DNA of 64,000 bases from Pseudanabaena sp. PCC 7367 (GTDB taxonomy: Bacteria; Cyanobacteriota; Cyanobacteriia; Pseudanabaenales; Pseudanabaenaceae), in NCBI RefSeq assembly GCF_000317065.1, contig NC_019701.1, positions 2,800,001 to 2,864,000 on the forward strand. The letters are read 5' to 3'. The notes beneath the pieces are model-generated. The model had not been told where the DNA came from. It worked only from the letters and a program-made list of their open reading frames with translations, and made no database searches. How positions within the stretch are numbered: position 1 is the first letter of the stretch; each line of letters opens with the position of its first letter. This document shows positions 1 through 64,000 of the stretch, in pieces. A program made the translations under genes and the position numbers.

Positions 1-379
1 GCCTTAGAAAGTAATCAAAGCCAATCTAGTTAGTAGCGATATTACTCTGTGCTTGATCTTAATTACTTGATAATTACTTGATCTTAGCGCTCATCTCAGC
101 GATCAACTATTAAGGCATAAGGCAAGCGCCACAGCTTTATATTAGAGAGCCAAGATATTAGGGAATCAAGCAATTGGGATTAATCATAGCCTAGACTCAG
201 GCGATCGCCCTCTCAAAATTGCTAGCTCATCTTAAACGGTCAGGTAAACCCAAAAAGCAAATCTTACTACATTCAAAATAAATTTAAACCAGATTTAGCG
301 CTTGCTGATTATTCCTAGTCTGCCATATTGGATTAAGTGCATAGACTACAGGTATTAACAATCTAACAATCACTAAGCT
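1..379. other. intergenic, nothing recognised
   Basis: No convincing reading frame is present. The stretch holds a short direct repeat (TTGATCTTA at about 53-61 and 79-87) and one HIP1-like octamer near 203. It lies downstream of the minus-strand thrB gene and may contain its 3' end, but I see no clear terminator. Confidence 0.4.
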
Positions 380-1288
380 TTAGCTAGACTTGACCTTTGC
401 ACCATCATTGGCGATCGCCAAACACTTACCGATCGCATTGACCCCTGAACCCTGCCAGGTATCACACATAGCCGACATGATTAATTCTATTTTAGCCGGA
501 TTGCCCAGTGCTAGCAGAGTTGGCCCCGCGCCAGAGATCACTACACCATAGGCTCCGGCGGCGATCGCGGCTTTTTGTACTGTCTCCATGTGGGGGATCA
601 AATTCTGGCGGTAGGGCTGATGTAGTTTATCCTGCAAGGCCGAGCTTAACCAACTTGGATTAGCATTTACCAATGCCTGGGTCAGGAGTGCCAGATGGGA
701 GGCATTAAACACCGCATCTTTCATCGGTACCTCCTTCGGCAAAACCTGTCTTGCCTTCACGGTGGATAATTCCATATCTGGGATCGCCACCGCCACGGCC
801 AGATCTTGATGCCAATCGATCGCACACATCTCCCAACCACCATCGCTACCAGAAGCCACCAATTGACAACCACCCAACATCGCCGGAGCCACATTATCGG
901 GATGTCCTTCCATCTCGATCGCCAATTGCAAAACTTCTTGGTCAGACAAAGGTGATCCAGCCAGCAAATTAGCACCAATCATGCCGCCGACGATCGCCGT
1001 GGCCGAACTACCCAACCCCCGCGCCAATGGCACCTGCACATCCATATGCAGCGAAATAATTGGTTTTGGTTGCTGGATTTGCTCAAAGACGCGCTCAAAG
1101 CTCTGGTAGATTAAATTATTTTTATTCTTCGCCACCTTATCTGCATAGGGGCCAGAGGCCGTTAGCTTCAGCTCTGGGGCGATCGCAAATTCAAATACGT
1201 TGTATAGACTCAGGGCTGCTCCCAGGCAGTCAAAGCCAGGGCCCAGATTGCCGGTGGTGGCAGGAATTGCAACGGTATAGGAAGACAT
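380..1288 (-). CDS. thrB: homoserine kinase
   Basis: ThrB phosphorylates L-homoserine with ATP to O-phosphohomoserine, the step before threonine synthase; it is a soluble GHMP-family kinase. The 302 residues match the usual family length. Visible motifs are the N-terminal substrate segment PATTGNLGPGFDCLG, the GHMP phosphate-binding loop PLARGLGSSATA near residue 88, and the C-terminal glycine motif VISGAGPTLLAL. The ATG at 1288 directly precedes SSYTVAIPAT, the conserved family start. It appears monocistronic: the next gene upstream (gloA) is 600 bp away and separated by a hairpin. The family identification is firm. Confidence 0.95.
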   Translation of the reverse strand: MSSYTVAIPATTGNLGPGFDCLGAALSLYNVFEFAIAPELKLTASGPYADKVAKNKNNLIYQSFERVFEQIQQPKPIISLHMDVQVPLARGLGSSATAIVGGMIGANLLAGSPLSDQEVLQLAIEMEGHPDNVAPAMLGGCQLVASGSDGGWEMCAIDWHQDLAVAVAIPDMELSTVKARQVLPKEVPMKDAVFNASHLALLTQALVNANPSWLSSALQDKLHQPYRQNLIPHMETVQKAAIAAGAYGVVISGAGPTLLALGNPAKIELIMSAMCDTWQGSGVNAIGKCLAIANDGAKVKSS

Positions 1289-1887
1289 GAATGGATAATC
1301 CGCCTCTGGGGTAATTATGGTTCAGCCAAATATAATACTAGCTCTATGGCTACAGTCCAAATTATTTGTCTGCTTGAGGTATGCGGTATGGGGCGATTGC
1401 GATCGTCTTGCCTTTTTGAGTTTTTTTGAGCCTAGAGCCAACTGTCCACCATTCGCCCTAGATTGATCGCTCCAGTTAATTACAATCAATGCTGTTTAAG
1501 CCAAAGCATCCCCGATGCACATTAGACATATCAGACATATCAGGCACATACGCATGATTAAGCTCTAATTAGGCTCTGGGGTTTCTTAGCCATGATTAGA
1601 AGTAGTTAAGCAGACTTGGGTAAACAGGTTTATATAAGATCATCTTTACGGCCAGTCAAAGTAAAACCCTACCCAATAATGACAGGGTAAGGTTTTTCAA
1701 GATTCTGTCAAGGGATTTTAGCTTTGCTTAATAGATCTAGCTAAAAAACTAGCCGCAATTTAAGCTGACGATCGCTCCTCTGCAATTGTTGATCGACATA
1801 TCGATTTTGCTCAATATCTCGCTGAGCAGTAGGTACAGGCGATCGCCAAACTCGCATATAATCCCCATCGAGTTATTGCTTAATTTA
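1289..1887. other. intergenic between thrB and gloA
   Basis: Apart from the hairpin at 1663-1697 I see no gene. A minus-strand open frame at about 1749-1934 overlaps the end of gloA and has no recognisable protein features. Confidence 0.4.
1663..1697. terminator. strong hairpin terminator, probably for gloA
   Basis: A 12-bp stem (1663-1674 paired with 1685-1696, 11 of 12 matching) with a 10-nt loop. T-runs occur at both outer edges, so it could work in either direction. It lies about 190 nt downstream of gloA on the minus strand and upstream of thrB, so it probably insulates the two. Confidence 0.65.
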
Positions 1888-2325
1888 TTACGTTGAGCTA
1901 ATTGCCGGCTCCCGATCGCTGGTCGCAGATTCACTATTTTGGGGCTTGGTTTGAATTAGCTCGATCTTATAGCCGTCTGGGTCTTCCACAAACGCGATCT
2001 CAGTGGTGCCATGCTTCATCGGCCCTGGCTCACGGGTTACTTTGCCACCCCTTGCCTTAATCTCCGCACAAGCTTTGTAAATATCCTCAATCCCCAGGGC
2101 AATATGCCCATAACCATTACCCAGATCATATTTGTCTGTGTCCCAGTTATAGGTTAGCTCGATTGCCGGGTGGGTGGCCTCATCGCCAAACCCTACAAAA
2201 GCTAGCGTAAACTTACCGCCAGGGTAGTCCTTGCGCCGTAATAATTGCATCCCCAAAACTTCGCAATAAAAGCTGATTGAGCGATCGAGATCGCCAACTC
2301 GAATCATGGTATGTAGAATTCTCAT
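1888..2325 (-). CDS. gloA: lactoylglutathione lyase (glyoxalase I)
   Basis: Glyoxalase I isomerises the hemithioacetal of methylglyoxal and glutathione to S-lactoylglutathione, a cytosolic detoxification step. The four metal ligands of the bacterial enzyme are all present at the expected spacing: H5, E56, H74 and E122. The core ends near residue 125, followed by a polar tail of about 20 residues that looks dispensable. The ATG at 2325 begins [13 protein letters not shown], the standard start of the family. The gene stands alone, with the candidate terminator at 1663-1697 downstream. Confidence 0.95.
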
Positions 2326-2621
2326 TTGTAGTATTTCTCAGGTAGTTAAGTTATCCATACTTTGCCCATATTACTAAATAGGCATTTAATCGATCATAGC
2401 GCCGATTCAAAATCCCTTCTTTGCAACTAGAACACAACCGGACACAACCGGACACAACCATGCAAATTATGATCGTTGCCACGCCGATCGAATAAGCACC
2501 AGCGATCGGGCAAACTGATCCCGCACATACCCCGAACATACCTTTGATATTTTTGATATCTAAAATGCTAATATTTCTAACTTTGCATCATGCAATGCCA
2601 ACTTTTTGACCTAACCACTAA

Positions 2622-3866
2622 TTAACCACTAATGATCCGTTTGGTTGTAGTCAAGCTTTCCAGGTTAATCGCGCCGGCATAGCGAGAAGCACCACGACTC
2701 TTCAGGCTCGACATCCCCAACAAAATCTGGGCACTGCCGCCCTGGGGCAAGTCGCGGCGGTGGCTAAACTGATTGCTGGCATTGATATAAATATTGCTGC
2801 TATTAATGCGATCGCTGAATTCATGGGTCTCTGAAAGCGAATCGGTTAAAAGTACATCGGCATGGCCACTGCTATATTGATTGATCCAGGCGATCGCTGC
2901 TTCTAGATCATCCACCACCTTAATCGCCATAGTCTGATTTAAATAGGCTTTGCCCCACTCACTCTCTAGGGTCACTTCCTCTAATAATTGATCGCCATGA
3001 TTGCGGCTATAGGCCACGGTTACATCACAACCCTTGAGGCGCATATTACGTTTCTGGAGCGTAGCCAGCCATTTAATTAAGCCGCGATCGAGCCAACTAC
3101 GATGCACTACCACTTTTTCGATCGCATTAACCGCCTCTGGATCACCTTCAAAACTAGCGATCACAATCCGATGTACCGCTTTCAGGCTACCGGAATCCGA
3201 CAAATATAAATAGCAATTACCCATCACAGTTGGCAACACTGACACAGTTGCCTGTTTACATACCTGTTGTACAAAAATCGGCCTGCCATAGGGAATGACC
3301 AATCGTAAATATCGCTCTTGGGTCAACAAATCCTTCAGCGGACTACCCTCTGGTGCCACCAATGCAGTTGCCTCGGGTAAATCACAATCGGCCAGCACCA
3401 TCTTAGCAATTTGGGCGATCGCCTGCTGAGAATGGCTAATTTCATTGCCCCCTTTCAGGATCAAACTATTGCCAACCTTAATGCACATACCGATCGCAAT
3501 TAAAGCTAGTTGAGGGAAAGCTTCATACACTAGGGCGATCGTGCCCAGGGGCACCCGCTTATAACCATATTGCACCAATTGATTCAAAAGTGGACTCGGA
3601 GCCTGAGCCAGATGCTCTAAACATTCGGCAATCCCCAACAATCGCTCTGGGGTCAGCTTTAGCCATTCCAAGAGTGTTTCCGAGATCGCCATTTCCCGAC
3701 TTGCTTCTAGATCAAGGGTATTTGCCTCCAAAATTAAGTTTCGCTCTTGTTTGACTGCGATCGCTAACTTACGAATTGCCTGGTTTTTTTCCTCAATATC
3801 AAGCCTTGCTAGCTCTAGCGAAGCAACATGAGCGTGATAGACGAAACCAATTAGATCGTCTGGCAT
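2622..3866 (-). CDS. ProA-like protein (gamma-glutamyl phosphate reductase paralogue) lacking the catalytic Cys
   Basis: The 414 residues align along their full length with ProA, the NADPH-dependent reductase that makes glutamate-5-semialdehyde for proline synthesis. Recognisable segments include KRVPLGTIALVYEAFP (103-118), GNSLILKGGNE (132-142), GNCYLYLSDS (216-225), SGHADVLLTDS and YINASNQF. However, the active-site segment that usually reads RPGVCNALE here reads DPEAVNAIE, so the catalytic cysteine position is V246. The normal IPRGG dinucleotide/phosphate segment is IPYGR (191-195). The frame is otherwise intact, so this looks like a maintained but catalytically altered paralogue, not a decaying gene. 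A conventional proA would have to lie elsewhere. Start: the ATG at 3866 gives the only reasonable family-length N-terminus. Confidence 0.85.
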   Translation of the reverse strand: MPDDLIGFVYHAHVASLELARLDIEEKNQAIRKLAIAVKQERNLILEANTLDLEASREMAISETLLEWLKLTPERLLGIAECLEHLAQAPSPLLNQLVQYGYKRVPLGTIALVYEAFPQLALIAIGMCIKVGNSLILKGGNEISHSQQAIAQIAKMVLADCDLPEATALVAPEGSPLKDLLTQERYLRLVIPYGRPIFVQQVCKQATVSVLPTVMGNCYLYLSDSGSLKAVHRIVIASFEGDPEAVNAIEKVVVHRSWLDRGLIKWLATLQKRNMRLKGCDVTVAYSRNHGDQLLEEVTLESEWGKAYLNQTMAIKVVDDLEAAIAWINQYSSGHADVLLTDSLSETHEFSDRINSSNIYINASNQFSHRRDLPQGGSAQILLGMSSLKSRGASRYAGAINLESLTTTKRIISG

Positions 3867-4320
3867 GGTTATCTGCCACCTAAGTTTTATATTTGTTCAC
3901 TATTTTTGCAGCCGACAATGGCCAGAGATGGAGAATCTCGTTTAATCAGTAATCTACCGCAAATTTTGGATTTGGAATAGCTAACCATGATTGTGATCGT
4001 TAATGTGGTCTAGAGATCATCTTTTCACTTTACCTGAGTAGAACACAGGTAGTAACATTAAAGCCGCTTAGAATTACCCCTAATAGGCAATGGTAAGAAT
4101 GATGAGCCCAATATCTCACCAAAGTCTGGGCTTAGCAGCAGAGAATTACAATTTCAGCCGCTATTTGAGCATTTAGGCAAGAAGTCTATGGATGAATTGA
4201 GCTTTGCTTTATATCTTTGTACATTTTGTGCAGTAGCTGAGATGGTTGGTAGGGAGCCAACCTGAATGAAATAGAACCACCACAAAAATGCTGGAACTTC
4301 CAATGCTGCGATCGATCCAG
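3867..4320. other. intergenic with small hairpins
   Basis: No gene seen. Two small perfect hairpins are visible: TACCTG/CAGGTA (4031-4036 with 4046-4051) and GGTTGG/CCAACC (4244-4249 with 4257-4262). Neither has a T-run. A short non-coding transcript is possible but unsupported. Confidence 0.3.
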
Positions 4321-4692
4321 CTAATCAAATATGATATTGACCAGAAATGCCACCAGCCAAATTGCCGCAACCCCCGCTAACACAATCAAGATTGCTTTTA
4401 TCATCAATCGTAATGGGAATTCTAGGGGGTATTTAGAACCCATATTTTTGGTGGTTTGCCATTTAGTACCAATCCACTGCCAGGCACGCCGATAGGGATC
4501 GATACCACCAAGTTGCACCAGGCTATAGCCATTATCTTCAACGACAAAGATCAAAGAACAGCGATCGCAACCAAAAGCATCGGTCAAAACGATCGGATTG
4601 ATCCTGGCCTTGCGACGACAAGGACATGGATAGGCTTGCTGCTGATCTATCTTTTGGGCTTTGTGTATTTGCACAGAGATGAGGAGAGGCAA
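4321..4692 (-). CDS. zinc-ribbon, single-TM conserved cyanobacterial protein
   Basis: A 123-residue protein with an N-terminal zinc-ribbon pattern (CPC...C-x2-C: residues around YPCPCRRK and FGCDRC) and a C-terminal membrane segment (about 95-120, rich in I/L/V/A). Between them lie GYSLVQLGGIDPYRRAWQW and a short basic stretch. This arrangement fits a small conserved cyanobacterial family of unknown function, anchored in the membrane with a cytosolic metal-binding domain. The first ~20 residues before YPCPC are poorly supported and the true start may be internal. No operon partner is evident. No function is assigned. Confidence 0.7.
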   Translation of the reverse strand: MPLLISVQIHKAQKIDQQQAYPCPCRRKARINPIVLTDAFGCDRCSLIFVVEDNGYSLVQLGGIDPYRRAWQWIGTKWQTTKNMGSKYPLEFPLRLMIKAILIVLAGVAAIWLVAFLVNIIFD

Positions 4693-4826
4693 GGATTGAG
4701 TAAATGGATTACTTCAAAAATTCTAGCATCGCCGTTTAAATGCAAAAGTGTCCATTACAAACATCTCTATCCATAAATCCAAAATTAGAGTATGATTACA
4801 TACTGCATAGCATCGAATTGCAAAAA

Positions 4827-4907
4827 GCGGATGTGGCGGAATTGGTAGACGCGCTAGATTTAGGTTCTAGTATCTTTGATGTGGAGGTTCGAGTCCTCTC
4901 ATCCGCA
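4827..4907 (+). tRNA. tRNA-Leu(UAG)
   Basis: A complete 81-nt class II cloverleaf. The acceptor arm GCGGATG pairs with CATCCGC (4900-4906), discriminator A. The anticodon stem CTAGA/TCTAG encloses loop TTTAGGT with anticodon TAG. A variable arm and a T-arm with GGTTCGAGTCC are present. CCA is not encoded. Confidence 0.97.
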
Positions 4908-5223
4908 TTAATTAAAAAATAGACTTGGCTAAACCTGGGTTCTATAGATATTGGCGATCGCTTCAAAAGCTTATATCTTATCTATCTATCTATAAAAATC
5001 CCAATTAAATATATTGAGTAAAAAAATATTGAGTAAAAAACACCACCATTATTGCTAGCCATGCAGTGCGCTCGTGGTCGATCCACAGGATTTGATATTA
5101 GTGAGCAATATTTTTGATCGACTTGAATCAAACTGATGTTAGCTAAATAAGCTAGCTCTATAACTAAGCAAACCCAAACAATCTAGCTAGAATTAAGCAC
5201 AGCACCTTAATTGTTAAGCATCT
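4908..5223. other. intergenic with a 15-bp perfect tandem duplication
   Basis: Between tRNA-Leu and the TetR-fusion gene. It contains two exact copies of ATATTGAGTAAAAAA (5011-5025 and 5026-5040) and a short TCTA microsatellite just before them. No gene seen. Confidence 0.5.
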
Positions 5224-6453
5224 TCAAGCATCCAGGGCGATCGCCTGATTGATCGCTTGTTTCTCCTGCACCCGATTTTGGTACAACTTAACCTCAGAAG
5301 GTCTAAGCCCGCTGATAATGCGGAAATTATCCGCTTCCATACCCCGCATCAACATTTCAATTCCCCAGGTATGACGGGTTTGCTCTAAGGCAATCTCGCT
5401 CCCATCTGGATTACGCAAATCCCGACACCAATCAAACCAAAATCGTTGCAGATCCTCCACCCGGATCGGTCGATGCTCATCCACCAAAAACATCGCCTCC
5501 TGGCTATCTTTACGATTTTTGAGGTAGGTTGCCAGGGGACTACTCTTAGCGGAACCATAACGATGCCCCAGAATCTTATTATTGATTGGCACCACCCGTT
5601 CATTGGTGGACTGCGCTGAATTTTGCCCATCAAGGCGATCGCTATCGCTACCACCAATCCGCAATAGCCTGGCCTTTTCGCTAACCAAAATGTCTTGACG
5701 ACGCAACCGCACTAATTCTTCAACCTTGATCCCAGTGGCAAACAACAAATAGGCGATCGCATAGGGCATTGCGCCTTGCTGTTTAGCATTAAGCATAATT
5801 TTGCGCACAGTTGCTTCAGGGATTTCGTTCAGGTTACTAACCTGATCAAGATTCTGGCCAACCAGATCAACCAAAGTATTAATAAAATCATCCTGATTCG
5901 ACCAGATCGCCTGGGCATCACTGGTCAGGGCAATCACGGCATAGCCCATGATGCAGGTATTAATTAACGCAGCTAGCTTGAGCGGTGGTACTGGCAAATC
6001 TAGATCAGCCTGGGTGATCAATTCCTTAAGGGCATGGGAAATCGATTGATTGACCTGCACTACCCCTTGTGCCAAAGCCTGTTTACTGGCGGCAGGGTAT
6101 TGACCAGCCTCGCCCACCAGCGATCGCAACAATTCCGGCACACTTTCCAGCGCATGTACCGAACTTTTGATGTAATAGCTTAAAAAACGGCTAAGATCGC
6201 CTTCACTCGACACACCAGAAATCATCAAAGACTCCCCGACCTGTGTAAGCAGCAAATATTTTTGCAAACATTCTTGCAACACTGCTAATAGTAACCCATG
6301 CTTGTTACCGAAATGACGAAACAGCGTAACTTCATTGATCGCCGCCTGCTCAGAAATCTGCCGTGTTGTAGTCTCGGTAATTCCCTGGCGTGCAAATAGT
6401 TCTAATGCAGTATTGATAATTCTTTGACGAGTCGGAACACGAGTTGCAGCCAT
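5224..6453 (-). CDS. TetR-family regulator fused to a degenerate tyrosine-recombinase domain
   Basis: Counting from the chosen ATG (6453) the protein has 409 residues. Residues about 8-55 form a TetR helix-turn-helix (TTRQISEQAAINEVTLFRHF); residues about 65-200 look like a TetR ligand/dimer domain. Residues about 212-395 resemble the catalytic domain of phage-type integrases: ATGIKVEELVRLRRQDI matches box I but with K for the catalytic Arg, LEQTRHTWG matches the HxxR box with E for His, GH is GL, and the Tyr position (KLYQNRV) is kept. Most catalytic residues are lost, so strand exchange is unlikely and a DNA-binding or dimerisation role is more plausible. The frame opens upstream to 6543, but that start would run into the palindromes at 6481-6497 and 6539-6555; MAATRVPTRQRI is a typical TetR start. 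It is divergent from desC, suggesting control of lipid desaturation. Confidence 0.82.
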   Translation of the reverse strand: MAATRVPTRQRIINTALELFARQGITETTTRQISEQAAINEVTLFRHFGNKHGLLLAVLQECLQKYLLLTQVGESLMISGVSSEGDLSRFLSYYIKSSVHALESVPELLRSLVGEAGQYPAASKQALAQGVVQVNQSISHALKELITQADLDLPVPPLKLAALINTCIMGYAVIALTSDAQAIWSNQDDFINTLVDLVGQNLDQVSNLNEIPEATVRKIMLNAKQQGAMPYAIAYLLFATGIKVEELVRLRRQDILVSEKARLLRIGGSDSDRLDGQNSAQSTNERVVPINNKILGHRYGSAKSSPLATYLKNRKDSQEAMFLVDEHRPIRVEDLQRFWFDWCRDLRNPDGSEIALEQTRHTWGIEMLMRGMEADNFRIISGLRPSEVKLYQNRVQEKQAINQAIALDA

Positions 6454-6480
6454 ACAAGATTCAGAAGAGATTATTAAATG

Positions 6481-6497
6481 TGCAAGTGTTGCTTGCA
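6481..6497. promoter_or_regulatory. candidate TetR operator, copy 1
   Basis: A 17-bp imperfect palindrome TGCAAGTG-T-TGCTTGCA (6 of 8 half-site pairs symmetrical), 27 bp upstream of the TetR-fusion start. It shares its left half exactly with the second palindrome at 6539-6555. Divergent TetR genes commonly bind such sites. The assignment is inferred. Confidence 0.6.
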
Positions 6498-6538
6498 TTA
6501 TTAACCATAGCAAGGTTACTCTGTTTGGAGTAGCAAAA

Positions 6539-6555
6539 TGCAAGTGTCACTTACA
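6539..6555. promoter_or_regulatory. candidate TetR operator, copy 2
   Basis: A 17-bp near-perfect palindrome TGCAAGTG-T-CACTTACA (7 of 8 half-site pairs), 58 bp from copy 1 and 163 bp upstream of desC. The pair sits in the divergent promoter region between the regulator and the desaturase, so one protein could control both genes. Confidence 0.65.
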
Positions 6556-6718
6556 TTAGTGCTATATTAAGTTAAGTAACAAGTTTTAGCTATAAACTTT
6601 TATATTTCAATAAAGTAACTAGCCCGCTCGTAAAGTTACAGCTAGCTGGGCTTAAAGATTTGCCAATACCAGCAGGAATTCACACTCACAACTTATTATC
6701 TATACTAAACAAAACCAA

Positions 6719-7600
6719 ATGACTTCTACTAGCTCGCAAGAACCGTTTAAGATGAGGTGGCAAGACCTTCACTGGGTCAGTGTTGCTTTTTTTAGCATTG
6801 TGCATATCGCTGCCGCGATCGGTGCCCCCTTCCTCTTTACCTGGAAGGCTCTAGGCGTAATGATTATTTTGCATTGGATGCTGGGTAGCTTGGGCATTTG
6901 CCTGGGTTATCACCGCATGCTCAGCCATCGTAGCTTTGATGTGCCTAAATGGCTAGAGCGGGTTTTTGTAACCCTCGGCGCAATGGCGATCGAAGGAGGA
7001 CCAATTTTTTGGGCTGGCACCCATCGGATGCACCACGGTTTTACCGAAGACACCGAAAGAGATCCCTACTCAGCTAAGCGCGGTTTGTGGTGGAGCCATA
7101 TGGGTTGGATTCTACGCGCCAGAGAAGACCATTTTGGCCTCGAAAGCAACAGAAGATTTACCCAGGATCTAATTAACGATCCCTACTATCTATTTCTGGA
7201 TCAGAACTTTTTGCTCTTGCAAATCCCCTTGGCTGCCATTCTTTTCTTAATTGGTCAAACCCAAGGTCAGGGATTAGAATTCATGTTCTATGGCGTGGTT
7301 GTTCGCGCTGTGTTCCTGTGGCATTCTACCTGGTTGATCAACTCCGCCTGCCACAAATGGGGCTACCGCAATTTTGCAGATGCCGATGACCACGCCACTA
7401 ATCTATGGTGGGCAGCGATTCTTACCTATGGTGAAGGCTGGCATAACAATCACCACATGTATCCTAAATCTGCCAAAGCCGGCTTAAATTGGTGGGAAAT
7501 TGACCTAACCTGGCAAGCGATCCGCTTCCTTAACTTCCTTGGTCTGGCTAAGAATATTCATATTGATAAGCCCTGGCAATCTAAACCAGCTAAGAGCTAG
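6719..7600 (+). CDS. desC: acyl-lipid delta-9 desaturase
   Basis: DesC introduces the first double bond (delta-9) into fatty acids esterified to membrane glycerolipids, using ferredoxin electrons; it is an integral membrane di-iron enzyme. The 293 residues carry the three histidine boxes: HRMLSH (65-70), HRMHH (102-106) and HNNHH (242-246), plus hydrophobic segments around 20-60, 80-92 and 165-205. The ATG at 6719 follows a long leader downstream of the two palindromes. It is divergent from the TetR-fusion gene, its likely regulator. Membrane fluidity and temperature response would be the natural context. Delta-9 specificity is from family knowledge. Confidence 0.93.
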   Translation: MTSTSSQEPFKMRWQDLHWVSVAFFSIVHIAAAIGAPFLFTWKALGVMIILHWMLGSLGICLGYHRMLSHRSFDVPKWLERVFVTLGAMAIEGGPIFWAGTHRMHHGFTEDTERDPYSAKRGLWWSHMGWILRAREDHFGLESNRRFTQDLINDPYYLFLDQNFLLLQIPLAAILFLIGQTQGQGLEFMFYGVVVRAVFLWHSTWLINSACHKWGYRNFADADDHATNLWWAAILTYGEGWHNNHHMYPKSAKAGLNWWEIDLTWQAIRFLNFLGLAKNIHIDKPWQSKPAKS

Positions 7601-8040
7601 CTGATTATTAATTAATTGATCGGGTGTTAACTGGGCAATTAGATTAATAAATAAATTTGGATGCAGCTATTGCAGAACCAGAGCTTGAGGCAAATGAGCT
7701 TGTAGCTTTAGCCAATATCTTTAAATAGACATACTCTCAGCCAGTTCAGTATAGTCTCAGATCAGCAGATAAGTTGAAGTAAGTGGATTCCTGTCTTGAC
7801 TAGCTGCTTTTGAAACTTTCAAAATTACTGATTATTTAGATTTATTAGATCCAGGTGGTTGATTGGTTGATTGGTTAAGCACCCAAGTTAACTGGATTGA
7901 GTGAGTCGATCGCTGCCAATTAGTTAATTTTGTTGCTGAATCAAACTAATAAATTTGTAATCATATAAGCAAGGGGTAGTGCCCCTTGTTTTTTTAGTTA
8001 GACCTGATTAATCCGATTGATTCTTTGTTGATGGAGGAGA
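7601..8040. other. intergenic after desC
   Basis: Long 3' region of desC with no recognisable gene. It contains a GATTGGTT tandem repeat near 7859-7876 and the terminator at 7970-7995. A 3'UTR-derived transcript is possible but unsupported. Confidence 0.4.
7970..7995 (+). terminator. rho-independent terminator
   Basis: A perfect 7-bp stem CAAGGGG/CCCCTTG (7970-7976 with 7982-7988), 5-nt loop, followed directly by seven T. It lies about 370 nt after desC and 45 nt before the GNAT gene, so it separates the two. Confidence 0.85.
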
Positions 8041-8505
8041 ATGGATAATCGTCGCATCAGATTTTGCGATCGCCACGATCAAATAGACATAGTTCAGCTT
8101 CAAGCCCTGTTTAACCTGGTGGCATTTTGGGCCAAAGAACGCAGTAGTGATGACCTGGCAATTGCGATCGGCAACTCTGATCCAGTGATTACGGTTTGGG
8201 ATGGGGACAAATTAATTGGCCATGCCCGGGCTACCTCCGACGGCATTTACCGCGCCACGATCTGGGACGTAATTATTCACCCCGATTATCAGGGCAGTGG
8301 CCTGGGGCGAAAGCTAGTCCAGACTGTTTTATCCCATCCAAAAGTGTGCAATGTTGAACGCACTTATCTGATGACAACCCATCAGCAAAGCTTTTATGCC
8401 AGGATTGGGTTTGAGCCTAATTCCAGCTCTACGATGGTATTGCATAATCAAGAAAATTCAATGTTGCGATCGCTTTTGCTGCAATCTTCCTGTGAGGTTG
8501 AATAG
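8041..8505 (+). CDS. GNAT-family N-acetyltransferase
   Basis: A 154-residue protein with the Gcn5-related acetyltransferase fold: a beta-hairpin (PVITVWDGDKLIGHARATSDG), the motif A region IWDVIIHPDYQGSGLGRKLVQTV with the acetyl-CoA loop QGSGLG (about 92-97), and motif B FYARIGFEP. It would acetylate an amine using acetyl-CoA; the substrate cannot be told from sequence. A good ribosome-binding site (GGAGGA, 8033-8038) supports the ATG. A terminator lies just upstream, so it has its own promoter, probably after 7995. Confidence 0.9.
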   Translation: MDNRRIRFCDRHDQIDIVQLQALFNLVAFWAKERSSDDLAIAIGNSDPVITVWDGDKLIGHARATSDGIYRATIWDVIIHPDYQGSGLGRKLVQTVLSHPKVCNVERTYLMTTHQQSFYARIGFEPNSSSTMVLHNQENSMLRSLLLQSSCEVE

Positions 8506-8689
8506 TGAGATGTTTAGACAGGAATAACCTGTATAACCCTGGGAACTTTAACTAGTCGATATTTATATCCCATAAATACTACTCTGGACAGTTTCGTAGG
8601 AGTAGGTAGGTTTCGTCCAAGTGGCTAGATAAATATAATTCACCTATGTTAAGTTTCTGTCATGTACTTAGGACGAGTGATTGGGACGA

Positions 8690-8833
8690 ATGACAATGAA
8701 ACTAAAACTGCAAGACTCGGCGATCGGCTTAGTGATTTTGATTCTGTTTATTGGTTTTGCCTTTGCGGGCTTTCGCATTTTGCATCGAGAAGGCTCATAT
8801 AATCACCGCAACACTTACTACTTGAACCAATAA
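8690..8833 (+). CDS. 47-aa single-TM micro-protein, copy A of a twin pair
   Basis: ATG ACA ATG opens a 47-codon frame. The product has a polar start (MTMKLKLQDS), one membrane segment (about residues 10-29, IGLVILILFIGFAFAG) and a short polar tail with GFRILHREGSYNHRNTYYL. The tail matches the 50-aa product at 9715-9867 (G-F/Y-RILH, then a glycine, then NT-Y/H-YL), so the two are paralogues flanking the GUN4-like gene. The start could be either ATG, at 8690 or 8696. I do not recognise the family. The conserved tail rather than just the TM argues that it is a real gene. Confidence 0.7.
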   Translation: MTMKLKLQDSAIGLVILILFIGFAFAGFRILHREGSYNHRNTYYLNQ

Positions 8834-8887
8834 ACCAATAGTATAGTTAGTGATCAGCCCAGATTGAATTAGCTGGATTAACTATTT

Positions 8888-9592
8888 ATGTTGGCAATGC
8901 GTGGGAAGTTGCTGGTCATTGGTGGTCTGGTTGCGAGCTTGCTTACGATTAGGATTGGCTATGCTTGGTATGCAAAACGCAATGGCAAGTGTCCTGAAGA
9001 TATGCAAGTTTGTGCGGTTGCCTTAACTCCATTGGCGAAACCAAGGCTACAACTAAATCGTCTCAAACAAATCCAATTTTTATTGTCGCAAAGAGAATGG
9101 AATAACGCCGATCGCCTTACCACCGAGCTATTGGAATTGCTTGCCACTGAGCGTGATGCTGAATTAAAAAGGGATGATCCTGCTAGCATGGGCACAGCTT
9201 TGAACAAAGCGATCGCATGTACTGACCTGCACCAGATCGATCGGTTGTGGGCAGTAGCAAGTGATGGGAAGTATGGTATTAGTATGCAGAAACAAATCTG
9301 GGATGATTTGCCGAATCAGTCGATCGCTGCCATGAGCCAAAGAGTAGGTTGGGATGCTCAAGACGTTGATTATGTTGACCAAGTTAAGCAAACTGAACCA
9401 GTTGCTTTATTGGCGGGGCAATTACCCTCGATCGGCAGGCAGTTTTTTGGTGTAGATGAGCTAGGACAATGGTATTCTCGCCACGATCGCTATGGGTCTG
9501 AGTATCCGATCCCTGGCCCCGATCCTACTTCCACATCGGATTGGTGTTGCCAAGAGCCGGTGGTTAAAAGGCTATCGTTATGCGGGTTCTAG
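8888..9592 (+). CDS. membrane-anchored GUN4-domain protein
   Basis: 234 residues: a signal-anchor/TM segment (about 7-27) followed by a GUN4-like domain. Characteristic stretches are LLSQREWNNADRLTTELLELLA and, after a linker, CTDLHQIDRLWAVASDGKYGISMQKQIWDDL, with the later RVGW and LAGQLPSIG segments. GUN4 proteins bind porphyrins and stimulate Mg-chelatase in chlorophyll synthesis; several cyanobacterial paralogues of unclear role exist, and the N-terminal anchor indicates this is one of these rather than the soluble Mg-chelatase partner. The last 50 residues (Cys-, Pro- and Asp-rich) look less conserved. It lies between the twin micro-proteins at 8690-8833 and 9715-9867, a cluster suggesting a shared role. 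Confidence 0.8.
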   Translation: MLAMRGKLLVIGGLVASLLTIRIGYAWYAKRNGKCPEDMQVCAVALTPLAKPRLQLNRLKQIQFLLSQREWNNADRLTTELLELLATERDAELKRDDPASMGTALNKAIACTDLHQIDRLWAVASDGKYGISMQKQIWDDLPNQSIAAMSQRVGWDAQDVDYVDQVKQTEPVALLAGQLPSIGRQFFGVDELGQWYSRHDRYGSEYPIPGPDPTSTSDWCCQEPVVKRLSLCGF

Positions 9593-9714
9593 ATGTAACT
9601 TGTCTAAAAATCCTAACGATCGCACCATGCGATTGCCCACCAAATCCCACCTTCAATAACAGTAATTAATTAATCATTATGCTACTGTCCTAATAGGTAG
9701 CGTGTGATTTGAAG

Positions 9715-9867
9715 ATGAAAACAAAGACGAAAAAGAAGCAAATAACTGAGGCGATCGTTTGCTTGAGCCTGGTAGGTCTTTTTGTGGGCTTTTCGATCGC
9801 TGGTTATCGGATTTTGCATCAGGGTGGGGCAAGTCATGATTACAATACTCACTATCTACATGAGTAG
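9715..9867 (+). CDS. 50-aa single-TM micro-protein, copy B of a twin pair
   Basis: A 50-codon frame from ATG 9715 to TAG 9867. The N-terminus is strongly basic (MKTKTKKKQ), the middle (about 12-30) is a membrane helix VCLSLVGLFVGFSIAG, and the tail reads GYRILHQGGASHDYNTHYL. Copy A ends in GFRILHREGSYNHRNTYYL, so the pair shares both the end of the TM and the tail. A basic start followed by one TM predicts N-in, C-out topology. Unrecognised family; it lies 122 nt after the GUN4-like gene. Confidence 0.7.
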   Translation: MKTKTKKKQITEAIVCLSLVGLFVGFSIAGYRILHQGGASHDYNTHYLHE

Positions 9868-10170
9868 TTTTTTGCTATGCCCAATCTTCTAGGACGGGAT
9901 TGCTATCGGTTGTAGCGATCGACTATTTCCTGGGCTTTGGCTTTTGCGCCTGGTACTTTGGCATAGTCACCAAGCCAATAGTAGTAAGGTTTTATTTCAA
10001 ATAGTGTTGCCCTAATATAGTTTAAAAAGATATTAATTTTCTCAAATCTTTCTTTTTTTCCGTTTTGATCTCTTTTTTTCTAGTTGTCGCCTTCCTCCCA
10101 TGGCGATCTCATTTTCTAACTGGCGATCTGCTTTTTATGCCAAGTAATCGTCATCCAGCCGCCAAGGTAA
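9868..10170. other. intergenic, T-rich
   Basis: No gene seen. The stretch includes pyrimidine-rich runs (10038-10081) and is the place where an N-terminal part of the following sorting-signal fragment would be expected; none is visible. Confidence 0.35.
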
Positions 10171-10473
10171 TTGCCGCCTAACAGTTTTACTGGCACCGGT
10201 GGAGAAGACCTTTTCTTCAATATAACTTGGCCGTTTCCTTTAGACGATTTTGGTTTCGAAAGACCACTGTTCGGGCAAGAAATTTGCAACGGTGCCGGCG
10301 GTGGCATATGTGGGGGTGGTGTAAACCGACTCATTGATACTGCAGTAAGTACCGTGTCTGCAGTACCTATTCCCTTTGAGTTTGAGGCTTCGCTAGGGCT
10401 ATTTGCACTTGGTGGCATGTTTGGCGGTTATACCCTAATCAAGAAGCGTAAGCAGCAAAAAAGCCTGGCCTGA
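10171..10473 (+). pseudogene. fragment ending in a PEP-CTERM-like (PFE variant) sorting signal
   Basis: The frame opens directly after a stop (10168-10170) with TTG and encodes up to 100 residues. The C-terminus is a typical tripartite anchor: a VPIPFEFE motif, a hydrophobic helix (LGLFALGGMFGGYTLI) and a basic tail KKRKQQK. Such anchors are processed by exosortase-like systems on exported proteins, yet no signal peptide or credible start is present. Residues 1-75 are Gly/Phe/Pro-rich without a known domain. The best reading is a 5'-truncated gene; an alternative is an unnoticed frameshift upstream. The hairpin at 10504-10542 follows. Confidence 0.55.
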
Positions 10474-10503
10474 TTTGTTCTGAGCAACTAAATGAAAACA
10501 AAC

Positions 10504-10542
10504 AGCGATCGCTACCTTTTCCAACCAGGGCGATCGCTTTTT
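10504..10542 (+). terminator. HIP1-based hairpin terminator
   Basis: AGCGATCG (10504-10511) pairs with CGATCGCT (10531-10538), followed by a T-run to 10542. Two HIP1 octamers form the arms. It lies 30 nt after the sorting-signal fragment. Confidence 0.55.
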
Positions 10543-10577
10543 ATATGATTAACAAAAATATGATTGGCAAAAACTAA

Positions 10578-10649
10578 TGGACGATACTGGATTTGAACCA
10601 GTGACTTCTACCGTGTGAAGGTAGCACTCTACCGCTGAGTTAATCGTCC
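10578..10649 (-). tRNA. tRNA-Val(CAC)
   Basis: On the minus strand a 72-nt cloverleaf: acceptor GGACGAT/ATCGTCC, discriminator A, anticodon stem CTACC/GGTAG with loop TTCACAC (anticodon CAC), T-arm GGTTCAAATCC. It decodes GUG. CCA is not encoded. Confidence 0.93.
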
Positions 10650-10798
10650 GCAAAGACTAATCACAATAACGCAATAATTAGTCTATAAATAATAGCAGAA
10701 TAGTTCTACTTGTTCACGGCGATCGCGGATTAGATTTACGATCGGCGCTACCAAATAAGCTAACCGATCGCAAAATAATTCTACTTACCAACCAAATT

Positions 10799-11698
10799 TT
10801 AGTAAGGAACCGAGCCAGTAGTAGTCAAGCGATAATGGGTACGGGGATACTTAGGATCGGTGTAGGTGCCCGTATGCATCATCGAAGGATTATCCCAGAC
10901 AACTACATCACCCACCTGCCACTTATGGGCATAGGTTTCAGTGTGGTCAACCGACCAATCGCACAGATATTGCAACAGTTCCTTGCCTTCCTGCTCCGGC
11001 ATCCCTTCAATCCCGATCGCCAGGGCTTCATTTAAAAACAAGGCCTTACGCCCCGTCACCGGATGGGTACGCACGATCGGATGGGTGACATCTGGCACCT
11101 CGGTTTGCGATCGCTTAATCACGGTTTTGGTTGCGCCCTCTTCCTGACCGTGGGAGGCAATGCGCTGGCGCATCTCTTCTGAAACATTACTTTCCGCCGT
11201 GTAGAGATGCTCTTGGGTATGGTAGTGATGGATCGCCCTGAGCCCCTCGATCTTTTGCTTGATCTCCTCCGGCAGGCTCTCGTAGGCAGCATAGTTATTA
11301 ATAAACAACGTGTCACCACCTTCAGGCGGCACTTCGATCGCATACAAAAACGTGGCACTAGCGGGAGCATCTTGATAGGTATGATCGGTGTGCCAATGCA
11401 TCCCCGCCCCATAACGACCAATCAGCTTGCCATCTTTTTTCACATTCGACAGCACATAAATATTTGGATAGTTTTCCAGATTGTAGCGGCTGAGGAAAAA
11501 CGGCTCTAGCTCACCAAAATACTTGCCAAAGCGTAAATACTGGTCTGGCGTAAGCTTCTGGTTCCTAAAGGCCAAGACCTGATGCTCATAGAATGCGGCC
11601 AAGACCTCAGCTTGGGTTTGAGCATCTAGCGGTTGCGACAGATCCAGATCCACCACTTCGGCGGCGATCTCACTACCTAAGCGACGAACTGATACCAT
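10799..11698 (-). CDS. TauD/TfdA-family Fe(II)/2-oxoglutarate dioxygenase
   Basis: A 299-residue member of the taurine/2,4-D dioxygenase family. Such enzymes hydroxylate a small substrate, often a sulfonate or phenoxyacid, with decarboxylation of 2-oxoglutarate. The facial triad is visible: HWHTDHTY supplies His and Asp, and MMHTGTY supplies the distal His. HYRLTTTG carries the Arg that binds 2-oxoglutarate. Length and motif order are normal for the family. The substrate is not determinable: no sulfonate transporter or other sulfur gene lies nearby. The gene is separated by about 100 nt from the MFS-fusion gene upstream on the same strand, so co-transcription is possible. Confidence 0.9.
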   Translation of the reverse strand: MVSVRRLGSEIAAEVVDLDLSQPLDAQTQAEVLAAFYEHQVLAFRNQKLTPDQYLRFGKYFGELEPFFLSRYNLENYPNIYVLSNVKKDGKLIGRYGAGMHWHTDHTYQDAPASATFLYAIEVPPEGGDTLFINNYAAYESLPEEIKQKIEGLRAIHHYHTQEHLYTAESNVSEEMRQRIASHGQEEGATKTVIKRSQTEVPDVTHPIVRTHPVTGRKALFLNEALAIGIEGMPEQEGKELLQYLCDWSVDHTETYAHKWQVGDVVVWDNPSMMHTGTYTDPKYPRTHYRLTTTGSVPY

Positions 11699-11803
11699 TA
11701 CTGCGATCTCCTGCTTAAAAATAAATGACTCACAATATGCAAATTATTAATCCAGTCAAATTAACCAGATAAAATTACCTGAATCAGCCTAGGTTCATCA
11801 AGT

Positions 11804-14290
11804 CTAATAAATCTGCTCAGACTTTGGCTTATTATTATTCACCCCAACCAGAAATATGAGGCCAAATATCACACTCGCCAATCCAATCCAACTCATGGTT
11901 AGGGGATTTTTACCATTGACGAACAATAATTGACTTACCAACACTGGCCCTAAGATCTGCCCAAATCGTTCGATCATACGATAGAGAGAGCCAACCGTAG
12001 TTTGGCCAATTTTTTCGGCTACTTTGGTGGTTTGGGTCACAAAGGTAAGACTAGGTGCATTGATGCAACCATGCCCAAAACCTAAGATCGACACCCCTAG
12101 GATCACCACGATCGCCGACATGAATGGTATATCAAGCTGCAAAATCCACGGCCATGCCATCAATCCTACCAGGCACAGCCCCAAACCACTGCTGGCCGTG
12201 CCAATGAAGAGAACTATGTGCGCATTACCAAGGCGATCGACCAGACGGCTAACAATGCCACTGGCAGCCAGAGCCCCCGCTGCATAGAACATCATAATAT
12301 TACCAATGTCCTCGGCAATGAATCCTTGTTGATCAAGTAGCAGTGGCATCGCAAATACAGTTACACCAGTAAAGATCGCCCGGTAGGGAATACCAATAAA
12401 CAACAGGGTTCTAAGGAATCGAAAGTCCTTAATTGCATCGATCAAATCTTGCAAGAAACTACGTTCTTCTAACTCTGCCGGTGGTGATGGCATCAAAGCT
12501 GAAGATTCCTCTAACTGGGCTCCTTCCAAACTCACTTCCTGGGCTTGACCTCCCCCCACCAAGGGCATTGGCCTTACCTGAGGCACAAATTTCATCCCAT
12601 AGCCGACCAACACCATCGCAATCACGGTGGCAATCCAAAACACGCCAGTTACACCGATATAAACAGAGAGAAGCGCACCGATCGCCGTACTAGAGAGCCT
12701 ACCCGCAAAATAGTCAAACACCATCATCGCGCTGCCCTGGGTCTTCTTGCGTTTGGAAGCCATTTCCAAAACATAGGATTGCACGCCAACGGTCAAAATA
12801 CCCTGCACCGCCCCCGCCAGGAATCTAACCGCATACATGACATAAAAGTCATTCACAGTTGCCATCAGAATCGCAATGATCACACTGGCACCACTAACCG
12901 CCAGCAAAACCGGCTTAACACCGCGATCGTTAATCAGCTTAGCTGCCGGGATCATCGCCAAGCCCCAACCCAGAAAATAAAGCGTAAACTGAGTAGAAAC
13001 TAGCGCAACTTCGGCACCAGACCTGACCGCCAAACCCTCTAAATATTGGGGCAAAAACGATAGACTCAGGCCATCTACAAATGCACCCAAAAAATAATAG
13101 GGCTCGATCCGCCGCAATTGCAGATCTTCATATTCCCCAGTGCCAGGTTGGGGATTAACCGTAAATGATTTGAGTAAGTTCAAAAAGATGATCGAGACAA
13201 ACCCAGAGGCCACAAACAAAGCCACAAAATTTTTGGCACTACGCCACAACCTGCCATAGAGAATATCTTTAGGGGATTTAACCAGCACTGCATACAACTG
13301 GAAGTGAGGGTTGTTTTCCGGATTTATTTCCACTTCATATTCAAAGAAGTTTTGCTGAGCAGCAATCAAGGCCTGCTCAATTTCAGGCTCTTCGGTGCTA
13401 ACCATCAGTTCGCCGTCTTCGCGCAACGAAATAAAACTAATTTCCGGATTGAGCCTTACATAATTATCAAAAGTTTCTTCAATCCCTTCAAAATCTTCGA
13501 GGTCCAAACCTAGATCAACGGCTGCTTCCAAGCGGCTACTGAGCGAAAAGGTGACCGCTTCAGTTTTGGCTTTGATCCCTTCTGAATAGAGCAAAGTTAG
13601 GGCGATCACTACCGCCGAAGCAACCAGAAAATACAGGGAAATATAGACTATTTCCATTAATTTGCGGGTCTTTCCTCCCCTCGACAGGGTTTTGTAGAAG
13701 AAAAACGCGAAAGTTGCAAAGATCACGATCGCCACGATGCTGACAATCGCTACGATCGAAAACTCGCGGCGAATCCGTTCATTAATCGCCTGTTTTGGCA
13801 TCAGCACATGTAACTGACCAACTTGCTCAAACTTATTGCTTAGCGGTAAAACAACCCGATAAAACCTTTGATCTTCGCTGACTCTAAAATCACTATTTTC
13901 AGATTGCAGATCACTTCTAGCAAATTTATTTAAGCTAGTTTGATCGAAGGCATATCCTTCCTTGCTATTTTCGAAAATCAGTTGATCATCAAGGTCAACC
14001 ACATCAATCAAAACCACATCTGGATCTGATTTAATCAGCGGATCGGTGAGCCCCGTAAAACCAGAGAATTGTTCAACGGGAAGGCCAGCATTTAGAAAAG
14101 TCTCGATCGAATTTTTAACTACCTGTCCCTGGGCATTGAGCTTGTCAACAATAAAGTTAGGATAGTTGCGATAGGCATCTCCTAAACCAACCAGAAACAG
14201 CAATGCCAATGCGATCGCCAAAATGAAGCTAGCGATCGCGGTATTAGTCAAAAAAGATGTTTCTTTCGACTTGGCTGGAGTAGAAGACAT
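11804..14290 (-). CDS. sensor-MFS fusion: two extracytoplasmic sensor segments plus major facilitator transporter
   Basis: An 828-residue membrane protein. The N-terminus has TM1 (about 15-38), an extracytoplasmic segment of about 135 residues with single-Cache-like features (NFIVDKLNAQGQVVKNSIETFL, then DVVLIDVVDLDDQLIFENSKEG), and TM2 (about 175-200). TM3 (about 215-238), a second extracytoplasmic segment (about 240-350, with SFISLREDGELMVST) and TM4 follow. From about residue 395 it is a 12-TM MFS carrier: GWGLAMIPAAKLINDRGVKP is the loop 2-3 motif, and a cytoplasmic loop of about 60 residues separates the two halves. A transporter gated by its own ligand-binding sensors is inferred. The substrate is unknown. 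Start: MSSTPAKSKET immediately before TM1. Confidence 0.8.
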   Translation of the reverse strand: MSSTPAKSKETSFLTNTAIASFILAIALALLFLVGLGDAYRNYPNFIVDKLNAQGQVVKNSIETFLNAGLPVEQFSGFTGLTDPLIKSDPDVVLIDVVDLDDQLIFENSKEGYAFDQTSLNKFARSDLQSENSDFRVSEDQRFYRVVLPLSNKFEQVGQLHVLMPKQAINERIRREFSIVAIVSIVAIVIFATFAFFFYKTLSRGGKTRKLMEIVYISLYFLVASAVVIALTLLYSEGIKAKTEAVTFSLSSRLEAAVDLGLDLEDFEGIEETFDNYVRLNPEISFISLREDGELMVSTEEPEIEQALIAAQQNFFEYEVEINPENNPHFQLYAVLVKSPKDILYGRLWRSAKNFVALFVASGFVSIIFLNLLKSFTVNPQPGTGEYEDLQLRRIEPYYFLGAFVDGLSLSFLPQYLEGLAVRSGAEVALVSTQFTLYFLGWGLAMIPAAKLINDRGVKPVLLAVSGASVIIAILMATVNDFYVMYAVRFLAGAVQGILTVGVQSYVLEMASKRKKTQGSAMMVFDYFAGRLSSTAIGALLSVYIGVTGVFWIATVIAMVLVGYGMKFVPQVRPMPLVGGGQAQEVSLEGAQLEESSALMPSPPAELEERSFLQDLIDAIKDFRFLRTLLFIGIPYRAIFTGVTVFAMPLLLDQQGFIAEDIGNIMMFYAAGALAASGIVSRLVDRLGNAHIVLFIGTASSGLGLCLVGLMAWPWILQLDIPFMSAIVVILGVSILGFGHGCINAPSLTFVTQTTKVAEKIGQTTVGSLYRMIERFGQILGPVLVSQLLFVNGKNPLTMSWIGLASVIFGLIFLVGVNNNKPKSEQIY

Positions 14291-15182
14291 ACTGTGGCTA
14301 AATTTATTTAGAAATTAGATTACTTAGTCAAGCATGAGGAGCCCTAGCATATAGAAAGTTTTCTATACATGGCGTAGTATAAGCGAGCCGTCAAAGCTTT
14401 TGATATAGTCAAATGGCTATCTTTTTGCAACTAACCCACCTTATCATCTAGCCCAGATGATACCAAAACATAACCCAAATCCGCTTCCCGTAGTGATTTA
14501 GGGTCTAGCTTAATATATATTAAACAAGGAAAGATATTGCCAGCGATCGCCAACGTCGGTAATTCAACCAATGCACGATCTGTACCGATTCAATTGCAAT
14601 TTAATTGCATGGCAACCAGAATAATTGGACTAAGGGATAAGACGGTAGATCAGTGAACCCATTAAGCAGAATCAAGCCCAATGTTCCCCCTTGTCTTGGC
14701 TCTGGTTAGCTCTCTGCATGAGCTCAGCCCATAGAATAAATAGGAATGAATATGCCAGTCAATAATCGCCCCACAATTAATGTAGAGTGAGTAAAGTCAA
14801 TTAATTTGGTTTTAAGAATAGCTAGCTACCACACTGGTTTCCCTATTTCTAATCGCTACAGTCGTTAATCGATATAGATAACAGATATTAAGTTAGCTAA
14901 CTATACTAACTTGATAGCTTAAAAATCCCAACTGTATTTAAGCAACGTCCAAACCTAGCTACTTAGCTTTAGTTGGATTGCTATACATGCATATTATAGA
15001 TTACTTAATATCTAGATATCTAGATCTGGCGATCGTGGCTGCAAATCATGGCTAAATTTATTGGAGATTTTGAACATGTTACGATCGCGCTTGGCTCAAC
15101 GGTAATTATTGTTTCCCATTAGCTCTTTGTTCGCCAGTAATTAGAATATACCTGCCAATCGCCTTATATTAATCACTTTGCG
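14291..15182. other. long intergenic region (about 890 bp)
   Basis: No supported gene on either strand. It holds the palindrome at 14351-14366 and an AT-rich self-complementary patch of TATCTAGA repeats near 15008-15026. Promoters of the two divergent flanking genes must lie here; I could not place them with confidence. Confidence 0.4.
14351..14366. promoter_or_regulatory. 16-bp palindrome upstream of the sensor-MFS gene
   Basis: ATAGAAAGTTTTCTAT, a 7-bp perfect inverted repeat with a 2-bp centre, 60 bp upstream of the MFS-fusion start. It could be an operator. No cognate regulator is adjacent. Confidence 0.3.
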
Positions 15183-16067
15183 ATGCCAGACCAAACTTCT
15201 GAACCCAGCTCTGCCGATTTACAGCTTTCCTTTGCTCAGTTATTACCTTGGCTAGGTATTGGTGCGCCATTACCCAATCAATTCCAGTCGATCGCTGAGG
15301 TACCTTTAATTATCCTGGTGGGCGTAACCGCTGCTGGCAAAAATACGGCCACTGCCGCAATGCAGAAATTGGGGATTGGGTTTACCCTGTTGCCAAATCG
15401 ACGCACCATTAGCGATCGGATTACAATTCCTTTGATGCTGGGCAGTTATGCTAAAACCGACCCCTCTGAAATTGCAAGTGAGATCGCAAGTGAGATTGCA
15501 AAACTCGATCGAGTTGAACGGCTTCACTATACAGGGCAGTTTCGGCAAAAGTATCCTGGCGGCATGGCTCAGGTGATCGCCAAAATGAGCATTGCTTCTA
15601 GCCTGGTTGAGGGATTGGTGGTTTTTGATGGCTTGCGCGGAGCCGCTGAGGTCGGTTATGGGGCAATCAACCTACCCCAGGCTCAATTCATTGTTTTAGA
15701 AGCTCCCGACTTAGTTAGATTGAAGCGTCTCTTAACTCGCAATGATCCTTTCGATCGCACTAATTCAACTCAATCTCTTCAGTCCAACTTGCCCCATAAT
15801 TTTTCCAGCCTTGGCGTTCCCGATGCCGCGCTCATTTTTAATCCAGGCCAAGAGCAAGAAATTTTTGACCTACTTCAAAGTGGCCAAATCGAAATAAATC
15901 AACTAATTAGCAAACTCCGGATCATCATTGCCGAACGCCAAAACTATGACCCCCAGGCGGCGAAGGATAGGTTAATGGCGATCGCCCCCGAACGAACCCT
16001 CTGCATTGATACTTCTACTACGAAACCCAAGCGGATCGCCCATTTAATTAAAGATTACCTGGGTTAA
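15183..16067 (+). CDS. P-loop nucleotide kinase-like protein
   Basis: 294 residues with a clear Walker A motif GVTAAGKNT (47-55) placed after a hydrophobic strand (PLIILV), then a region rich in Arg (NRRTISDRITIPLML) that resembles the lid/substrate side of nucleoside-monophosphate kinases. A Walker B-like strand LVVFDGLRG (about 158-166) and an APDLVRLKRLLTR segment follow. A short internal repeat EIASEIASEIA lies near residue 100. It is probably a small-molecule kinase or an ATP/GTP-binding protein; I do not recognise a specific family. The gene is monocistronic. The ATG at 15183 lacks a strong ribosome-binding site. Confidence 0.7.
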   Translation: MPDQTSEPSSADLQLSFAQLLPWLGIGAPLPNQFQSIAEVPLIILVGVTAAGKNTATAAMQKLGIGFTLLPNRRTISDRITIPLMLGSYAKTDPSEIASEIASEIAKLDRVERLHYTGQFRQKYPGGMAQVIAKMSIASSLVEGLVVFDGLRGAAEVGYGAINLPQAQFIVLEAPDLVRLKRLLTRNDPFDRTNSTQSLQSNLPHNFSSLGVPDAALIFNPGQEQEIFDLLQSGQIEINQLISKLRIIIAERQNYDPQAAKDRLMAIAPERTLCIDTSTTKPKRIAHLIKDYLG

Positions 16068-16196
16068 GTTGAGTTTGCTTTTAATCTCGCTTTTTTAACT
16101 GTTTTTAACTAGTACAAATCTAGTAATCCTAACGGTAGCAATATTTAGGCTTAGGATTAAGAATTTACCTGATTCCGCTCTTGGCTGACATCGTTC

Positions 16197-16385
16197 TTGC
16201 CTGATTGGAGCTTGAGTCAAACATTAAAACGATCGCAATTAGGATTGTTATTTTTGATCGGCAGTAGCTTACTTTGTCCAGCAACAAATCCAAATCAAAT
16301 CGCTCTAATGCTTTTTGCTCAGAATAATGCGGCAATAAACCATAGGCCAGCCATGGTAAGTTTATTGAACCAATTGCATCAATAA
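16197..16385 (+). CDS. possible 62-aa secreted micro-protein (weak)
   Basis: A short frame beginning at TTG encodes one hydrophobic segment (LGLLFLIGSSLLCPATN) that could be a signal peptide or a lipoprotein-like leader, and a polar remainder of about 30 residues. There is no ribosome-binding site, no ATG and no recognised domain, so it may be chance. Confidence 0.2.
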   Translation: MPDWSLSQTLKRSQLGLLFLIGSSLLCPATNPNQIALMLFAQNNAAINHRPAMVSLLNQLHQ

Positions 16386-17132
16386 TTAGCAAAGCATTAC
16401 CGAAGCATTACCGAAGCATCTGTGTGGGAGTGAATGTCAGTGATTGATCGCACAATTGAAAATCACTCTTATCACCGATCCTTTTGGGTGATGTGAGCTA
16501 GAGTATACAAATGTAAGTTAATTTATATTGATATCAATTAATCATCATTAACCTTACAAACCTTACGAAATATTTACTTTTGTTTGTTAAAGTTACGAAG
16601 TATTGACTGGCTTTGAATTATCAATTCTGAAATGCAAGCTGTTGGGACTAATAGCAAAATCGATCGACAAAGTTTTACTGTTCTATTCGTCTTAGAGAGT
16701 ACAACTCCGTTGATGCCAACATAACCTAGTTAATCTAATTAGAATCCAGTTGGCCGTAAGTTTTGCTCTTTGAATCGGGGGCTCCCAATACCTTGTAGGC
16801 TTTCCAATTGAATCTCAATTGAGTTACAGAACTAATTAATTAAATTGTCTAGTTATTGCCTCATTTGATCAGGTATATTCATATGCTTCGGAGTTATACT
16901 CCGCTGTTTAGTTATGGCAATTTGTCTAATAGACAATGAAATTAAGGTTTTGGCTGGCATTGAGAATGATTTGGGGACATTAACTTAATCCATCATGAAT
17001 ATGGTTTGGAGATGCCGTACATTTGGATTTTTTACTAACTAATATCGGCCAATTGTAATTATTAATTATAAATAGCAGAACCATATCTAGTTCTCCCAAA
17101 GCTGGGATTACGAGTAAATGTTGGAGTAGACC
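16386..17132. other. leader region upstream of the homocitrate synthase gene
   Basis: No gene seen. Features: a perfect hairpin CGGAG-TTATA-CTCCG (16889-16903), and a direct repeat of TTACGAA(A/G)TATT (about 16563-16573 and 16603-16613). I looked for a lysine riboswitch or an NtcA site (GTA-N8-TAC) and found neither. Confidence 0.4.
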
Positions 17133-18299
17133 ATGACATTAAACCAATTTGCGATCGTAGAAAGTACCTTAAGAGAAGGCGAGCAGTTTGTTGGTGCTAA
17201 CTTCTCATCGGATGACAAGCTTGAAATAGCCAGAGCCCTAGATGAATTTGGGGTTGAGTATTTAGAGCTGACCTCGGCCGCGGCCTCTCCCAAGTCCAAG
17301 CGCGATTGCCAAAGAATTGCTGGCCTGGGTTTGAATACCAAGGTTCTAACTCACATTCGCTGCCACCAGGAGGATGCCAAGATCGCCCTAGATGCTGGCG
17401 TAGATGGGATCAACCTGGTGATTGGCACTTCCTACTTTTTGCGTGAGTACAGTCACGGTAAAGACATTGACACAATTATTGAGCTAGCTTCCGAAGTTTT
17501 AACCTTCATTCGTGAGCAGGCTCCTGAGGTTGAGTTGCGTTTCTCCACTGAAGATTCTTTCCGCAGCACCTACGAAGACCTATCGAGGGTCTATTTGGCG
17601 TTGGACAAATTGGGTGTGGTCGATCGCTTTGGTATTGCCGATACGGTGGGTGTTAGCACCCCCAATCGAGTCTATGATTTGGTGAGGATGGTACGCGCGC
17701 AAACCGATGCCTACATTGAATTCCACGGCCATAATGATACTGGCTGCGCGATCGCTAATTGCTATGCTGCTCTAGATGCCGGCGCTACCCACATTGACAC
17801 CACTGTATTAGGAATTGGTGAACGCAATGGGATTGCACCGCTAGCAGGGTTTATTGCTCGCATGTATGCCGAGGATAAAGAGCTAATCAAGCAAAAATAC
17901 AATTTGCCAGCTCTGGCTCCTGTCCATGAAATAGTCTCCCAAAAGGTAGGCTTGCCAATCCCAGTCAATCACTACATTGTGGGCGATTGTGCCTTTAACC
18001 ATAAGGCCGGCATCCACACCAAAGCGATGCTGAATAACGCTAATGCCTATGAGATTATTGACCCCACTGATTTTGGCCTGAACCGCAATATTCAAATTAC
18101 CCACAAGCTCACTGGCTGGCATGCGATCGCTAATCGGGTCAGTCAACTTGGTCTGGATCTCAGCATTTCTAAGATCAAGACTTTGACCAAGCAAATTAAA
18201 GAGATGGCCGATCAAAAAGACCTTACCCTCAATGAGGTGGATGATTTGCTGTGGGCGGCAGCACAGGCTCCTAATTCAGTTCCTTCTAACCGTAAGTAA
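17133..18299 (+). CDS. homocitrate synthase, Lys20/fungal-type
   Basis: 388 residues of the DRE-TIM metallolyase superfamily, condensing acetyl-CoA with 2-oxoglutarate to homocitrate. Motifs are [10 protein letters not shown] (9-18), [63 protein letters not shown] and HKAGIHTKA. The [16 protein letters not shown] and [13 protein letters not shown] stretches are those of fungal/Thermus Lys20 homocitrate synthases rather than isopropylmalate synthase. Cyanobacteria make lysine through diaminopimelate, so the likely uses are homocitrate for the nitrogenase cofactor (NifV role) or a secondary pathway. No nif or lysine gene lies in the window. The C-terminal 30 residues are low complexity. The gene is monocistronic with a long leader. 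Confidence 0.88.
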
Positions 18300-18492
18300 A
18301 TTATTGCTTGTTTATTTGCTTACCGAGCATGTAACCAGGTTGGCCAGATTCAGTTGATCGGATCATTGTGAATGATGATAAAAGGAGTGAGCTAGCTTAG
18401 TAAATCAACTATAGATTTTAAGACTAGTCCTCTTTTTGAAATCATCCAGATTGACCATAGCCATAGATATTATTTAGCAAAATTAGTAAAGC

Positions 18493-18530
18493 ACCCAGGC
18501 GATCGCCGCTAAGTTGATCCATGCCTGGGT
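18493..18530. terminator. hairpin between convergent genes
   Basis: ACCCAGGC (18493-18500) pairs with GCCTGGGT (18523-18530) around a 22-nt loop that holds a HIP1 site. It lies between the convergent homocitrate synthase and TMEM14 genes. The T-run is weak. Confidence 0.45.
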
Positions 18531-18589
18531 TATTCATTATGAATAGCTAGAATCCTGATACTTACAAATTTGAATTTAAGTATTTGAAT

Positions 18590-18913
18590 TTAGGTAGCAA
18601 CGGTTAGAATTGGGAATAAAATCGCCGCCAGGGAAGCCAAGCCACCAATAATCATCAAGCCCGCCGGCATAAACTTGCCAGTTTTAATCAGCCGCGCAAT
18701 GAAAGTAATGATCAGCAGGCCAACGATGCCGATCGCCAAATATTGCCCCCAGGGTTGTCCACCCAACTGCACCACACCAGCCACAATCAACAAAATGCCA
18801 CTGATGCTACCTGAGATCAAAGAGATTTTACTCTGGCTCTTGGTGTAACCAATAATTCCACCCACGATTGCCAACGCACCATAGGCAAAGGTGGCGATAG
18901 TACCTGTTTCCAT
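18590..18913 (-). CDS. TMEM14 (UPF0136) family membrane protein
   Basis: A 107-residue protein of almost entirely hydrophobic character with four membrane segments (about 5-22, 30-50, 56-72 and 82-104) and glycine-rich helices (YGALAIVGGIIGYTKSQSK, LMIIGGLASLAAILF). The pattern and length match the TMEM14 family, whose plant members (FAX) export fatty acids from plastids. A role in lipid movement here is inferred from that homology only. The ATG at 18913 is immediately followed by ETGTIATFAYG, as expected. Confidence 0.85.
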   Translation of the reverse strand: METGTIATFAYGALAIVGGIIGYTKSQSKISLISGSISGILLIVAGVVQLGGQPWGQYLAIGIVGLLIITFIARLIKTGKFMPAGLMIIGGLASLAAILFPILTVAT

Positions 18914-19080
18914 ATTTTGTTTATGTATATTACAAATATTTTGGTCTAGGTCTGATTTAATTGCGTGAAAACAAACCCTAAACCAAGATTAGCCGAGACT
19001 ATGGCCAACTGCTCCAAGTGAGTGGCGATAGTAACAGAAATTCACATTTTGAGGTTAAGTGATCAAGCTGAAAATTTTCC

Positions 19081-20223
19081 CTAAGCAGGGATATAAACAC
19101 TAATGATCGCGGCAAGGCGGCTGAGATAGGGAGCCGGATCGATCGCTGCCCAACCACTTATCGACGGAGCCAACACTTCAAAGTGGAGATGGGGGCCGGT
19201 CGATCGCCCCGTAGAACCAACTGTACCAATTTGCTGCCCTTTTTTAACTGGCTGGCCATGTTGTACCAGAATGCGATCGAGGTGGGCATAGCGAGTCCCA
19301 AAGGAAATATGGCTTAGTTCAATCAGGTTGCCATAACCACCCGATCGCCCCGCAAACTCAACCACTCCATCTTTGGTAGCCAGCACCGGTGTACCTCTGG
19401 GAGCACCAAGATCAATGCCACTGTGGAAAGCTGCTTCGCCTGTGATCGGGTGAGTGCGCCAGCCATAATTAGATGTCACCGGAAAGGCACGCGGCAATGG
19501 ATAACCACCCACATTAAAGATCGGCAATTCGCCCGCCCTGGCAAAATTGGGTAACTGCGGCAAAATTGGATTGGGCTGCCATGCTACCCCCGGCACAAAC
19601 ACCACCTTGGGGCTTTGCAAACAGCCATTGCGTTCAAACAACACATCCGCCCTGAGTCCATATTTCTTGGCTACAACGCGGTAGTTATCCTCATTGCCCA
19701 TATTGTGCATGATGCCATCAGTGGGCGGTATCGATAGCTTTTGGCCAGCCCTGACCCGGCCATTGCGGACATCGGGGTTAAAACCCATGATTGTGGCGGT
19801 GGTAATGTTATATTTTTGGGCGATCGCCGCCAGGCTTTCCCCTTTGGCAACCTCATGCTCGCTCACTAGTTCCAGGGTGGGCTTGCCACACAATGCTTCT
19901 AAATCTTGCTCAGCGGGCTTTGCATCCGCAGCAGTAGGACGGGAAAAGACAGATGCATAAACAGGGGCGATCGCTCCATGCATTCCACTAACAGCCAACA
20001 TGCTGCCCCAGAAGATATTAGCTAATCTGCGCCATTGGGGTTGGGTAGCTGCGATTGGTTGAGCCTGGTTTAGGAAATTGGCAATCATGCTTTTGGCTGC
20101 TCCATCACCAGACCTATTGCTACAGAAACTAACTTGCTCTGATTTATTTATTTGATCTATAGGATTTGTCCCCACCCGCGATCGTAAATATCTCGACATA
20201 TCCTGTGAACTATCTCTAATCAA
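19081..20223 (-). CDS. LysM-M23 peptidoglycan endopeptidase
   Basis: 380 residues. A basic N-terminus is followed by a hydrophobic segment (about 68-90) that may act as a signal anchor. A LysM repeat (118-166, HEVAKGESLAAIAQKYNI...) and a second, weaker one (172-215) bind peptidoglycan. The C-terminal 250-350 is an M23 (LytM) metallopeptidase: Zn ligands H267 and D271 in HSGIDLG, H314 and H347 in HLHFE. All catalytic residues are present, so an active crosslink-cleaving hydrolase is predicted, acting in the periplasm. The first ~45 residues are atypical; translation may really begin at M46 (MIANFLNQ). Confidence 0.92.
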   Translation of the reverse strand: MIRDSSQDMSRYLRSRVGTNPIDQINKSEQVSFCSNRSGDGAAKSMIANFLNQAQPIAATQPQWRRLANIFWGSMLAVSGMHGAIAPVYASVFSRPTAADAKPAEQDLEALCGKPTLELVSEHEVAKGESLAAIAQKYNITTATIMGFNPDVRNGRVRAGQKLSIPPTDGIMHNMGNEDNYRVVAKKYGLRADVLFERNGCLQSPKVVFVPGVAWQPNPILPQLPNFARAGELPIFNVGGYPLPRAFPVTSNYGWRTHPITGEAAFHSGIDLGAPRGTPVLATKDGVVEFAGRSGGYGNLIELSHISFGTRYAHLDRILVQHGQPVKKGQQIGTVGSTGRSTGPHLHFEVLAPSISGWAAIDPAPYLSRLAAIISVYIPA

Positions 20224-20743
20224 ACTCTACTCAGACAATACTGAACAAATTTGGCCTGAAGCGCAATCGTAATTTTAACGCACTCCTAAGTTTTGGCTGG
20301 AATGCTCTTGCGATCATAGGTATCAAATCTCTTAGCTCTAACATCATCGCAATGCTTAAATAACAATAGTTTTAGCGCTCCTTAGGCAAAGTATCTAACT
20401 GGAATTGAGCCAACAGAACTAAATAGCTAGCTTATTTTTTAACTAATTCACGATGTGGTCAATATACCGGAGAACTAGTTAATAAACTCTTGCGGAACTA
20501 TTGTTAGCAAAAATCCTCCAGAACTCTTTGACAGGAACAGCGATCGCCCAGGTAAAAGCCCTCAGTGATTGGATCAAGCTGGCACAATAGCTTGCTAAAA
20601 AAATACTACACAATTAGGCAAGCATTTATTTCGTCAAACTTTAACCGATCGCAACCTAAACCAGTTCCGCTAATTACGGTAAAGTGAATCTGGCAAAATG
20701 CTCAGCTTTGACAATCCAAACTCAATAACGCATTAAAAATATC
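20224..20743. other. intergenic between divergent genes
   Basis: Promoter region between the M23 hydrolase and the inositol-phosphatase-family gene. No small gene or clear secondary structure recognised. Confidence 0.4.
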
Positions 20744-21613
20744 ATGGTTTCTCAATTTGGCAACTCACCCGATAGTTTTAACTTAATGGACTTACAAAAA
20801 TTTCTCGACATCGCCACGATCGCTGCCCGTACTGGCGGCGCTGTGCTTAAGTCCTATTGGGGCAAGTTGAAAGAAATTGACGAAAAACGCCCCGGCGATC
20901 TGATCACGGCCGCCGATCGAGAGTCAGAAGAAAAGGTACTGGCCACAATTCAACGGCATTTACCCAACCACGCGATTTTAGCAGAAGAATCCGGCGGGGC
21001 TAGTCTGGGCGATCATGAATATTTGTGGGTAGTTGATCCGCTCGATGGCACCACCAATTTTGCCCATCAATATCCTTTCTCTTCGGTTTCAGTTGGCTTG
21101 TTAATTGACAATCAACCTGCCGTAGGCGCAATTTATGATCCCTTTCGGGATGAGTTGTTCTTTGCCGCGCAAAACCTGGGCGCTTTTTGTGATCAAGGCG
21201 GCGATCGCCAACCAATTCACGTCGCCAATAATCAAACCCTCGATCGCAGCATTCTGGTGACTGGCTTTGCCTACGATCGCCATAAAACCAATGACAATAA
21301 CTATGCGGAGTTTTGCCACTTTACCCATCTGACCCAGGGGGTGCGGCGCGGTGGTTCGGCAGCGTTGGATTTGGCCTATGTGGCCTGTGGTCGGGTGGAT
21401 GGCTTCTGGGAGCGGGGCCTGTCAATCTGGGATATGGCAGCAGGAATTATTATTGCCAGGGAAGCCGGGGCGATCGTCACTGCCTATGATGGCTCTGAGT
21501 TAGATTTAAGCAGTGGTAGGATTCTGGCCACCAATGAGCATTTACATGGACAAATGGTCGAGGAATTAGCACAGGTCAGACCACTGACGGAGCAATTTCC
21601 GATGAGAGAATAA
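20744..21613 (+). CDS. inositol monophosphatase family protein
   Basis: 289 residues with the full Mg-dependent sugar-phosphatase signature: E81/E82 in LAEESGG, VDPLDGTTNF (97-106) and the second metal site WDMAAG (D230). These enzymes hydrolyse inositol 1-phosphate or related sugar and nucleotide phosphates (SuhB/IMPase, histidinol-phosphatase and PAP phosphatase relatives). The exact substrate cannot be decided from the motifs. The first 14 residues precede a second ATG (MDLQKFLDIA) that better matches the family start. Upstream is a long gap, downstream 75 bp to the PRTase gene. Confidence 0.92.
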   Translation: MVSQFGNSPDSFNLMDLQKFLDIATIAARTGGAVLKSYWGKLKEIDEKRPGDLITAADRESEEKVLATIQRHLPNHAILAEESGGASLGDHEYLWVVDPLDGTTNFAHQYPFSSVSVGLLIDNQPAVGAIYDPFRDELFFAAQNLGAFCDQGGDRQPIHVANNQTLDRSILVTGFAYDRHKTNDNNYAEFCHFTHLTQGVRRGGSAALDLAYVACGRVDGFWERGLSIWDMAAGIIIAREAGAIVTAYDGSELDLSSGRILATNEHLHGQMVEELAQVRPLTEQFPMRE

Positions 21614-21687
21614 TTATCAGCTTGGGTTCACTCAATCAACATTTTTGCTTTAAAATTAGAATAATCTAATCTATAAAGCTTGTTAAT

Positions 21688-22767
21688 GTGTCTGATCGAT
21701 ATCAATATCTTCTCAAGTCAATAGCCGCAATAATCGCTGATTATCGCCAAGATGAAATTAGTTGCATTAACTCATCTCATGTAGATAGATGGGTAAAGCA
21801 GTTTGAGCCATTTGGATTTGATAAAAATGCTCAGATAGTTATTCTTCAGCAAATGGAATATCTATTAAGTAAATATTACTTTTCTCGCTTAAAGGTTCAA
21901 AATTTGCTTGATGGGATTACTAGTTCAGAAAAAATATTCGGTTCTAATCCCCTAGAGGCTATATCTAAGACAAAGTTCCTACAAATCCAATCCAAGGGAA
22001 ATAGCCAGAACGATTTGCTGGAAATTTGCAATCAAAAGCTGCAAAGCAAGTATGGACTAAGTATTAATGAATGTGGCAATGACCAGCCTGAGGCCTATAT
22101 ATATCTTGATGACTGCCTGTATTCTGGTGATACAGCTACTCAAGATATCAAGTCATGGTTGCCTGATACTTTTTCAGGGGCAAAATTACATATGGTATTT
22201 TTTGCAATCCATTCTCTGGGACATTTTTATTTCAATAAGAATATTGAGTCAGAGGTTCAATCCGGTGGAATTGAGTTGAGGTTTTGGCGCAAAGAAGAGT
22301 TTAGTAATTCTCGTTGGGAAAGGGATAAATTTGATTGTTTTTGGCCATGTAGCTCGCCTAATGATAGGGGTAATAAACTTGTTGATGACTATGTGAAACA
22401 AATAGAAGCTCGTCGCAGTGCCTCCAGCAACCCTAATCGTCCACCTCCCATTTTTCGACCTAATAACGTACCAACTGAAGAACACGTATTTTCATCTGCT
22501 AAGTCTCGGCAAGTGATCGAGTCTGCATTTCTAAAAGCCGGTGCATATATTGTTTCCTTGCCTGAAGATCCAAATTCAAGTATGAAACCACTAGGTTATG
22601 AACGTTTTCACTCATTAGGTTTCGGTGCATTATTTACAACGTATCGCAATATTGCAAACAATTGTCCTTTAGCATTATGGTGGGGTGATCCTGATAAACC
22701 ATATCCACTGAATCAATGGTATCCATTATTTCCAAGGATTGTAAATGAACAGGCTAATTATGATTAA
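21688..22767 (+). CDS. PRTase-CE (phosphoribosyltransferase-like) protein, candidate immune component
   Basis: 359 residues. The segment EAYIYLDDCLYSGDTATQDI holds the PRPP-binding loop of type I phosphoribosyltransferases: hydrophobic strand, D141-D142, then S146-G147-x-T149. The C-terminus ends in the family-like patch LGFGALFTTYRNIANNCPLALW and WYPLFPR. This combination is what I know as the PRTase-CE family, described in predicted conflict (anti-phage) systems. It starts at GTG 21688 (read as M), 75 bp after the phosphatase gene, and is followed 17 bp later by the NADAR gene, so the two form an operon. No full HIP1 octamer occurs in the pair. Reaction and partner are unknown; transfer of a phosphoribosyl group, or nucleotide/base exchange, is inferred. 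Confidence 0.8.
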   Translation: MSDRYQYLLKSIAAIIADYRQDEISCINSSHVDRWVKQFEPFGFDKNAQIVILQQMEYLLSKYYFSRLKVQNLLDGITSSEKIFGSNPLEAISKTKFLQIQSKGNSQNDLLEICNQKLQSKYGLSINECGNDQPEAYIYLDDCLYSGDTATQDIKSWLPDTFSGAKLHMVFFAIHSLGHFYFNKNIESEVQSGGIELRFWRKEEFSNSRWERDKFDCFWPCSSPNDRGNKLVDDYVKQIEARRSASSNPNRPPPIFRPNNVPTEEHVFSSAKSRQVIESAFLKAGAYIVSLPEDPNSSMKPLGYERFHSLGFGALFTTYRNIANNCPLALWWGDPDKPYPLNQWYPLFPRIVNEQANYD

Positions 22768-22784
22768 GAGAAAAGCTGATTGTT

Positions 22785-23624
22785 ATGGTGGTAACTGCAA
22801 AGCGTCCTGAATCAATAACATACCAACGGAAGGACTGTATTACTTTCCGCAAGACTAAGGAGAAGTTTGGCGGATTATCTAATATGGCGGGCGGTTATCC
22901 ATTAGTAGTTAATGGATTAAAAATACTAAGTTCTGAAGCTCTTTATCAGGCATGTAGATTCCCAGACTTACCAGAAGTTCAAAGACTAATTATTGCTCAA
23001 CGTAGTCCAATGACGGCAAAGATGAAAAGTAAGCCGTATCGTGAGCAATCCCGCTCTGATTGGGAGGAAGTGAGACACAAAGTTATGAGATGGTGTTTGC
23101 AAGTCAAGTTGATACATAATTGGGAGAAATTCAGCAACCTACTTTTGCAGACAGGTGACTTACCAATCGTCGAAGATTCAAGAAAAGATGATTTCTGGGG
23201 AGCTAAGCCACAAAACGGAGACGTGCTTTTAGGTCGTAATATGCTTGGTGGCTTATTGATGCAATTAAGAGAGCAAATCAGGCGCAAAGAAATCACATCG
23301 TATTCTACGATAGAGCCTTTAACTATTCCTAATTTTTTATTGTACGGTAAGGCAATCGCCTCAGTTTCGGTGGACAAATATGATGTCTTTTACGTGGCTT
23401 TACCAGCTATAGAAGAGTTTTTCAAGGAAGTCGATAGAGAAATCACCCCTAAAGAAATCGCCAAAGTATTTAATGTTCCAGCCAAATTAATGAATCGGTG
23501 GCTGAATCATGCTTCAAGATTGGGAAAAGTAAAAAAACATTATAAGCCGATTAGGTATAGTTCAGAGCCACAATTAAAATTACTAGAATCACTTGTGCCC
23601 CAAACGAGTAAAGTAGAAGGCTGA
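22785..23624 (+). CDS. NADAR-domain protein with C-terminal winged-helix region
   Basis: 279 residues. Residues about 18-165 form a NADAR (YbiA/DUF1768) domain: FGGLSNMAGGYPLVVNG, SSEALYQACRFPD, DWEEVRHKVMRWCLQVK, DDFWGA (135-140) and GRNMLGGLLMQLRE (150-163). NADAR enzymes cleave N-glycosidic bonds; one subset removes ADP-ribose from guanine in DNA as the antidote of DarT1-type toxins, another acts on riboflavin intermediates. Residues about 200-265 look like a helix-turn-helix (ITPKEIAKVFNVPAKLMNRWL). The start ATG is 17 bp after the PRTase stop. The operon arrangement suggests PRTase and NADAR act on the same nucleotide or ADP-ribosyl chemistry. Confidence 0.82.
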   Translation: MVVTAKRPESITYQRKDCITFRKTKEKFGGLSNMAGGYPLVVNGLKILSSEALYQACRFPDLPEVQRLIIAQRSPMTAKMKSKPYREQSRSDWEEVRHKVMRWCLQVKLIHNWEKFSNLLLQTGDLPIVEDSRKDDFWGAKPQNGDVLLGRNMLGGLLMQLREQIRRKEITSYSTIEPLTIPNFLLYGKAIASVSVDKYDVFYVALPAIEEFFKEVDREITPKEIAKVFNVPAKLMNRWLNHASRLGKVKKHYKPIRYSSEPQLKLLESLVPQTSKVEG

Positions 23625-23675
23625 TTGAACCTTCTATAATTAATGCGCTCGTTTTTCATTAAACTACTGTAAATC

Positions 23676-24413
23676 CTAAGCACGGTATTCAGGATTGGGA
23701 AAGTCAAACCGACAGCCCGCCTTCCACTCACTCAGTTGATTGCCATAGGCGGGAATCCCACCGATCGATTTCAGGAGCTTGCCCAGGTGGAGCAGATTCC
23801 AGGTCATAAAAGTGGTGTTGCGATTGGTAAAATCATTGTCAAAGCCAAGGCCATCATCACCGTACGACGGGCCAGGGCCAGCCTCGCCAATCCAGCCTGC
23901 ATCTGCCTGGGGCGGAATAGTGTAACCAATATGCTGAAGCGAATAGAGCACACTCATCGCGCAATGTTTGATCCCGTCTTCGTTACCAGTAATTAAACAA
24001 CCGCCAACCTTGCCATAGTAAGCATATTGCCCCTGGGCGTTGGTTTGGCCGGACATCGCATAGAGCCGCTCGATTAATTGCATACATACCGAGGAAATTT
24101 GCCCCAACCAGATCGGCGTACCAATAATCAAAATATCCGCTGCTTTAACTTTTTCATACAATTGTGGCCAGCGATCGCTATCCCACCCATGCTCAGTCAT
24201 ATCGGGATACACACCAGTAGCCAAGCCAGCATCAACAATGCGCACTAATTCAGTTTGTACGCCGTTTTTAGTCATGATGCTAATCGACTTTTGGATCAGA
24301 GTTTCGGTATGCGATGGTTGCGGGGATTTTTTCAGGGTGCAGTTTAAATACAATGCCTTCAGATCAGAATAATCATCTGGTGGATGGCTCTGTTCTTGTG
24401 GGGATTCACTCAT
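23676..24413 (-). CDS. flavodoxin/NADPH-dependent FMN reductase family protein
   Basis: 245 residues. A Rossmann-like flavodoxin fold is indicated by LKALYLNCTLKKSPQPSHTETLI (FMN phosphate loop), ADILIIGTPIWLGQISSVCMQLIERL and GKVGGCLITGNEDG. The family comprises flavin-dependent NAD(P)H oxidoreductases/quinone reductases. An N-terminal polar extension of about 15 residues precedes the first strand. Oriented against the PRTase-NADAR pair and divergent from the IS element. The physiological substrate is unknown. Confidence 0.85.
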   Translation of the reverse strand: MSESPQEQSHPPDDYSDLKALYLNCTLKKSPQPSHTETLIQKSISIMTKNGVQTELVRIVDAGLATGVYPDMTEHGWDSDRWPQLYEKVKAADILIIGTPIWLGQISSVCMQLIERLYAMSGQTNAQGQYAYYGKVGGCLITGNEDGIKHCAMSVLYSLQHIGYTIPPQADAGWIGEAGPGPSYGDDGLGFDNDFTNRNTTFMTWNLLHLGKLLKSIGGIPAYGNQLSEWKAGCRFDFPNPEYRA

Positions 24414-24781
24414 GGTTCTTGCTCCTAGGCTCCTAGGTTACGATCGATTGCTTCATGGCTGTGCTCAGGATCTAATCTTAGCGATCGGTTTATGAATAAG
24501 ACGTGAAGCGTTAATTTTGGGGAGACATTTGAGCACCGCACACTATCACCGATATATTTGCCGATATATTTGCCAATAAATTTGATAAATCGCAGTTCAT
24601 GCACAAAATATATGCGGAATAGTTAGAAATACTTATCTCATCGCTAAAGGCTGCCCCAATATCCGCTGATACTTCTACTACCTCTACGCAATCGATCTGT
24701 AACTAGTGTTCTGTCAATCTTGGGTTTGTGAGTTAAGGGAAAGATGGATAAACTATACCTATGTTATCCGAGCAGTATATT

Positions 24782-25225
24782 ATGCCTAAACGCTATATCG
24801 TCCGTTTGAGCAAGGAAGAGCGCGAAGAGCTGCAAAATCTTGTGTCTACTGGTAAGGCCGCCGCCTATAAAATCAAACATGCCAACATTCTGTTAAATAT
24901 CGATATAAATGGCCAGAACTGGACAGATGCGGAAGCCGCCGCCACCTTTAGTTGCCATCGCAATACAGTAGCCAACCTGCGTCAACGATTGATTGAAGGA
25001 GGTTTAGAGTCGGCCTTGGCACGCAAACCTCGCCAAAGTGCGCCACGACCACACGTATGTGATGGAGAGTCGGAGGCAAAGCTAATAGCCTTACGTTGTA
25101 GCGAACCACCTGCTGGTCATGCTCGCTGGACATTGCGATTGCTTGCTGATAAAGCGGTGGAGTTAGAAATTGTACCAGCTATTTGTCACGAGACCGTGCG
25201 ACAAGTGCTGAAAAAAACGAACTGA
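24782..25225 (+). CDS. IS630 transposase, N-terminal frame (OrfA)
   Basis: A 147-residue product from the ATG at 24782 (MPKRYIVRLSKEERE), a standard family start; an in-frame ATG lies 21 bp upstream. It contains the helix-turn-helix DNA-binding part: NWTDAEAAATFSCHRNTVANLRQRL and PAGHARWTLRLLADKAVEL. It ends right after a run of seven A (25211-25217). Reading the same A-run in the -1 frame continues into ELKPHLRQQYVIP of OrfB, giving a full-length DDE transposase. This fits programmed -1 frameshifting, common in this family, although a real inactivating mutation is possible. Confidence 0.85.
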   Translation: MPKRYIVRLSKEEREELQNLVSTGKAAAYKIKHANILLNIDINGQNWTDAEAAATFSCHRNTVANLRQRLIEGGLESALARKPRQSAPRPHVCDGESEAKLIALRCSEPPAGHARWTLRLLADKAVELEIVPAICHETVRQVLKKTN

Positions 25226-25914
25226 AACCACATCTACGTCAACAGTATGTGATTCCACCTGAGCAAAATGCCGATTTTGTTGCTCATATGGAAGATGTAC
25301 TAGAGATTTATCACCAACCCTATGATTCTAAGCATCCGGTAATTTGCATGGATGAAAAACCGGTGCAATTGGTTAAACAAACACGCATTCCATTGCCGGC
25401 TAAATCAGGACAACCAGAGTTGGTAGATTATGAATATGAGCGCAATGGCACCGCTAATATTTTCTTGTTTACAGAACCTTTGGCCGGTTGGCGTAAAGCA
25501 GTTGTGAGTGAACGCAGAACCTCAGTTGATTGGGCGATCGAAATTCAACGCTTACTTGAACAAGACTACGCCGATTGCGAGACTGTCATTTTGGTATGTG
25601 ACAATTTGAACATTCACAAACTTGCCTCGCTCTATCAGGCCTTTGCTCCGTCCACTGCGCGTCGGTTGGTCGAACGGCTAGAAATTCACCATACGCCCAA
25701 ACATGGAAGTTGGCTAAATATTGCCGAAATCGAGCTGTCTGCACTAACCCGACAATGTCTGGATCGACGGATCCCAGATCGAGAAACTCTTGAACAAGAA
25801 ACATCAGCTTGGTTCATTGAGCGTAATCATTTGCAGAAGTCGGTAGATTGGCAATTCACAACTGCAGATGCTCGTATTCGCCTTAAGCGACTTTACCCAC
25901 AAATTGAAAGCTGA
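25183..25914 (+). CDS. IS630 transposase, catalytic frame (OrfB)
   Basis: The DDE catalytic half. Acidic residues are visible at VICMDEKPVQL (first D), ILVCDNLNIH (second D) and SWLNIAEIEL (E), in the usual IS630 spacing. The frame is open from 25183, but the segment before the A-run at 25211-25217 is meaningless in this frame, so the product is best read as the -1 continuation of the upstream frame. The C-terminus lies 8 bp inside the right inverted repeat. All catalytic residues are kept, so the element may be active. Confidence 0.85.
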   Translation: MSRDRATSAEKNELKPHLRQQYVIPPEQNADFVAHMEDVLEIYHQPYDSKHPVICMDEKPVQLVKQTRIPLPAKSGQPELVDYEYERNGTANIFLFTEPLAGWRKAVVSERRTSVDWAIEIQRLLEQDYADCETVILVCDNLNIHKLASLYQAFAPSTARRLVERLEIHHTPKHGSWLNIAEIELSALTRQCLDRRIPDRETLEQETSAWFIERNHLQKSVDWQFTTADARIRLKRLYPQIES

Positions 25915-25941
25915 CAATCCACTAGATTTGGATTAAATATT

Positions 25942-26499
25942 TTAAGCTGCTGTTTTTTCTAACCATCGCCACCAACGACTGAGCGGGAAATAGAGCGCCG
26001 GTGACCACAAACTATTCAACACCGCCGTGGTCAGGGTAATGCGTTGTTGCATCAGCCAGACTTGGGATAGGTCACGCCCCAGTACGGTTAATTGCAAAGC
26101 GATCGCGGTTTCTGATACCACCGACATGCCAAACACAATCAAGGCGATCGAAACAAAATCCTCTTGCACATAGCGTTGTTTTTGCAGCAGCGCGGTCAGG
26201 ATCGCCACCAGCGCCATGCTGATCGCCCTGGTTGGTGCCAAGGATATATCGCCAGGAATCGTCATCGCATCTTGCAACAAACCCACTGACACGCCAGCGA
26301 TCGCCGCCACCACCACTGGTTTATTGATGCTCCAGGTCACCAGCCAGATCAAAAGCCAATTGGGAGCCAGATCAAACAACGTGAACCCCGGCAATCGCAG
26401 CGGCATCAATAACAGGCACAAAAACAATGAACCCAGAGTCACCAACCAGCCGATCGGTCTGAGCAATCGCGGATTTAATTTTTCTAGGGTTCGCAACAT
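25942..26499 (-). CDS. mreD: rod shape-determining protein MreD
   Basis: A 185-residue inner-membrane protein with five or six hydrophobic segments; the order and size fit MreD, the small membrane partner of the elongasome. It follows mreC and mreB on the same strand (43 bp after mreC), the universal mreBCD order. The sequence itself is poorly conserved, so the name rests mainly on context and topology. It ends about 20 bp beyond the IS630 right end, so the element inserted just downstream of the operon without cutting it. Confidence 0.88.
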   Translation of the reverse strand: MLRTLEKLNPRLLRPIGWLVTLGSLFLCLLLMPLRLPGFTLFDLAPNWLLIWLVTWSINKPVVVAAIAGVSVGLLQDAMTIPGDISLAPTRAISMALVAILTALLQKQRYVQEDFVSIALIVFGMSVVSETAIALQLTVLGRDLSQVWLMQQRITLTTAVLNSLWSPALYFPLSRWWRWLEKTAA

Positions 26500-26542
26500 C
26501 GATCCTTCTAGTCAGCCGATCTAATCAATGTCCCTACTCAGT

Positions 26543-27343
26543 CTATTCAGGGATCGCTAATTCATTTTTACCCTTCACCGCTTCCGGCACAAAATCCTTA
26601 GGCTCATAGGGATAGAGTTGCACAAACTCAATCATACTCATCGGTGCAGAAAACTCTACCACTGCTTCGGGGGCGGGTTGTTTATCCAGGTTAATGCTTT
26701 TAATCTTGCCGACCGGAATCCCAGGCGGATAGAGGGTGCTATAGGGGGATGTCAACACAATATCACCAGGGCTGACATCGGGATCGCGCTCGAAGAACTC
26801 CAGGATTGCTTCATTTTGGGCTTGACCACGCAGCATCCCCATATGTCGAGTGCGGCTGATTGTTACGCCTACTTGCGAGGTGGGATCACTGATTAACAAG
26901 ATTCGGCTGCTATGGCTCGATACATCCGTAACCCGGCCAATTAGACCACCAGGCCCCAGGGCGATCGCCCCAGGTTGAAGATTGTCGCTACTGCCTCGCC
27001 CCACAAGAAGCTGCTGCCACCAGGAATCAGAACTACGCCCGATCGCGGCCGCCCAGATCCCTTCGCCTTCTGCCCCCAGCGTGATATTGTCCCCTAATAC
27101 CTGACGAAATTGCTTATTTTGATTCTCCAACTCAGTCAGCCGATATTGCAGCTCACGCAAACTCGCATCCGCCACCTGTTCATCATAGGAATAGGTTTCC
27201 TGAAACGGACGGGATAGGGTTTGATAAATTTCCATCACCATTCTTCCATTGCCCTGTCTGATCGCCCAGGCTCCCACCAAACCCAACGAAACTAGCAAAA
27301 ATTGGATACTATAGCGTTCCCACCAACGACGGATCGACTCCAT
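26543..27343 (-). CDS. mreC: rod shape-determining protein MreC
   Basis: 266 residues: an N-terminal membrane anchor (about 13-27, FLLVSLGLVGAWAI), a coiled coil (about 60-85, DASLRELQYRLTELENQNKQFRQVL) and the periplasmic MreC beta-domain with GLIGRVTDVSSHSSRILLISD, followed by GVTISRTRHMGMLRGQ and GDIVLTSPYSTLYPPGIPVGKI. MreC bridges MreB filaments to peptidoglycan synthases in the periplasm. It lies between mreB (165 bp upstream) and mreD in the operon. Confidence 0.95.
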   Translation of the reverse strand: MESIRRWWERYSIQFLLVSLGLVGAWAIRQGNGRMVMEIYQTLSRPFQETYSYDEQVADASLRELQYRLTELENQNKQFRQVLGDNITLGAEGEGIWAAAIGRSSDSWWQQLLVGRGSSDNLQPGAIALGPGGLIGRVTDVSSHSSRILLISDPTSQVGVTISRTRHMGMLRGQAQNEAILEFFERDPDVSPGDIVLTSPYSTLYPPGIPVGKIKSINLDKQPAPEAVVEFSAPMSMIEFVQLYPYEPKDFVPEAVKGKNELAIPE

Positions 27344-27508
27344 ATAAAAATCTAAGGCTTATTTAGCTGATTGCTGACTTGAACTGGTTACAACTGACTC
27401 GGAATTATTAGGTAAGGAGGCGATCGGAAATTTTTCTTTGCTCTTAGAATCCTGAAGATTAAAACTTTTACCGAATAATAACTAAATAATAAAAGCGATT
27501 AGATCCTA

Positions 27509-28534
27509 CTAAAAGTTACTGAGGTCACTGGTCAGCACCCGTCTGAGATTCTTATAATCCTCAAGCACACGGCCAGCACCCAACACCACACAATTGAGCG
27601 GCGCCGGGGCGACATGGGTGACAATACCGGTTTCATGGCTGATCAACGTATCGATCCCATTCAGCAACGCACCACCACCAGCTAACATAATACCGCGATC
27701 GATGATGTCGGCGGCTAGTTCGGGCGGGGTTTTTTCCAGGGTGCGCTTGACTGCTTCCACAATTACCGACAGGGGCTCGGCCATACTCTCACGGATTTCC
27801 GTAGCCTTCACGGTCACCGTGCGGGGCAAACCAGAGAGCAAATGCAAACCGCGTACCTCCATTGAGGCTTCTTCGGAGGTGGGGTAGGCAGAACCGATTT
27901 TAATTTTAATTTCTTCTGAGGTGCGCTCGCCCACGACCAGGTTATGCACCTTTTTCATGTAGCTCATGATCGCTTCACTCAGCTCATCCCCAGCCACCCG
28001 CACCGATTCGCTCAGCACAATCCCTTGCAAACTCATCACCGCCACTTCGGTGGTACCACCACCAATGTCAACGATCATATTACCGGTCGCATCAGCCACG
28101 GGCAGCCCTGCCCCGATCGCCGCGGCAATAGGTTCAGCGATCGTATAAACTTCCCTGGCTCCAGCCCGCTTGGCCGCATCCATCACTGCTCGCCATTCAA
28201 CGCCGGTTACACCACTGGGAATGCCGATCGCAATGCGGGGATTAAAAATACCGCGCTTGACCCGTTGAATAAATGCCCGCAGCATCATTTCCGCATAATC
28301 AAAGTCAGCGATCACACCATCGCGCAACGGCCTCACCGCAATAATATCGCCAGGGGTACGGCCGATCATTTTATTGGCTTCTTCACCCACCGCATAGGGG
28401 GTTTTATCTCTTTGATCAACCGCGATTACCGATGGTTCTTGGAGTACGATCCCTTCACCGGAAACAAACACCACCGTGTTTGCCGTACCAAGGTCTATGC
28501 CGATATCCTTCGAGAAGTGACGTAGTATCCCCAC
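27509..28534 (-). CDS. mreB: rod shape-determining actin-like ATPase MreB
   Basis: 341 residues of the actin/HSP70 ATPase fold. Motifs: phosphate 1 IGIDLGTANTVVF, PLRDGVIADFDYAE, phosphate 2 VDIGGGTTEVAVMSLQG, and the adenosine motif MLAGGGALLNGID. MreB polymerises on the membrane and directs lateral wall synthesis and cell shape. The ATG at 28534 (MGILRHFSKDIGIDLG) gives the normal N-terminus with a short amphipathic start. First gene of the mreBCD operon. Confidence 0.98.
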   Translation of the reverse strand: MGILRHFSKDIGIDLGTANTVVFVSGEGIVLQEPSVIAVDQRDKTPYAVGEEANKMIGRTPGDIIAVRPLRDGVIADFDYAEMMLRAFIQRVKRGIFNPRIAIGIPSGVTGVEWRAVMDAAKRAGAREVYTIAEPIAAAIGAGLPVADATGNMIVDIGGGTTEVAVMSLQGIVLSESVRVAGDELSEAIMSYMKKVHNLVVGERTSEEIKIKIGSAYPTSEEASMEVRGLHLLSGLPRTVTVKATEIRESMAEPLSVIVEAVKRTLEKTPPELAADIIDRGIMLAGGGALLNGIDTLISHETGIVTHVAPAPLNCVVLGAGRVLEDYKNLRRVLTSDLSNF

Positions 28535-28816
28535 AGCAAGTAATTCCTAAAAAATACAAAGGTTGACCAAAACTTAAGCACTGATAAGTATTAGTTTTGC
28601 AGATTCTATTACGATTGGTAACACTTAGTCTAGTAGGCCAAGATCTGGCTTACTATATCAAATCCAACTTTATAGTTAGATTTACTTGAGCATGATATTT
28701 AGGTTCCGGCTCGATCGCCCAATTGGAAGCTACTCAATTGTCTTATGTTAAAGCTGATCCCATGCTGTAAATATTAAGGTTAAGGTACTAAATTAATCCG
28801 CATCAGTTAACCTAAC

Positions 28817-29266
28817 TTAACTTGCTAGATCGTCCCCATGATCTGCATATTGCTTAAATCTTTCTAGGTCGGCTTGTAGCGTCGATTCAACCACCCTACC
28901 CAAGAATAAATCATCCATCACCTGCCCCACAATCCCAGGAATGGCGTAGGCAACGGTGAGCTTGACCACGGTGCCAACTTTACGATCGTAGAATCTGACT
29001 GCACCACGATTGGGCAGGCCACTAACCGACTCCCATTGAATAATCTGGTTGGGAACTTGCTTAGTTATATTTGCTTTCCAGGTAAAGTTAAACCCACTTG
29101 AACCCAAGACCCATTCTGACAGTTCTGGATTTTCGGCATTAATTCTCACCCCTTCGATCCACTTCATCCATTTGGGCATCTTTTCCAAATCTGACCATAA
29201 TGCCCAAACTTTTTCGATTGGGTAGTTGACTTCAATTTGTACGGTATGTTCTAACCAATCTGCCAT
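28817..29266 (-). CDS. SRPBCC (START-like) cyclase/dehydrase family protein
   Basis: 149 residues that start with HTVQIEVNYPIEKVWALWSDLEKMPKWMKWIEGVRI, the characteristic first strand and helix of polyketide cyclase/dehydrase-like SRPBCC proteins. The family has a hydrophobic pocket for lipids, pigments or polyketides. Several cyanobacterial homologues are of unknown role. The remaining fold elements (WVLGSSGFNFTWKANITK, TVVKLTVAYAIPG) are also seen. The gene lies alone between mreB and tatD. Confidence 0.85.
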   Translation of the reverse strand: MADWLEHTVQIEVNYPIEKVWALWSDLEKMPKWMKWIEGVRINAENPELSEWVLGSSGFNFTWKANITKQVPNQIIQWESVSGLPNRGAVRFYDRKVGTVVKLTVAYAIPGIVGQVMDDLFLGRVVESTLQADLERFKQYADHGDDLAS

Positions 29267-29568
29267 GTGTAATCAAATACCCATATTTCAAATAGTGATC
29301 CAGTTCAAGTGTATACAAAGCTTAAAGGATGTTGTGGCTTGAGCAAGAGTTTTTTGAGTCTAGCTCTTTACGATCGCTTGCTAAGTTTGCAAATTAAGTC
29401 CTCTGCATCGGCAATGGCCAATCATTAATCATAGACTTCTTGCCTCAATCCTTGAATAGTGGCGGAAATCATATTTCTCTGGCTGCAATATTGGACTCTT
29501 TGAAGATTTCTAGTTCTACTAGTTCTAAATGATCAAAGCAAGCAAATACATTGTATTTAGATTAGAGA
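29267..29568. other. intergenic, nothing recognised
   Basis: About 300 bp between tatD and the SRPBCC gene, with no supported reading frame or clear hairpin terminator. Confidence 0.35.
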
Positions 29569-30366
29569 TTAGTTGCGTAAGTTAAATAGGGCATAGGCAT
29601 TTTGGGTGGTGCGATCGGCCAACGTAGTCAAATCCTCGCCGCGCACCTCTGCCACCTTTTGAGCCACATGCAACACATAGGATGGCTCATTGCGTTTACC
29701 CCGCTTCGGCACCGGAGCCAGAAATGGGCAATCGGTTTCCACCAGCAGGCGATCGCTTCCCACTATCTTGATTGATTCACGCACTGCAGCAGCATTTTTG
29801 AACGTGACCACACCACTGAAGCTGATATAAAAACCGAGATCAATAAACCATTGGGTTTCTTCCGGTGTACCAGTCCAGCAATGCATCACCCCCTTGGCTG
29901 GTTGCTCTGGATTGGCGGCATTAAATTCCTTAATCACATCTCTGGCGGTTTCGGCGGCATCACGGCAATGAATAATCACTGGCAGATTTAAGTCTCTGGC
30001 GATCGCCAATTGAGCCTGGAAAGCCTGGATCTGCGCTGCTTTATTCTCGGCCTTAAAAAAATCCAACCCCGTTTCACCGATCGCCACTACCCTTTGATCG
30101 CTCTGGGCTAATGCTTTGATTTGGTCACCAATTTCTGACCGCCAGCCAATTTTGTCTAGATCCTGATCCAGCGGATGCAAACCCACGGCAAAGCTAACTT
30201 CTGGGAAGCGATCGGCGATCTCTTTAATCGTGGCAAACTCATCGGGAGTCACACAGGAATGCACCAGCCGCGCGATGCCATTAGCTTGCCAGCGATCGCG
30301 GACAGCTTCGATGTCTTTTTGGAAGTCCTCAAAGTTAATGTGGACGTGGGTATCAACCAGTTGCAT
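29569..30366 (-). CDS. tatD: TatD-family metal-dependent hydrolase/DNase
   Basis: The frame opens at 30387, but the ATG at 30366 gives [15 protein letters not shown], the normal start with the HxH metal motif at its beginning (265 residues). Other ligands are visible: the Glu in AIGETGLDF, His in VIIHCRDA, His in MHCWTG and Asp in [11 protein letters not shown]. All metal ligands of the TatD/YcfH amidohydrolase family are present; members act as 3'-5' DNases or D-aminoacyl-tRNA-type hydrolases in the cytosol. The exact role cannot be distinguished here. Confidence 0.93.
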
Positions 30367-30387
30367 TGCTTGCCTTAATAACAACAA

Positions 30388-30886
30388 TAGTAAGTAAGAA
30401 TGATTAGAGCTAGGGTTTTTGACTAAGTTAAATGATTAAATATAACTAATCCGAGATCTACTCTAACCATAAACTGGCTTTTTCTTACCTACCTAGATGA
30501 GCATTTATGCAAAGGAGGAAGATGGGGCGATCGCTCTCTTTGCTTGCTCAACTGCCTAATGCTTGTTTGCCTAATATTTTTTCAAGTGGATTATTGCCCA
30601 AGATTGATATTGGGTATTGTACATAGGCAGGATGATTTAACGATTAAGCGATCGGTCAAACTGATATTAGACAGAGGCTTGATATTTTTATTAGCGACAT
30701 TTACATTACTAGAACTAGGCAATGCCGCATTGTTTGTACCAAGCATTGATATTTTCGCTAAAAAGGTCGCTAGAAATTTTACAAAGCTTTCGATCGATTT
30801 GCAGCCCAATGCTGGCTATGCTGATCTTCCTGCCGTTATCTTTTAATCTGCTCAAACTGACGAATTTAATCGAACCTAGATCGAAC
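30388..30886. other. intergenic with a weak hydrophobic open frame
   Basis: About 500 bp. A plus-strand frame at 30544-30846 encodes 100 residues with two hydrophobic stretches but has a TTG start, no ribosome-binding site and no recognised domain. Competing open frames on the other strand make coding unlikely. Confidence 0.3.
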
Positions 30887-31438
30887 CTAGCGCCTAAATC
30901 TACCCGTAGGATTAGCAACACCAGAAAAAGTAGGATCGCTGGTTCTGGTCAGAGTTGGGTCTGCGATCGGATAGGTTTGGTTAGCGGGCGGTGCGGTCAG
31001 CAAAGGACGAGAGCGCTGATTAGTGGGATTGGCATCGAGTTGAAAAGATTTACCAGGCAAATTAAGGCTTTCAGGCACATCCAGCGGGATCAATCTTGGT
31101 CTGGGGCGGCTGGGTGGAGCATCGGTAAAAAATGGGCTGGGGTTAGCAAGCTGGAGGCGATCGCCTTTAGGTCCTTTGATCTCAATAGTTTCAAGCTCGG
31201 CTGGCTGCTCTAAGTTGGTTGGTTGGCCTGGTGCAGCATCACTGGGGCGATCGGTAAATTTATTTACGCTGGCAGGGCGATCGATATTATCTGAATTATC
31301 CAAATTATCTGAATTATCTGGCGGCATTTGAGCAATTTCAGCGACAAATTCAATTTCGGTAGCCAAAGCAAAATTAGCCATCCCCATTGCCAAAACTGAA
31401 ATGGTGGTGATTGTAGTAATCGATCGCAAGCTCAACAC
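30887..31438 (-). CDS. exported proline-rich protein, unknown function
   Basis: 183 residues. A signal peptide is likely (1-26, MLSLRSITTITTISVLAMGMANFALA, cut after ALA). The mature part is disordered: an Asp/Asn-rich repeat (DNSDNLDNSDNIDRP), Pro-rich stretches and a basic C-terminus (NPTGRFRR). No domain is recognised. It is likely periplasmic or outer-envelope associated. It sits 67 bp after the 637-aa gene on the same strand and may share its transcript. Confidence 0.6.
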   Translation of the reverse strand: MLSLRSITTITTISVLAMGMANFALATEIEFVAEIAQMPPDNSDNLDNSDNIDRPASVNKFTDRPSDAAPGQPTNLEQPAELETIEIKGPKGDRLQLANPSPFFTDAPPSRPRPRLIPLDVPESLNLPGKSFQLDANPTNQRSRPLLTAPPANQTYPIADPTLTRTSDPTFSGVANPTGRFRR

Positions 31439-31505
31439 GGGCTTTTTACCTCAACGTAGCTAGATATAGCTTAACGTAGTTGAAAACTAGCTGCCCTTTT
31501 GCCCT

Positions 31506-33419
31506 TTAAACCTGATCCCAAATGTACTGGCATAAATATACCGAAAAGGTGCGTACCTGGTAGCCTTCGGTTTGCAGCTCAGCCGCATTTAAACCTGGCT
31601 GTACCCGCCCCGCACAACGACTAATAAATTCAGGCTGACCAGTGCCATTAGCCTTAAGCTGCCTGAAATAGGCTTGATCATTGGCATTAATGCGATCGGG
31701 CCAATAGGTGGCAGCCAGGTCAAATGCCCGTTGCTTTTGCAGTTGCGAGGTGATCACAGCGTAATTTTGTTGATAGCCCTCCAGCTTGGATTTGGCTTCC
31801 GCGGTTGCTAAAGTATCTTCAGGCACTCTTTGCAATAGCTCAATCGATTTTTGCCACTTGGTTTGAGATTCTTGCCATACCTCAGTAGGATGCGGTGGAT
31901 TCTGGGTTAGCGTAGCAGCTTCTAGAGCCAGCTTTTTCGCCTCTGCTAGTTGATTGGCAGCAGTTTCTTCGATCGTCAGTTTTTGCTGCAATGCTAGCTG
32001 CTTTGTTTTTAGCTCGGTTAACTCAGCCTGGGCATCGCGGAATGGATAGCCAGGGCGGTTCGGAATTTGCTCCAGATAACTAACCGCTTTGTTGATCTCC
32101 TGGTTAGTGCTTTGCAACGCATCGAGTTTACCAATTTCTTCCACCGGTAAAAGACTATTAGAGATGCCCCTAGCCACATCAAATCTTTCTTGTTGTTTGA
32201 AATAGTCATAGATCCCAACCACCGCAAGCACCACAATTATAATGCCAGCGATCGCCAGGTAGAGAGCGTTCCCAGACTTTGAGCTTCTGGGTTGATCGAT
32301 CGTAATTCCTTCCGGATCACGATCGCGGTAATTAGGGATTTCCAGGGAATTATCAGGATCTGCACTGGCAAATAAATCTACCGCCTCTGGATCACCAGCA
32401 GCCCTGGGGTTTTGATTGCCTCTAGCCTGCTGCTGCATGTAGTAGTCATCATAAAAATCACCATCAGCAACATCATTTTGATTGCGGCGTGACCTATCTT
32501 GCCGACGGCGATCGAGGAGCTCAGGATTGGCAATCACCGCCTCGGTAGCATCCTCTGGCTCAAGCAGATCTTCGGCATCAATAGAATCGGTAATATCACC
32601 AATATCTGGAATTTCAGTAACACTGCCAATGCCATTATCCAGTGTCTCACTCAGACCCACAAAATCAGCCTCAACATCATCTAGATCCAGTTCTGCATTG
32701 AGATCGTTGAGATCATTGAGATCGCCCAAACCTGATTGCTCCGAGGTTAAATCGGTTGCCTCTAGAGCCCCATCGCTGCCATTACGATTTTTGACCCGAT
32801 CGCTAATATCGGTGGGCAAATCAAAGGGCATGGCGCCGGGAATGAACGTGGCCGGTTCATCATCATAATCATCATCGTCCAGATCATCCTGCTGATCAGA
32901 CATTTGGTCTAGATCTAGCTCAGAATCTAGATCAGCCATATTATCCGTATTCTCCCTCACCATCGATTCAGCGATCGCAGCCAAATCATCCAATCCAGTT
33001 GACTCACCGGTAACCATCGGTGGGATCGGTGGCACTTGCAGGGCACGACCAAGGGTATCATCATCCCGATCGTCCCGATCGCCAGGAGCAGAAACATTAC
33101 CCAAAAGCAACTCAGCCGCATCTAAGTCCCCCATTGATGACAGATCTGAGCGACTCAACTCACCAGTTTTTTGCCATTCTGGCTGCCTAGAGCCAGCAAC
33201 ACGGCCATACACAACAAACTTGGTTATATCTTCAGGTAAATCACTAAACTGCTCTAAGCCACTGCGCACCACATCGAATAGCACATCATAATCAATATCA
33301 TTGGATGCACTGCGAGTTACCAGGATGTTGGCCTGGTCTTTACGTTGCTTAACCTGCACCTTAACCCGATAAAAATTTAAGTCAGCCTGAAGAGACTTGG
33401 TAATTTGGTTATCGTCCAT
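31506..33419 (-). CDS. single-TM protein with long acidic disordered region, unknown function
   Basis: 637 residues. Residues 1-85 form a folded alpha/beta domain (LQADLNFYRVKVQVKQRKDQANILVTR...). About 85-385 is a disordered acidic stretch very rich in D, N, L and E, with short DLNDLNDLN-type repeats. One TM follows (about 392-412, ALYLAIAGIIIVVLAVVGIYDYF), then a coiled-coil region (415-560) and a conserved end with WPDRINANDQAYFRQLKAN and ISRCAG. The topology is N-terminus in the cytosol and coiled coil outside. It is probably a conserved cyanobacterial envelope protein, but I cannot name it. Confidence 0.65.
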   Translation of the reverse strand: MDDNQITKSLQADLNFYRVKVQVKQRKDQANILVTRSASNDIDYDVLFDVVRSGLEQFSDLPEDITKFVVYGRVAGSRQPEWQKTGELSRSDLSSMGDLDAAELLLGNVSAPGDRDDRDDDTLGRALQVPPIPPMVTGESTGLDDLAAIAESMVRENTDNMADLDSELDLDQMSDQQDDLDDDDYDDEPATFIPGAMPFDLPTDISDRVKNRNGSDGALEATDLTSEQSGLGDLNDLNDLNAELDLDDVEADFVGLSETLDNGIGSVTEIPDIGDITDSIDAEDLLEPEDATEAVIANPELLDRRRQDRSRRNQNDVADGDFYDDYYMQQQARGNQNPRAAGDPEAVDLFASADPDNSLEIPNYRDRDPEGITIDQPRSSKSGNALYLAIAGIIIVVLAVVGIYDYFKQQERFDVARGISNSLLPVEEIGKLDALQSTNQEINKAVSYLEQIPNRPGYPFRDAQAELTELKTKQLALQQKLTIEETAANQLAEAKKLALEAATLTQNPPHPTEVWQESQTKWQKSIELLQRVPEDTLATAEAKSKLEGYQQNYAVITSQLQKQRAFDLAATYWPDRINANDQAYFRQLKANGTGQPEFISRCAGRVQPGLNAAELQTEGYQVRTFSVYLCQYIWDQV

Positions 33420-33921
33420 GTTCAGCGCCCCTAGTGCTCAATCCTAACCACAAATAAAACAGGTGAATAGTTTAGTCTTCAGTTATCACAGCAATCAAGT
33501 GCCAATTGAATTTCTAGTCTATCTTCTCAGTCAAATTCACTAATAGATCTAGGGCATACCTAAATTGTAATAATTAATGGCTTCAATCTGTAATCTAGGC
33601 ATTCGATCGCTTCCCTTGTCTATAGCATAGATGAGCGATCAGAGCCGATAGTTAACAAATCTTAGGGTTGTAATTTGGCGATCGCCCCCATATCCCTTAG
33701 CCTGATCCAGCAGAGCTACAAACCCTGGATTAGGCAATAAAATCAAGCCCACCAGCTAAATAGGTTATAGCCCAAAACAAATGCAATAGGATTCGGTGCT
33801 GCAAATAATTCTTACGGGGAGCCAGTTCGATCCAAAACCAACGCTAAAATGCAAGATGTAGGCCAAAATGGCATCTGACGAAAAGTCAGGCAATCGGCAA
33901 ACTTAGGAGCGGCAGCAAACC
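33420..33921. other. divergent promoter region of the 637-aa gene and the NblS-like kinase
   Basis: No gene seen. A purine-rich ribosome-binding site (AGGAGCGG, about 33905-33912) precedes the TTG start of the kinase. No HLR1-like sequence was evident to me. Confidence 0.4.
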
Positions 33922-36333
33922 TTGGCAAAATTACTATCACGTCTCTATCAACTAATGCGCTCATGGTGGGCTGGCTTTACCCTCCAAACCAAATTAATGG
34001 CGTTGATTACACTAATGGTGTCGCTTTTGATGAGTGGAGTCACCTTCTGGGCTGTAAATGACATTCAAACCGATGCCCGCCTCAGTGATACTAGATTTGG
34101 CCGCGATCTGGGGCTTTTGCTGGCTGATAACGTCGCCCCATTGGTGGCGAGAGACGATCGCACCGAGATCGCCCGCCTGTCTAAAAATTTCTACGACAGC
34201 AGTTCTAGTATTCGCTACATTATCTATGCCGATCCTGGTGGTGAGATCTATTTCGGTATTCCCTTTTCGGCCAATGAGGTGCAAAGCTCCCTGTCATTGC
34301 GGCGGCGGATTCAAGTGCCCGAAGATCCTAGATCCGATCGCCCCCTAGTACGGCAGCACCACACGCCCGAAGGCATTGTTACCGATGTATTTGTAAATAT
34401 CAGCTTTGAAGGTCAAAAATTAGGCATCCTGGCCGTTGGCATTAACCCTAATCCAGCGGCGGTAGCTTCTTCGAGCCTGACCCTGAATGTTACTACGGCG
34501 GTGTTTGTTTCAATCTGGTCAATGGTCATTTTGGGCGCAGCCACCAACACCTTGATTATCACCAAACCAATTAAGGAGTTGGCAACGGGGGTAAAAAGTA
34601 TTGCCAGTGGGAATTTTCAACAGCGGATCGATCTGCCCTTTGGGGGTGAGTTGGGCGAATTGATTCGCAGCTTCAATGAAATGGCGATGCGACTGAAAAG
34701 CTACGAAGAGCAGAATATTGAAGAGCTTACCGCGGAAAAAGCCAAGCTGGAAACCCTAGTATCCACGATCGCCGATGGGGCAATTTTATTAGACTCTGAG
34801 ATGAAGGTGGTGTTAGTAAATCCCGCAGCAGCCAAGTTGTTCTGCTGGGAGCAAGCTAATGAGGTCTATGAGACCCCAAATTTACTTACTGTGGCCAGTT
34901 TAGGTGATGATAATAGCAAAGCCAAAGCTATTAAGCCAGAGCAATCGATCCCCAACACCATCAACCACACGCTAGTAAATAATATTACTGAGACTAAGAG
35001 TGAGACTGTAACGCCCGATCAAGAAGCCCAGCAATCTGCCCTGGTCGCTTTGGTTGATCAAATTGATCAAATTGATCAGATTGAGCCAGCGATCGCCCTA
35101 GCCAATCACAAAGGCTCAAACGACAAAGGCGTAGTGGGAATGAATATTTTGCAAGCATTGCCCGAAGCGATCGCCACCGAAATTTCGCGGCCACTGCTCT
35201 TGATTGCTTCCGGTGAACAAGAGACAGGAGAATATCGAATTACCACCGCTGCCGATGCGGCTGATTCGGGCTCGCTTACCCATACGCTGCGGATCTGGAT
35301 TACTACGGTGGTTGGTAGTGACAATAGCCTCAAGGGGATCGCTATGACCGTGCAGGATATTACCCGCGAAGTGGAGCTAAACGCCGCCCAGGCCAGATTT
35401 ATTAGTAATGTTAGTCATGAGCTACGCACGCCCCTGTTTAACATCAAATCATTTATTGAAACCCTCTATGAATATGGGGATGAACTGAGCGAAGAACAGC
35501 AAAGAGATTTCCTCGATACGGCCAATCGGGAAACCGATCGCCTCACCCGTTTGGTTAATGATGTTTTAGATCTTTCGCGCCTAGAATCAGCCAGGCAATA
35601 TCACTTTGATGCCACTGATATCACCCAGCCGATCGAACAGACAATGCGCACCTATCAACTCAATGCCAAGGATAAGGGAATTGAGCTGATTAAGGAGGTA
35701 GCTGATGATTTACCCAAGGTTTGGGGTAACTATGACCTGCTTTTGCAAGTGCTGGCTAATTTAGTTGGCAATGGGCTTAAATTCACTGATGCTGGTGGCA
35801 AGGTAATCTTGCGTGCCTATGCTTGGCAAGATCAAAACGCCACTGCCCCCAATCGATCGGTAAGTCGGGTGCGGATTGAAATTGAAGACACCGGCATTGG
35901 CATTGCACCAGACGATCAAACCAGGATTTTCAATCGTTTCTATCGGGTTGAGAATTTGGTGCACACCCTCGAAGGCACTGGGCTGGGGCTGTCGATCGTC
36001 AAAAATATTATCGATAAGCACCACAGCCAGATTCATATTCGCAGTGAAGTGGGCAAGGGCACTTGTTTCTGGTTTGATCTGGGAGTCTTGCAAGAGAAAT
36101 GCGATCTCAACCCTGAACAACATCAGGATCACCTAGATTCAGAATCTACAGAGCATTCAGAACATCTAGGACAGGAGAATCCAGCTAATTTAGAGCCACA
36201 GGACGAGGCGATCGCCAATGCAGTCGTTGATAATTTGCCAACGCAGCCAACCGATCAGCCGACCGATCAACAGGCAAATCAACAAGATCAACAGGCAGAT
36301 TCAGATTTAATCAATGCCAATTCAACTGGATAG
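33922..36333 (+). CDS. nblS: NblS/Hik33 (DspA)-type sensor histidine kinase
   Basis: 803 residues. Two TM segments (about 24-47 and 188-210) flank an extracytoplasmic domain of about 140 residues. A HAMP region (ITKPIKELATGVKSIASGNF), a PAS-type domain (IADGAILLDSEMKVVLVNPAAAKLF), the HisKA box FISNVSHELRTPLFNIKSF with the phospho-His and the HATPase motifs (NLVGNGLKFT, IGIAPDDQ, GTGLGLSIV) follow. Inserted in the PAS part (about 315-410) and at the C-terminus (about 735-803) are Q/N/D/T-rich repeats (DQIDQID, PTDQPTDQ). NblS/Hik33 controls high-light, cold and nutrient stress responses in cyanobacteria. It starts with TTG behind a good ribosome-binding site; the first ATG is only 12 codons downstream. 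Confidence 0.9.
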   Translation: MAKLLSRLYQLMRSWWAGFTLQTKLMALITLMVSLLMSGVTFWAVNDIQTDARLSDTRFGRDLGLLLADNVAPLVARDDRTEIARLSKNFYDSSSSIRYIIYADPGGEIYFGIPFSANEVQSSLSLRRRIQVPEDPRSDRPLVRQHHTPEGIVTDVFVNISFEGQKLGILAVGINPNPAAVASSSLTLNVTTAVFVSIWSMVILGAATNTLIITKPIKELATGVKSIASGNFQQRIDLPFGGELGELIRSFNEMAMRLKSYEEQNIEELTAEKAKLETLVSTIADGAILLDSEMKVVLVNPAAAKLFCWEQANEVYETPNLLTVASLGDDNSKAKAIKPEQSIPNTINHTLVNNITETKSETVTPDQEAQQSALVALVDQIDQIDQIEPAIALANHKGSNDKGVVGMNILQALPEAIATEISRPLLLIASGEQETGEYRITTAADAADSGSLTHTLRIWITTVVGSDNSLKGIAMTVQDITREVELNAAQARFISNVSHELRTPLFNIKSFIETLYEYGDELSEEQQRDFLDTANRETDRLTRLVNDVLDLSRLESARQYHFDATDITQPIEQTMRTYQLNAKDKGIELIKEVADDLPKVWGNYDLLLQVLANLVGNGLKFTDAGGKVILRAYAWQDQNATAPNRSVSRVRIEIEDTGIGIAPDDQTRIFNRFYRVENLVHTLEGTGLGLSIVKNIIDKHHSQIHIRSEVGKGTCFWFDLGVLQEKCDLNPEQHQDHLDSESTEHSEHLGQENPANLEPQDEAIANAVVDNLPTQPTDQPTDQQANQQDQQADSDLINANSTG

Positions 36334-36418
36334 ACCAGCTTAACTTTTGGGTTAACTCTATTTATTTGTGATTAGGGCGATCGTGTGTTCAGGCGATCGC
36401 TCACAGGTGTTTTCGCGC

Positions 36419-36466
36419 AAATTGCCAGCCAAATTGCCAGTCAAATTGACAGCCAAATTGATAGTG
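36419..36466. repeat. 4 x 12-bp tandem repeat
   Basis: Four consecutive units of AAATTGCCAGCC and close variants (36419-36430, 36431-36442, 36443-36454, 36455-36466). It lies in the gap between nblS and petN. It is not inside a recognised gene. Confidence 0.7.
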
Positions 36467-36660
36467 AGTATGGCTTGATTCGAGTTTAAGCGATCGCTAA
36501 GTTAGCACCAAGTTAGCGTATTATTAAGAGCGAGCACGATCAACAATTTATGATTGCCAGCAATTATTGGTGCCAACTTGCAATTATACGCAAACTATTT
36601 TTTGAATTAATTAAACCAACTTACAACTAATACAACTAAAAAGATAAGCGATAAACAACT

Positions 36661-36750
36661 ATGGACATTTTGACATTTGGCTGGGTTGCCCTGATTGGTA
36701 TTTTCACCTTATCGATTGCTTTTGTGGTCTGGGGTCGCAACGGTTTATAA
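36661..36750 (+). CDS. petN: cytochrome b6f complex subunit PetN
   Basis: A 29-residue frame ([20 protein letters not shown]..., ending WGRNGL) with a single membrane helix. It matches PetN (Ycf6), the smallest essential subunit of the cytochrome b6f complex in thylakoids, in length and sequence (MDILT-GW start, VVWGRNG end). There is no strong ribosome-binding site. It is expressed alone, with 300 bp between nblS and it, and about 200 bp to the convergent gene downstream. Confidence 0.97.
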
Positions 36751-36961
36751 AAGATCGCTTTTCTGACCGCTATAAATCAATCTGCTAAATCTAAATCTGC
36801 TAGTGGTGGGCAAATATGGTTGATGCATCGCATGCAAAGCCTATACAAGCAAACAGCCGCCCGATCAGATAATAAAGCACCAAAAACAATCACATATTTT
36901 AGCCATGGACTGGATTGGATGAGCCCAGAGCTAGCTTAATCATTCATTACTATTCACAGTA

Positions 36962-37621
36962 TTATTCAGTCCACTCTACTTGCCCCGGCCTGATTTCAAT
37001 ATTCTGGCCGGGTTGATTTACAAAACTAAGAAACTGTCCCGCTTGCCCCGGCGAAAGCACGGTTGGACTAGCCACAGCAAAGCTTTCTCTAATTACACTG
37101 CCATTTTGATCCACAATCTGGTAATTAACTCTTACAAACCGGACTGGGGTACTACCATTATTAATTACCCTGCCTACAAACGTGCCATTGAGATAATTAG
37201 AGGAAACCAAGGCAACTTTCGGTGGTTCCACCTCTTCTTCGTCATCATCATCGTCATCATTGTTAGCAACGGGGGCAGGTGGCGCTTGTTCTGGTTGGCT
37301 GGGCTGATTAGTTACTGGGGCGGCTGGGCTGGGAGCGGCCTGGGTTGAATTATTACAGCCTAGCTGATCTAGTTCGGCGGGATCGAAACTCAATGTGCCT
37401 GCTGCTACCTGTGACAATCGATCGGCATATTCTAACCAGAGCGCCTGGATTTGTGGATCATTGGTATCTTTGGCATAGGTTTGAGCAATGCCGATCGCGG
37501 TTTCCCATTCCTGGGAGCAAAGAGCAACCGATAGGAGATTGGCGGCAGCGGGTTTGGGCATTCCCACCATCGCAGCCAGAGCAATACCGATCGAAGCTAG
37601 TAAGGTAATTTTGTAACGCAT
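36962..37621 (-). CDS. exported protein with acidic linker and FxLYD-like beta domain
   Basis: 219 residues. A signal peptide covers about 1-27 (IGIALAAMVGMPKPAAA). Residues 28-90 include two cysteines (CSQEWETAIGIA, LGCNNST) and are probably a small helical domain. A proline-rich stretch and a run of Asp/Glu (about 121-132) form a linker. The C-terminal 140-219 (VALVSSNYLNGTFVGRVINNGSTPVRFVRVNYQIVDQNGSVI) is a beta-sandwich like those predicted to bind ligands or peptidoglycan in envelope proteins. The function is unknown. The gene stands alone, convergent with petN. Confidence 0.65.
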   Translation of the reverse strand: MRYKITLLASIGIALAAMVGMPKPAAANLLSVALCSQEWETAIGIAQTYAKDTNDPQIQALWLEYADRLSQVAAGTLSFDPAELDQLGCNNSTQAAPSPAAPVTNQPSQPEQAPPAPVANNDDDDDDEEEVEPPKVALVSSNYLNGTFVGRVINNGSTPVRFVRVNYQIVDQNGSVIRESFAVASPTVLSPGQAGQFLSFVNQPGQNIEIRPGQVEWTE

Positions 37622-38185
37622 GGCAGCACCTCCAGGTTAATTTTGGCTGAGGTTAGATAAAACTAAATATACTGGCTAATGTCAACCAGGCCCTAAACCT
37701 ATTCCTATACCTATTGTAATTAAGCGCAGTGATGCCAATGGATCATTAACACAATCCAGCACCTTTTAGGCTCGATCGGCACATATGTTACCCTCAGCTT
37801 AGGGGTTACCAGCTTTTATCCATCCGCTACCGCTACTATTAGTCAACCACAAAAATTATGATGATTGCTGATTTAATCGAGCAGTTACTCTGTCTGGATT
37901 GCGAGCCCTCATATTTAAATTGGTCGGGTACTACTCGGTCAGAGTTGAGTTGAATTGATTAGCAGCTATTTAATAGTTTAATCGATCGCTTTCTGTGCAG
38001 GCTTTTCAAAACATAGTTGCCGATTATAAATACATAAATACTTTGACAAATTGCCACTCCGAAAAATTTAATTAATGCTGCCAATAAAGTGCCAATAAAG
38101 TGCCGATAAAGTGCCGATAAAGCGCCGATAAAGCTTTGTATGCAGCCAAAGAAAAAGGGCGCGATCGTGTTGTTTTTTATGACCT
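37622..38185. other. intergenic region upstream of spsF
   Basis: About 560 bp holding the 11-bp tandem repeat (38079-38133) and otherwise no recognisable gene. The promoters of the two divergent genes must lie here. Confidence 0.4.
38079..38133. repeat. 5 x 11-bp tandem repeat upstream of spsF
   Basis: Five head-to-tail copies of TGCCAATAAAG/TGCCGATAAAG (38079, 38090, 38101, 38112, 38123; the last starts with C). The 11-bp period is close to one helical turn, so repeated sites would face the same side of the DNA. It ends 52 bp before the spsF start. Confidence 0.8.
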
Positions 38186-38932
38186 ATGAAAATTGCCGCC
38201 ATAATTCAAGCCAGAATGGGATCAACCCGACTACCAGGTAAAGTAATGATGCAGCTTGGCGATGCTTCGGTGCTGGCGCAGGTGGTGCGGCGATTACAGG
38301 CTTGTCCGTTGCTAGATCAGGTGGTGATCGCAACGACGACCAAAGAGCAAGACGAGCCGATCGTCAGTGAAGCCAAAAAGCTGGGTGTGAATTGTTTTCG
38401 GGGCAGTGAAGCAAATGTATTGGCGCGCTATTATCTAGCCGCCAAAGCTAACCAAGCCGAGTTAGTTGTCAGGATTACTGCCGATTGCCCCCTCTATGAT
38501 CCGCAGGTGCTAACCGATATGCTCAGCGAATATCAGCATAAGATTGCCACTGGTGAGCAGGTTGATTACCTTAGTAATGTGCTCAAGCGTAGTTTCCCAC
38601 GCGGGCTAGACACCGAAATATTCCCGATCGCAGTCCTGGCCGAAACCTATGCAAACGCCAGCCAATCCTATGAACAGGAGCATGTTACCCCCTATATTCA
38701 CCAGCACCCGGAAAAATTTGCACTGCATGATTATGTGGGCGATCGAGATTGGTCAGCTCATCGCTGGACCCTGGATACGATCGAGGATTGGCAACTCATT
38801 ACCGCAATTTACAATCGGCTCTATCAACCGGGCGAGATCTTTACCACTCAGGCTGTGATCGAATTGCTCCAGCAGCAGCCAGAACTAGTCCAAATCAATG
38901 CCCATGTGGAACAAAAGAAGCTAGCAACATAA
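38186..38932 (+). CDS. spsF: SpsF-type cytidylyltransferase/glycosyl nucleotidyltransferase
   Basis: 248 residues. The opening IAAIIQARMGSTRLPGKVMMQL is the nucleotide-binding signature of CMP-KDO/CMP-sialate synthetase-like enzymes and of SpsF. Other parts include VVIATTTKEQDEPIV, FRGSEANVLARYYLAAK and VVRITADCPLYDP. These enzymes activate sugars with CTP for surface polysaccharide synthesis. It lies 42 bp before an ABC exporter gene, which suggests that the pair serves a cell-surface glycan. Confidence 0.88.
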   Translation: MKIAAIIQARMGSTRLPGKVMMQLGDASVLAQVVRRLQACPLLDQVVIATTTKEQDEPIVSEAKKLGVNCFRGSEANVLARYYLAAKANQAELVVRITADCPLYDPQVLTDMLSEYQHKIATGEQVDYLSNVLKRSFPRGLDTEIFPIAVLAETYANASQSYEQEHVTPYIHQHPEKFALHDYVGDRDWSAHRWTLDTIEDWQLITAIYNRLYQPGEIFTTQAVIELLQQQPELVQINAHVEQKKLAT

Positions 38933-38974
38933 ATAACAACAAATAAATTAAGAGATTAAGAGATTAAGGCGATC

Positions 38975-41044
38975 GTGCAAAGTTTGATTAATAAGCTGGG
39001 GAGTTTATTCAACCGCCGTGAAAAGCTCCAAATCGGTGTAATTCTGGGCTTAATGGCGATCGCGGCAGCACTGGAAACCTTTACGGTGGGAACTATTCCT
39101 GCGTTTGTCGCCCTGTTGAGTAACCCAAATCTACTCCAGACCAATACCACGATCAATTGGGTCTACCAACTGGGGGGATTCAGTTCTGCTAACAATTTTT
39201 TGCTTTGGAGCTGTTTTGCCCTAATTGGTTTGTATATTGCCAAGGGTATCTATCTGGCTTTCCTTAACTATGTTTTATATCGCTTCTTATATAACAAATT
39301 AGTTGCCACCGCGACCCGGCTATTTGCGGCCTATTTGTATAAGCCCTACACCTTCCATTTACAAAGAAACACTGCCCAACTAATTCGTAATATTAGTTTT
39401 GAGGTGGAGCAGGTGTTTGTGGGGGTGTTATTACCGGTGATGAGTATGGCGACAGAACTAATGGTGTTAACTTGCATCGCTTTGCTATTGATTTTGGTGG
39501 AGCCAATCACTGCCGCGATCGCTGCTTTAATTCTAGGCACAGCCTTAATCATCTTTAACCAAGCGATTCGCAAGAACATCATCCAGCAAGGGCAACTGCG
39601 CCAGCAATATCAGGGCAAAATGCTGCAATCAATCAATCAAGGTTTGGGCGGGATCAAGGAAACCAAGGTGTTAGGGCGTGAGGATTTCTTTGCACATGCC
39701 TTTGACCAAAACTGTGCGATCGCAGGCAGGGCAAAACTATCCCTGGGTCTGGCTAATCAGTTACCGAACTTATTTATCGAAACCCTGGTGATTGTAGCCG
39801 TATTGGCGATCGTAGCTGTTATTTTGCTGCAAGGTAAATCCAGCCAGTCGGTACTGCCAACTTTATCATTATTTGCAATCGCGGCCTTGCGCTTAATGCC
39901 CTCAGTCAAGCGAATCGTCAGCTATAGCAATTCTATCCGCTTCTACAAGTCTTCGCTCGATGCGGTTTATCAGGATTTAATCAGCTTGAGTCAAGAGCCA
40001 TCTATGGCCAATCAATCTAACTCAACTGATCCGATCGCCCTGACTAATGCGACTAGTGCTAAGCAAAAATCGATCGTGGTTTCGCCTTTAAAATCTAGCC
40101 ATCAATCAAGCTATAAATATTCGGAGAAGCTAGAAACGCATAATCAAGCGAATCATACCGATCGGATAAGTAAAATTAAGCCAGCGCTTGATATTAAAGG
40201 TGGCGAGAACGCTCAAAAGAGTGAATATCTAGATCCAAATTCAACTAATGCTCAAAACCAAGCTAATCACTTTCAAAAAGATCAGGTAGCGCAGCGATCG
40301 CCACAATTGAGCTTTAATCATGAAATTACGATCGCAAATCTCACCTACAAATATCCTGGCGCTGAGCAAAATTCGATTCAAAATGTATCCTTGGTCATTC
40401 CCAAAGGAGCTGCGATCGCCCTGGTGGGATCTTCTGGGGCTGGTAAAACCACCCTGGCGGATTTGCTGCTGGGGATTCTAACTCCAGATCAGGGTCAAAT
40501 TCTCGTAGACGGCCATGATATTCATTTGCACCTGGGCGATTGGCAGAGAATAATCGGCTATATTCCGCAGCAGATCTATTTGTCTGATGACACTCTCAGT
40601 CGTAATATTGCCTTCGGACTAGAAGCTACTCAAATCGATCGAGAACGGGTTGGGCAGGCTGTTGCTGCCGCTCAACTGGAACAACTAGTTAACCAACTAC
40701 CCGATCGCTTAGAAACAATTGTGGGTGAGCGCGGTATTCGGTTATCCGGTGGGCAAAGGCAACGGGTGGGGATCGCTAGGGCGCTATACCATAACCCCGA
40801 AATTTTAGTTATGGATGAAGCCACCGCCGCCCTTGATAATGTGACTGAGACTGATTTTGTAAAAGCTTTGGAAAGCCTGAGCCAGCAAAAAACAATTATT
40901 ACGATCGCCCATCGACTCAGCACCGTCAAAAACTACGATCGGCTCTACTTTCTGCAAGCTGGCCAGGTATTGGCATCGGGCAATTACGATCGACTTGTGG
41001 AAAGCTGCGCCGAGTTTAGGGCAATGGCACTGGCAAATAAATAA
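38975..41044 (+). CDS. ABC exporter (fused permease-ATPase), probably polysaccharide or lipid-linked glycan
   Basis: 689 residues. Residues about 1-330 form a six-TM type I exporter domain. About 345-445 is a Q/N/S-rich linker longer than in most homologues. The nucleotide-binding domain contains Walker A (GSSGAGKTTLAD, about 490), Q-loop (IPQQIYL), signature (LSGGQRQRVG) and Walker B (ILVMDEATAALD) followed by H-loop (AHRLST). All are intact. The start is GTG at 38975. Close to spsF, it may flip or export the glycan product; this is inferred from the arrangement and similarity to PglK/MsbA-type flippases. Confidence 0.88.
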   Translation: MQSLINKLGSLFNRREKLQIGVILGLMAIAAALETFTVGTIPAFVALLSNPNLLQTNTTINWVYQLGGFSSANNFLLWSCFALIGLYIAKGIYLAFLNYVLYRFLYNKLVATATRLFAAYLYKPYTFHLQRNTAQLIRNISFEVEQVFVGVLLPVMSMATELMVLTCIALLLILVEPITAAIAALILGTALIIFNQAIRKNIIQQGQLRQQYQGKMLQSINQGLGGIKETKVLGREDFFAHAFDQNCAIAGRAKLSLGLANQLPNLFIETLVIVAVLAIVAVILLQGKSSQSVLPTLSLFAIAALRLMPSVKRIVSYSNSIRFYKSSLDAVYQDLISLSQEPSMANQSNSTDPIALTNATSAKQKSIVVSPLKSSHQSSYKYSEKLETHNQANHTDRISKIKPALDIKGGENAQKSEYLDPNSTNAQNQANHFQKDQVAQRSPQLSFNHEITIANLTYKYPGAEQNSIQNVSLVIPKGAAIALVGSSGAGKTTLADLLLGILTPDQGQILVDGHDIHLHLGDWQRIIGYIPQQIYLSDDTLSRNIAFGLEATQIDRERVGQAVAAAQLEQLVNQLPDRLETIVGERGIRLSGGQRQRVGIARALYHNPEILVMDEATAALDNVTETDFVKALESLSQQKTIITIAHRLSTVKNYDRLYFLQAGQVLASGNYDRLVESCAEFRAMALANK

Positions 41045-41089
41045 TCAATAGTAGGATATTGCCTAATTGTTTGACTCAAATGCCCATGA

Positions 41090-42346
41090 CTAGGAGGCGA
41101 TCGGCAGCGTAAACCAGAACCTAGAACCCACATCAGGCTGACTAACCACGCCAATTTCGCCGCCATGAGCCAGAATAATTTGTCGGCAGATATATAAACC
41201 TAGTCCCAACCCAAAGGCTCGCTTTCCATCACCACGGGCATATAGATCAAATAGTGATTCACATTGATGGGAAGACATGCCCACGCCATCATCTTCAATG
41301 CTACAAACCACAAGCGGTGTATTAGCTAGGTTCATGGCTGAAGGTTGCGGTAGGGTTAAGGAATGCTCCTGTGGCCAATCGCTGCCTGGCTCAAACACCT
41401 GAGCCTTAATCACTAGTTTTAGACCCGGTGGATTGTGCTTGAGGGCATTGCTGATTAAATTTTGAAATACCCGCCCCAACTGGGTCACATCCCCATATAC
41501 CGGTTGTAAATTGACATCAATTTGATTCGCTAAACTAGCTTTCTCAGCTACAGCGATCGACTCTAGGTCATTGATAATCCCTTCTACCAAATTGGCCAGA
41601 TGCACTGATTCACAATAGAGCTTGAGCCCTTTTATATCATTGGCATAGGATTCTAGGAGGGAGTTGATCAAGTTGAGCTGGCGATCGCTACTGCTGCACA
41701 TTCTTTCCAGTACCCGACGCGGTATGGCAATCGTCTTATCCTGGTCAGGATTTTTATCGAGCAAATTTTGCAACAGCATCAGCATCCCCGTCACTGGATT
41801 ACGCAGATCGTGGGAAACCGCATGTAAAAAGATGCGCAATGATTCTTCGGCCTGTTGGCGATCGCTAATTTCTTGTTGCAATGCGGCGTTTTGGTCTTGA
41901 AGCCGATGTTGCAAGGCTTTGATGGTTAAGTGGGTGTGGAGCCTGGCTAAGACCTCCTCATGTTCGATCGGCTTGGTAATGTAATCGACCGCACCAACAT
42001 CAAACCCATGTACCTTATCGACCGTATCCGAGAGCGCAGTCATAAAAATCACCGGAATTTCGGCGGTCACGGAATTAGCCTTAAGCCGCTGACAGGTTTC
42101 AAACCCATCGATCCCCGGCATCATCACATCCAGTAAAATCAAATCCGGCGTAACGTATTCTAGCTGAGCGATCGCTCCTTCGCCATCGGTCGCCACCAAC
42201 ATCTTGAACCCAGCATCATTGAGCAGATCAAATAGTACACTCAAGTTAGTTGGGTTATCATCTACCACCAATACCACTGGTTGCTTTGCAGTGGTTGCAG
42301 CGGCAGCTATGTCATTTTCAGCATATGGTTCCGGCTGTGCTGCCAT
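41090..42346 (-). CDS. REC-histidine kinase hybrid
   Basis: Counting from the ATG at 42346 (MAAQPEPYAEND), 418 residues. An N-terminal receiver domain (VVLVVDDNPTNLSVL; the phospho-acceptor Asp is in LILLDVMMPGIDGFE; Lys in YITKPI) is followed by a coiled coil (QHRLQDQNAALQQEISDRQQAEE), HisKA box FLHAVSHDLRNPVTG with the phospho-His, and HATPase motifs NLISNALKH, DDGVGM and FGLGLGLYICRQI. The frame extends 25 codons further to 42421, but without any conserved residues. Cytosolic: there is no TM. The input must come through the REC domain or its coiled coil; the partner kinase is not visible. Confidence 0.88.
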   Translation of the reverse strand: MAAQPEPYAENDIAAAATTAKQPVVLVVDDNPTNLSVLFDLLNDAGFKMLVATDGEGAIAQLEYVTPDLILLDVMMPGIDGFETCQRLKANSVTAEIPVIFMTALSDTVDKVHGFDVGAVDYITKPIEHEEVLARLHTHLTIKALQHRLQDQNAALQQEISDRQQAEESLRIFLHAVSHDLRNPVTGMLMLLQNLLDKNPDQDKTIAIPRRVLERMCSSSDRQLNLINSLLESYANDIKGLKLYCESVHLANLVEGIINDLESIAVAEKASLANQIDVNLQPVYGDVTQLGRVFQNLISNALKHNPPGLKLVIKAQVFEPGSDWPQEHSLTLPQPSAMNLANTPLVVCSIEDDGVGMSSHQCESLFDLYARGDGKRAFGLGLGLYICRQIILAHGGEIGVVSQPDVGSRFWFTLPIAS

Positions 42347-42421
42347 CTCTTCCCTGCCTAAACTGATCCAAAATAATTCAAGATTACTTCTAATTGCTAA
42401 TCCATATCCAGGGTTGGGCAA

Positions 42422-42753
42422 TGTCTAATTATAATTGCCTATCTTAATTTATTCATTAGCAAGGGGAAATGTGGATTGCCGCCCATTCTGGGTGAATTTA
42501 CCCAACTATTAAGGCTTCAGCATTAGTCCTGCGCCAATATTAAATATCCTTATCCGTTAATCCATATCTATTCCAAATCCATCCAGAATTAGCATCTTGG
42601 TTAGTTTTGCTGCGATCGCCTTAATTAATCTCTAATACCGATCTCTAATACAGAGTGGGCAACATTGAGTAAAAAGCTGCCTCCTTGCGATCGGCGCAGT
42701 ACCAAACAGTACCAATTCGATCGCTTTAGCCAAACAACTGAAAGCCTGAAAAA
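42422..42753. other. intergenic before tRNA-Arg
   Basis: About 330 bp. No gene or hairpin terminator recognised. A short near-duplicate, TCTAATACCGATCTCTAATACAG (split over about 42628-42651), is present. Confidence 0.35.
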
Positions 42754-42826
42754 CGAGCATAGAGGGATTTGAACCCCCGACACCCAGAACCGGAATCTGG
42801 TGCTCTATCCACTGAGCTATATGCCC
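42754..42826 (-). tRNA. tRNA-Arg(CCG)
   Basis: A 73-nt cloverleaf. Acceptor GGGCATA pairs with TATGCTC (one G-U), discriminator G. Anticodon stem CCAGA/TCTGG with loop TTCCGGT; anticodon CCG reads CGG. T-arm GGGGTTCAAATCCC. No CCA encoded. Confidence 0.95.
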
Positions 42827-43069
42827 TGAACTAGCCACAATTAGCTAGGACTAATAAATAATAACCTATCTTGGATTTTTGGGCGCTATTTGCTTAAAAA
42901 ACCTTACAGCATTATTCAAACTGCGATCGTATCCGTCTGTTGATTGTTGCTCTGGGCTTGAAAAGACCTGACGCTAGTTGATTAATCGATTGATCGCTAG
43001 TAAAACCGATGCTGTTCGCTAACCAATTAGGCTTAGCATCTAAGTAAACTTGATTGAGAGAGACAATTG

Positions 43070-43897
43070 CTACGCTCTGGTTTCAGAGGACTCTGGTGAT
43101 TTAAGCGACTGAAGCGACTGAAGCGATTGAAGCGATCGAAGCGGTCGAAATGGTAGCGCCCACAATTCGATCGGGTTAAGTGATTGCGGGAATTCTACCA
43201 AACCAAGCTTAATTCCCTGAGGGTCTTGGCGCTGCCTGAAAGTACCAAACAAGCGATCCCACCAGCTAAACACGCTGCCATAATTAGAATTGGTTTCCGC
43301 CATGATTTGTGAATGGTGAACGCGGTGGAAGTTGGGCGTAACTGTAATGTAGCTGAGTAGATGATCGATTCGTTTTGGTAATGACCAATTGCTGTGATGG
43401 AAACAAACGATCGCTGTAAACACAACGTCATAGGCAATAAAATATCTGGGTGCAATACCTAGCAATAAAATTAGCGGCAATTTGGGCAAATTAGAAACCA
43501 GCACTTCTAGGAAATGAAACCGATAGGCACTGGAAACATTCATTTCTAGCTCGGTGTGATGCACCCGGTGGAACCGCCAGCCCAAATCCGAGGTGTGCAT
43601 GAGGCGATGCCACCAGTAAATATAAAAATCCAGCACCACGAAGGTAACTAATGCCGCGATCGCTGGGGATTGCTCATTTATGCCCGATAGTAGCCCCGTG
43701 ATCGTGGTTTGCTGCCATACCCATTGCAACAGGAAGGTGATGCTAACGCTGGCGGCCAAGGTGTTGACGATCGCCAGAACCACGTTGGGCAAGATGCGAG
43801 CAATTAGCGATCGGCGATAATTAAAAAATGGCAACAGGTTTTCTAGTAGGCCAAATCCTAAGATGCTGGCGATCAGGACGATTGACTTGGGATTCAT
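43070..43897 (-). CDS. sterol desaturase/fatty acid hydroxylase superfamily protein
   Basis: Counting from the ATG at 43897 (MNPKSIVLIASILG), 275 residues. The di-iron histidine clusters are HRLMH, HRVHH (both in the middle), HHSNW and HRVHH near the end; about four TM segments surround them. The family oxidises lipids or carotenoids (fatty-acid hydroxylase, beta-carotene hydroxylase-like). The frame extends to 43951, but this start overlaps the divergent promoter. The tail contains SLQSLQSLQSLKS, encoded by a 9-bp repeat (about 43100-43135). Confidence 0.9.
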   Translation of the reverse strand: MNPKSIVLIASILGFGLLENLLPFFNYRRSLIARILPNVVLAIVNTLAASVSITFLLQWVWQQTTITGLLSGINEQSPAIAALVTFVVLDFYIYWWHRLMHTSDLGWRFHRVHHTELEMNVSSAYRFHFLEVLVSNLPKLPLILLLGIAPRYFIAYDVVFTAIVCFHHSNWSLPKRIDHLLSYITVTPNFHRVHHSQIMAETNSNYGSVFSWWDRLFGTFRQRQDPQGIKLGLVEFPQSLNPIELWALPFRPLRSLQSLQSLQSLKSPESSETRA

Positions 43898-44078
43898 AGG
43901 AGAATTAATTGATAGGACTAACACTTCTACTTTAATGAATCCTACAAACAAGTAGGTTAATTCACACTGAGATTATCCTAAAAGCTAGTTATTCTGTAGT
44001 AGCAAAGAACTCCTACGACTTAGAAATAATGCCTTAAACTAGGGAAGTAAGCATGAAAATCATAAGGCTTTAAGTGTA

Positions 44079-45143
44079 ATGGCTCAGAAAATAGCCCTCT
44101 TCAACCACAAGGGTGGTGTTAGCAAAACTACTACAACGTTCAATCTGGGTTGGATGCTCGCTTCAAAAGGAAAAAGAGTAATTCTGGTAGATACTGATCC
44201 TCAGTGTAATTTGACTGGAATGGCTTTAGGAGAAGCAACTGAGGATGACGAAGAGCGAATAGAAAGCATTTATAATACACATTCAAATATCAAGACCGGA
44301 CTAGCACCAGCATTTGAGTCTCAACCTAGAGCGATCGAAGCAGTTGATTGTATTCAAGTAAATAATCAGGATGGATTATTTCTATTACCAGGTCATGTTG
44401 GTTTTGCAGAATATGAAGTTACTCTGGGTATCGCCCAAGAGTTAAGCGGCTCAGTCCAAACCCTGAAAAATGTACCTGGCTCAATTTCAGATTTGTTAGA
44501 AAAAACAGCTAGAAAGTTTGATGCTGATTACTTGCTGATTGATATGAGTCCTAGCCTGGGAGCAATCAACCAGAATTTGTTAATGACCAGTGACTTTTTT
44601 ATCGTACCAACCACGGCTGACTTTTTCTCTGTAATGGCGATCGATTCCCTAGCCAGTGTGTTACCAAAGTGGCACGCATGGGCAAAAGCAGCAAGTTCAT
44701 TGCCAATTTACAAGAATGCTAACTATCCGTTTCCAGAGGTTACACTTAAGTTCCTTGGTACAATCATTCAGAATTATCGTATTATTCGCGGCAAAGAAAC
44801 CGTTGCTTTTGAGAAATGGATTCAGAAGATTGAAGGAGATGTATCATCCAAATTAGTACCTGAATTTAGAAAGATGGATATGATGCTACCTGAAGCAGTA
44901 TATGGTGCACAGGAGATTGGGGAAACTTTTTGCCTGACGAAAATCTCTAACTTTAATAGCCTTATTGCACTTTCCCAAGAGCACCAGACTCCCATTTATG
45001 ACCTTACACCCAAGCAACTTAAGCAAGGAGGTAAAGTTCTAAGCACAAGTCAGAAAAAACAGGAAGAATTCCGGCAGGTGTTTAATGACTTAGCAGAAAA
45101 GATTATTGGCTTAACCTCGGCTGCATATGCAATCAGCGCTTGA
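44079..45143 (+). CDS. ParA/MinD-like ATPase of a HEPN-linked module
   Basis: 354 residues. Deviant Walker A is FNHKGGVSKTTTTFN (about 8-22), Walker B is DYLLIDMSPSLGA, and a VLVDTDPQCNLT-like strand (VILVDTDPQCNLTG) follows Walker A. ParA-type ATPases dimerise with ATP and bind DNA or membrane. There is no parB, and the C-terminal 150 residues (IIQNYRIIRGKETVAFEKWIQKI...) are unlike chromosomal ParA. It overlaps the following HEPN gene by 17 bp, so the two are translationally coupled. No full HIP1 octamer is present, pointing to acquisition by transfer. Confidence 0.85.
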   Translation: MAQKIALFNHKGGVSKTTTTFNLGWMLASKGKRVILVDTDPQCNLTGMALGEATEDDEERIESIYNTHSNIKTGLAPAFESQPRAIEAVDCIQVNNQDGLFLLPGHVGFAEYEVTLGIAQELSGSVQTLKNVPGSISDLLEKTARKFDADYLLIDMSPSLGAINQNLLMTSDFFIVPTTADFFSVMAIDSLASVLPKWHAWAKAASSLPIYKNANYPFPEVTLKFLGTIIQNYRIIRGKETVAFEKWIQKIEGDVSSKLVPEFRKMDMMLPEAVYGAQEIGETFCLTKISNFNSLIALSQEHQTPIYDLTPKQLKQGGKVLSTSQKKQEEFRQVFNDLAEKIIGLTSAAYAISA

Positions 45144-45876
45144 CCAATTCCGAATTAGCGTCGCCCGTGTTCGTGACCTGATATCTCTTCATAATTCTCT
45201 CAAAGCCCAAGCCACGCCTGTAATAGATCTATCGGATCTTTTGAGGGCATCTCTGGTTATGACTGTAAGTGCTTTGGATTACTACATTCATGAGGTTGTT
45301 GTCTTTGGGATGCTAGAAATTCATCGAGGAAACCGCCCCGAACCCCTTCCATCAAAAAATAATATTCAGTCTGCTTTTGCCCGCTTTCAAGTTTCATTGG
45401 GTGGGGCGCGCCAGGAAAGATTAATAGCAATAGATATTGCTAATTGGCTGGAACAAGAGATCCAAGTAAATCAAGGCGCTCCTTTTTTGCAGCAATCCCA
45501 TCTAGTTTCTTCCTTGCTCCCTGTTATATCAACCAGCGTAAAAAATAGGCTTGACAAGGCTTCATGGTTAGAAGACGAAATACGAGAACGACTTGGATAT
45601 AAAAGTTTTCAACATCCAGATAAGATTGCTGAGGCGATTAGATTGATCTCAGATAAGAAATTGTGGGATGAAGTAGCCGTAAATATGGATTTGGATGCGA
45701 AGGACATCAAACAAGAACTCATTGCCATAGTCGATCGCAGAAACAAAATCGCCCACGAAGCGGACATAGATCCTACGTTTGGTATTGGCGGTCGCTGGAA
45801 TATTGACGAAATCATGGTTAATGATGTGATTGACTTTATTGAGAAGGTGGTTGAAAGTATCCACCAAATTTTATGA
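45127..45876 (+). CDS. HEPN-family (RiboL-PSP-HEPN-like) putative RNase
   Basis: 249 residues, mostly helical. Two diagnostic segments are visible: the N-terminal helix LRASLVMTVSALDYYIHEVVVFG, typical of RiboL-PSP-HEPN proteins, and the catalytic Rx4H motif RNKIAH followed by E (about 228-234). HEPN proteins are metal-independent RNases used in toxin-antitoxin and anti-phage systems. It starts 17 bp before the end of the ParA-like gene, so production is coupled. The pairing suggests that the ATPase senses or restrains the RNase. This is inferred; the substrate is unknown. Confidence 0.8.
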   Translation: MQSALDQFRISVARVRDLISLHNSLKAQATPVIDLSDLLRASLVMTVSALDYYIHEVVVFGMLEIHRGNRPEPLPSKNNIQSAFARFQVSLGGARQERLIAIDIANWLEQEIQVNQGAPFLQQSHLVSSLLPVISTSVKNRLDKASWLEDEIRERLGYKSFQHPDKIAEAIRLISDKKLWDEVAVNMDLDAKDIKQELIAIVDRRNKIAHEADIDPTFGIGGRWNIDEIMVNDVIDFIEKVVESIHQIL

Positions 45877-46060
45877 ATTGTGTACTAGCGATCGCTCCTC
45901 CGCCATTCCTTGTCAGCGTGCCAAGATACAACCATTAGTAGGAGTTGCTGAGCAAAGATATAGGGTATACAGATATATAACTAACTCAGCTAGCGCGATC
46001 CTGCCATACTTAACTATTCTCAAACATCTTCAAATCTTAATTCAATCCAAGCACTAGCCC

Positions 46061-49000
46061 ATGAAGACCCCGATCACCTGGTGGCAACGTTTATTACACC
46101 TGCGGCAAATCGAATCGCAGCAGCAGTCTGCAGCAACCTTGGCGCAATCGGAGCAGCAAGGACTTGAAGATAAGATCACAACCAAAGTTAACCAAGAATG
46201 CAAGCAAGCCACTGCCCAAGATCAAACAGCGATCCAAAGGATGAGACGGCAATGCATTTTGAGGCGGCAAAGAAAACTATGGCAAGCAAAGGCCAAAGAT
46301 CGATCGTTTAAGGCGATCGCCATGGTGACAATTATTGCCGTGGCTGGGTCAGCAATTAGTAGCTACCTGGTACTGCGTAAAGTAATTTTAAAAAATGCGC
46401 GCCAAAGCGCCATGCACAAGGTGCAGCAAACCGGCGCAGATCTCGATAACTGGCTAGCCAGACTGCAAGCTCAGGTAGAATCAGCCGCCAACTACCCCCA
46501 GGTTCGATCGCTAGATTGGCAACAGGCCGAACCATTTTTGCAACTAGAACAGCAGCGAACGCCAGATTTTTATTTGATTACCCTGGCAATGGCTAACGGT
46601 GTTTTTTTTAATACAATAGCTGGGGCACATCCAGGCGAGCATATCCGAGATCAGCATTTTTTCCAAAAGGCCATGGGTGGGAAAACCTATGTTTCCAATT
46701 TAGAAATTTCCAGCTCTACTGGGGTACGACAAATTAGCATTGCTGCGCCAATCTGGATTATTCCCCCCAGTAATCAAGCCCAACTGACACCAGAAGCAGC
46801 GAGTACCCGCAAAGCTAGCTTAATGGCGATGGGGATGGAAGGCGATCGCCTCCACCCAAAGCAACCAATCGGGGTATTGACTGGAGCGGTTGAGTTGGAT
46901 TATGTCCAGGATCTAATCGCTGGGATTAATACTGGTGGAGATAGCTATGCTTTTGCCCTGGATGCCAATGGTATTTTTCTGGCTCACCGCGATCGCTACA
47001 AAATGGAAGCAAAGGAAAGCTTGCTGGCTAGTTCTAATCCTGGCCTTACGGCGATCGCCAGCCGGATGGTTAATGGCCAAGATGGCATTGAACTGGTGGA
47101 GATGCAAAAAGACAATCAAATTAAGCCCAAATATATTGCCTATGCGCCATTAGCGAATGCCAACTGGTCGATCGCCCTGGTAATCCCGCGCCATGAATTA
47201 GAGAAAAGCCTGTGGGGGTTGAATATCTTTGCGGCGATTTTTGGTGGTCTATTGATTGCTACCACCGTCGGCATGTTGCGCTATCTCAAGTTGTTACGCC
47301 GCAGCCGTGAGAATGCCGAAGCCCTCCAACAGGCCAATGAGCGATCGCGGTTTGAAAGTAATCAACGACTGCAAACCCAGGCAGCATTAATTGAAAGAAT
47401 GTCGCTGGCGGCATTGAGTGCAGATATTGGCATTGCCCTCACCCAGGGTAGCCATCTAGCGGAAACTTTACATCGCTGCGCCGAAGCACTGGCCAATCAC
47501 CTGGACGCAGAATTTGTCCATTTATGGACGATCAAAGCGATCAATGCCCTGGAGCAGGAGACCGATGATGTCTTGCTGTTGCGGGCAAGTGCGGGCAAGC
47601 AGATCGAGAACCTGAAACCGCCCTACAAAACAATCGCCGGAGTCAGACCGCAAATTGATCTCCATGCCTACCTGGAGCGCATTGCAATCACCCCCAATTT
47701 AGATCAACATCTAGATCAACACCTGGATCAACACCTGGATCAACACCTGGATCAACCAGAAAATGCATCAAGCTTAGACCCGGCCAAGTTGTTAGCCCAA
47801 TCAACGGTAAGCACCCTGGATGGTGTGGTGGCAGAACAAATGCTTGCCGCCAAGCAAAATGGTGAAATTGCGTTTGCCGACTATCCTCTAATTGCCGAGG
47901 AAAAACTAGTCGGGGTGATGGCAATTTGGGCAAAACAACCATTAACCGGCACGATCATTGAAGAAATGGCCGCGATCGCCAATGAGATCGCCTTTGGTAT
48001 TTCCCATAAGCTAGTTGAAGCAGCGCTGCGCGAGAGTGAATCACAATTTCGAGCCACCTTTGACCAAGCACCCGTGGGCATTGTGCATGTATCCCGCGAA
48101 GGCAAGTGGCTACGCATGAACCAGCGCTATTGCGATATTGTCGGCTATGCGCCCGATGAGTTGATTCAACTTAGCTATAGTGACATTACCCATCCTGATG
48201 ATCACCATGTAGACAATCAGGTTTATGACCAGCTTTGGTCGGGCGAAATCTCTAACTATACGATCGAAAAGCGCTATATTCGCAAAGACCGAGCGATCGT
48301 CTGGGTCTATGTCACAGTCTCGCTGGTTTATGATGCCAATAGCCTACCCAAATATTTTGTGGCCGTCGTCGAAGATATTACCAAAAGCAAAGTAGCAGAA
48401 GTAGAGCTAAAACAAGCCAAAGAAGCAGCGGAGTCGGCTAATCATGCCAAAAGTGAATTTCTGGCCAATATGAGCCATGAACTAAGAACCCCCCTCAATG
48501 GCATTCTTGGCTATGCCCAGATTCTGCGGCGGAACAGATTCCGTGAGGGTGATTCGCAGCAGTTCCAACAGGGACTAGAAACAATTCAGCAATGTGGCGA
48601 TCACCTGCTGACGTTGATCAATGATGTGCTGGATCTATCCAAGATTGAAGCCAAAAAGATGGAATTACGCCATGCTGAGTTTCATTTTGCCCATTTCCTG
48701 GCAAATATCGCAGAAATATTCCGCCTCAAAGCAGCTCAGAAAGATATTGCCTTTACCTTTGAACCAGCCGCCGATCTGCCTTTATGTTTAATTGGCGATG
48801 AACAAAAGTTGCGCCAGGTGTTAATCAACTTGATCAGCAATGCGGTTAAGTTTACCGATCGCGGTGGGGTGGTGATGCGGGTGAGCGTGGTAGAGCAATT
48901 AGATCCACCAGAGCAACCAGAATTAAGCGATCGCCCTGCACCTGAAGCCCCAACGAAACCCCAATCAGTAAAGCTACGTTTTCAAATTGAAGATACGGGT

Positions 49001-49984
49001 AAAGGGATTGCCACTGATCAACTAACGGAAATATTTTTGCCCTTCCAACAGGCGGAACATAGCAAATTCACAGAAGGAACTGGCCTGGGGCTGGCGATCA
49101 GCAAAAAGCTGGTGGCGATGATGGGCGCGGAACTAATGGTTGAAAGCCAGGTAGGTGTGGGTAGCACCTTCTGGTTTGAGGTTAATTTAGGGGTTGTGCA
49201 TCACCCTGAGCAATTCAAGCGATCGCCAGATGGGAGCGAAACTGGGCAAATTATTGGCTATGCTGGCCGCGAGCGTAAGGTTTTGGTGGTGGACGATCAC
49301 CTGGAAAACCGCATGGTTTTAAGCAGTTTACTGACCAGTATGGGGTTTGCGGTGATTGAAGCAGACAATGGTATTAGTTGCTTGCAACAGGCGCAGACCT
49401 GCCAACCGGATATTATTTTTATGGATATTGTAATGCCGGTGATGGATGGGATTGAGGCGATCCGCCGGCTCCGCCAACTAGAATCCTGGCAACAAGTACC
49501 GATCGTGGTAACCTCTGCCAGTGCTTTTGACCACGATCAACAGGCGAGCCAGTCGGCTGGTAGTAGTGATTTTATTTCCAAGCCGATCGTGATGACTGAA
49601 TTAATTAATTGCTTGCAGCGACATCTGGGGCTGGAGTGGCAGTACGAGCAGCAAACTAAGGATACTCCGGCTAGCGGGAATGGGGAGAACGGCCAGCACA
49701 ACCCTGACAGTATTTCTAGGCTTAATTCTTCTGAATTGATTAACCAGCAACATAGTCAAAATGGACAGGAGCGATCGCTAGTATTCCCGGCTCCAGACCA
49801 ACTAGAAGCTTTCTATCAGATGGCCTTGATTGGTGATGTTAGCAGTATCATGTCTCAGGCGGAGGCGATCGCTAAGCAGAATCAACAGTATGATTTATTT
49901 GCGACCCAGCTATGTCAGATGGCACGAAGGTTTGAGGTCAGGCAGTTGCAAGATTTTTTAGGCAAACAGCTTGCTAAAACATAA
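46061..49984 (+). CDS. hybrid histidine kinase (Cache-GAF-PAS-HisKA-HATPase-REC)
   Basis: 1307 residues. A basic N-terminus, TM1 (about 88-110), an extracytoplasmic dCache-like segment (LITLAMANGVFFNTIAGAHPGEHIRDQHFFQKAMGGKTYVS...), TM2 (about 385-405), a GAF-like region (about 450-650), PAS (FRATFDQAPVGIVHVSREGKWLRMNQRYCDIVGYAPDELI), HisKA (FLANMSHELRTPLNGILGYAQI), HATPase (NLISNAVKFT, GTGLGLAISKKL) and a REC domain (VLVVDDHLENRMVLSSLL, IIFMDIVMPVMDGIEAIRRL). The GAF part holds a QHLD tetrapeptide repeated four times. It is a transmembrane sensor with its own receiver; the signal is not known. Confidence 0.9.
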   Translation: MKTPITWWQRLLHLRQIESQQQSAATLAQSEQQGLEDKITTKVNQECKQATAQDQTAIQRMRRQCILRRQRKLWQAKAKDRSFKAIAMVTIIAVAGSAISSYLVLRKVILKNARQSAMHKVQQTGADLDNWLARLQAQVESAANYPQVRSLDWQQAEPFLQLEQQRTPDFYLITLAMANGVFFNTIAGAHPGEHIRDQHFFQKAMGGKTYVSNLEISSSTGVRQISIAAPIWIIPPSNQAQLTPEAASTRKASLMAMGMEGDRLHPKQPIGVLTGAVELDYVQDLIAGINTGGDSYAFALDANGIFLAHRDRYKMEAKESLLASSNPGLTAIASRMVNGQDGIELVEMQKDNQIKPKYIAYAPLANANWSIALVIPRHELEKSLWGLNIFAAIFGGLLIATTVGMLRYLKLLRRSRENAEALQQANERSRFESNQRLQTQAALIERMSLAALSADIGIALTQGSHLAETLHRCAEALANHLDAEFVHLWTIKAINALEQETDDVLLLRASAGKQIENLKPPYKTIAGVRPQIDLHAYLERIAITPNLDQHLDQHLDQHLDQHLDQPENASSLDPAKLLAQSTVSTLDGVVAEQMLAAKQNGEIAFADYPLIAEEKLVGVMAIWAKQPLTGTIIEEMAAIANEIAFGISHKLVEAALRESESQFRATFDQAPVGIVHVSREGKWLRMNQRYCDIVGYAPDELIQLSYSDITHPDDHHVDNQVYDQLWSGEISNYTIEKRYIRKDRAIVWVYVTVSLVYDANSLPKYFVAVVEDITKSKVAEVELKQAKEAAESANHAKSEFLANMSHELRTPLNGILGYAQILRRNRFREGDSQQFQQGLETIQQCGDHLLTLINDVLDLSKIEAKKMELRHAEFHFAHFLANIAEIFRLKAAQKDIAFTFEPAADLPLCLIGDEQKLRQVLINLISNAVKFTDRGGVVMRVSVVEQLDPPEQPELSDRPAPEAPTKPQSVKLRFQIEDTGKGIATDQLTEIFLPFQQAEHSKFTEGTGLGLAISKKLVAMMGAELMVESQVGVGSTFWFEVNLGVVHHPEQFKRSPDGSETGQIIGYAGRERKVLVVDDHLENRMVLSSLLTSMGFAVIEADNGISCLQQAQTCQPDIIFMDIVMPVMDGIEAIRRLRQLESWQQVPIVVTSASAFDHDQQASQSAGSSDFISKPIVMTELINCLQRHLGLEWQYEQQTKDTPASGNGENGQHNPDSISRLNSSELINQQHSQNGQERSLVFPAPDQLEAFYQMALIGDVSSIMSQAEAIAKQNQQYDLFATQLCQMARRFEVRQLQDFLGKQLAKT
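47702..47749 (+). repeat. 4 x 12-bp in-frame repeat coding DQHL
   Basis: Four direct units of GATCAACACCTG (first copy GATCAACATCTA) inside the hybrid kinase gene, encoding DQHL four times; a fifth, incomplete copy follows. The 12-bp period keeps the frame, and it lies in a linker of the GAF-like region. Confidence 0.9.
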
Positions 49985-50035
49985 TTGCTAATCGAGTGCG
50001 TTAGTCAACTCAGACATAGCCCCTCACCAGTTAAA

Positions 50036-50758
50036 TCACTCATATCTACCATACATAGCATTTATGGCACTGTTTTCTGTGTTTTTAGCAAGAGTATTAT
50101 TTTGCGATCGCAACCAAGCCCACAACTGATCGCCATAGGAAAAATGCCACCACTCATTGGGATGGCGTTCAAACCCAGCCTGATGCATACATGCAAAAAG
50201 TAACTCTCGGTTAGCATGTGCCTGTTGTGCCGCTGGGGTATCGATCGCAGCAAAATAGTCAGGAATCGATCGCGGTGAGATCTCATCGATCGGTGAACCC
50301 ATGTTCACTGCGGTCTGATTATGATCCACTAGCGTAATATCGATTGCCGCACCAGTGCTATGGGGTGGCGGTGTGGCTGGGTCTTCACTTGGGATCGCCC
50401 AAAAGTTCAGCACTTCAGCGATTAACTCCTGCTCCTGCTGGCTGCTAAGCTGATTAAGATCCCAGCTTTTTGCTTTAGCCAATTGCGATCGCTCATGCTC
50501 AACCATAAATTTTTGCACGGCGATCGGGCGATAAGCATCGAAAATCTTGATTTTCCAGTTGGGGCATTGCAACTGTAAATAAGCCTGAGCCTTAATTAGT
50601 CGCTGTAATACCCCACTCCGCAGCGAAAAGGGCGATTTGTCAGCATAGGGAGCGCCCAGCAAACTGTACATATGTGGCTGAAAAAAAGCAAATTCAGTGG
50701 GAATATCAACCAGTGGCTCCGATGATTCAATAATTGGGACGTTTTGATAGGGCTTCAT
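50036..50758 (-). CDS. D-alanyl-D-alanine dipeptidase, VanX/DdpX type
   Basis: 240 residues with the M15D peptidase motifs: FDAYRP, HSTGAAIDITLVD (SxGxxxD-type metal ligands H and D) and EWWHFSYG (catalytic Glu and the last His ligand). These enzymes hydrolyse D-Ala-D-Ala; in Gram-negative bacteria DdpX recycles cell-wall peptide, while VanX gives vancomycin resistance. No vanA/vanH or regulators are nearby, so cell-wall recycling is more likely. Convergent with the hybrid kinase. Confidence 0.9.
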   Translation of the reverse strand: MKPYQNVPIIESSEPLVDIPTEFAFFQPHMYSLLGAPYADKSPFSLRSGVLQRLIKAQAYLQLQCPNWKIKIFDAYRPIAVQKFMVEHERSQLAKAKSWDLNQLSSQQEQELIAEVLNFWAIPSEDPATPPPHSTGAAIDITLVDHNQTAVNMGSPIDEISPRSIPDYFAAIDTPAAQQAHANRELLFACMHQAGFERHPNEWWHFSYGDQLWAWLRSQNNTLAKNTENSAINAMYGRYE

Positions 50759-51302
50759 GGGCTAGATGCTGACTGAATGTGGGTGGATGTAGCTGGATGT
50801 GGCTAGATATGAAATCTGGCTGGATGCATAGATGGCGCAACGAGCGATCGCAAAGGGAATTAAAAAAGTTGAATTGAGTACAATTATGTTGATAGCAACA
50901 GCGATCGGACATAGCAGCGGTTATGGCAGGAATTTTTAATCTGATCTAGTAAAATCCCGACTAAAATGCTAGATTTCCGCCAGTATCAGTTAGAATCAAT
51001 GCCATATTATTTTGTGTGACTTATTTTAAGTGCAAATACTTATCGAAGCTGGTGATCAAACTCTAAAATTTAATTTAGGGCTCTAATTGCCTAAATCCTA
51101 ATTAACATCTAGCTGGCTAGATGACTAGATTGCTAAAAAGCTGTATATGTATCTGCATAATGGAGCCAGAATTAATCGTCGCAGCGTAACTACGCCAATT
51201 TGATTGATTTTAGTTGGCATATGTTTTTCCAGGCTTTTGCGGCTCGCCTAATTTTTGGGCTTAGGTTTTAAGGTGTGGACTGAAAATATAACAAGATTTG
51301 CT
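50759..51302. other. intergenic upstream of murA
   Basis: About 540 bp with several TGGATG/TAGCTGGATG short repeats (50765-50830). I see no gene and no clear promoter motif. Confidence 0.35.
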
Positions 51303-52694
51303 ATGAAATGTGAGGAGGGTAGGGCTATCAATAACACTACACAGGTCAAAGAAGAAGTTAAAGCGGTGCAACGCGAGCAACTCACGGATAATCAAAATCA
51401 GCAAGAGTCAGTGTTGCATATCACTGGGCGATCGCCTTTAGCTGGGTTTGTACCCATCAGTGGCGCAAAAAATTCTGCCTTGGCGATCATGGCTGGATCG
51501 TTGCTTTCATCGGATGGGTGCCGCATTCGTAATATCCCCTCGCTGGTGGATGTAAAACGGATGTGCGATATTCTAGCGGCAGTGGGGGTTAAGGTCGATC
51601 GCAACGGTAACGATGGAGCCATCGAAGTCGATTCACGGCACATTGGCCAGTCTTCGGCTCCCTATGAGTTGGTGAGCAAACTCAGAGCCAGCTTTTTTGT
51701 GATTGGACCACTCTTAGCCCGGTTGGGCATTGCCCGAATTCCATTGCCAGGCGGTTGTGCGATCGGTGCTAGGCCAGTCGATCTGCATGTGCGTGGTTTG
51801 CAAATGCTGGGTGCGGATGTACGGATCGAGCATGGCATTGTACAGGCCTATTCCAAGCAGCCCGGTGGCAGACTCAAGGGCGCTAAGATCTATTTGGATT
51901 ATCCTAGCGTTGGCGCGACCGAAACAATCATGATGGCGGCGACCCTGGCGGAGGGTGAAACAATTATTGAAAATTCTGCCCAGGAACCAGAAGTAGTCGA
52001 TCTAGCTAATTTCTGCCGTGCCATGGGTGCCAAAATTCGCGGCGCAGGCACCAAAACGATTACGATCGATGGTGTGCCCAGGATGCACTTTGCCGACTAT
52101 GCAATCATTCCCGATCGAGTTGAGGCTGCAACCTTCATGATGGCGGCGGCGATCACCCGATCGACCCTAACTCTTGCCCCGGTGATCCCTGACCATTTGA
52201 TTGCGGTAATTGCCAAGCTCCAGGAAGTCGGTATTGGCGTAATCCAGGAATCCCCCAACCGGATCAGGATCGAAGGCGATCGCATCCATCGGGGTACAGA
52301 CATTGAAACCCTGCCCTATCCGGGCTTCCCTACTGATATGCAGGCACAGTTCACGGCTTTGTTGACCCTGGCTGAAGGCAATAGCGTCGTGACCGAAACG
52401 GTATTTGAAAACCGTCTTCAACATGTGGCCGAGCTATGCCGGATGGGTGCAAATATTCGCTTGAAAGGTAATAATGCCCTGATTACTGGCGTACCAAATT
52501 TGTCCGGTGCTCCGGTGATGGCCTCTGACCTGCGGGCTTCGGCGGCATTGGTAATTGCTGGATTGGCAGCGGAGGGAGTCACCCAGATTAAAGGGTTGCA
52601 CCACCTCGATCGCGGTTACGATCGGATTGAAGAAAAGTTGCTGAATATTGGTGCGAAGGTAAGCCGTTCGATCGTGGAGCCGGAAAGCACGTAA
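51303..52694 (+). CDS. murA: UDP-N-acetylglucosamine 1-carboxyvinyltransferase
   Basis: MurA transfers enolpyruvate from PEP to UDP-GlcNAc, the first committed step of peptidoglycan synthesis in the cytosol. Counting from the ATG at 51303, 463 residues. Core motifs: [12 protein letters not shown] (54-65), the catalytic loop [16 protein letters not shown] with C152 (so fosfomycin-sensitive type), [12 protein letters not shown] and [15 protein letters not shown] at 51255 would extend it by 16 residues, but the ATG is better. The first ~35 residues are polar and not conserved. Confidence 0.97.
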
Positions 52695-52906
52695 AATCTG
52701 GTTGCCCAGAGCTAGAGTAAAAACTAACCCCCTGGGTTGGGTGTTGGATTCCGGGTCAATAGATCATAATAGGCTTCTAAGCCAATCAATAGACTGCCTC
52801 GATCGATTTTGATGGGGCAGTTTAACTATGGGTAGATGGGCAAAGTTAGCTAGACTAGATCCACCACTTTGCAGATAATAACTAACTCAATCTCAGTAAG
52901 CAATAC

Positions 52907-53521
52907 ATGGCTCGATGTGCGATCGCAATAGGCAGTAATTTAGGCGACTCTTTGCAGATAGTTGCCGATGCCATAGCGCAATTAAACAGCAATCCCCAGC
53001 TAGAAGTTGTGCAATTGTCGCGCTGGTATAAAACCAAGGCGGTGACCAAATTAATTACCCGAACCGTGAATGTTGGTGCAGGATTGCGATCGCCCTCAAC
53101 GCCATTGGATAGCTTGGTGAGCGGTTTTCCAAGCGATGGGTTTGATGATTTGAACGGATCACCTCAGCCAGATTTTATCAATGGTTGTGCGATCGCCGAA
53201 ACCTCTTTGTCCCCCCTGGCAATCCTGGCATTGTTGCTAGAGCTTGAGAAAAACTTTGGCCGACAACGCCGGAAACGCTGGGATGCCCGCACCCTGGATC
53301 TAGATTTATTGCTCTATGATGATCTGGTGCTGGAGTTACCAGAATTAATTTTACCGCACCCGCGCATGGGCGATCGTGCCTTTGTGATGCTCCCCCTGGT
53401 GGAAATTGCCCCCGATTGGTGGCATCCTATATTTGGCAAGACGATCGCTGAATTAGCCCTCGATCCGCCTGATCTAAATGTTTGTCAGCCAATCCCCTTG
53501 GAGCAGGATGTTTCAGCTTAG
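52907..53521 (+). CDS. folK: 2-amino-4-hydroxy-6-hydroxymethyldihydropteridine pyrophosphokinase with inserted loop
   Basis: HPPK phosphorylates the pterin precursor of folate. Motifs: AIAIGSNLGDSLQ (N-terminal), DARTLDLDLLLY, and LPHPRMGDRAFVMLPL. The 204 residues exceed the common 160-180 because of an insertion (about 48-85, Ser/Pro/Gly-rich) between RWYKTKAV and QPDFINGCAIAETS. Catalytic Asp pairs are intact. Monocistronic, upstream of nadC but separated by 310 bp. Confidence 0.92.
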   Translation: MARCAIAIGSNLGDSLQIVADAIAQLNSNPQLEVVQLSRWYKTKAVTKLITRTVNVGAGLRSPSTPLDSLVSGFPSDGFDDLNGSPQPDFINGCAIAETSLSPLAILALLLELEKNFGRQRRKRWDARTLDLDLLLYDDLVLELPELILPHPRMGDRAFVMLPLVEIAPDWWHPIFGKTIAELALDPPDLNVCQPIPLEQDVSA

Positions 53522-53830
53522 GATGCGATCTAGCGATATGCTCCCCCTTTCTTTCGATCCCTTTCTTTCGATCGGTCGAGCTTATAGATCGGCTCACGAT
53601 TGACTGAAGTATCGATCTTCTGGCATGATTCCAATCCTTGTGGTTGAAGTATGAGCTACCCACCTAAAAATCACTATCGATTGGGTCAATTAAGCCAATT
53701 AGACTATTAAATTTCTCACCTGATTATCTCTGCAACATCTTTAGTTGAGACAAAACCATCAACAGTTACGATTATTTAGATTATTTTTTAGATTATTTTA
53801 AAAACGCCCCCTAATATTGAAATCCTGATT
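53522..53830. other. intergenic between folK and nadC
   Basis: About 310 bp. Contains a direct repeat CCCTTTCTTTCGATC (about 53545-53559 and 53560-53574). No gene seen. Confidence 0.4.
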
Positions 53831-54679
53831 ATGTTGCCTCCCTTTGTGGTTCTCGATCCAATCATTTCAGCCTGGCTGCGCGAAGACATTGGCCGGGGCG
53901 ATCGCACCACCGATTGCCTGTTTGCCAATGGTTCACCTGTGGGTAGGGCAGAGATAGTTGCAAAAGAAGCGGGGGTAATCGCTGGCCTGCCGATCGCTAA
54001 GCGCTCTTTTTATCTCCTCGATCCAGAGGTGGAATTTAAGCAATTAGTCGAAGATGGCACAGAGTGCGAGAAGGGACAAAAAATTGCCACGATCGCTGGG
54101 AGTTTGTCTAGCTTGCTAACTGGTGAACGGGTGGCGTTGAATATTTTGATGCAACTGTCGGGAATCAGCAGCCTGACGCGGGAATATGGATTGGCGATCG
54201 CTGACCTGCCCACCCAGCTCGTTGATACCCGCAAAACCACACCAGGACTGCGATTGTTTGAAAAATATGCCACCCAAGTTGGCGGCGCGATCAATCATCG
54301 GCTGGGGTTGGATGATGCGGTGATGATTAAGGATAATCACATCATTGCGGCCGGAGGCATTACCAAGGCGGTGCAGCAAATTCGTGCCCAGATGCCTTTC
54401 ACCACCACGATCGAAGTGGAAACCGAAAATATCGATCAGGTCAAAGAAGCCCTTTTGCAACGGGTGGATATTATTATGCTGGATAATATGTCAGCGGAAT
54501 TGATGAGTGAAGCGATCGCCCTGATCCGCAGCCAAGATCCCAAGGTCAAGATCGAGGCTTCCGGCAACATTACCATCGTAACTATTCGCAGCGTGGCGGA
54601 ATTAGAGGTGGATTATATTTCTACCAGTGCGATGGTGGCGCGATCGCGGTGGCTGGATTTGAGCATGAATATTAATTAG
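53831..54679 (+). CDS. nadC: nicotinate-nucleotide pyrophosphorylase
   Basis: NadC converts quinolinate and PRPP to nicotinate mononucleotide in NAD synthesis. 282 residues of the usual length with WLREDIGRGDRTTD, GLPIAKRSF, ERVALNILMQLSGIS, DTRKTTPGLR (PRPP binding), IEVETENIDQVKEAL and EASGNI near the end. Catalytic Arg, Lys and acidic residues are in place. It is followed by the toxin-antitoxin pair on the other strand. Confidence 0.97.
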   Translation: MLPPFVVLDPIISAWLREDIGRGDRTTDCLFANGSPVGRAEIVAKEAGVIAGLPIAKRSFYLLDPEVEFKQLVEDGTECEKGQKIATIAGSLSSLLTGERVALNILMQLSGISSLTREYGLAIADLPTQLVDTRKTTPGLRLFEKYATQVGGAINHRLGLDDAVMIKDNHIIAAGGITKAVQQIRAQMPFTTTIEVETENIDQVKEALLQRVDIIMLDNMSAELMSEAIALIRSQDPKVKIEASGNITIVTIRSVAELEVDYISTSAMVARSRWLDLSMNIN

Positions 54680-54697
54680 CATTGCTAGTCTAATTTC

Positions 54698-55111
54698 TTA
54701 ATGATCATAAACCGCAAACTTTGGATCTAACCATATGGCATGAAACGTTTGTTCCTGGCGATAGCCAATCATGGGCGCTTTACCAAAACATCGAAATGCA
54801 ATAAAGTGCTTTACGTCTTCGGTAATCTCTTGGGGAATAGCAACTTTGATTGAATCTCGACTAATCTTTTCATAGCCAGCACCGTGTCTAGGTGATGTTT
54901 TCAAGTTTTTCCAGGGAAGTCCTGAGAGCAGATGGATCCGATTTGCTAACTGGGCTTTTTCATCTTTACTACAGGCTTTGATATTGAAGCTAGATTGAAG
55001 CAGGTAAAAAGAGAATAATGGCTTATCCTCGCTAGTTCCGCCACGATCTGGATGCACCTTAACAATGTTTCCTTTTTCGTTAGGTTTTGCGGCTCTAGGT
55101 TTCTTAGGCAT
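54698..55111 (-). CDS. putative toxin of a Panacea-type pair
   Basis: 137 residues, basic N-terminus (MPKKPRAAKPNEKGN) then a compact alpha/beta domain: SEDKPLFSFYLLQSSFNI, KAQLANRIHLLSGLPWKNLKT, and the C-terminal FHAIWLDPKFAVYDH. The C-terminus resembles the F-x-I-W-L-D-P end seen in some RelE-like toxins, but I am not certain of the family. The start ATG overlaps the end of the Panacea gene by 8 bp, as in many toxin-antitoxin operons. No HIP1 octamer is present. Function is inferred. Confidence 0.6.
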   Translation of the reverse strand: MPKKPRAAKPNEKGNIVKVHPDRGGTSEDKPLFSFYLLQSSFNIKACSKDEKAQLANRIHLLSGLPWKNLKTSPRHGAGYEKISRDSIKVAIPQEITEDVKHFIAFRCFGKAPMIGYRQEQTFHAIWLDPKFAVYDH

Positions 55112-55541
55112 CTACCAATAAAGTCTTAAAGTATTCTTTCATTTTTTGATAAGAAATAATTTGCCCAGTCTCCGTGCTAGACCAAGGCAGTTCTTCGTAG
55201 GTCATGTTTTTCAATTTCCATGCCGAGAATTGCCCATATATCTTTTGGACATCTTCTAAAAGCTCAAGTACCTCTGGTTTAAAAACTTCGAGATTGAAAT
55301 CCTCTGGAGAAGGTAGAGGTTTGGAGTCATAAATCTTAAACTTTTGGTAAAGCTCAGGTATAACAGGGCCATGAACCCAGGCTTGGATTTCTTCAGAGAA
55401 CAACGGCTGCCCGAACATGGCCAGATGAAAGCCTTGAGCATAATAGACAAGTTTCTGTAGCTTTAAGTTGGAGATAAGGTCGCCAGCATCTTCATCAGCT
55501 TGGGAGAGAAAGAAATTAGCAACATCAAAACAGCTAATCAT
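55104..55541 (-). CDS. Panacea/SocA-type (DUF4065) antitoxin
   Basis: 145 residues. The first part ISCFDVANFFLSQADEDAGDLISNLKLQKLVYYAQGFHLAMFGQPLFSEEIQAWVHGPVIPELYQKF is the signature of the Panacea/SocA family, whose members act as antitoxins or as proteolysis adaptors. First gene of the two-gene operon with the putative toxin (8-bp overlap), so the antitoxin is translated first. It lacks HIP1 octamers and is probably laterally acquired. Confidence 0.88.
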   Translation of the reverse strand: MISCFDVANFFLSQADEDAGDLISNLKLQKLVYYAQGFHLAMFGQPLFSEEIQAWVHGPVIPELYQKFKIYDSKPLPSPEDFNLEVFKPEVLELLEDVQKIYGQFSAWKLKNMTYEELPWSSTETGQIISYQKMKEYFKTLLVDA

Positions 55542-55834
55542 GAATTGTGCCTTTAGGAAAAAGTTAAATTAACTTATCATGAATATTGTATCATTTATTA
55601 ATTAGCTAATAATCACTTCGTTGGTAGCGATCGCCACTGGGCTGAGCTAAATCTAGCTGCGATCGCTTTGATTTTGGTTATAATACTTGGGCAGTATGCT
55701 TTAATGACTTAATTGCAGTTGACTGAAATAGTTGGCTAGTAAATAGGCCGATCGCCCTAAAGCCAAGTGAATCGCTATAGAGCATCGATCGCCAGAATTG
55801 AAAGAGTATTAACTTTAGGTATTTTTAAGTAAAC

Positions 55835-56068
55835 ATGGCAAAGCGCTACGTCATCGATCCCCAGGAAGTAATCCATCGCGTTGAAGATTTGGTGGCTGCT
55901 TCCTCCAATCGCTACAAAATCACCGTCCAGGTGGCCAACCGTGCCAAGCACCGCCGCTATGAAGAAATTGAAGAATATGACGATCGCGCCATGAAGCCGA
56001 TTGTCCGCGCCGTGATTGAAATGTCCGATGAACTCACCCAGCCAGAAATCCTCAGCGACGAAGATTAG
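55835..56068 (+). CDS. rpoZ: RNA polymerase omega subunit
   Basis: 77 residues: [44 protein letters not shown] is the cyanobacterial omega subunit, which stabilises assembly of the beta' subunit. The acidic C-terminus is typical. The neighbour DUF1818 gene lies 51 bp downstream, an arrangement I know from several cyanobacteria. Confidence 0.95.
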
Positions 56069-56119
56069 TTGCTAATTATTGGGTTTGAGTAACAATTAAT
56101 AGTTATTAATTAGCGAGCT

Positions 56120-56506
56120 GTGACTTATTTTGCAAGTGGCGATCGCTGGCGCTTGGGCTATAATCCCTCGGCGCAGGTTTTCTGTGGCCTGGTGGGGGGC
56201 GATGGCTGGGCGATCGAGTTAACCAGGGCAGAGATCGCAGATTTTCTGAGGCTCAGCTTACAACTTGCCGCCACCATGATCGACATGGCAGCCGAGTTGG
56301 CCGATCAAGAAAAAATTACCTGCACCCTCGAATCGGAGCTAATCCTAGTAGAAACTAGTGGCTATGCCGATCGCTATGGTTTATATTTCCAACTGCAAAC
56401 CGGACGCAAGGCCGAAGGTTCCTGGTCAGCAGTAGATGTACCAGAGTTGTTAGGGGCGATCGCTGACTTGAATCAGGCCATGCAATCCCCCCAGGAAAAA
56501 GCCTAG
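56120..56506 (+). CDS. DUF1818 family protein
   Basis: 128 residues starting at GTG. Sequence features: GDRWRLGYNPSAQVFCGLVGGDGWAIELTRAEIADFLRLSLQLA and SGYADRYGLYFQLQTGRKAEGSW. It is a conserved cyanobacterial protein, probably soluble; function unknown. It follows rpoZ and its last 4 bp overlap the convergent MoxR gene. Confidence 0.9.
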   Translation: MTYFASGDRWRLGYNPSAQVFCGLVGGDGWAIELTRAEIADFLRLSLQLAATMIDMAAELADQEKITCTLESELILVETSGYADRYGLYFQLQTGRKAEGSWSAVDVPELLGAIADLNQAMQSPQEKA

Positions 56507-57441
56507 TTTACTTCAACCTCAGTCAAAATCCGCTTAATAATGCCCGTGGTCGATCGCCGCCCCGTCGGGATAATCCGATGCCCCAACACATAGGGAGCTA
56601 GATCCTTCACATCATCGGGAACCACATAATCAGCGGTGCGATTTCCGTCTACCATACTACGCAAAAAGGCCAAACTTTGGGCTGCCTTTTGCAGAGCCAC
56701 CGTGCCCCGTGGACTGGCTCCCAGGGTGATTTCACTATCATCACGGGTAGCCCGCACCAGATTCACAATATATTGATTGATCGCATCACTAACCTTCATT
56801 TCGCCGCAGCGTTTGCGCAGTTCTAGCACCTCTTCCGGCGTGATACATGGCTCTAGGCGGTCAGAACCAATTTCACCGGATTGCGATCGCTGCAACATTT
56901 GGATCTCTTCGGCCTCGCCGGGATAACCCAAGCTAAATGAGAGCGTGAAGCGATCGAGCTGGGCTTCTGGCAATGGGAAGGTGCCCTGATATTCGATCGG
57001 ATTCTGGGTGGCGATCGCAAAAAATGGCATTTCTACGGGGCGTGAAACCCCATCGATCGTGACCTGGGTTTCTTCCATTACCTCCAGCAACGCCGACTGG
57101 GTGCGAGGAGTAGCGCGATTGATTTCATCGGCCAGCAGAATGTTTGTAAAAACTGGCCCCGGCAGAAAACTAAACTCACCCGAACTAGGGTTCCAGATGT
57201 TAGTGCCTGTAATGTCAGTGGGCAAAAGGTCAGGTGTGCATTGGATGCGTTGAAATTTTCCGGCGATCGATGCAGCCAAAGACTTAGCCAGCAAAGTTTT
57301 CCCCACCCCTGGTACATCTTCAAGTAAGGCATGTCCCCCTGATAACAATGCCACCAACACCAATTCGATCGCTTCCTCTTTCCCCACGATCGCCTGCCTG
57401 AGGTTATCAACTAACTGCTTGACCTTCTTTTGCTTATCCAT
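56503..57441 (-). CDS. MoxR-family AAA+ ATPase
   Basis: 312 residues. Walker A is LEDVPGVGKTLLAKSLA, Walker B is LADEINRATPRTQSALLEVMEE, sensor 1 is AIATQNPIEYQGTFPLPEAQLDRF, and arginine fingers lie downstream. MoxR ATPases act as chaperones inserting cofactors or maturing protein complexes, often with a VWA-domain partner. No VWA gene is adjacent, so the client is unknown. Its start lies about 40 bp after ribF on the same strand; they may be co-transcribed. Confidence 0.95.
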   Translation of the reverse strand: MDKQKKVKQLVDNLRQAIVGKEEAIELVLVALLSGGHALLEDVPGVGKTLLAKSLAASIAGKFQRIQCTPDLLPTDITGTNIWNPSSGEFSFLPGPVFTNILLADEINRATPRTQSALLEVMEETQVTIDGVSRPVEMPFFAIATQNPIEYQGTFPLPEAQLDRFTLSFSLGYPGEAEEIQMLQRSQSGEIGSDRLEPCITPEEVLELRKRCGEMKVSDAINQYIVNLVRATRDDSEITLGASPRGTVALQKAAQSLAFLRSMVDGNRTADYVVPDDVKDLAPYVLGHRIIPTGRRSTTGIIKRILTEVEVN

Positions 57442-57478
57442 TACTTATCCATAAATGTATTTGCGCTCTGGTTTAAGA

Positions 57479-58804
57479 CTAGCCGCTAACCATACTTAAA
57501 TAATTGCAGTCATTAAGATAATTCTCAGCTTCGATATTTTGCAAAATTTGGCGTGCTGCCTCACAATCCGCCGCAATTTGCGCCTTAAGTTCATCTAAAG
57601 ATGGGAATTTCTGTTCTGGCCGCAGGAAATCAATCAAATTTACCTGCAATTGCTGGCCGTAAATATCACCACTCCAGTCTAATATGTGTACTTCCACTTT
57701 GCGCTGCATTTGTGCTGATTGGGAGTACGTGCGATCGCTGGGATCAGATTCCCCCTGCGGTTCAGGCTCAATATTTTGGTTACTAGTATTTTGGTCATCA
57801 GGGGCAGCGGCGTTAACCGGAGCTGTTTTATGCACCGTTGGCCGTACGCCAATATTCATCACTGCATCGTAGATTTGAGCAGGATTAGTTGGCTTTCGCT
57901 CTAAGATCGTTACAGTTACGGCATAGACCCCATTTCTGGGCAAAAGCTTACGGGCTGGTAAATTTAGATTAGCGGTAGGAAAACCGATTTTGCGCCCCAA
58001 TTGTGCCCCAGTTTCTACAGCACCGATCAAGGCATAGGGGCGACCCAGCAGATGATTAGCGAGCTTAATTTCGCCTTTATCTAGCGCTGCACGGATCACA
58101 GAACTGCTGATCCGAGTAGTTGGACTTACCGCTTCTGGTGGGTGATTGAGATTGCTCAATTGGTCTACTTTTTGCCCCGATCCAGAGCCGTTAGCAAAAT
58201 CTGGAGGCAACTCAAATTGCAAATCTGGTACGACACAAACACGATCGCCCCAAATTTTTTGGAGATCAACGACAGTGCCCTGCCGCTTGTGGCCAAAGCC
58301 AAAATCATGACCAACACTAATTTTTTGCACCCCCAACTGCTCAATCAAAATCTTCTGGATAAAATCAGCGGCACTGAGTTGGGCTAGCTCCTCGTCAAAG
58401 GGTAATAGCACTAATTGCGCGATCCCCATTTGCTCCAGGATCGCAATCTTTTCGGGCAGGGGGGTTAGTAGCGATCGCTGAGTTCCACTAAAAAATTCGC
58501 GCGGATGAGGAGCAAAGGTAACCACCGTAGGAATTAGATCCGGTTTGTCATGATTACCATTGCTTTTACCATTGCTGGCATTAGACTCAACCGTAAGCTT
58601 GAGTGGGGTAGCGATCGCAACTGGGCTAGTTGGCGCTAAGCGATCTAAATCATCTAAATGGCCAACCTTACCGGAAAGACTGTGGCATGATGCTGGCAGA
58701 ATTTGCGCGATCACTTGCTGATGCCCACGATGCAGGCCATCGAAATTACCCAGGGCGATCGCAGTGTGTTTGTGAGCTTGTGCTGGATTAGAAGTTACTA
58801 ACAA
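57479..58804 (-). CDS. ribF: bifunctional riboflavin kinase/FAD synthetase with inserted linkers
   Basis: RibF makes FMN then FAD from riboflavin. FAD-synthetase motifs: AIALGNFDGLHRGHQQVI (HIGH-like), VTFAPHPREFF, and VGHDFGFGHKRQGT. The riboflavin-kinase C-domain has GRPYALIGAVETGAQLGRKIGFPTANL and NIGVRPT. 441 residues, about 130 more than typical; the extra length is low-complexity insertions (about 30-85, 208-230 and 325-365). These lie in loops, so the protein should be active. Confidence 0.94.
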   Translation of the reverse strand: MLVTSNPAQAHKHTAIALGNFDGLHRGHQQVIAQILPASCHSLSGKVGHLDDLDRLAPTSPVAIATPLKLTVESNASNGKSNGNHDKPDLIPTVVTFAPHPREFFSGTQRSLLTPLPEKIAILEQMGIAQLVLLPFDEELAQLSAADFIQKILIEQLGVQKISVGHDFGFGHKRQGTVVDLQKIWGDRVCVVPDLQFELPPDFANGSGSGQKVDQLSNLNHPPEAVSPTTRISSSVIRAALDKGEIKLANHLLGRPYALIGAVETGAQLGRKIGFPTANLNLPARKLLPRNGVYAVTVTILERKPTNPAQIYDAVMNIGVRPTVHKTAPVNAAAPDDQNTSNQNIEPEPQGESDPSDRTYSQSAQMQRKVEVHILDWSGDIYGQQLQVNLIDFLRPEQKFPSLDELKAQIAADCEAARQILQNIEAENYLNDCNYLSMVSG

Positions 58805-59506
58805 CCTTTAGATTCTGAAACGCTGGTCAACTCAAATATTACCAATTATTACAAGAATTGCTACCAGTTTAGCTAATTTAATCGCAAACATTAATCGCAA
58901 ACCGAAAAGTTAGATCATAAATTCTGGGCAATGGGAACCCAACCGGGATTTTTGGCATCTATGCTTTGGATTATCTCTGGAACAATCTGGATCAATCTCG
59001 ATCGCACTACTGTATATGTATATTCCTGCCTACCCATTGCAGTTGCATTTGCAGTTGAATTTATCGATCATCTATTGCTCATCTGGCTCCATGAGCCGAT
59101 CGCCGATCTTAGTTAATCACAATTAATCACAAACTTGCCTAATTAAGCCAATGCCAATTAACATAATCAGGATTTATCTAGATTGGTGATCGAGAATTCC
59201 TGAGGATTGGGCAAGTTAAACAGGAGCAAATGATGATGAGATATTGACAATGCGATCGCTCCCAGACTGGCAATAGTAATATCAATTAGAATCAATCAAA
59301 ACAAAGTGATGGTGGATCGGCATTCCGAAGCACTAGTGACTAGTAAAAGGATTAGCAAGTTGACTAGCAATAGGGCCAATCACCTTACCAAAGCCATCCT
59401 GCATCACCGGCAAGCGCCTGAACGGCAAAATAATAGTTTAGGCAAATGAACACGCACTCTACCTTAGGCATGAGAATTTACTTGTGCTGCTGGGCTTAAA
59501 GAAAGT
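58805..59506. other. intergenic with weak open frames
   Basis: About 700 bp. A 61-codon frame (58931-59116, hydrophobic) and a 46-codon frame (59307-59447) exist on the plus strand. Neither has a ribosome-binding site or homology I recognise, so I do not call them genes. A tandem GCAGTTGCATTT is present near 59040. Confidence 0.35.
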
Positions 59507-61213
59507 ATGACAGACGAATTAACCAATCCAAGCAGTTCTGATCAGCCACGTCAGCCAAGCGATCGCCCGCAAAAATCTGATCCCAATCTTCTCAATCCTC
59601 CTAATCTTCCTAATCAACCTGAGGCGGAATTAGCGACACCGCGATCGGCATCATTAGAATCAGCCCAGCAACCAAATCCATTAAATCCATTAGAGGAGTC
59701 TGATTCAGACCTTCAGCCTGAGGCAGATCAAGCGCAACAATCACCAGACCAGTTAACGGCGGCAGAGACTCAATCCCCAAGTCGCAAACGGGGTGGAGTA
59801 GAGTTCTTGGGGTTTCGGCTGATTGGCTATGGCATCTTAGCGCTAGCGGTATTAGACATTGGTCATGCTGCCTTCCCGCTCCGGTTTATGAATCCAGCCT
59901 GGGAGCTAGAAGTAATCGAAGCACTGGCCGCACGAGTACCCATGTTTTTTGTGGGGCTGATTATGGTGCTCTATCAAAAGCGATCGCCCGGTCGCAGGTT
60001 ATTACAGCGTCTCCTATCCAAAGCCCTGGGTTGGGGCATAATTGGCTTAGCTTGTTTGTATCTATTAACTATTCCTTTATCAATCTCTAATTCCCTGCGC
60101 CAGGATAATGCCTATTACAACCTGATTAAGTCTCAGCTATTGCAAATTAACACCAGAACCCAGCAATTGCAGGAGGATCTTGAGCAGGCCAGCGATCGAG
60201 ACATTAATAATTTGCTCAACCAGGTAGAAGACCCAGAGCTACTTGGTGGTGCTAATACGCCTGATTTATTTAGATCCCAAGCATCTGAACAATTGCAACA
60301 GTTCGATCAAGAGGTAGAAGAACAGGCGCTTAGTTCAATTCGCCAGCAAAGGATTGATAATATCAAAAATAGCCTCAGGCTAGTCTTTGGTGGTCTAGTT
60401 GCTGGAGTTGTGCTCTTGAGAATTAGATTGAGCGCAATTCCCAAAGTTAGCGGGAAGGGGCAAACCGAAAAAGATATCCGATCGCTGAATTTGGTTAGGC
60501 TACCGGGCTATAGCTTACTACTCCTAGGTTTTGTCAACTATTTCATTACCTTGATGCCCCCACAAATAACCAATCCCAGTTGGGGCATCTTTTCAAGCAG
60601 TTATGTGGCTGAGCTAGCCCCAATTCCGATCATTGGTTTGGCTTTGGTTTTTTATCGCAGTACCCAAGGTCGAAGGCAGACCGAGCGAACCGTCCTGAAA
60701 ATTCTTTCCTGGGCTAGCCTGGTTACGGCGATTCTATTTATTCTCCTGGTGCCATTGGTGGTTGTTTATTCGGTGCAACAGCGATCTCAAACTAATACTC
60801 AACTGGAAACCCAGGTTGAACAATTAACCGTCCAAAATCGGCAACTGCGCAATCGAATTGAAAATTCTACCACCCAGGAGATCGCCCTTCTAATTGAGCG
60901 GCAGACCCTCAGAGGAGCACCACCAGCCAGCCAAGATCCCGAAAAGCTCAGAATTCTTGCCCTTAGCGATCTAGATCAGCGAGAACAAAACATTCAACTG
61001 GAAATGACATCAATAAAAAAGCAGCAAAGCCAATTCTTGCTGGGAAATTTCGTTAAGCGCCTAAGTGAAGCGATCGTAATGAGTTGTTTGTTCATATATA
61101 TCTGGAATGCCACAGCCTGGGCCAGGGCGGCCAAATATGGTGTGATCGCCCGCCGTCGTCGCCGTCCTAAAGGGGGGAAAAGCGGCAAGGGCAGAACCAG
61201 ACGCAGAAAATAA
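59507..61213 (+). CDS. HpsJ-like membrane protein with internal duplication
   Basis: 568 residues. A disordered, Q/P/S-rich N-terminus (1-95), then two similar halves. Each begins with a hydrophobic segment leading into an N-P-x-W patch, two further TM helices and a coiled coil: LGFRLIGYGILALAVLDIG...NPAWELEV...LEQ (about 100-250) and VRLPGYSLLLLGFVNYF...NPSWGIFS...QLRNRIE (about 335-480). The final TM is followed by an Arg/Lys-rich tail (RRRRRPKGGKSGKGRTRRRK). The general plan fits HpsJ, linked with polysaccharide secretion in filamentous cyanobacteria. The name is an inference. Confidence 0.7.
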   Translation: MTDELTNPSSSDQPRQPSDRPQKSDPNLLNPPNLPNQPEAELATPRSASLESAQQPNPLNPLEESDSDLQPEADQAQQSPDQLTAAETQSPSRKRGGVEFLGFRLIGYGILALAVLDIGHAAFPLRFMNPAWELEVIEALAARVPMFFVGLIMVLYQKRSPGRRLLQRLLSKALGWGIIGLACLYLLTIPLSISNSLRQDNAYYNLIKSQLLQINTRTQQLQEDLEQASDRDINNLLNQVEDPELLGGANTPDLFRSQASEQLQQFDQEVEEQALSSIRQQRIDNIKNSLRLVFGGLVAGVVLLRIRLSAIPKVSGKGQTEKDIRSLNLVRLPGYSLLLLGFVNYFITLMPPQITNPSWGIFSSSYVAELAPIPIIGLALVFYRSTQGRRQTERTVLKILSWASLVTAILFILLVPLVVVYSVQQRSQTNTQLETQVEQLTVQNRQLRNRIENSTTQEIALLIERQTLRGAPPASQDPEKLRILALSDLDQREQNIQLEMTSIKKQQSQFLLGNFVKRLSEAIVMSCLFIYIWNATAWARAAKYGVIARRRRRPKGGKSGKGRTRRRK

Positions 61214-61263
61214 TCCCCCAATGGACTCGATTGGTGAGTAGCGAAGCTAACTAACTAACTTAA

Positions 61264-61848
61264 CTACTCAGCAGGAGTGGCCGCCGCCGTTGGTGTCCGG
61301 CCAGCACGCACATTAACCGCTAAGGGAGCTGTGTCCGTAATCATAACCTGACCATCTTCAAGGGGAATATCGCCAACCCGAATACCTTTACCAACATCCA
61401 GATGACTAATATGGATGTCGATCTTTTCTGGCACATTATTAGGTGGGCATGAGACCTTGACTTCTTTGATCAAAATATCCAAAACGCCACCAACCTTAAT
61501 CCCCTTTGGTGTACCAATAAAGTTAAGGGGCACATCCAGGTCTACTGCTTTCTGGGATTCGATCGCAAAAAAGCTGAGATGAAATACCTGACGACGGAAA
61601 GGATGGGTTTGCACTTCTCTGAGCACCGTAACGCCATCAAATTCACTATCGGCAATATTTAACTTGATTAAAGTGTTGTTCACTTTGGCATGACGCATCA
61701 AGTAATCAACATCTTTCTTGGCGACCACGATCGAGGTGGACTGATTACCCAGATGGCCATAAACCGTGCCAGGTATTTGCCCATCACGGCGCAGGGCACG
61801 GGTTTTACTATTCTCAGGACGAATTGTGCAATCTAAGTTCATTTTCAT
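61264..61848 (-). CDS. rplY: 50S ribosomal protein L25 (general stress Ctc form)
   Basis: 194 residues: the N-terminal L25 domain that binds 5S rRNA, followed by the Ctc-type beta domain (GGVLDILIKEVKVSCPPNNVPEKIDIHISHLDVGKGIRVGDI). Sequence near the start: ENSKTRALRRDGQIPGTVYG. The tail is Ala/Thr-rich. Adjacent to purA, an order common in cyanobacteria. Two in-frame ATGs lie at 61848 and 61842; either could start. Confidence 0.95.
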   Translation of the reverse strand: MKMNLDCTIRPENSKTRALRRDGQIPGTVYGHLGNQSTSIVVAKKDVDYLMRHAKVNNTLIKLNIADSEFDGVTVLREVQTHPFRRQVFHLSFFAIESQKAVDLDVPLNFIGTPKGIKVGGVLDILIKEVKVSCPPNNVPEKIDIHISHLDVGKGIRVGDIPLEDGQVMITDTAPLAVNVRAGRTPTAAATPAE

Positions 61849-62288
61849 GGCTTGTTTCCGCTCGCTTTATTTTACTAAGTAATACTAACTAGGTTTAACT
61901 GAAAAACTTTTGGCCAGTGGGTGAGTAAGTTAAGTGGTGGTAGCTGATCTACCCTATTCGGCGCATCCTGGCGATCGCCTCAATCACAAACTAGCAACTT
62001 TAGATTAACTAGATAGGGCAATTGACCGATTAGCTTTTAGTGCTGTTGAGCCCTTTGATTGCAATTTTGATCAATCAAGGTTGCAACTGCCTGCTAAGCA
62101 AGACGTATTTAACCCAGGCTGGATTTAAATGATTTAAATGATCCATAGCCGCTCATATCCTTGGTCTGTTTTGCAACCAGGTCTTAGATTCTATACCCAA
62201 CTACTGACAGATCGCTCAGATCGCTAGAATATTTAACTCTAAAGCAGCTCAAGGCTGAAGTTAATTATTGTCTTCATCAAGCTAAGCA
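61849..62288. other. intergenic between purA and rplY
   Basis: About 440 bp between two genes on the same strand. No gene or clear terminator seen. A short tandem TTTAAATGA is present near 62125-62142. Confidence 0.4.
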
Positions 62289-63602
62289 TTAAGCACTGAG
62301 CAACCCCCGCTTCGGACCATGAATGGGATCCTCTACGATTATAGTTTGGCCACGCTGAGCCCCGATTGAAATAATCGCAATTGGGGTTTCGAGCAAATCC
62401 GCAATAAATTGCAAATAAGCCCTAGCTGCCTTGGGCAAATCGGCAAATTGCTTACATTCCTTGGTGGAAGTACGCCAACCGGGCAAGGTTTCATAGATTG
62501 GTTTGGCACGGCCGAAGCTGCGTGAATCGCAAGGGAAATCTTGGATTACCTCGCCGTCTAGCTCGTAGGCAATACAAACCTTGATCTCACTGAGTTCATC
62601 TAAAACATCCAGCTTGGTGATCGCCAGACAATCGAGACCATTGATCCGCACCGCATAGCGACCAATTACACCATCAAACCAACCGCAACGCCGTTTGCGA
62701 CCCGTAGTAGTACCAAATTCTGCACCCCGATCGCCCAAATGGTTACCGGCATCATCCAACAACTCGGTGGGAAATGGCCCCTCACCGACTCGCGTGGTAT
62801 AGGCCTTGGCCACACCAATAATGCGATCGATTTGGGTTGGCCCCACCCCCGCACCAATACAAGCACCACCAGCAACGGGATTAGAGGAGGTAACATAGGG
62901 ATAGGTGCCATGATCGAGATCTAGCAATGTCCCCTGCGCACCCTCGAATAGGATATTCCGCCTTTTCTTGATTGCTTCATCAATTTTCAGCGAAGCATCC
63001 ACCACGTAGGGGCGTAACTGCTCAGCGTAGTCGATATACTGCTTAATTACAGTATCAGCGTTGAGGGGTTCTTTTTCATACAATCGCTCCAGGACAAAGT
63101 TTTTATATTCGATCGCCCATTGCAATCGCTTTACCCGCGTCTCTTTGTCCATCAAATCGACAATCCGAATCCCAACCCGCTCGGATTTGTCACAGTAAGT
63201 AGGGCCAATCCCCTTGCCAGTAGTACCAATTTTATGCTCGGCGCGACGGTCTTCCGCAGCCCGATCGATCAACTGGTGGTAAGGCATGGTGACATGGGCA
63301 GTCTCGGCAATGAACAGATTCTGAGTCTTTACCCCAATCTGCTTAAGTTGCTCAATCTCCGCCAACAGGGTCTGCGGTTCGATTACCGTGCCGCTGCCAA
63401 TAATGCAGTCAGTTTCTGGGTACAAAATCCCCGATGGAATCAAATGCAGCTTAAAGGTGTCATCACCCACGACAACGGTGTGCCCAGCATTGACCCCGCC
63501 TTGATAGCGCACCACAACATCGGCAGAACGACTAAGCAAATCAGTGATTTTACCCTTACCCTCGTCGCCCCACTGGGTGCCAATAACAATTACGTTAGCC
63601 AA
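62289..63602 (-). CDS. purA: adenylosuccinate synthetase
   Basis: PurA couples IMP, aspartate and GTP to adenylosuccinate in AMP synthesis. 437 residues with the P-loop [17 protein letters not shown] (8-24), [47 protein letters not shown], and the Asp-binding loop [14 protein letters not shown]. All catalytic residues are intact. Start [17 protein letters not shown] fits the family. Confidence 0.98.
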
Positions 63603-63720
63603 GAGCCTATCTAATTAATAACAATAACTCACGAACGTATAATGTTAGCAAATCGGGGTGCGCTTGTCACCATAACTCAGCAATTTGTATATGATTGAAT
63701 ATTTTGAGTTAAATCAAGAG

Positions 63721-63999
63721 CTAATAGAAATCATGGGGGCGGCGAGGCGATCGCCTGGGATTCGATTTATTATTCCGGGTTGAACGGCGGCGGGGTGCCC
63801 CATAATCTGCCTGGTCGCTCTGGCTATAGCGATTTTGATTGCCTCTAGGATCGCGGCGATCGCCCTGGTCATAAGGATCATACTGGCTAGATCGATCGTC
63901 ATAGTCTGGATTCTCAGCATCAGGCTGGTCATCGTATGGATCGTTGTATGGATCATTGTATGGATCTGGATTACGGGCATCGTAGCGCTCATCATAGTC
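63721..63999 (-). CDS. partial: C-terminus of an acidic/Arg-rich low-complexity protein (runs off the window)
   Basis: The reading frame enters from beyond base 64000 and ends at TAG (63721-63723). The visible 92 residues are hydrophilic with a repeat NDPY/DDPY pattern (NPDPYNDPYNDPYDD), acidic-tyrosine stretches and an Arg-rich end (RRRSTRNNKSNPRRSPRRPHDFY). It looks like a disordered, basic tail of a larger protein. The different frame with many Met/Ile residues that also opens here (63714-63995) is a shadow. No function is proposed. Confidence 0.65.
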   Translation of the reverse strand, partial: DYDERYDARNPDPYNDPYNDPYDDQPDAENPDYDDRSSQYDPYDQGDRRDPRGNQNRYSQSDQADYGAPRRRSTRNNKSNPRRSPRRPHDFY

Positions 64000-64000
64000 C

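Follow-up and report, generated by a model that had tools for sequence, protein, structure and literature searches.

A cyanobacterial TetR regulator with a catalytically degraded tyrosine-recombinase domain: a candidate dedicated repressor of the desaturase gene desC

Related regulators and the architecture of the fused protein

Transcriptional control of unsaturated-fatty-acid and desaturase genes by TetR-type repressors has been described for DesT of Pseudomonas, for FabR, and for MadR of mycobacteria, and of these DesT and MadR sense acyl-CoA (PMC8872791). Another repressor, MrpR, is built on the tyrosine-recombinase fold; it has lost the R-I, His and H/W residues of the catalytic set, keeps the Lys and the Tyr, and represses without recombination, and its authors have suggested that recruitment of the recombinase fold may be widespread (PMC10516654). 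Recombinase parts have likewise been reused in regulators among the domesticated recombinases of eukaryotes such as the Crypton-derived genes (PMC3212892), although their eukaryotic setting, domains and origins differ from those of the cyanobacterial fusion considered here.

The fused gene lies in a 64,000-nucleotide stretch of the genome of Pseudanabaena sp. PCC 7367 (the window, which refers to the whole stretch analysed) and its features are collected in Table 1. Like DesT, FabR and MadR the fusion combines a TetR fold with, presumably, a desaturase as target and acyl-chain sensing, and like DesT and MadR it is linked to a desaturase gene with operators at the desaturase promoter; whereas those proteins consist of one module of about 200 residues, the fusion adds a 200-residue recombinase-fold domain and twin operators. 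The FabR NCBIfam model matches it at the level of the helix-turn-helix alone, far below the cut-off. With MrpR/YopR (SPbeta) and SroF (phi3T) it shares the placement of an inactive recombinase fold, R-I changed and Tyr kept, within a transcriptional repressor, which the fusion presumably is. MrpR, however, keeps its own core-binding domain and acts in a prophage, whereas the fusion has TetR as its DNA reader and belongs to a chromosomal lipid gene locus. No description of a TetR-recombinase fusion regulator was found in the open-access literature, where absence is not proof, and the papers searched describe no repressor devoted to the step by which cyanobacterial membrane lipids are first desaturated. 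To judge from these comparisons, the joining of TetR and recombinase fold in a chromosomal, conserved one-promoter regulator would be the new part.

The original prediction that a TetR regulator is fused here to a degraded tyrosine recombinase is borne out by both Pfam domains and by the recombinase fold. Within the 409-aa ORF, TetR_N (PF00440) is placed at residues 12-58 (E 1.1e-13) and Phage_integrase at residues 212-375 (E 5.7e-9), each above its gathering score. Residues 8-60 are the best-conserved part of the fusion, with a mean major-residue frequency of 0.84 among distinct relatives, and the N-terminal half has the TetR fold, with a Foldseek target TM of up to 0.81 (QacR) and further matches to RutR and FadR. 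The N-terminal core-binding domain of tyrosine recombinases is absent, residues 1-205 being TetR.

The C-terminal half (residues 212-409) resembles XerA, XerC, XerD and XerH in both fold and sequence. Sequence alone suffices for a profile of this half from 52 relatives to detect Xer and Int structures, the best match being the archaeal Xer 4a8e (E 1e-12, whole domain covered), and 49 of the 52 C-terminal halves match Phage_integrase when taken singly. The AlphaFold model of this half (pLDDT 93.6, pTM 0.89) is paired with XerA by Foldseek at E 7e-9 and by VIA-align at Z 19.6 over 172 residues with an rmsd of 3.2; further structural neighbours are XerH, integron integrase, Tn1549 Int, Cre and lambda Int, and MrpR/YopR and SroF appear in the same list at Z 11-12.5. 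Structure prediction against Xer, proposed beforehand as a check on this half, has returned the XerA/XerH/Cre fold. The model of the whole protein has a pTM of 0.63, versus 0.89 for the C-terminal domain alone, and the predicted arrangement of the domains is uncertain. Unlike the Xer proteins, the protein has no catalytic set, no core-binding domain and no dif-like site that could be seen, and its recombinase fold is fused to TetR.

Table 1. Features of the regulator-desC locus (positions in the window; strand +, - or. for palindromes)
Feature	Position	Strand	Basis or remark
TetR / pseudo-tyrosine-recombinase fusion gene	5224..6453	-	409 aa, ATG start, full-length relatives
TetR helix-turn-helix, residues 8-60, NEVTLFRHFGNKHGLL	6274..6432	-	Pfam TetR_N
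TetR core (ligand/dimer) helices, residues 61-200	5854..6273	-	AlphaFold helices; Foldseek matches RutR, QacR, FadR, FasR
Tyrosine-recombinase catalytic-fold domain, residues 212-409, catalytically degraded	5227..5820	-	Pfam, profile, model
Conserved C-terminal helix, residues 385-408, candidate dimer-dimer contact	5230..5301	-	Predicted helix and conservation; role suggested by analogy with the Xer/Cre tail
K243 codon, at the catalytic Arg I place	5725..5727	-	S/T in most relatives
Codons 357-360 (EQTR), at the HxxR place	5374..5385	-	Profile alignment, relatives
L383 codon, at the H/W place	5305..5307	-	Profile alignment, relatives
Y391 codon, at the nucleophilic Tyr place	5281..5283	-	Y in 123/136
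Operator O1, TGCAAGTGTTGCTTGCA	6481..6497	.	Conserved palindrome; candidate, comparative
Putative desC -35, TTGCAT	6493..6498	+	Inside O1 and one base beyond; comparative
Putative desC -10, TACTCT	6517..6522	+	18 bp after -35; comparative
Operator O2, TGCAAGTGTCACTTACA	6539..6555	.	Conserved palindrome; candidate, comparative
desC-type fatty acid (acyl-lipid) desaturase, presumed target	6719..7600	+	FA_desaturase Pfam, E 6e-21

Catalytic decay, conservation and losses of the recombinase half

From the R-K-H-R-H/W-Y set of tyrosine recombinases the 409-aa protein has kept only R-II (R360) and the Tyr (Y391), and the His of HxxR is E357. The R-I place holds S in 91, T in 29, K in 5 and R in 2 of 136 distinct full-length sequences, and both sequences with R lack other catalytic residues. 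E, A or D mostly stands in for the His of HxxR, and W, C, I or L is found at the H/W place. R-II has given way to Q in 80 sequences and is still R in 40; the Tyr is kept in 123, with F in another 10. None of the 136 carries a complete catalytic set. The residue-by-residue reading of catalytic loss made from the single sequence was correct throughout for this protein, yet the second Arg that it found retained is kept in only a minority of the family.

Purifying selection acts on the recombinase half: over 26 close pairs its median omega is 0.114, and that of the TetR half 0.023. Invariant non-catalytic positions in the recombinase half include R286, N291, P306, W339, Q358 and W363, and its most invariant stretch, RxVPxNQWILGKRYGSYTxNPLTxWLKSRKD, is not a recombinase catalytic box. 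The domain is weakly basic to near-neutral, its median net charge being +2.

The 136 full-length fusions are all cyanobacterial, and the fusion is conserved from Gloeobacter-like genomes (G047, G078) to Nostocales. The profile matches 216 of 291 Cyanobacteriia genomes at 1e-15; among the matches listed, the full-length fusion is present in roughly half of the 291 genomes, with one copy in nearly all of these, and the remaining matches are related TetR genes. A 244-genome sample of the phylum, for which the share from other classes is not stated, showed no relatives outside Cyanobacteriia. The fold has apparently been retained since near the base of Cyanobacteriia. A lipid desaturase had been read beside the regulator gene, and the gene so named is indeed an FA_desaturase by Pfam; it is divergent from the regulator in the window and is the only such gene in this genome at 1e-20. 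A desC-type desaturase adjoins the regulator at every orthologous locus read, including those without the recombinase half, and the conservation of fusion and desC linkage that had been looked for in related cyanobacteria extends through Cyanobacteriia.

The fusion could have been a rare accident between halves that are separate genes in relatives; instead, the TetR-only forms branch from within the fused family, and a tree of the TetR halves needs three losses of the recombinase half. These fall in the family f5 (including G038 and G106), in the genus g31 (G057 and G469), and in G006, a member of the window's own family. A profile of the C-terminal domain finds no separate copy of it in the TetR-only genomes G038 and G057. 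After the loss, the TetR halves of f5 and G006 stand on long branches (1.24 and 1.44; the median for end branches is 0.21), which would fit the relaxation of a constraint but can have other causes. Such natural domain losses in three lineages offer ready-made comparisons for the role of the domain.

Several gene forms were encountered at the margins of this family. In four draft genomes, G203 (L173), G239 (L174/L188), G463 (L217/L221) and G467 (L220/L222), the fused gene is split into overlapping or adjacent ORFs, which may represent assembly or sequencing errors or decay. A second TetR family (L182, L183, L184 and L189), of about 215-225 aa and matched by the profile at 1e-31 to 1e-38, has neither a recombinase half nor an operator or desC nearby; it is placed outside the fused family, as a paralogue. 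In G002, which has one clear operator, a separate 107-aa ORF (L118, 4335-4658) closely repeats the last approximately 54 residues of that genome's own fused regulator and constitutes a partial gene copy away from desC.

Candidate operators and the putative desC promoter

The two palindromes noticed upstream of the regulator, O1 at 6481-6497 and O2 at 6539-6555, are real and are conserved family-wide. At least one copy of the 17-bp palindrome TGYAAGTNNNACTTGCA is present in all 98 distinct intergenic regions, and exactly two copies in 93, compared with 0.0005 per region after shuffling. O1 lies 28 bp upstream of the regulator start codon. The start-to-start distance from O1 to O2 is 46-48 bp in most lineages (leaving a gap of 29-31 bp), 50-53 bp in Pseudanabaena relatives and 58 bp in this window.

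A promoter can be recognized by comparison in the same regions: TAnnnT follows TTGCAn after 16-18 bp in every one of 92 regions versus 12% in shuffled spacers, and a TGn extension of the -10 is present in 65 of the 92. O1 would accordingly hold the putative -35 of desC and O2 would lie at or just past the start site. With O1 on the -35 and O2 downstream of the -10, the layout is that expected of a repressor. A dif-like or half-site element between the operators was considered and rejected, the -10 being the one element clearly conserved there. In two Gloeobacter-like genomes the regulator and desC are co-directional, and here both operators lie before desC and none before the regulator; since the twin operators stay with desC, they belong to desC first.

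When TGYAAGYNNNRCTTRCA was searched for without mismatches, 13 of 16 genomes had it at two places, G200 and G147 at one and G014 at three; the reversed-pattern control gave none in 15 of the 16 and one in G087. Because the motif occurs exactly twice genome-wide in 13 of 16, the regulator looks like one dedicated to a single promoter. Both places are the desC pair in 11 of these 13 genomes, the exceptions being the TetR-only G038 and G106. A wider regulon was rejected, there being no motif beyond the pair in most of the 16 genomes, and the many matches that this genome has at two mismatches are about as frequent as those of the reversed-pattern control.

In G038 (L244, 2748-2764) and G106 (L245, 2753-2769) the second exact operator is not at desC. 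It precedes, by about 45 bp, the probable start of a conserved gene for a membrane protein that looks DUF502-like by eye. This gene is possibly a new target gained in the TetR-only lineage.

Proposed repression of desC and the role of the recombinase fold

The preferred reading, to which a probability of about 0.6 is assigned, is that the fusion protein is a dedicated repressor of desC, with its TetR half on the operators and the dead domain strengthening the complex. Here, the TetR half would dimerise and each dimer would read one palindrome TGYAAGTNNNACTTGCA, so that the two operators would bracket the desC promoter, O1 covering the -35 and O2 lying at or just beyond the start site, and their occupancy would shut out RNA polymerase. 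Release is assumed to follow the binding of a lipid-derived ligand to the TetR core; the analogy of DesT and MadR would make an acyl-ACP or acyl-chain signal the most likely one. The dead recombinase domain would owe its retention to a strengthening or locking of the complex, most probably through contacts between the two operator-bound dimers, as in an Xer/Cre synapse, and possibly through extra contacts to promoter DNA, as in MrpR. Repression of desC, which we infer, is well supported by the anatomy of the locus, and we infer likewise the nature of the ligand and a role of the dead domain in dimer-dimer or DNA contact.

In the synapse, Xer and Cre domains touch each other through their C-terminal helices; contact between dimers is hence the guess that asks for the fewest assumptions, and the near-neutral charge of the domain favours such a contact a little over a direct one with DNA. 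A more specific version, that the dead domain was captured early in cyanobacteria as a coupling module joining two dimers across the desC promoter in the manner of an Xer synapse, is tentative and probably goes too far; if true, a recombination synapse would have been turned into a gene switch for membrane lipid desaturation. In either version a fold that once served DNA recombination appears to have found a new use in the control of membrane fluidity.

The number of operators bears on this role. Among fused loci, 172 have two operators, three have one and three have three (some genomes being counted twice), and among the fused genomes G002 and G044 have one clear operator each. After loss of the domain a single operator is found in the genus g12 (six species) and in G006, and two operators are kept in G057 and G469 of g31, and in G460 and G124 (frame-shifted), two other members of f5. 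Strict coupling between the domain and the second operator is ruled out by G057, G469, G460 and G124, and since these TetR-only genomes keep two operators the domain is not strictly needed for the two-site arrangement. The link between the recombinase domain and the second operator thus seems suggestive, not strict. The cooperative binding to separate operators that had been proposed from the sequence may still be what the domain confers, twin operators being the rule wherever the fusion is intact. The operator spacings (46-48, 50-53 and 58 bp) do not keep one helical phase, which speaks against one rigid bridge, and the spacing may follow from promoter geometry alone.

The retained domain could also act without bridging the dimers. 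As a second DNA-binding module it might grip the promoter between the operators, as MrpR, with R-I changed and Tyr kept, binds DNA via its recombinase fold (PMC10516654). MrpR/YopR and SroF are among its structural neighbours, most lineages have 29-31 bp between the two operators, and Y391, which corresponds to the Tyr that matters for binding in MrpR, is kept in 123 of 136 sequences; however, the domain is near-neutral in charge, it lacks the N-terminal core-binding domain that serves recombinases as a DNA clamp, and the letters conserved between the operators are those of the -10 element, shared recombinase-type half-sites not being visible, so that this reading, although the chief alternative, is considered unlikely. 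Somewhat less plausible is a sensor or docking module, for example for acyl carrier protein, unrelated to DNA or to operator pairing. The position of the most invariant stretch outside the catalytic boxes would suit it, and to our knowledge cyanobacteria lack the acyl-CoA signals used by DesT and MadR, which makes another mode of sensing plausible, yet no docking partner is indicated and two of the three domain-losing lineages have single-operator members, which a pure sensor would not predict.

Two further readings set aside the repression of desC or the regulator itself. TetR proteins can activate, and the closeness of O1 to the regulator's own start codon would allow that the protein activates desC, or mainly targets its own gene with desC linked passively; this is improbable given the repressor layout of O1 and O2 and the Gloeobacter-like genomes, in which the operators are found with desC and not with the regulator gene. 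The recombinase half could lastly belong to a mobile-element integrase, still active or decayed only recently, beside a tRNA-Leu gene (4827-4907) and fused by chance to a TetR gene, integrases often adjoining tRNA genes. This has next to no likelihood and was rejected, as the fusion and its desC linkage are kept from Gloeobacter-like genomes to Nostocales, the recombinase half evolves under purifying selection (omega 0.11) with no complete catalytic set, and a tRNA adjoining the regulator is absent at most of twelve other loci.

The preferred reading, a dedicated repressor of desC, is directly testable, as the candidate comes with a defined operator and promoter layout and, in the majority of the genomes checked, with one target only. 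The family also shows that a recombinase catalytic fold can persist very long without its chemistry, in an ordinary one-component regulator outside phages.

The tRNA-Leu gene noted above (anticodon tag) lies about 320 bp from the recombinase-like gene, and the same tRNA adjoins the regulator in G002 and not in most others checked. Its position could mislead an annotation pipeline into a false call of an integrase/tRNA island.

Follow-up and report, generated by a model that had tools for sequence, protein, structure and literature searches.

A mobile gene pair of a ParA/Soj-like ATPase and a HEPN protein in cyanobacteria, inoviruses and plasmids: a candidate toxin-antitoxin-type module

Introduction

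Anantharaman et al. (2013) described a dyad of a ParA/Soj-like ATPase and a HEPN protein of the MAE_18760 family, and predicted that the two act as antitoxin and toxin, respectively (PMC3710099). The same survey places the RiboL-PSP HEPN family in an operon with ParB, not ParA, and states an antitoxin-first gene order for several type II modules. We found no experimental study of a ParA-HEPN pair in the open-access literature. The locus described here resembles the 2013 dyad in being a two-gene operon of a ParA/Soj ATPase and a HEPN protein that invites the same toxin/antitoxin prediction, and appears to differ from it in its HEPN protein, which belongs to PF18735 and matches PF18737 only below the cut-off. 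The kind of pair was predicted in 2013 and occurs here apparently with a different HEPN family; new here are the scale of its distribution, its one-sided decay, its members in inoviruses and on plasmids, the exchange of partners, and natural variants with a damaged P-loop.

Other described systems resemble the pair in part. PF18735 is listed in PD-T4-2, PD-T4-5, PD-T7-3 and ApeA (PMC10952713), and PD-T4-2 is reported to protect E. coli against T4 (PMC9519451). In PD-T4-2 and GmrSD_N systems, as in the present pair, a nucleotide-using partner comes first and a PF18735 HEPN protein second, in overlapping or closely spaced genes, but the partner is DUF262 there and ParA here, and the pair has no PD-T4-2 match. 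In HEPN-MNT type VII systems, for which an AMPylation mechanism is described (PMC7641770, PMC11586414), a HEPN RNase toxin adjoins a nucleotide-binding antitoxin, as is predicted here, and the fold may be similar (7ae9, 7bxo, 8xdj, at Z values that are only suggestive), whereas the antitoxin is a nucleotidyltransferase there and an AAA_31/ParA ATPase here. Soj/ParA-ParB partition systems share the fold and sequence of the ATPase; in the present locus, in contrast, the partner is a HEPN protein, no ParB_N protein was found in the genome, and the ATPase falls in a separate clade.

The gene pair and its products

The pair lies in a window of 64,000 nucleotides (the whole stretch of DNA that was analysed) from Pseudanabaena sp. 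PCC 7367, whose positions are used below.

43952..44078, + strand: intergenic region 5' of the ATPase gene, presumed promoter site; TAAGG precedes the ATPase start
44079..45143, + strand: ParA/Soj-like ATPase gene, ATG start, 354 aa; predicted antitoxin/regulator
45127..45143, + strand: overlap of the ATPase and HEPN genes, 17 bp
45127..45876, + strand: HEPN gene (PF18735), ATG start, 249 aa; predicted RNase toxin
45736..45765, + strand: codons of RRNKIAHEAD, HEPN residues 204-213, containing the RX4H motif

The open reading frame coordinates agree with the original prediction, which had the ATPase gene (KGGVSKTTT) overlapping the HEPN gene by 17 bp. The pair is flanked on the left by genes for a fatty-acid hydroxylase, a tRNA-Arg and a sensor kinase, and on the right by a gene for a large hybrid kinase. 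Between positions 42000 and 47000 the tRNA was the sole Rfam match, and hence no AbiF-like guide RNA was found there. It had also been pointed out that no HIP1 octamer occurs in the pair, which is true, but weak evidence: 8% of window stretches of the pair's length lack HIP1 (Poisson chance 0.11), and we rejected its absence as a sign of foreignness. The genome (4.89 Mb in two contigs) has 5,960 HIP1 sites. GC3 points to a foreign origin more clearly, with values of 0.35 and 0.38 in the pair compared to 0.48-0.53 in four flanking genes.

The HEPN protein matches PF18735 (HEPN_RiboL-PSP) at E 9.8e-15 with 55.4 bits (cut-off 28.4), and reaches 17.4 against a cut-off of 26.8 bits for PF18737 (MAE_28990/MAE_18760-like). 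The RNKIAH motif that was first noticed is part of an almost invariant RRNKIAHEAD block containing R205-x4-H210, and R204, R205 and H210 are invariant in 64/64 proteins of an alignment that takes in the Pf1 and Burkholderia proteins described below. The LRASLVMTVSALDYY helix proved equally real, with nine residues (D37, L39, R40, V44, V47, S48, A49, D51 and H55) invariant in the same 64 proteins. An AlphaFold model (pLDDT 83.5) gave no significant HEPN match in Foldseek; in VIA, seven of the first nine rows were HEPN structures (1jog, Z 9.2; 8xdj, 8.8; 8yuf, 8.5; 8xeh, 8.5; 7ae9, 8.3; 7bxo, 8.3; 4nqf, 8.0), with two other entries between them, and these values of 8.0-9.2 are only suggestive, as a Z below about 13 may mean merely a common arrangement in helical bundles. 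The window's HEPN protein matched no PADLOC model and no PDB sequence at E <= 1 and no NCBIfam family, and a scan of IMG/VR with it found no relative. The HEPN proteins of Microcoleus, Okeania and Tychonema (L057-L062) are about 201 aa long, as are those of phage WX-TY and Burkholderia, and the 249-aa form has an additional stretch near residues 97-145.

The ATPase matches AAA_31 at E 4.6e-31. Its P-loop reads K11-G-G-V-S-K16-T, and D38, D40 and D155, which we take to be Walker A' (D38/D40) and Walker B (D155), are invariant in 41 sequences. With its AlphaFold model (pLDDT 84.4), Soj/ParA structures topped the Foldseek list (6.7e-13). The protein combines the deviant Walker A motif, including the signature lysine, with the ParA/Soj fold, and its PADLOC matches are weak only (PDC-M28B, 1.9e-7 over 39 residues). 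The absence of a nearby parB, noted at the outset, extends to the whole genome: a profile search confined to the ParB_N (PF02195) family of partition adaptors returned no match at E <= 0.001, compared to at least one in 10 of 14 control genomes. A parS/ParB system elsewhere in the genome that fits the ATPase had been named as a condition against the original prediction, and this ParB_N result is in the prediction's favour.

Conservation of the pair in cyanobacteria

A search of the genomes of 84,980 species with the HEPN protein recovered 77 loci, and every record concerned reads as cyanobacterial. An ATPase relative stands upstream of the HEPN gene in 75 of them; the two exceptions are a locus that begins at a contig edge (L045) and one that holds a HEPN fragment only (L068). 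A further sample comprised 291 cyanobacterial genomes, some of them shared with the first set; here the ATPase was found at E <= 1e-40 in 24 genomes, spanning 16 of 113 genera, and the identical 24 have a strong HEPN match; four more genomes gave marginal HEPN matches only (2.7e-4 to 8.4e-4). Identity to the window's proteins is mostly about 65-78% within cyanobacteria for both proteins, and the pairwise distances of the two correlate (Mantel r 0.52, with 0 of 2000 permutations as high).

Conservation of the overlapping pair had been proposed as a check. Among 55 intact pairs (54 of the loci and the window), the overlap is exactly 17 bp in 51, the rest having 26, -12, -13 and -34; a conserved overlap of this kind is not chance. 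RR[NH]xIAH is intact in the HEPN protein of all 55, and the P-loop motif is kept in 52. A Shine-Dalgarno substring of at least five bases precedes the ATPase gene in 10 of the 55 pairs and the HEPN gene in none. Because the HEPN start lies inside the ATPase gene and has no strong Shine-Dalgarno sequence, translation of HEPN is probably coupled to that of the ATPase, though cyanobacteria often dispense with Shine-Dalgarno sequences. The two genes are adjacent, apparently co-translated and co-inherited, as in type II-like toxin-antitoxin systems. The regions upstream of the 55 pairs have no strong common motif, the top 8-mer occurring in 14.

No third conserved gene accompanies the pair among the two nearest genes on each side at 47 loci, which match 86 Pfam families downstream (92 of 93 open reading frames, one of 1,916 aa having been omitted) and 120 upstream (93 open reading frames). 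The commonest neighbour family is Uma2 (12/92 downstream, 6/93 upstream), which is abundant in cyanobacteria; Peptidase U32, in 7/92 downstream frames, marks a shared chromosomal site. The same neighbours form no consistent defence island, with PADLOC matches scattered among them.

Other partners of PF18735 proteins

An occurrence of HEPN homologues mainly without the ATPase had been named as a condition against the original prediction. At the level of orthologues the outcome favours the prediction, given the 75 of 77 loci above; in the Pfam family as a whole, the HEPN protein usually has a different partner. PF18735 matches were present in 52 of 194 cyanobacterial genomes, and all 30 of the non-ParA loci fetched have a GmrSD_N/DUF262-like protein; ten were confirmed by Pfam (10/10), and a profile trained on the same ten was applied to the rest. 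With the ATPase, tblastn reached no E-value below 0.05 at any of these 30 loci. PF18737 loci, many of them in the same places as the PF18735 set, also have a GmrSD_N/DUF262-like protein in 30/30, and the ATPase in 0/30 by HMM. Conversely, no GmrSD_N-like frame was found in the 77 ParA-type loci. Partners of two kinds or more are therefore known for this HEPN family, within which the ParA type forms a branch of its own. The DUF262-partnered loci that were scanned match PADLOC PD-T4-2_A and NsnA. One such pair is in the window's own genome, where another PF18735 HEPN gene follows a GmrSD_N/DUF262 gene (L140, G000:C2:530877-534347, positions 1480-3133) and matches NsnA and PD-T4-2_A are seen.

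Insertion sites and mobility

The pair is patchy and mobile, as seen from its presence in 24 of 291 genomes, its occurrence in phages and on plasmids, its low GC3 and the different two-gene cassette at its site in a sister genome. It is flanked by differing genes in differing genomes. In four genomes of one genus (G121, G097, G058 and G044) it lies upstream of a U32 peptidase gene, and it is also 5' of a U32 peptidase gene in a genome of another genus (G068). At the equivalent site of G066, which is of the same genus as G121, the pair's place is taken by two genes that overlap and encode 184 and 183 aa, between flanks that are 86% (left) and 96% (right) identical to those of G121. The first of these genes has a weak match to an Mrr-type endonuclease (2.8e-4, just above the cut-off), and the second a sub-threshold match to DUF3226. 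In G121, the bases that precede the ATPase start by some 70 to 90 nt resemble the first codons of the Mrr-like endonuclease gene. These observations, from a single pair of genomes, suggest that one cassette replaced the other at the U32 site. For the window's pair, the gene to its left offers no anchor by which to locate an empty site, since among 20 relatives, its own genome aside, it has two matches of 37-40% identity and no close homologue. The overlapping cassette with the weak Mrr-like endonuclease match and a DUF3226-like protein that contains EGKTD, in place of the pair upstream of a U32 peptidase gene, lies at L162 (421-1520, - strand).

Relatives in phages and plasmids

The Pf1 prophage record (AY324828; L079, 2977-4528) has an ATPase and a HEPN gene with an 8-bp overlap. 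The ATPase is annotated as the Soj-like Orf317; the HEPN protein (175 aa) is unannotated and was identified here, and the word HEPN is absent from the published Pf phage text that was searched. Phage WX-TY (L078, 2676-4308) has an ATPase-HEPN pair with the same 8-bp overlap, and further pairs are found on plasmids of Burkholderia glumae and B. arboris. The pair is among the accessory genes of Pf1-type inoviruses. One cyanobacterium (G256) carries, beside the common cyanobacterial type, an additional pair of the Pf1/Burkholderia type whose ATPase has a late stop (L106, 1501-3115).

A scan of IMG/VR with the ATPase alignment found 96 contigs with a relative, of which 80 were kept. HEPN lies downstream of the ATPase in 20 of these, and RRNx[IVL]xH is present in 19 of the 20 HEPN proteins, the twentieth having RRHKIVH. 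We rejected the idea that every relative of the ATPase has a HEPN partner: 60 of the 80 contigs have no HEPN match, and most of these have no close downstream open reading frame of at least 60 aa. In two contigs, L223 and L224, the ATPase precedes a different protein, which ends in RNDAIH (RX4H) in L224; the one in L223 is short, with a start that is similar by eye only.

In a tree of 45 ATPases, which used 33 of the 80 IMG/VR contigs, the 20 HEPN-linked sequences form one clade (support 100/99, compared to 85/73 in an earlier, smaller tree), L223 and L224 are sister to it (96/99), and the solo ATPases lie outside. The ATPases of pairs also form a clade of their own, apart from four other ParA-type ATPases of the window's genome. 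One more sampled region held an ordinary ParA, and hence was used as an outgroup. Six enterobacterial, Helicobacter and Pantoea records have the ATPase with no adjacent HEPN gene, four as judged by their open reading frames and two by annotation only. Solo ATPases are common in temperate phages, where they may be superinfection exclusion or antidote genes; in phage ST160 (L172, 2501-3574), L176 (2501-3577) and L173 (2501-3568), the solo ATPase belongs to the sister family and lies near repressor or integrase genes, with no HEPN gene downstream.

Decay of the pair

Both genes are intact in 54 of the 77 loci. In 13, HEPN is broken and the ATPase intact; the reverse was seen once, in a MAG of 3x coverage (L010), and both genes are broken in six. 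The remaining three are a locus whose ATPase is cut by a contig edge (L050), the HEPN fragment (L068) and the locus at a contig edge (L045). With gene length as the expectation, the ratio of 13:1 has p = 8.8e-5; lesions are counted per locus, not per independent event, three being from Rhizonema and several from draft MAGs, and complete losses of HEPN were missed by a search that used HEPN as the query. Adding L089 and L093 from other genomes gives 15:1 (p = 1.7e-5), leaving out two C-terminal lesions gives 11:1, and the ratio is 9:1 (p = 0.0022) once two more that lie close to contig ends are set aside. If three pairs with a damaged P-loop are counted as ATPase losses, the ratio is 13:4 (p = 0.0035). 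Where HEPN alone is broken, the remaining ATPase looks maintained: in 13 of 13 cases its P-loop is intact and its frame free of stops, with dN/dS of 0.04-0.37 relative to the closest among 16 intact loci. This pattern, in which the toxin is lost without the antitoxin and seldom the reverse, is the one expected of a toxin with its antidote, and the one-sided decay is the strongest evidence for a toxin-antitoxin-type module. Loss of an effector that leaves its sensor behind could be another source of some of the asymmetry.

The three pairs with a damaged P-loop (of 55 intact pairs) have an intact HEPN gene. In L014 the P-loop reads KGGVSTTTT; in two Crocosphaera MAGs, L017 and L029, it reads YEFGLSQT and YEFNLSQT, in an ATPase that has a full frame and a dN/dS of 0.35 between the two, compared to 0.14 for HEPN. 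Either neutralisation works without ATP in these pairs, or they may be decaying systems. Given these three of the 55, neutralisation may not need ATP, and an ATP-driven switch is not clearly needed. Of the two routes proposed in 2013, phosphorylation is the one that these pairs speak against as the sole means of restraint.

Interpretation

We propose that the pair is a mobile toxin-antitoxin-type module in which HEPN is a predicted RNase toxin that the cotranslated ATPase would restrain, and give this a probability of roughly 0.6; RNase activity, toxicity, binding and trigger are all deduced. The original prediction that the ATPase and HEPN form one functional unit, and that the ATPase holds or triggers the RNase, is borne out in its first part, and for the second restraint is the most likely form, because of the perfect co-occurrence, the conserved 17-bp overlap and the asymmetric decay. 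To judge from the RX4H motif and the fold, the HEPN RNase alone would cut cellular RNA and stop growth. The ATPase, encoded upstream and co-translated, would keep the RNase inactive, probably via direct binding. As the HEPN start lies inside the ATPase gene and has no strong Shine-Dalgarno sequence of its own, HEPN would probably be made only after the ATPase and in proportion to it. Loss, titration or disturbance of the ATPase, as in phage infection, would then free HEPN, and the module may serve in phage defence. A response to DNA or plasmid invasion, as first put forward, would be a further conceivable trigger. The predicted antitoxin comes first, as in several type II modules.

A possible account, though on the unlikely side, is that the pair is an anti-phage module of sensor and effector, in which the ATPase switches HEPN on during infection and HEPN alone is harmless; the ATPase may then have a role like that of the DUF262 NTPase in PD-T4-2-like systems. 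It draws on the GmrSD_N/DUF262 partners of all 30 other fetched cyanobacterial PF18735 loci, the scanned ones matching PD-T4-2_A and NsnA, on the reported protection of E. coli from T4 by PD-T4-2 (PMC9519451), on the listing of PF18735 in PD-T4-2, PD-T4-5, PD-T7-3 and ApeA (PMC10952713), and on the weak Mrr-like endonuclease match in the two-gene cassette at the sister genome's site. It predicts, however, that loss of the ATPase is as tolerable as loss of HEPN, which is at odds with the ratio of 13:1, and neither the neighbours, with no consistent defence island, nor the window's HEPN protein, with no PADLOC match at E <= 1, speak for it.

We consider it doubtful, if conceivable, that the ATPase family is an interchangeable restraint platform, placed before different toxic effectors on mobile elements, with a grip that would be independent of ATP. 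This idea is supported by the unrelated partners in L223 and L224, by the three P-loop-damaged pairs and by a RelA/SpoT pairing in L285, and under it the solo relatives in temperate phages could be phage-borne antidotes. In L285 (864-2644), a distant ParA-like ATPase overlaps a 268-aa RelA_SpoT protein (7e-13) by 4 bp; seen once, this is possibly, by its sequence, a toxin pair of an ATPase and an alarmone synthetase. Two further scans did not find RelA/SpoT or other-HEPN pairings again.

It is highly improbable that the pair serves in partition or positioning, with the ATPase moving a cargo and HEPN acting as a ParB-like adaptor that is no RNase: the ParA/Soj fold of the ATPase and the presence of the pair on plasmids and phages fit such a role, but an adaptor has no need of the RX4H motif, invariant in 55/55, and P-loop damage beside an intact HEPN gene in 3/55 is hard to reconcile with cargo transport. 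We give scarcely any credence to the idea that these are host genes with an ordinary task in processing RNA or adapting to stress and no role in conflict, since the strong conservation of both proteins in cyanobacteria (mostly about 65-78% identity) is set against their presence in only 24 of 291 genomes (16 of 113 genera), the phage and plasmid copies and the many decayed copies.

If the pair is a toxin-antitoxin-type module, a ParA-family ATPase as antitoxin would mean that a family known to move DNA and cargo can also control an RNase. Cheap tests of the 2013 prediction are now within reach, with many intact pairs, short Pf1-like ones, and natural variants with dead HEPN or damaged P-loops, and the DUF262-partnered sister HEPN family permits a direct comparison. 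For the unexplained accessory gene pair of inovirus Pf1, the module offers a reasoned guess. A further form of decay was seen in an Okeania MAG (L069, 4380-6005), in which the ATPase is broken and its C-terminal residues 289-347 are repeated several times in tandem.
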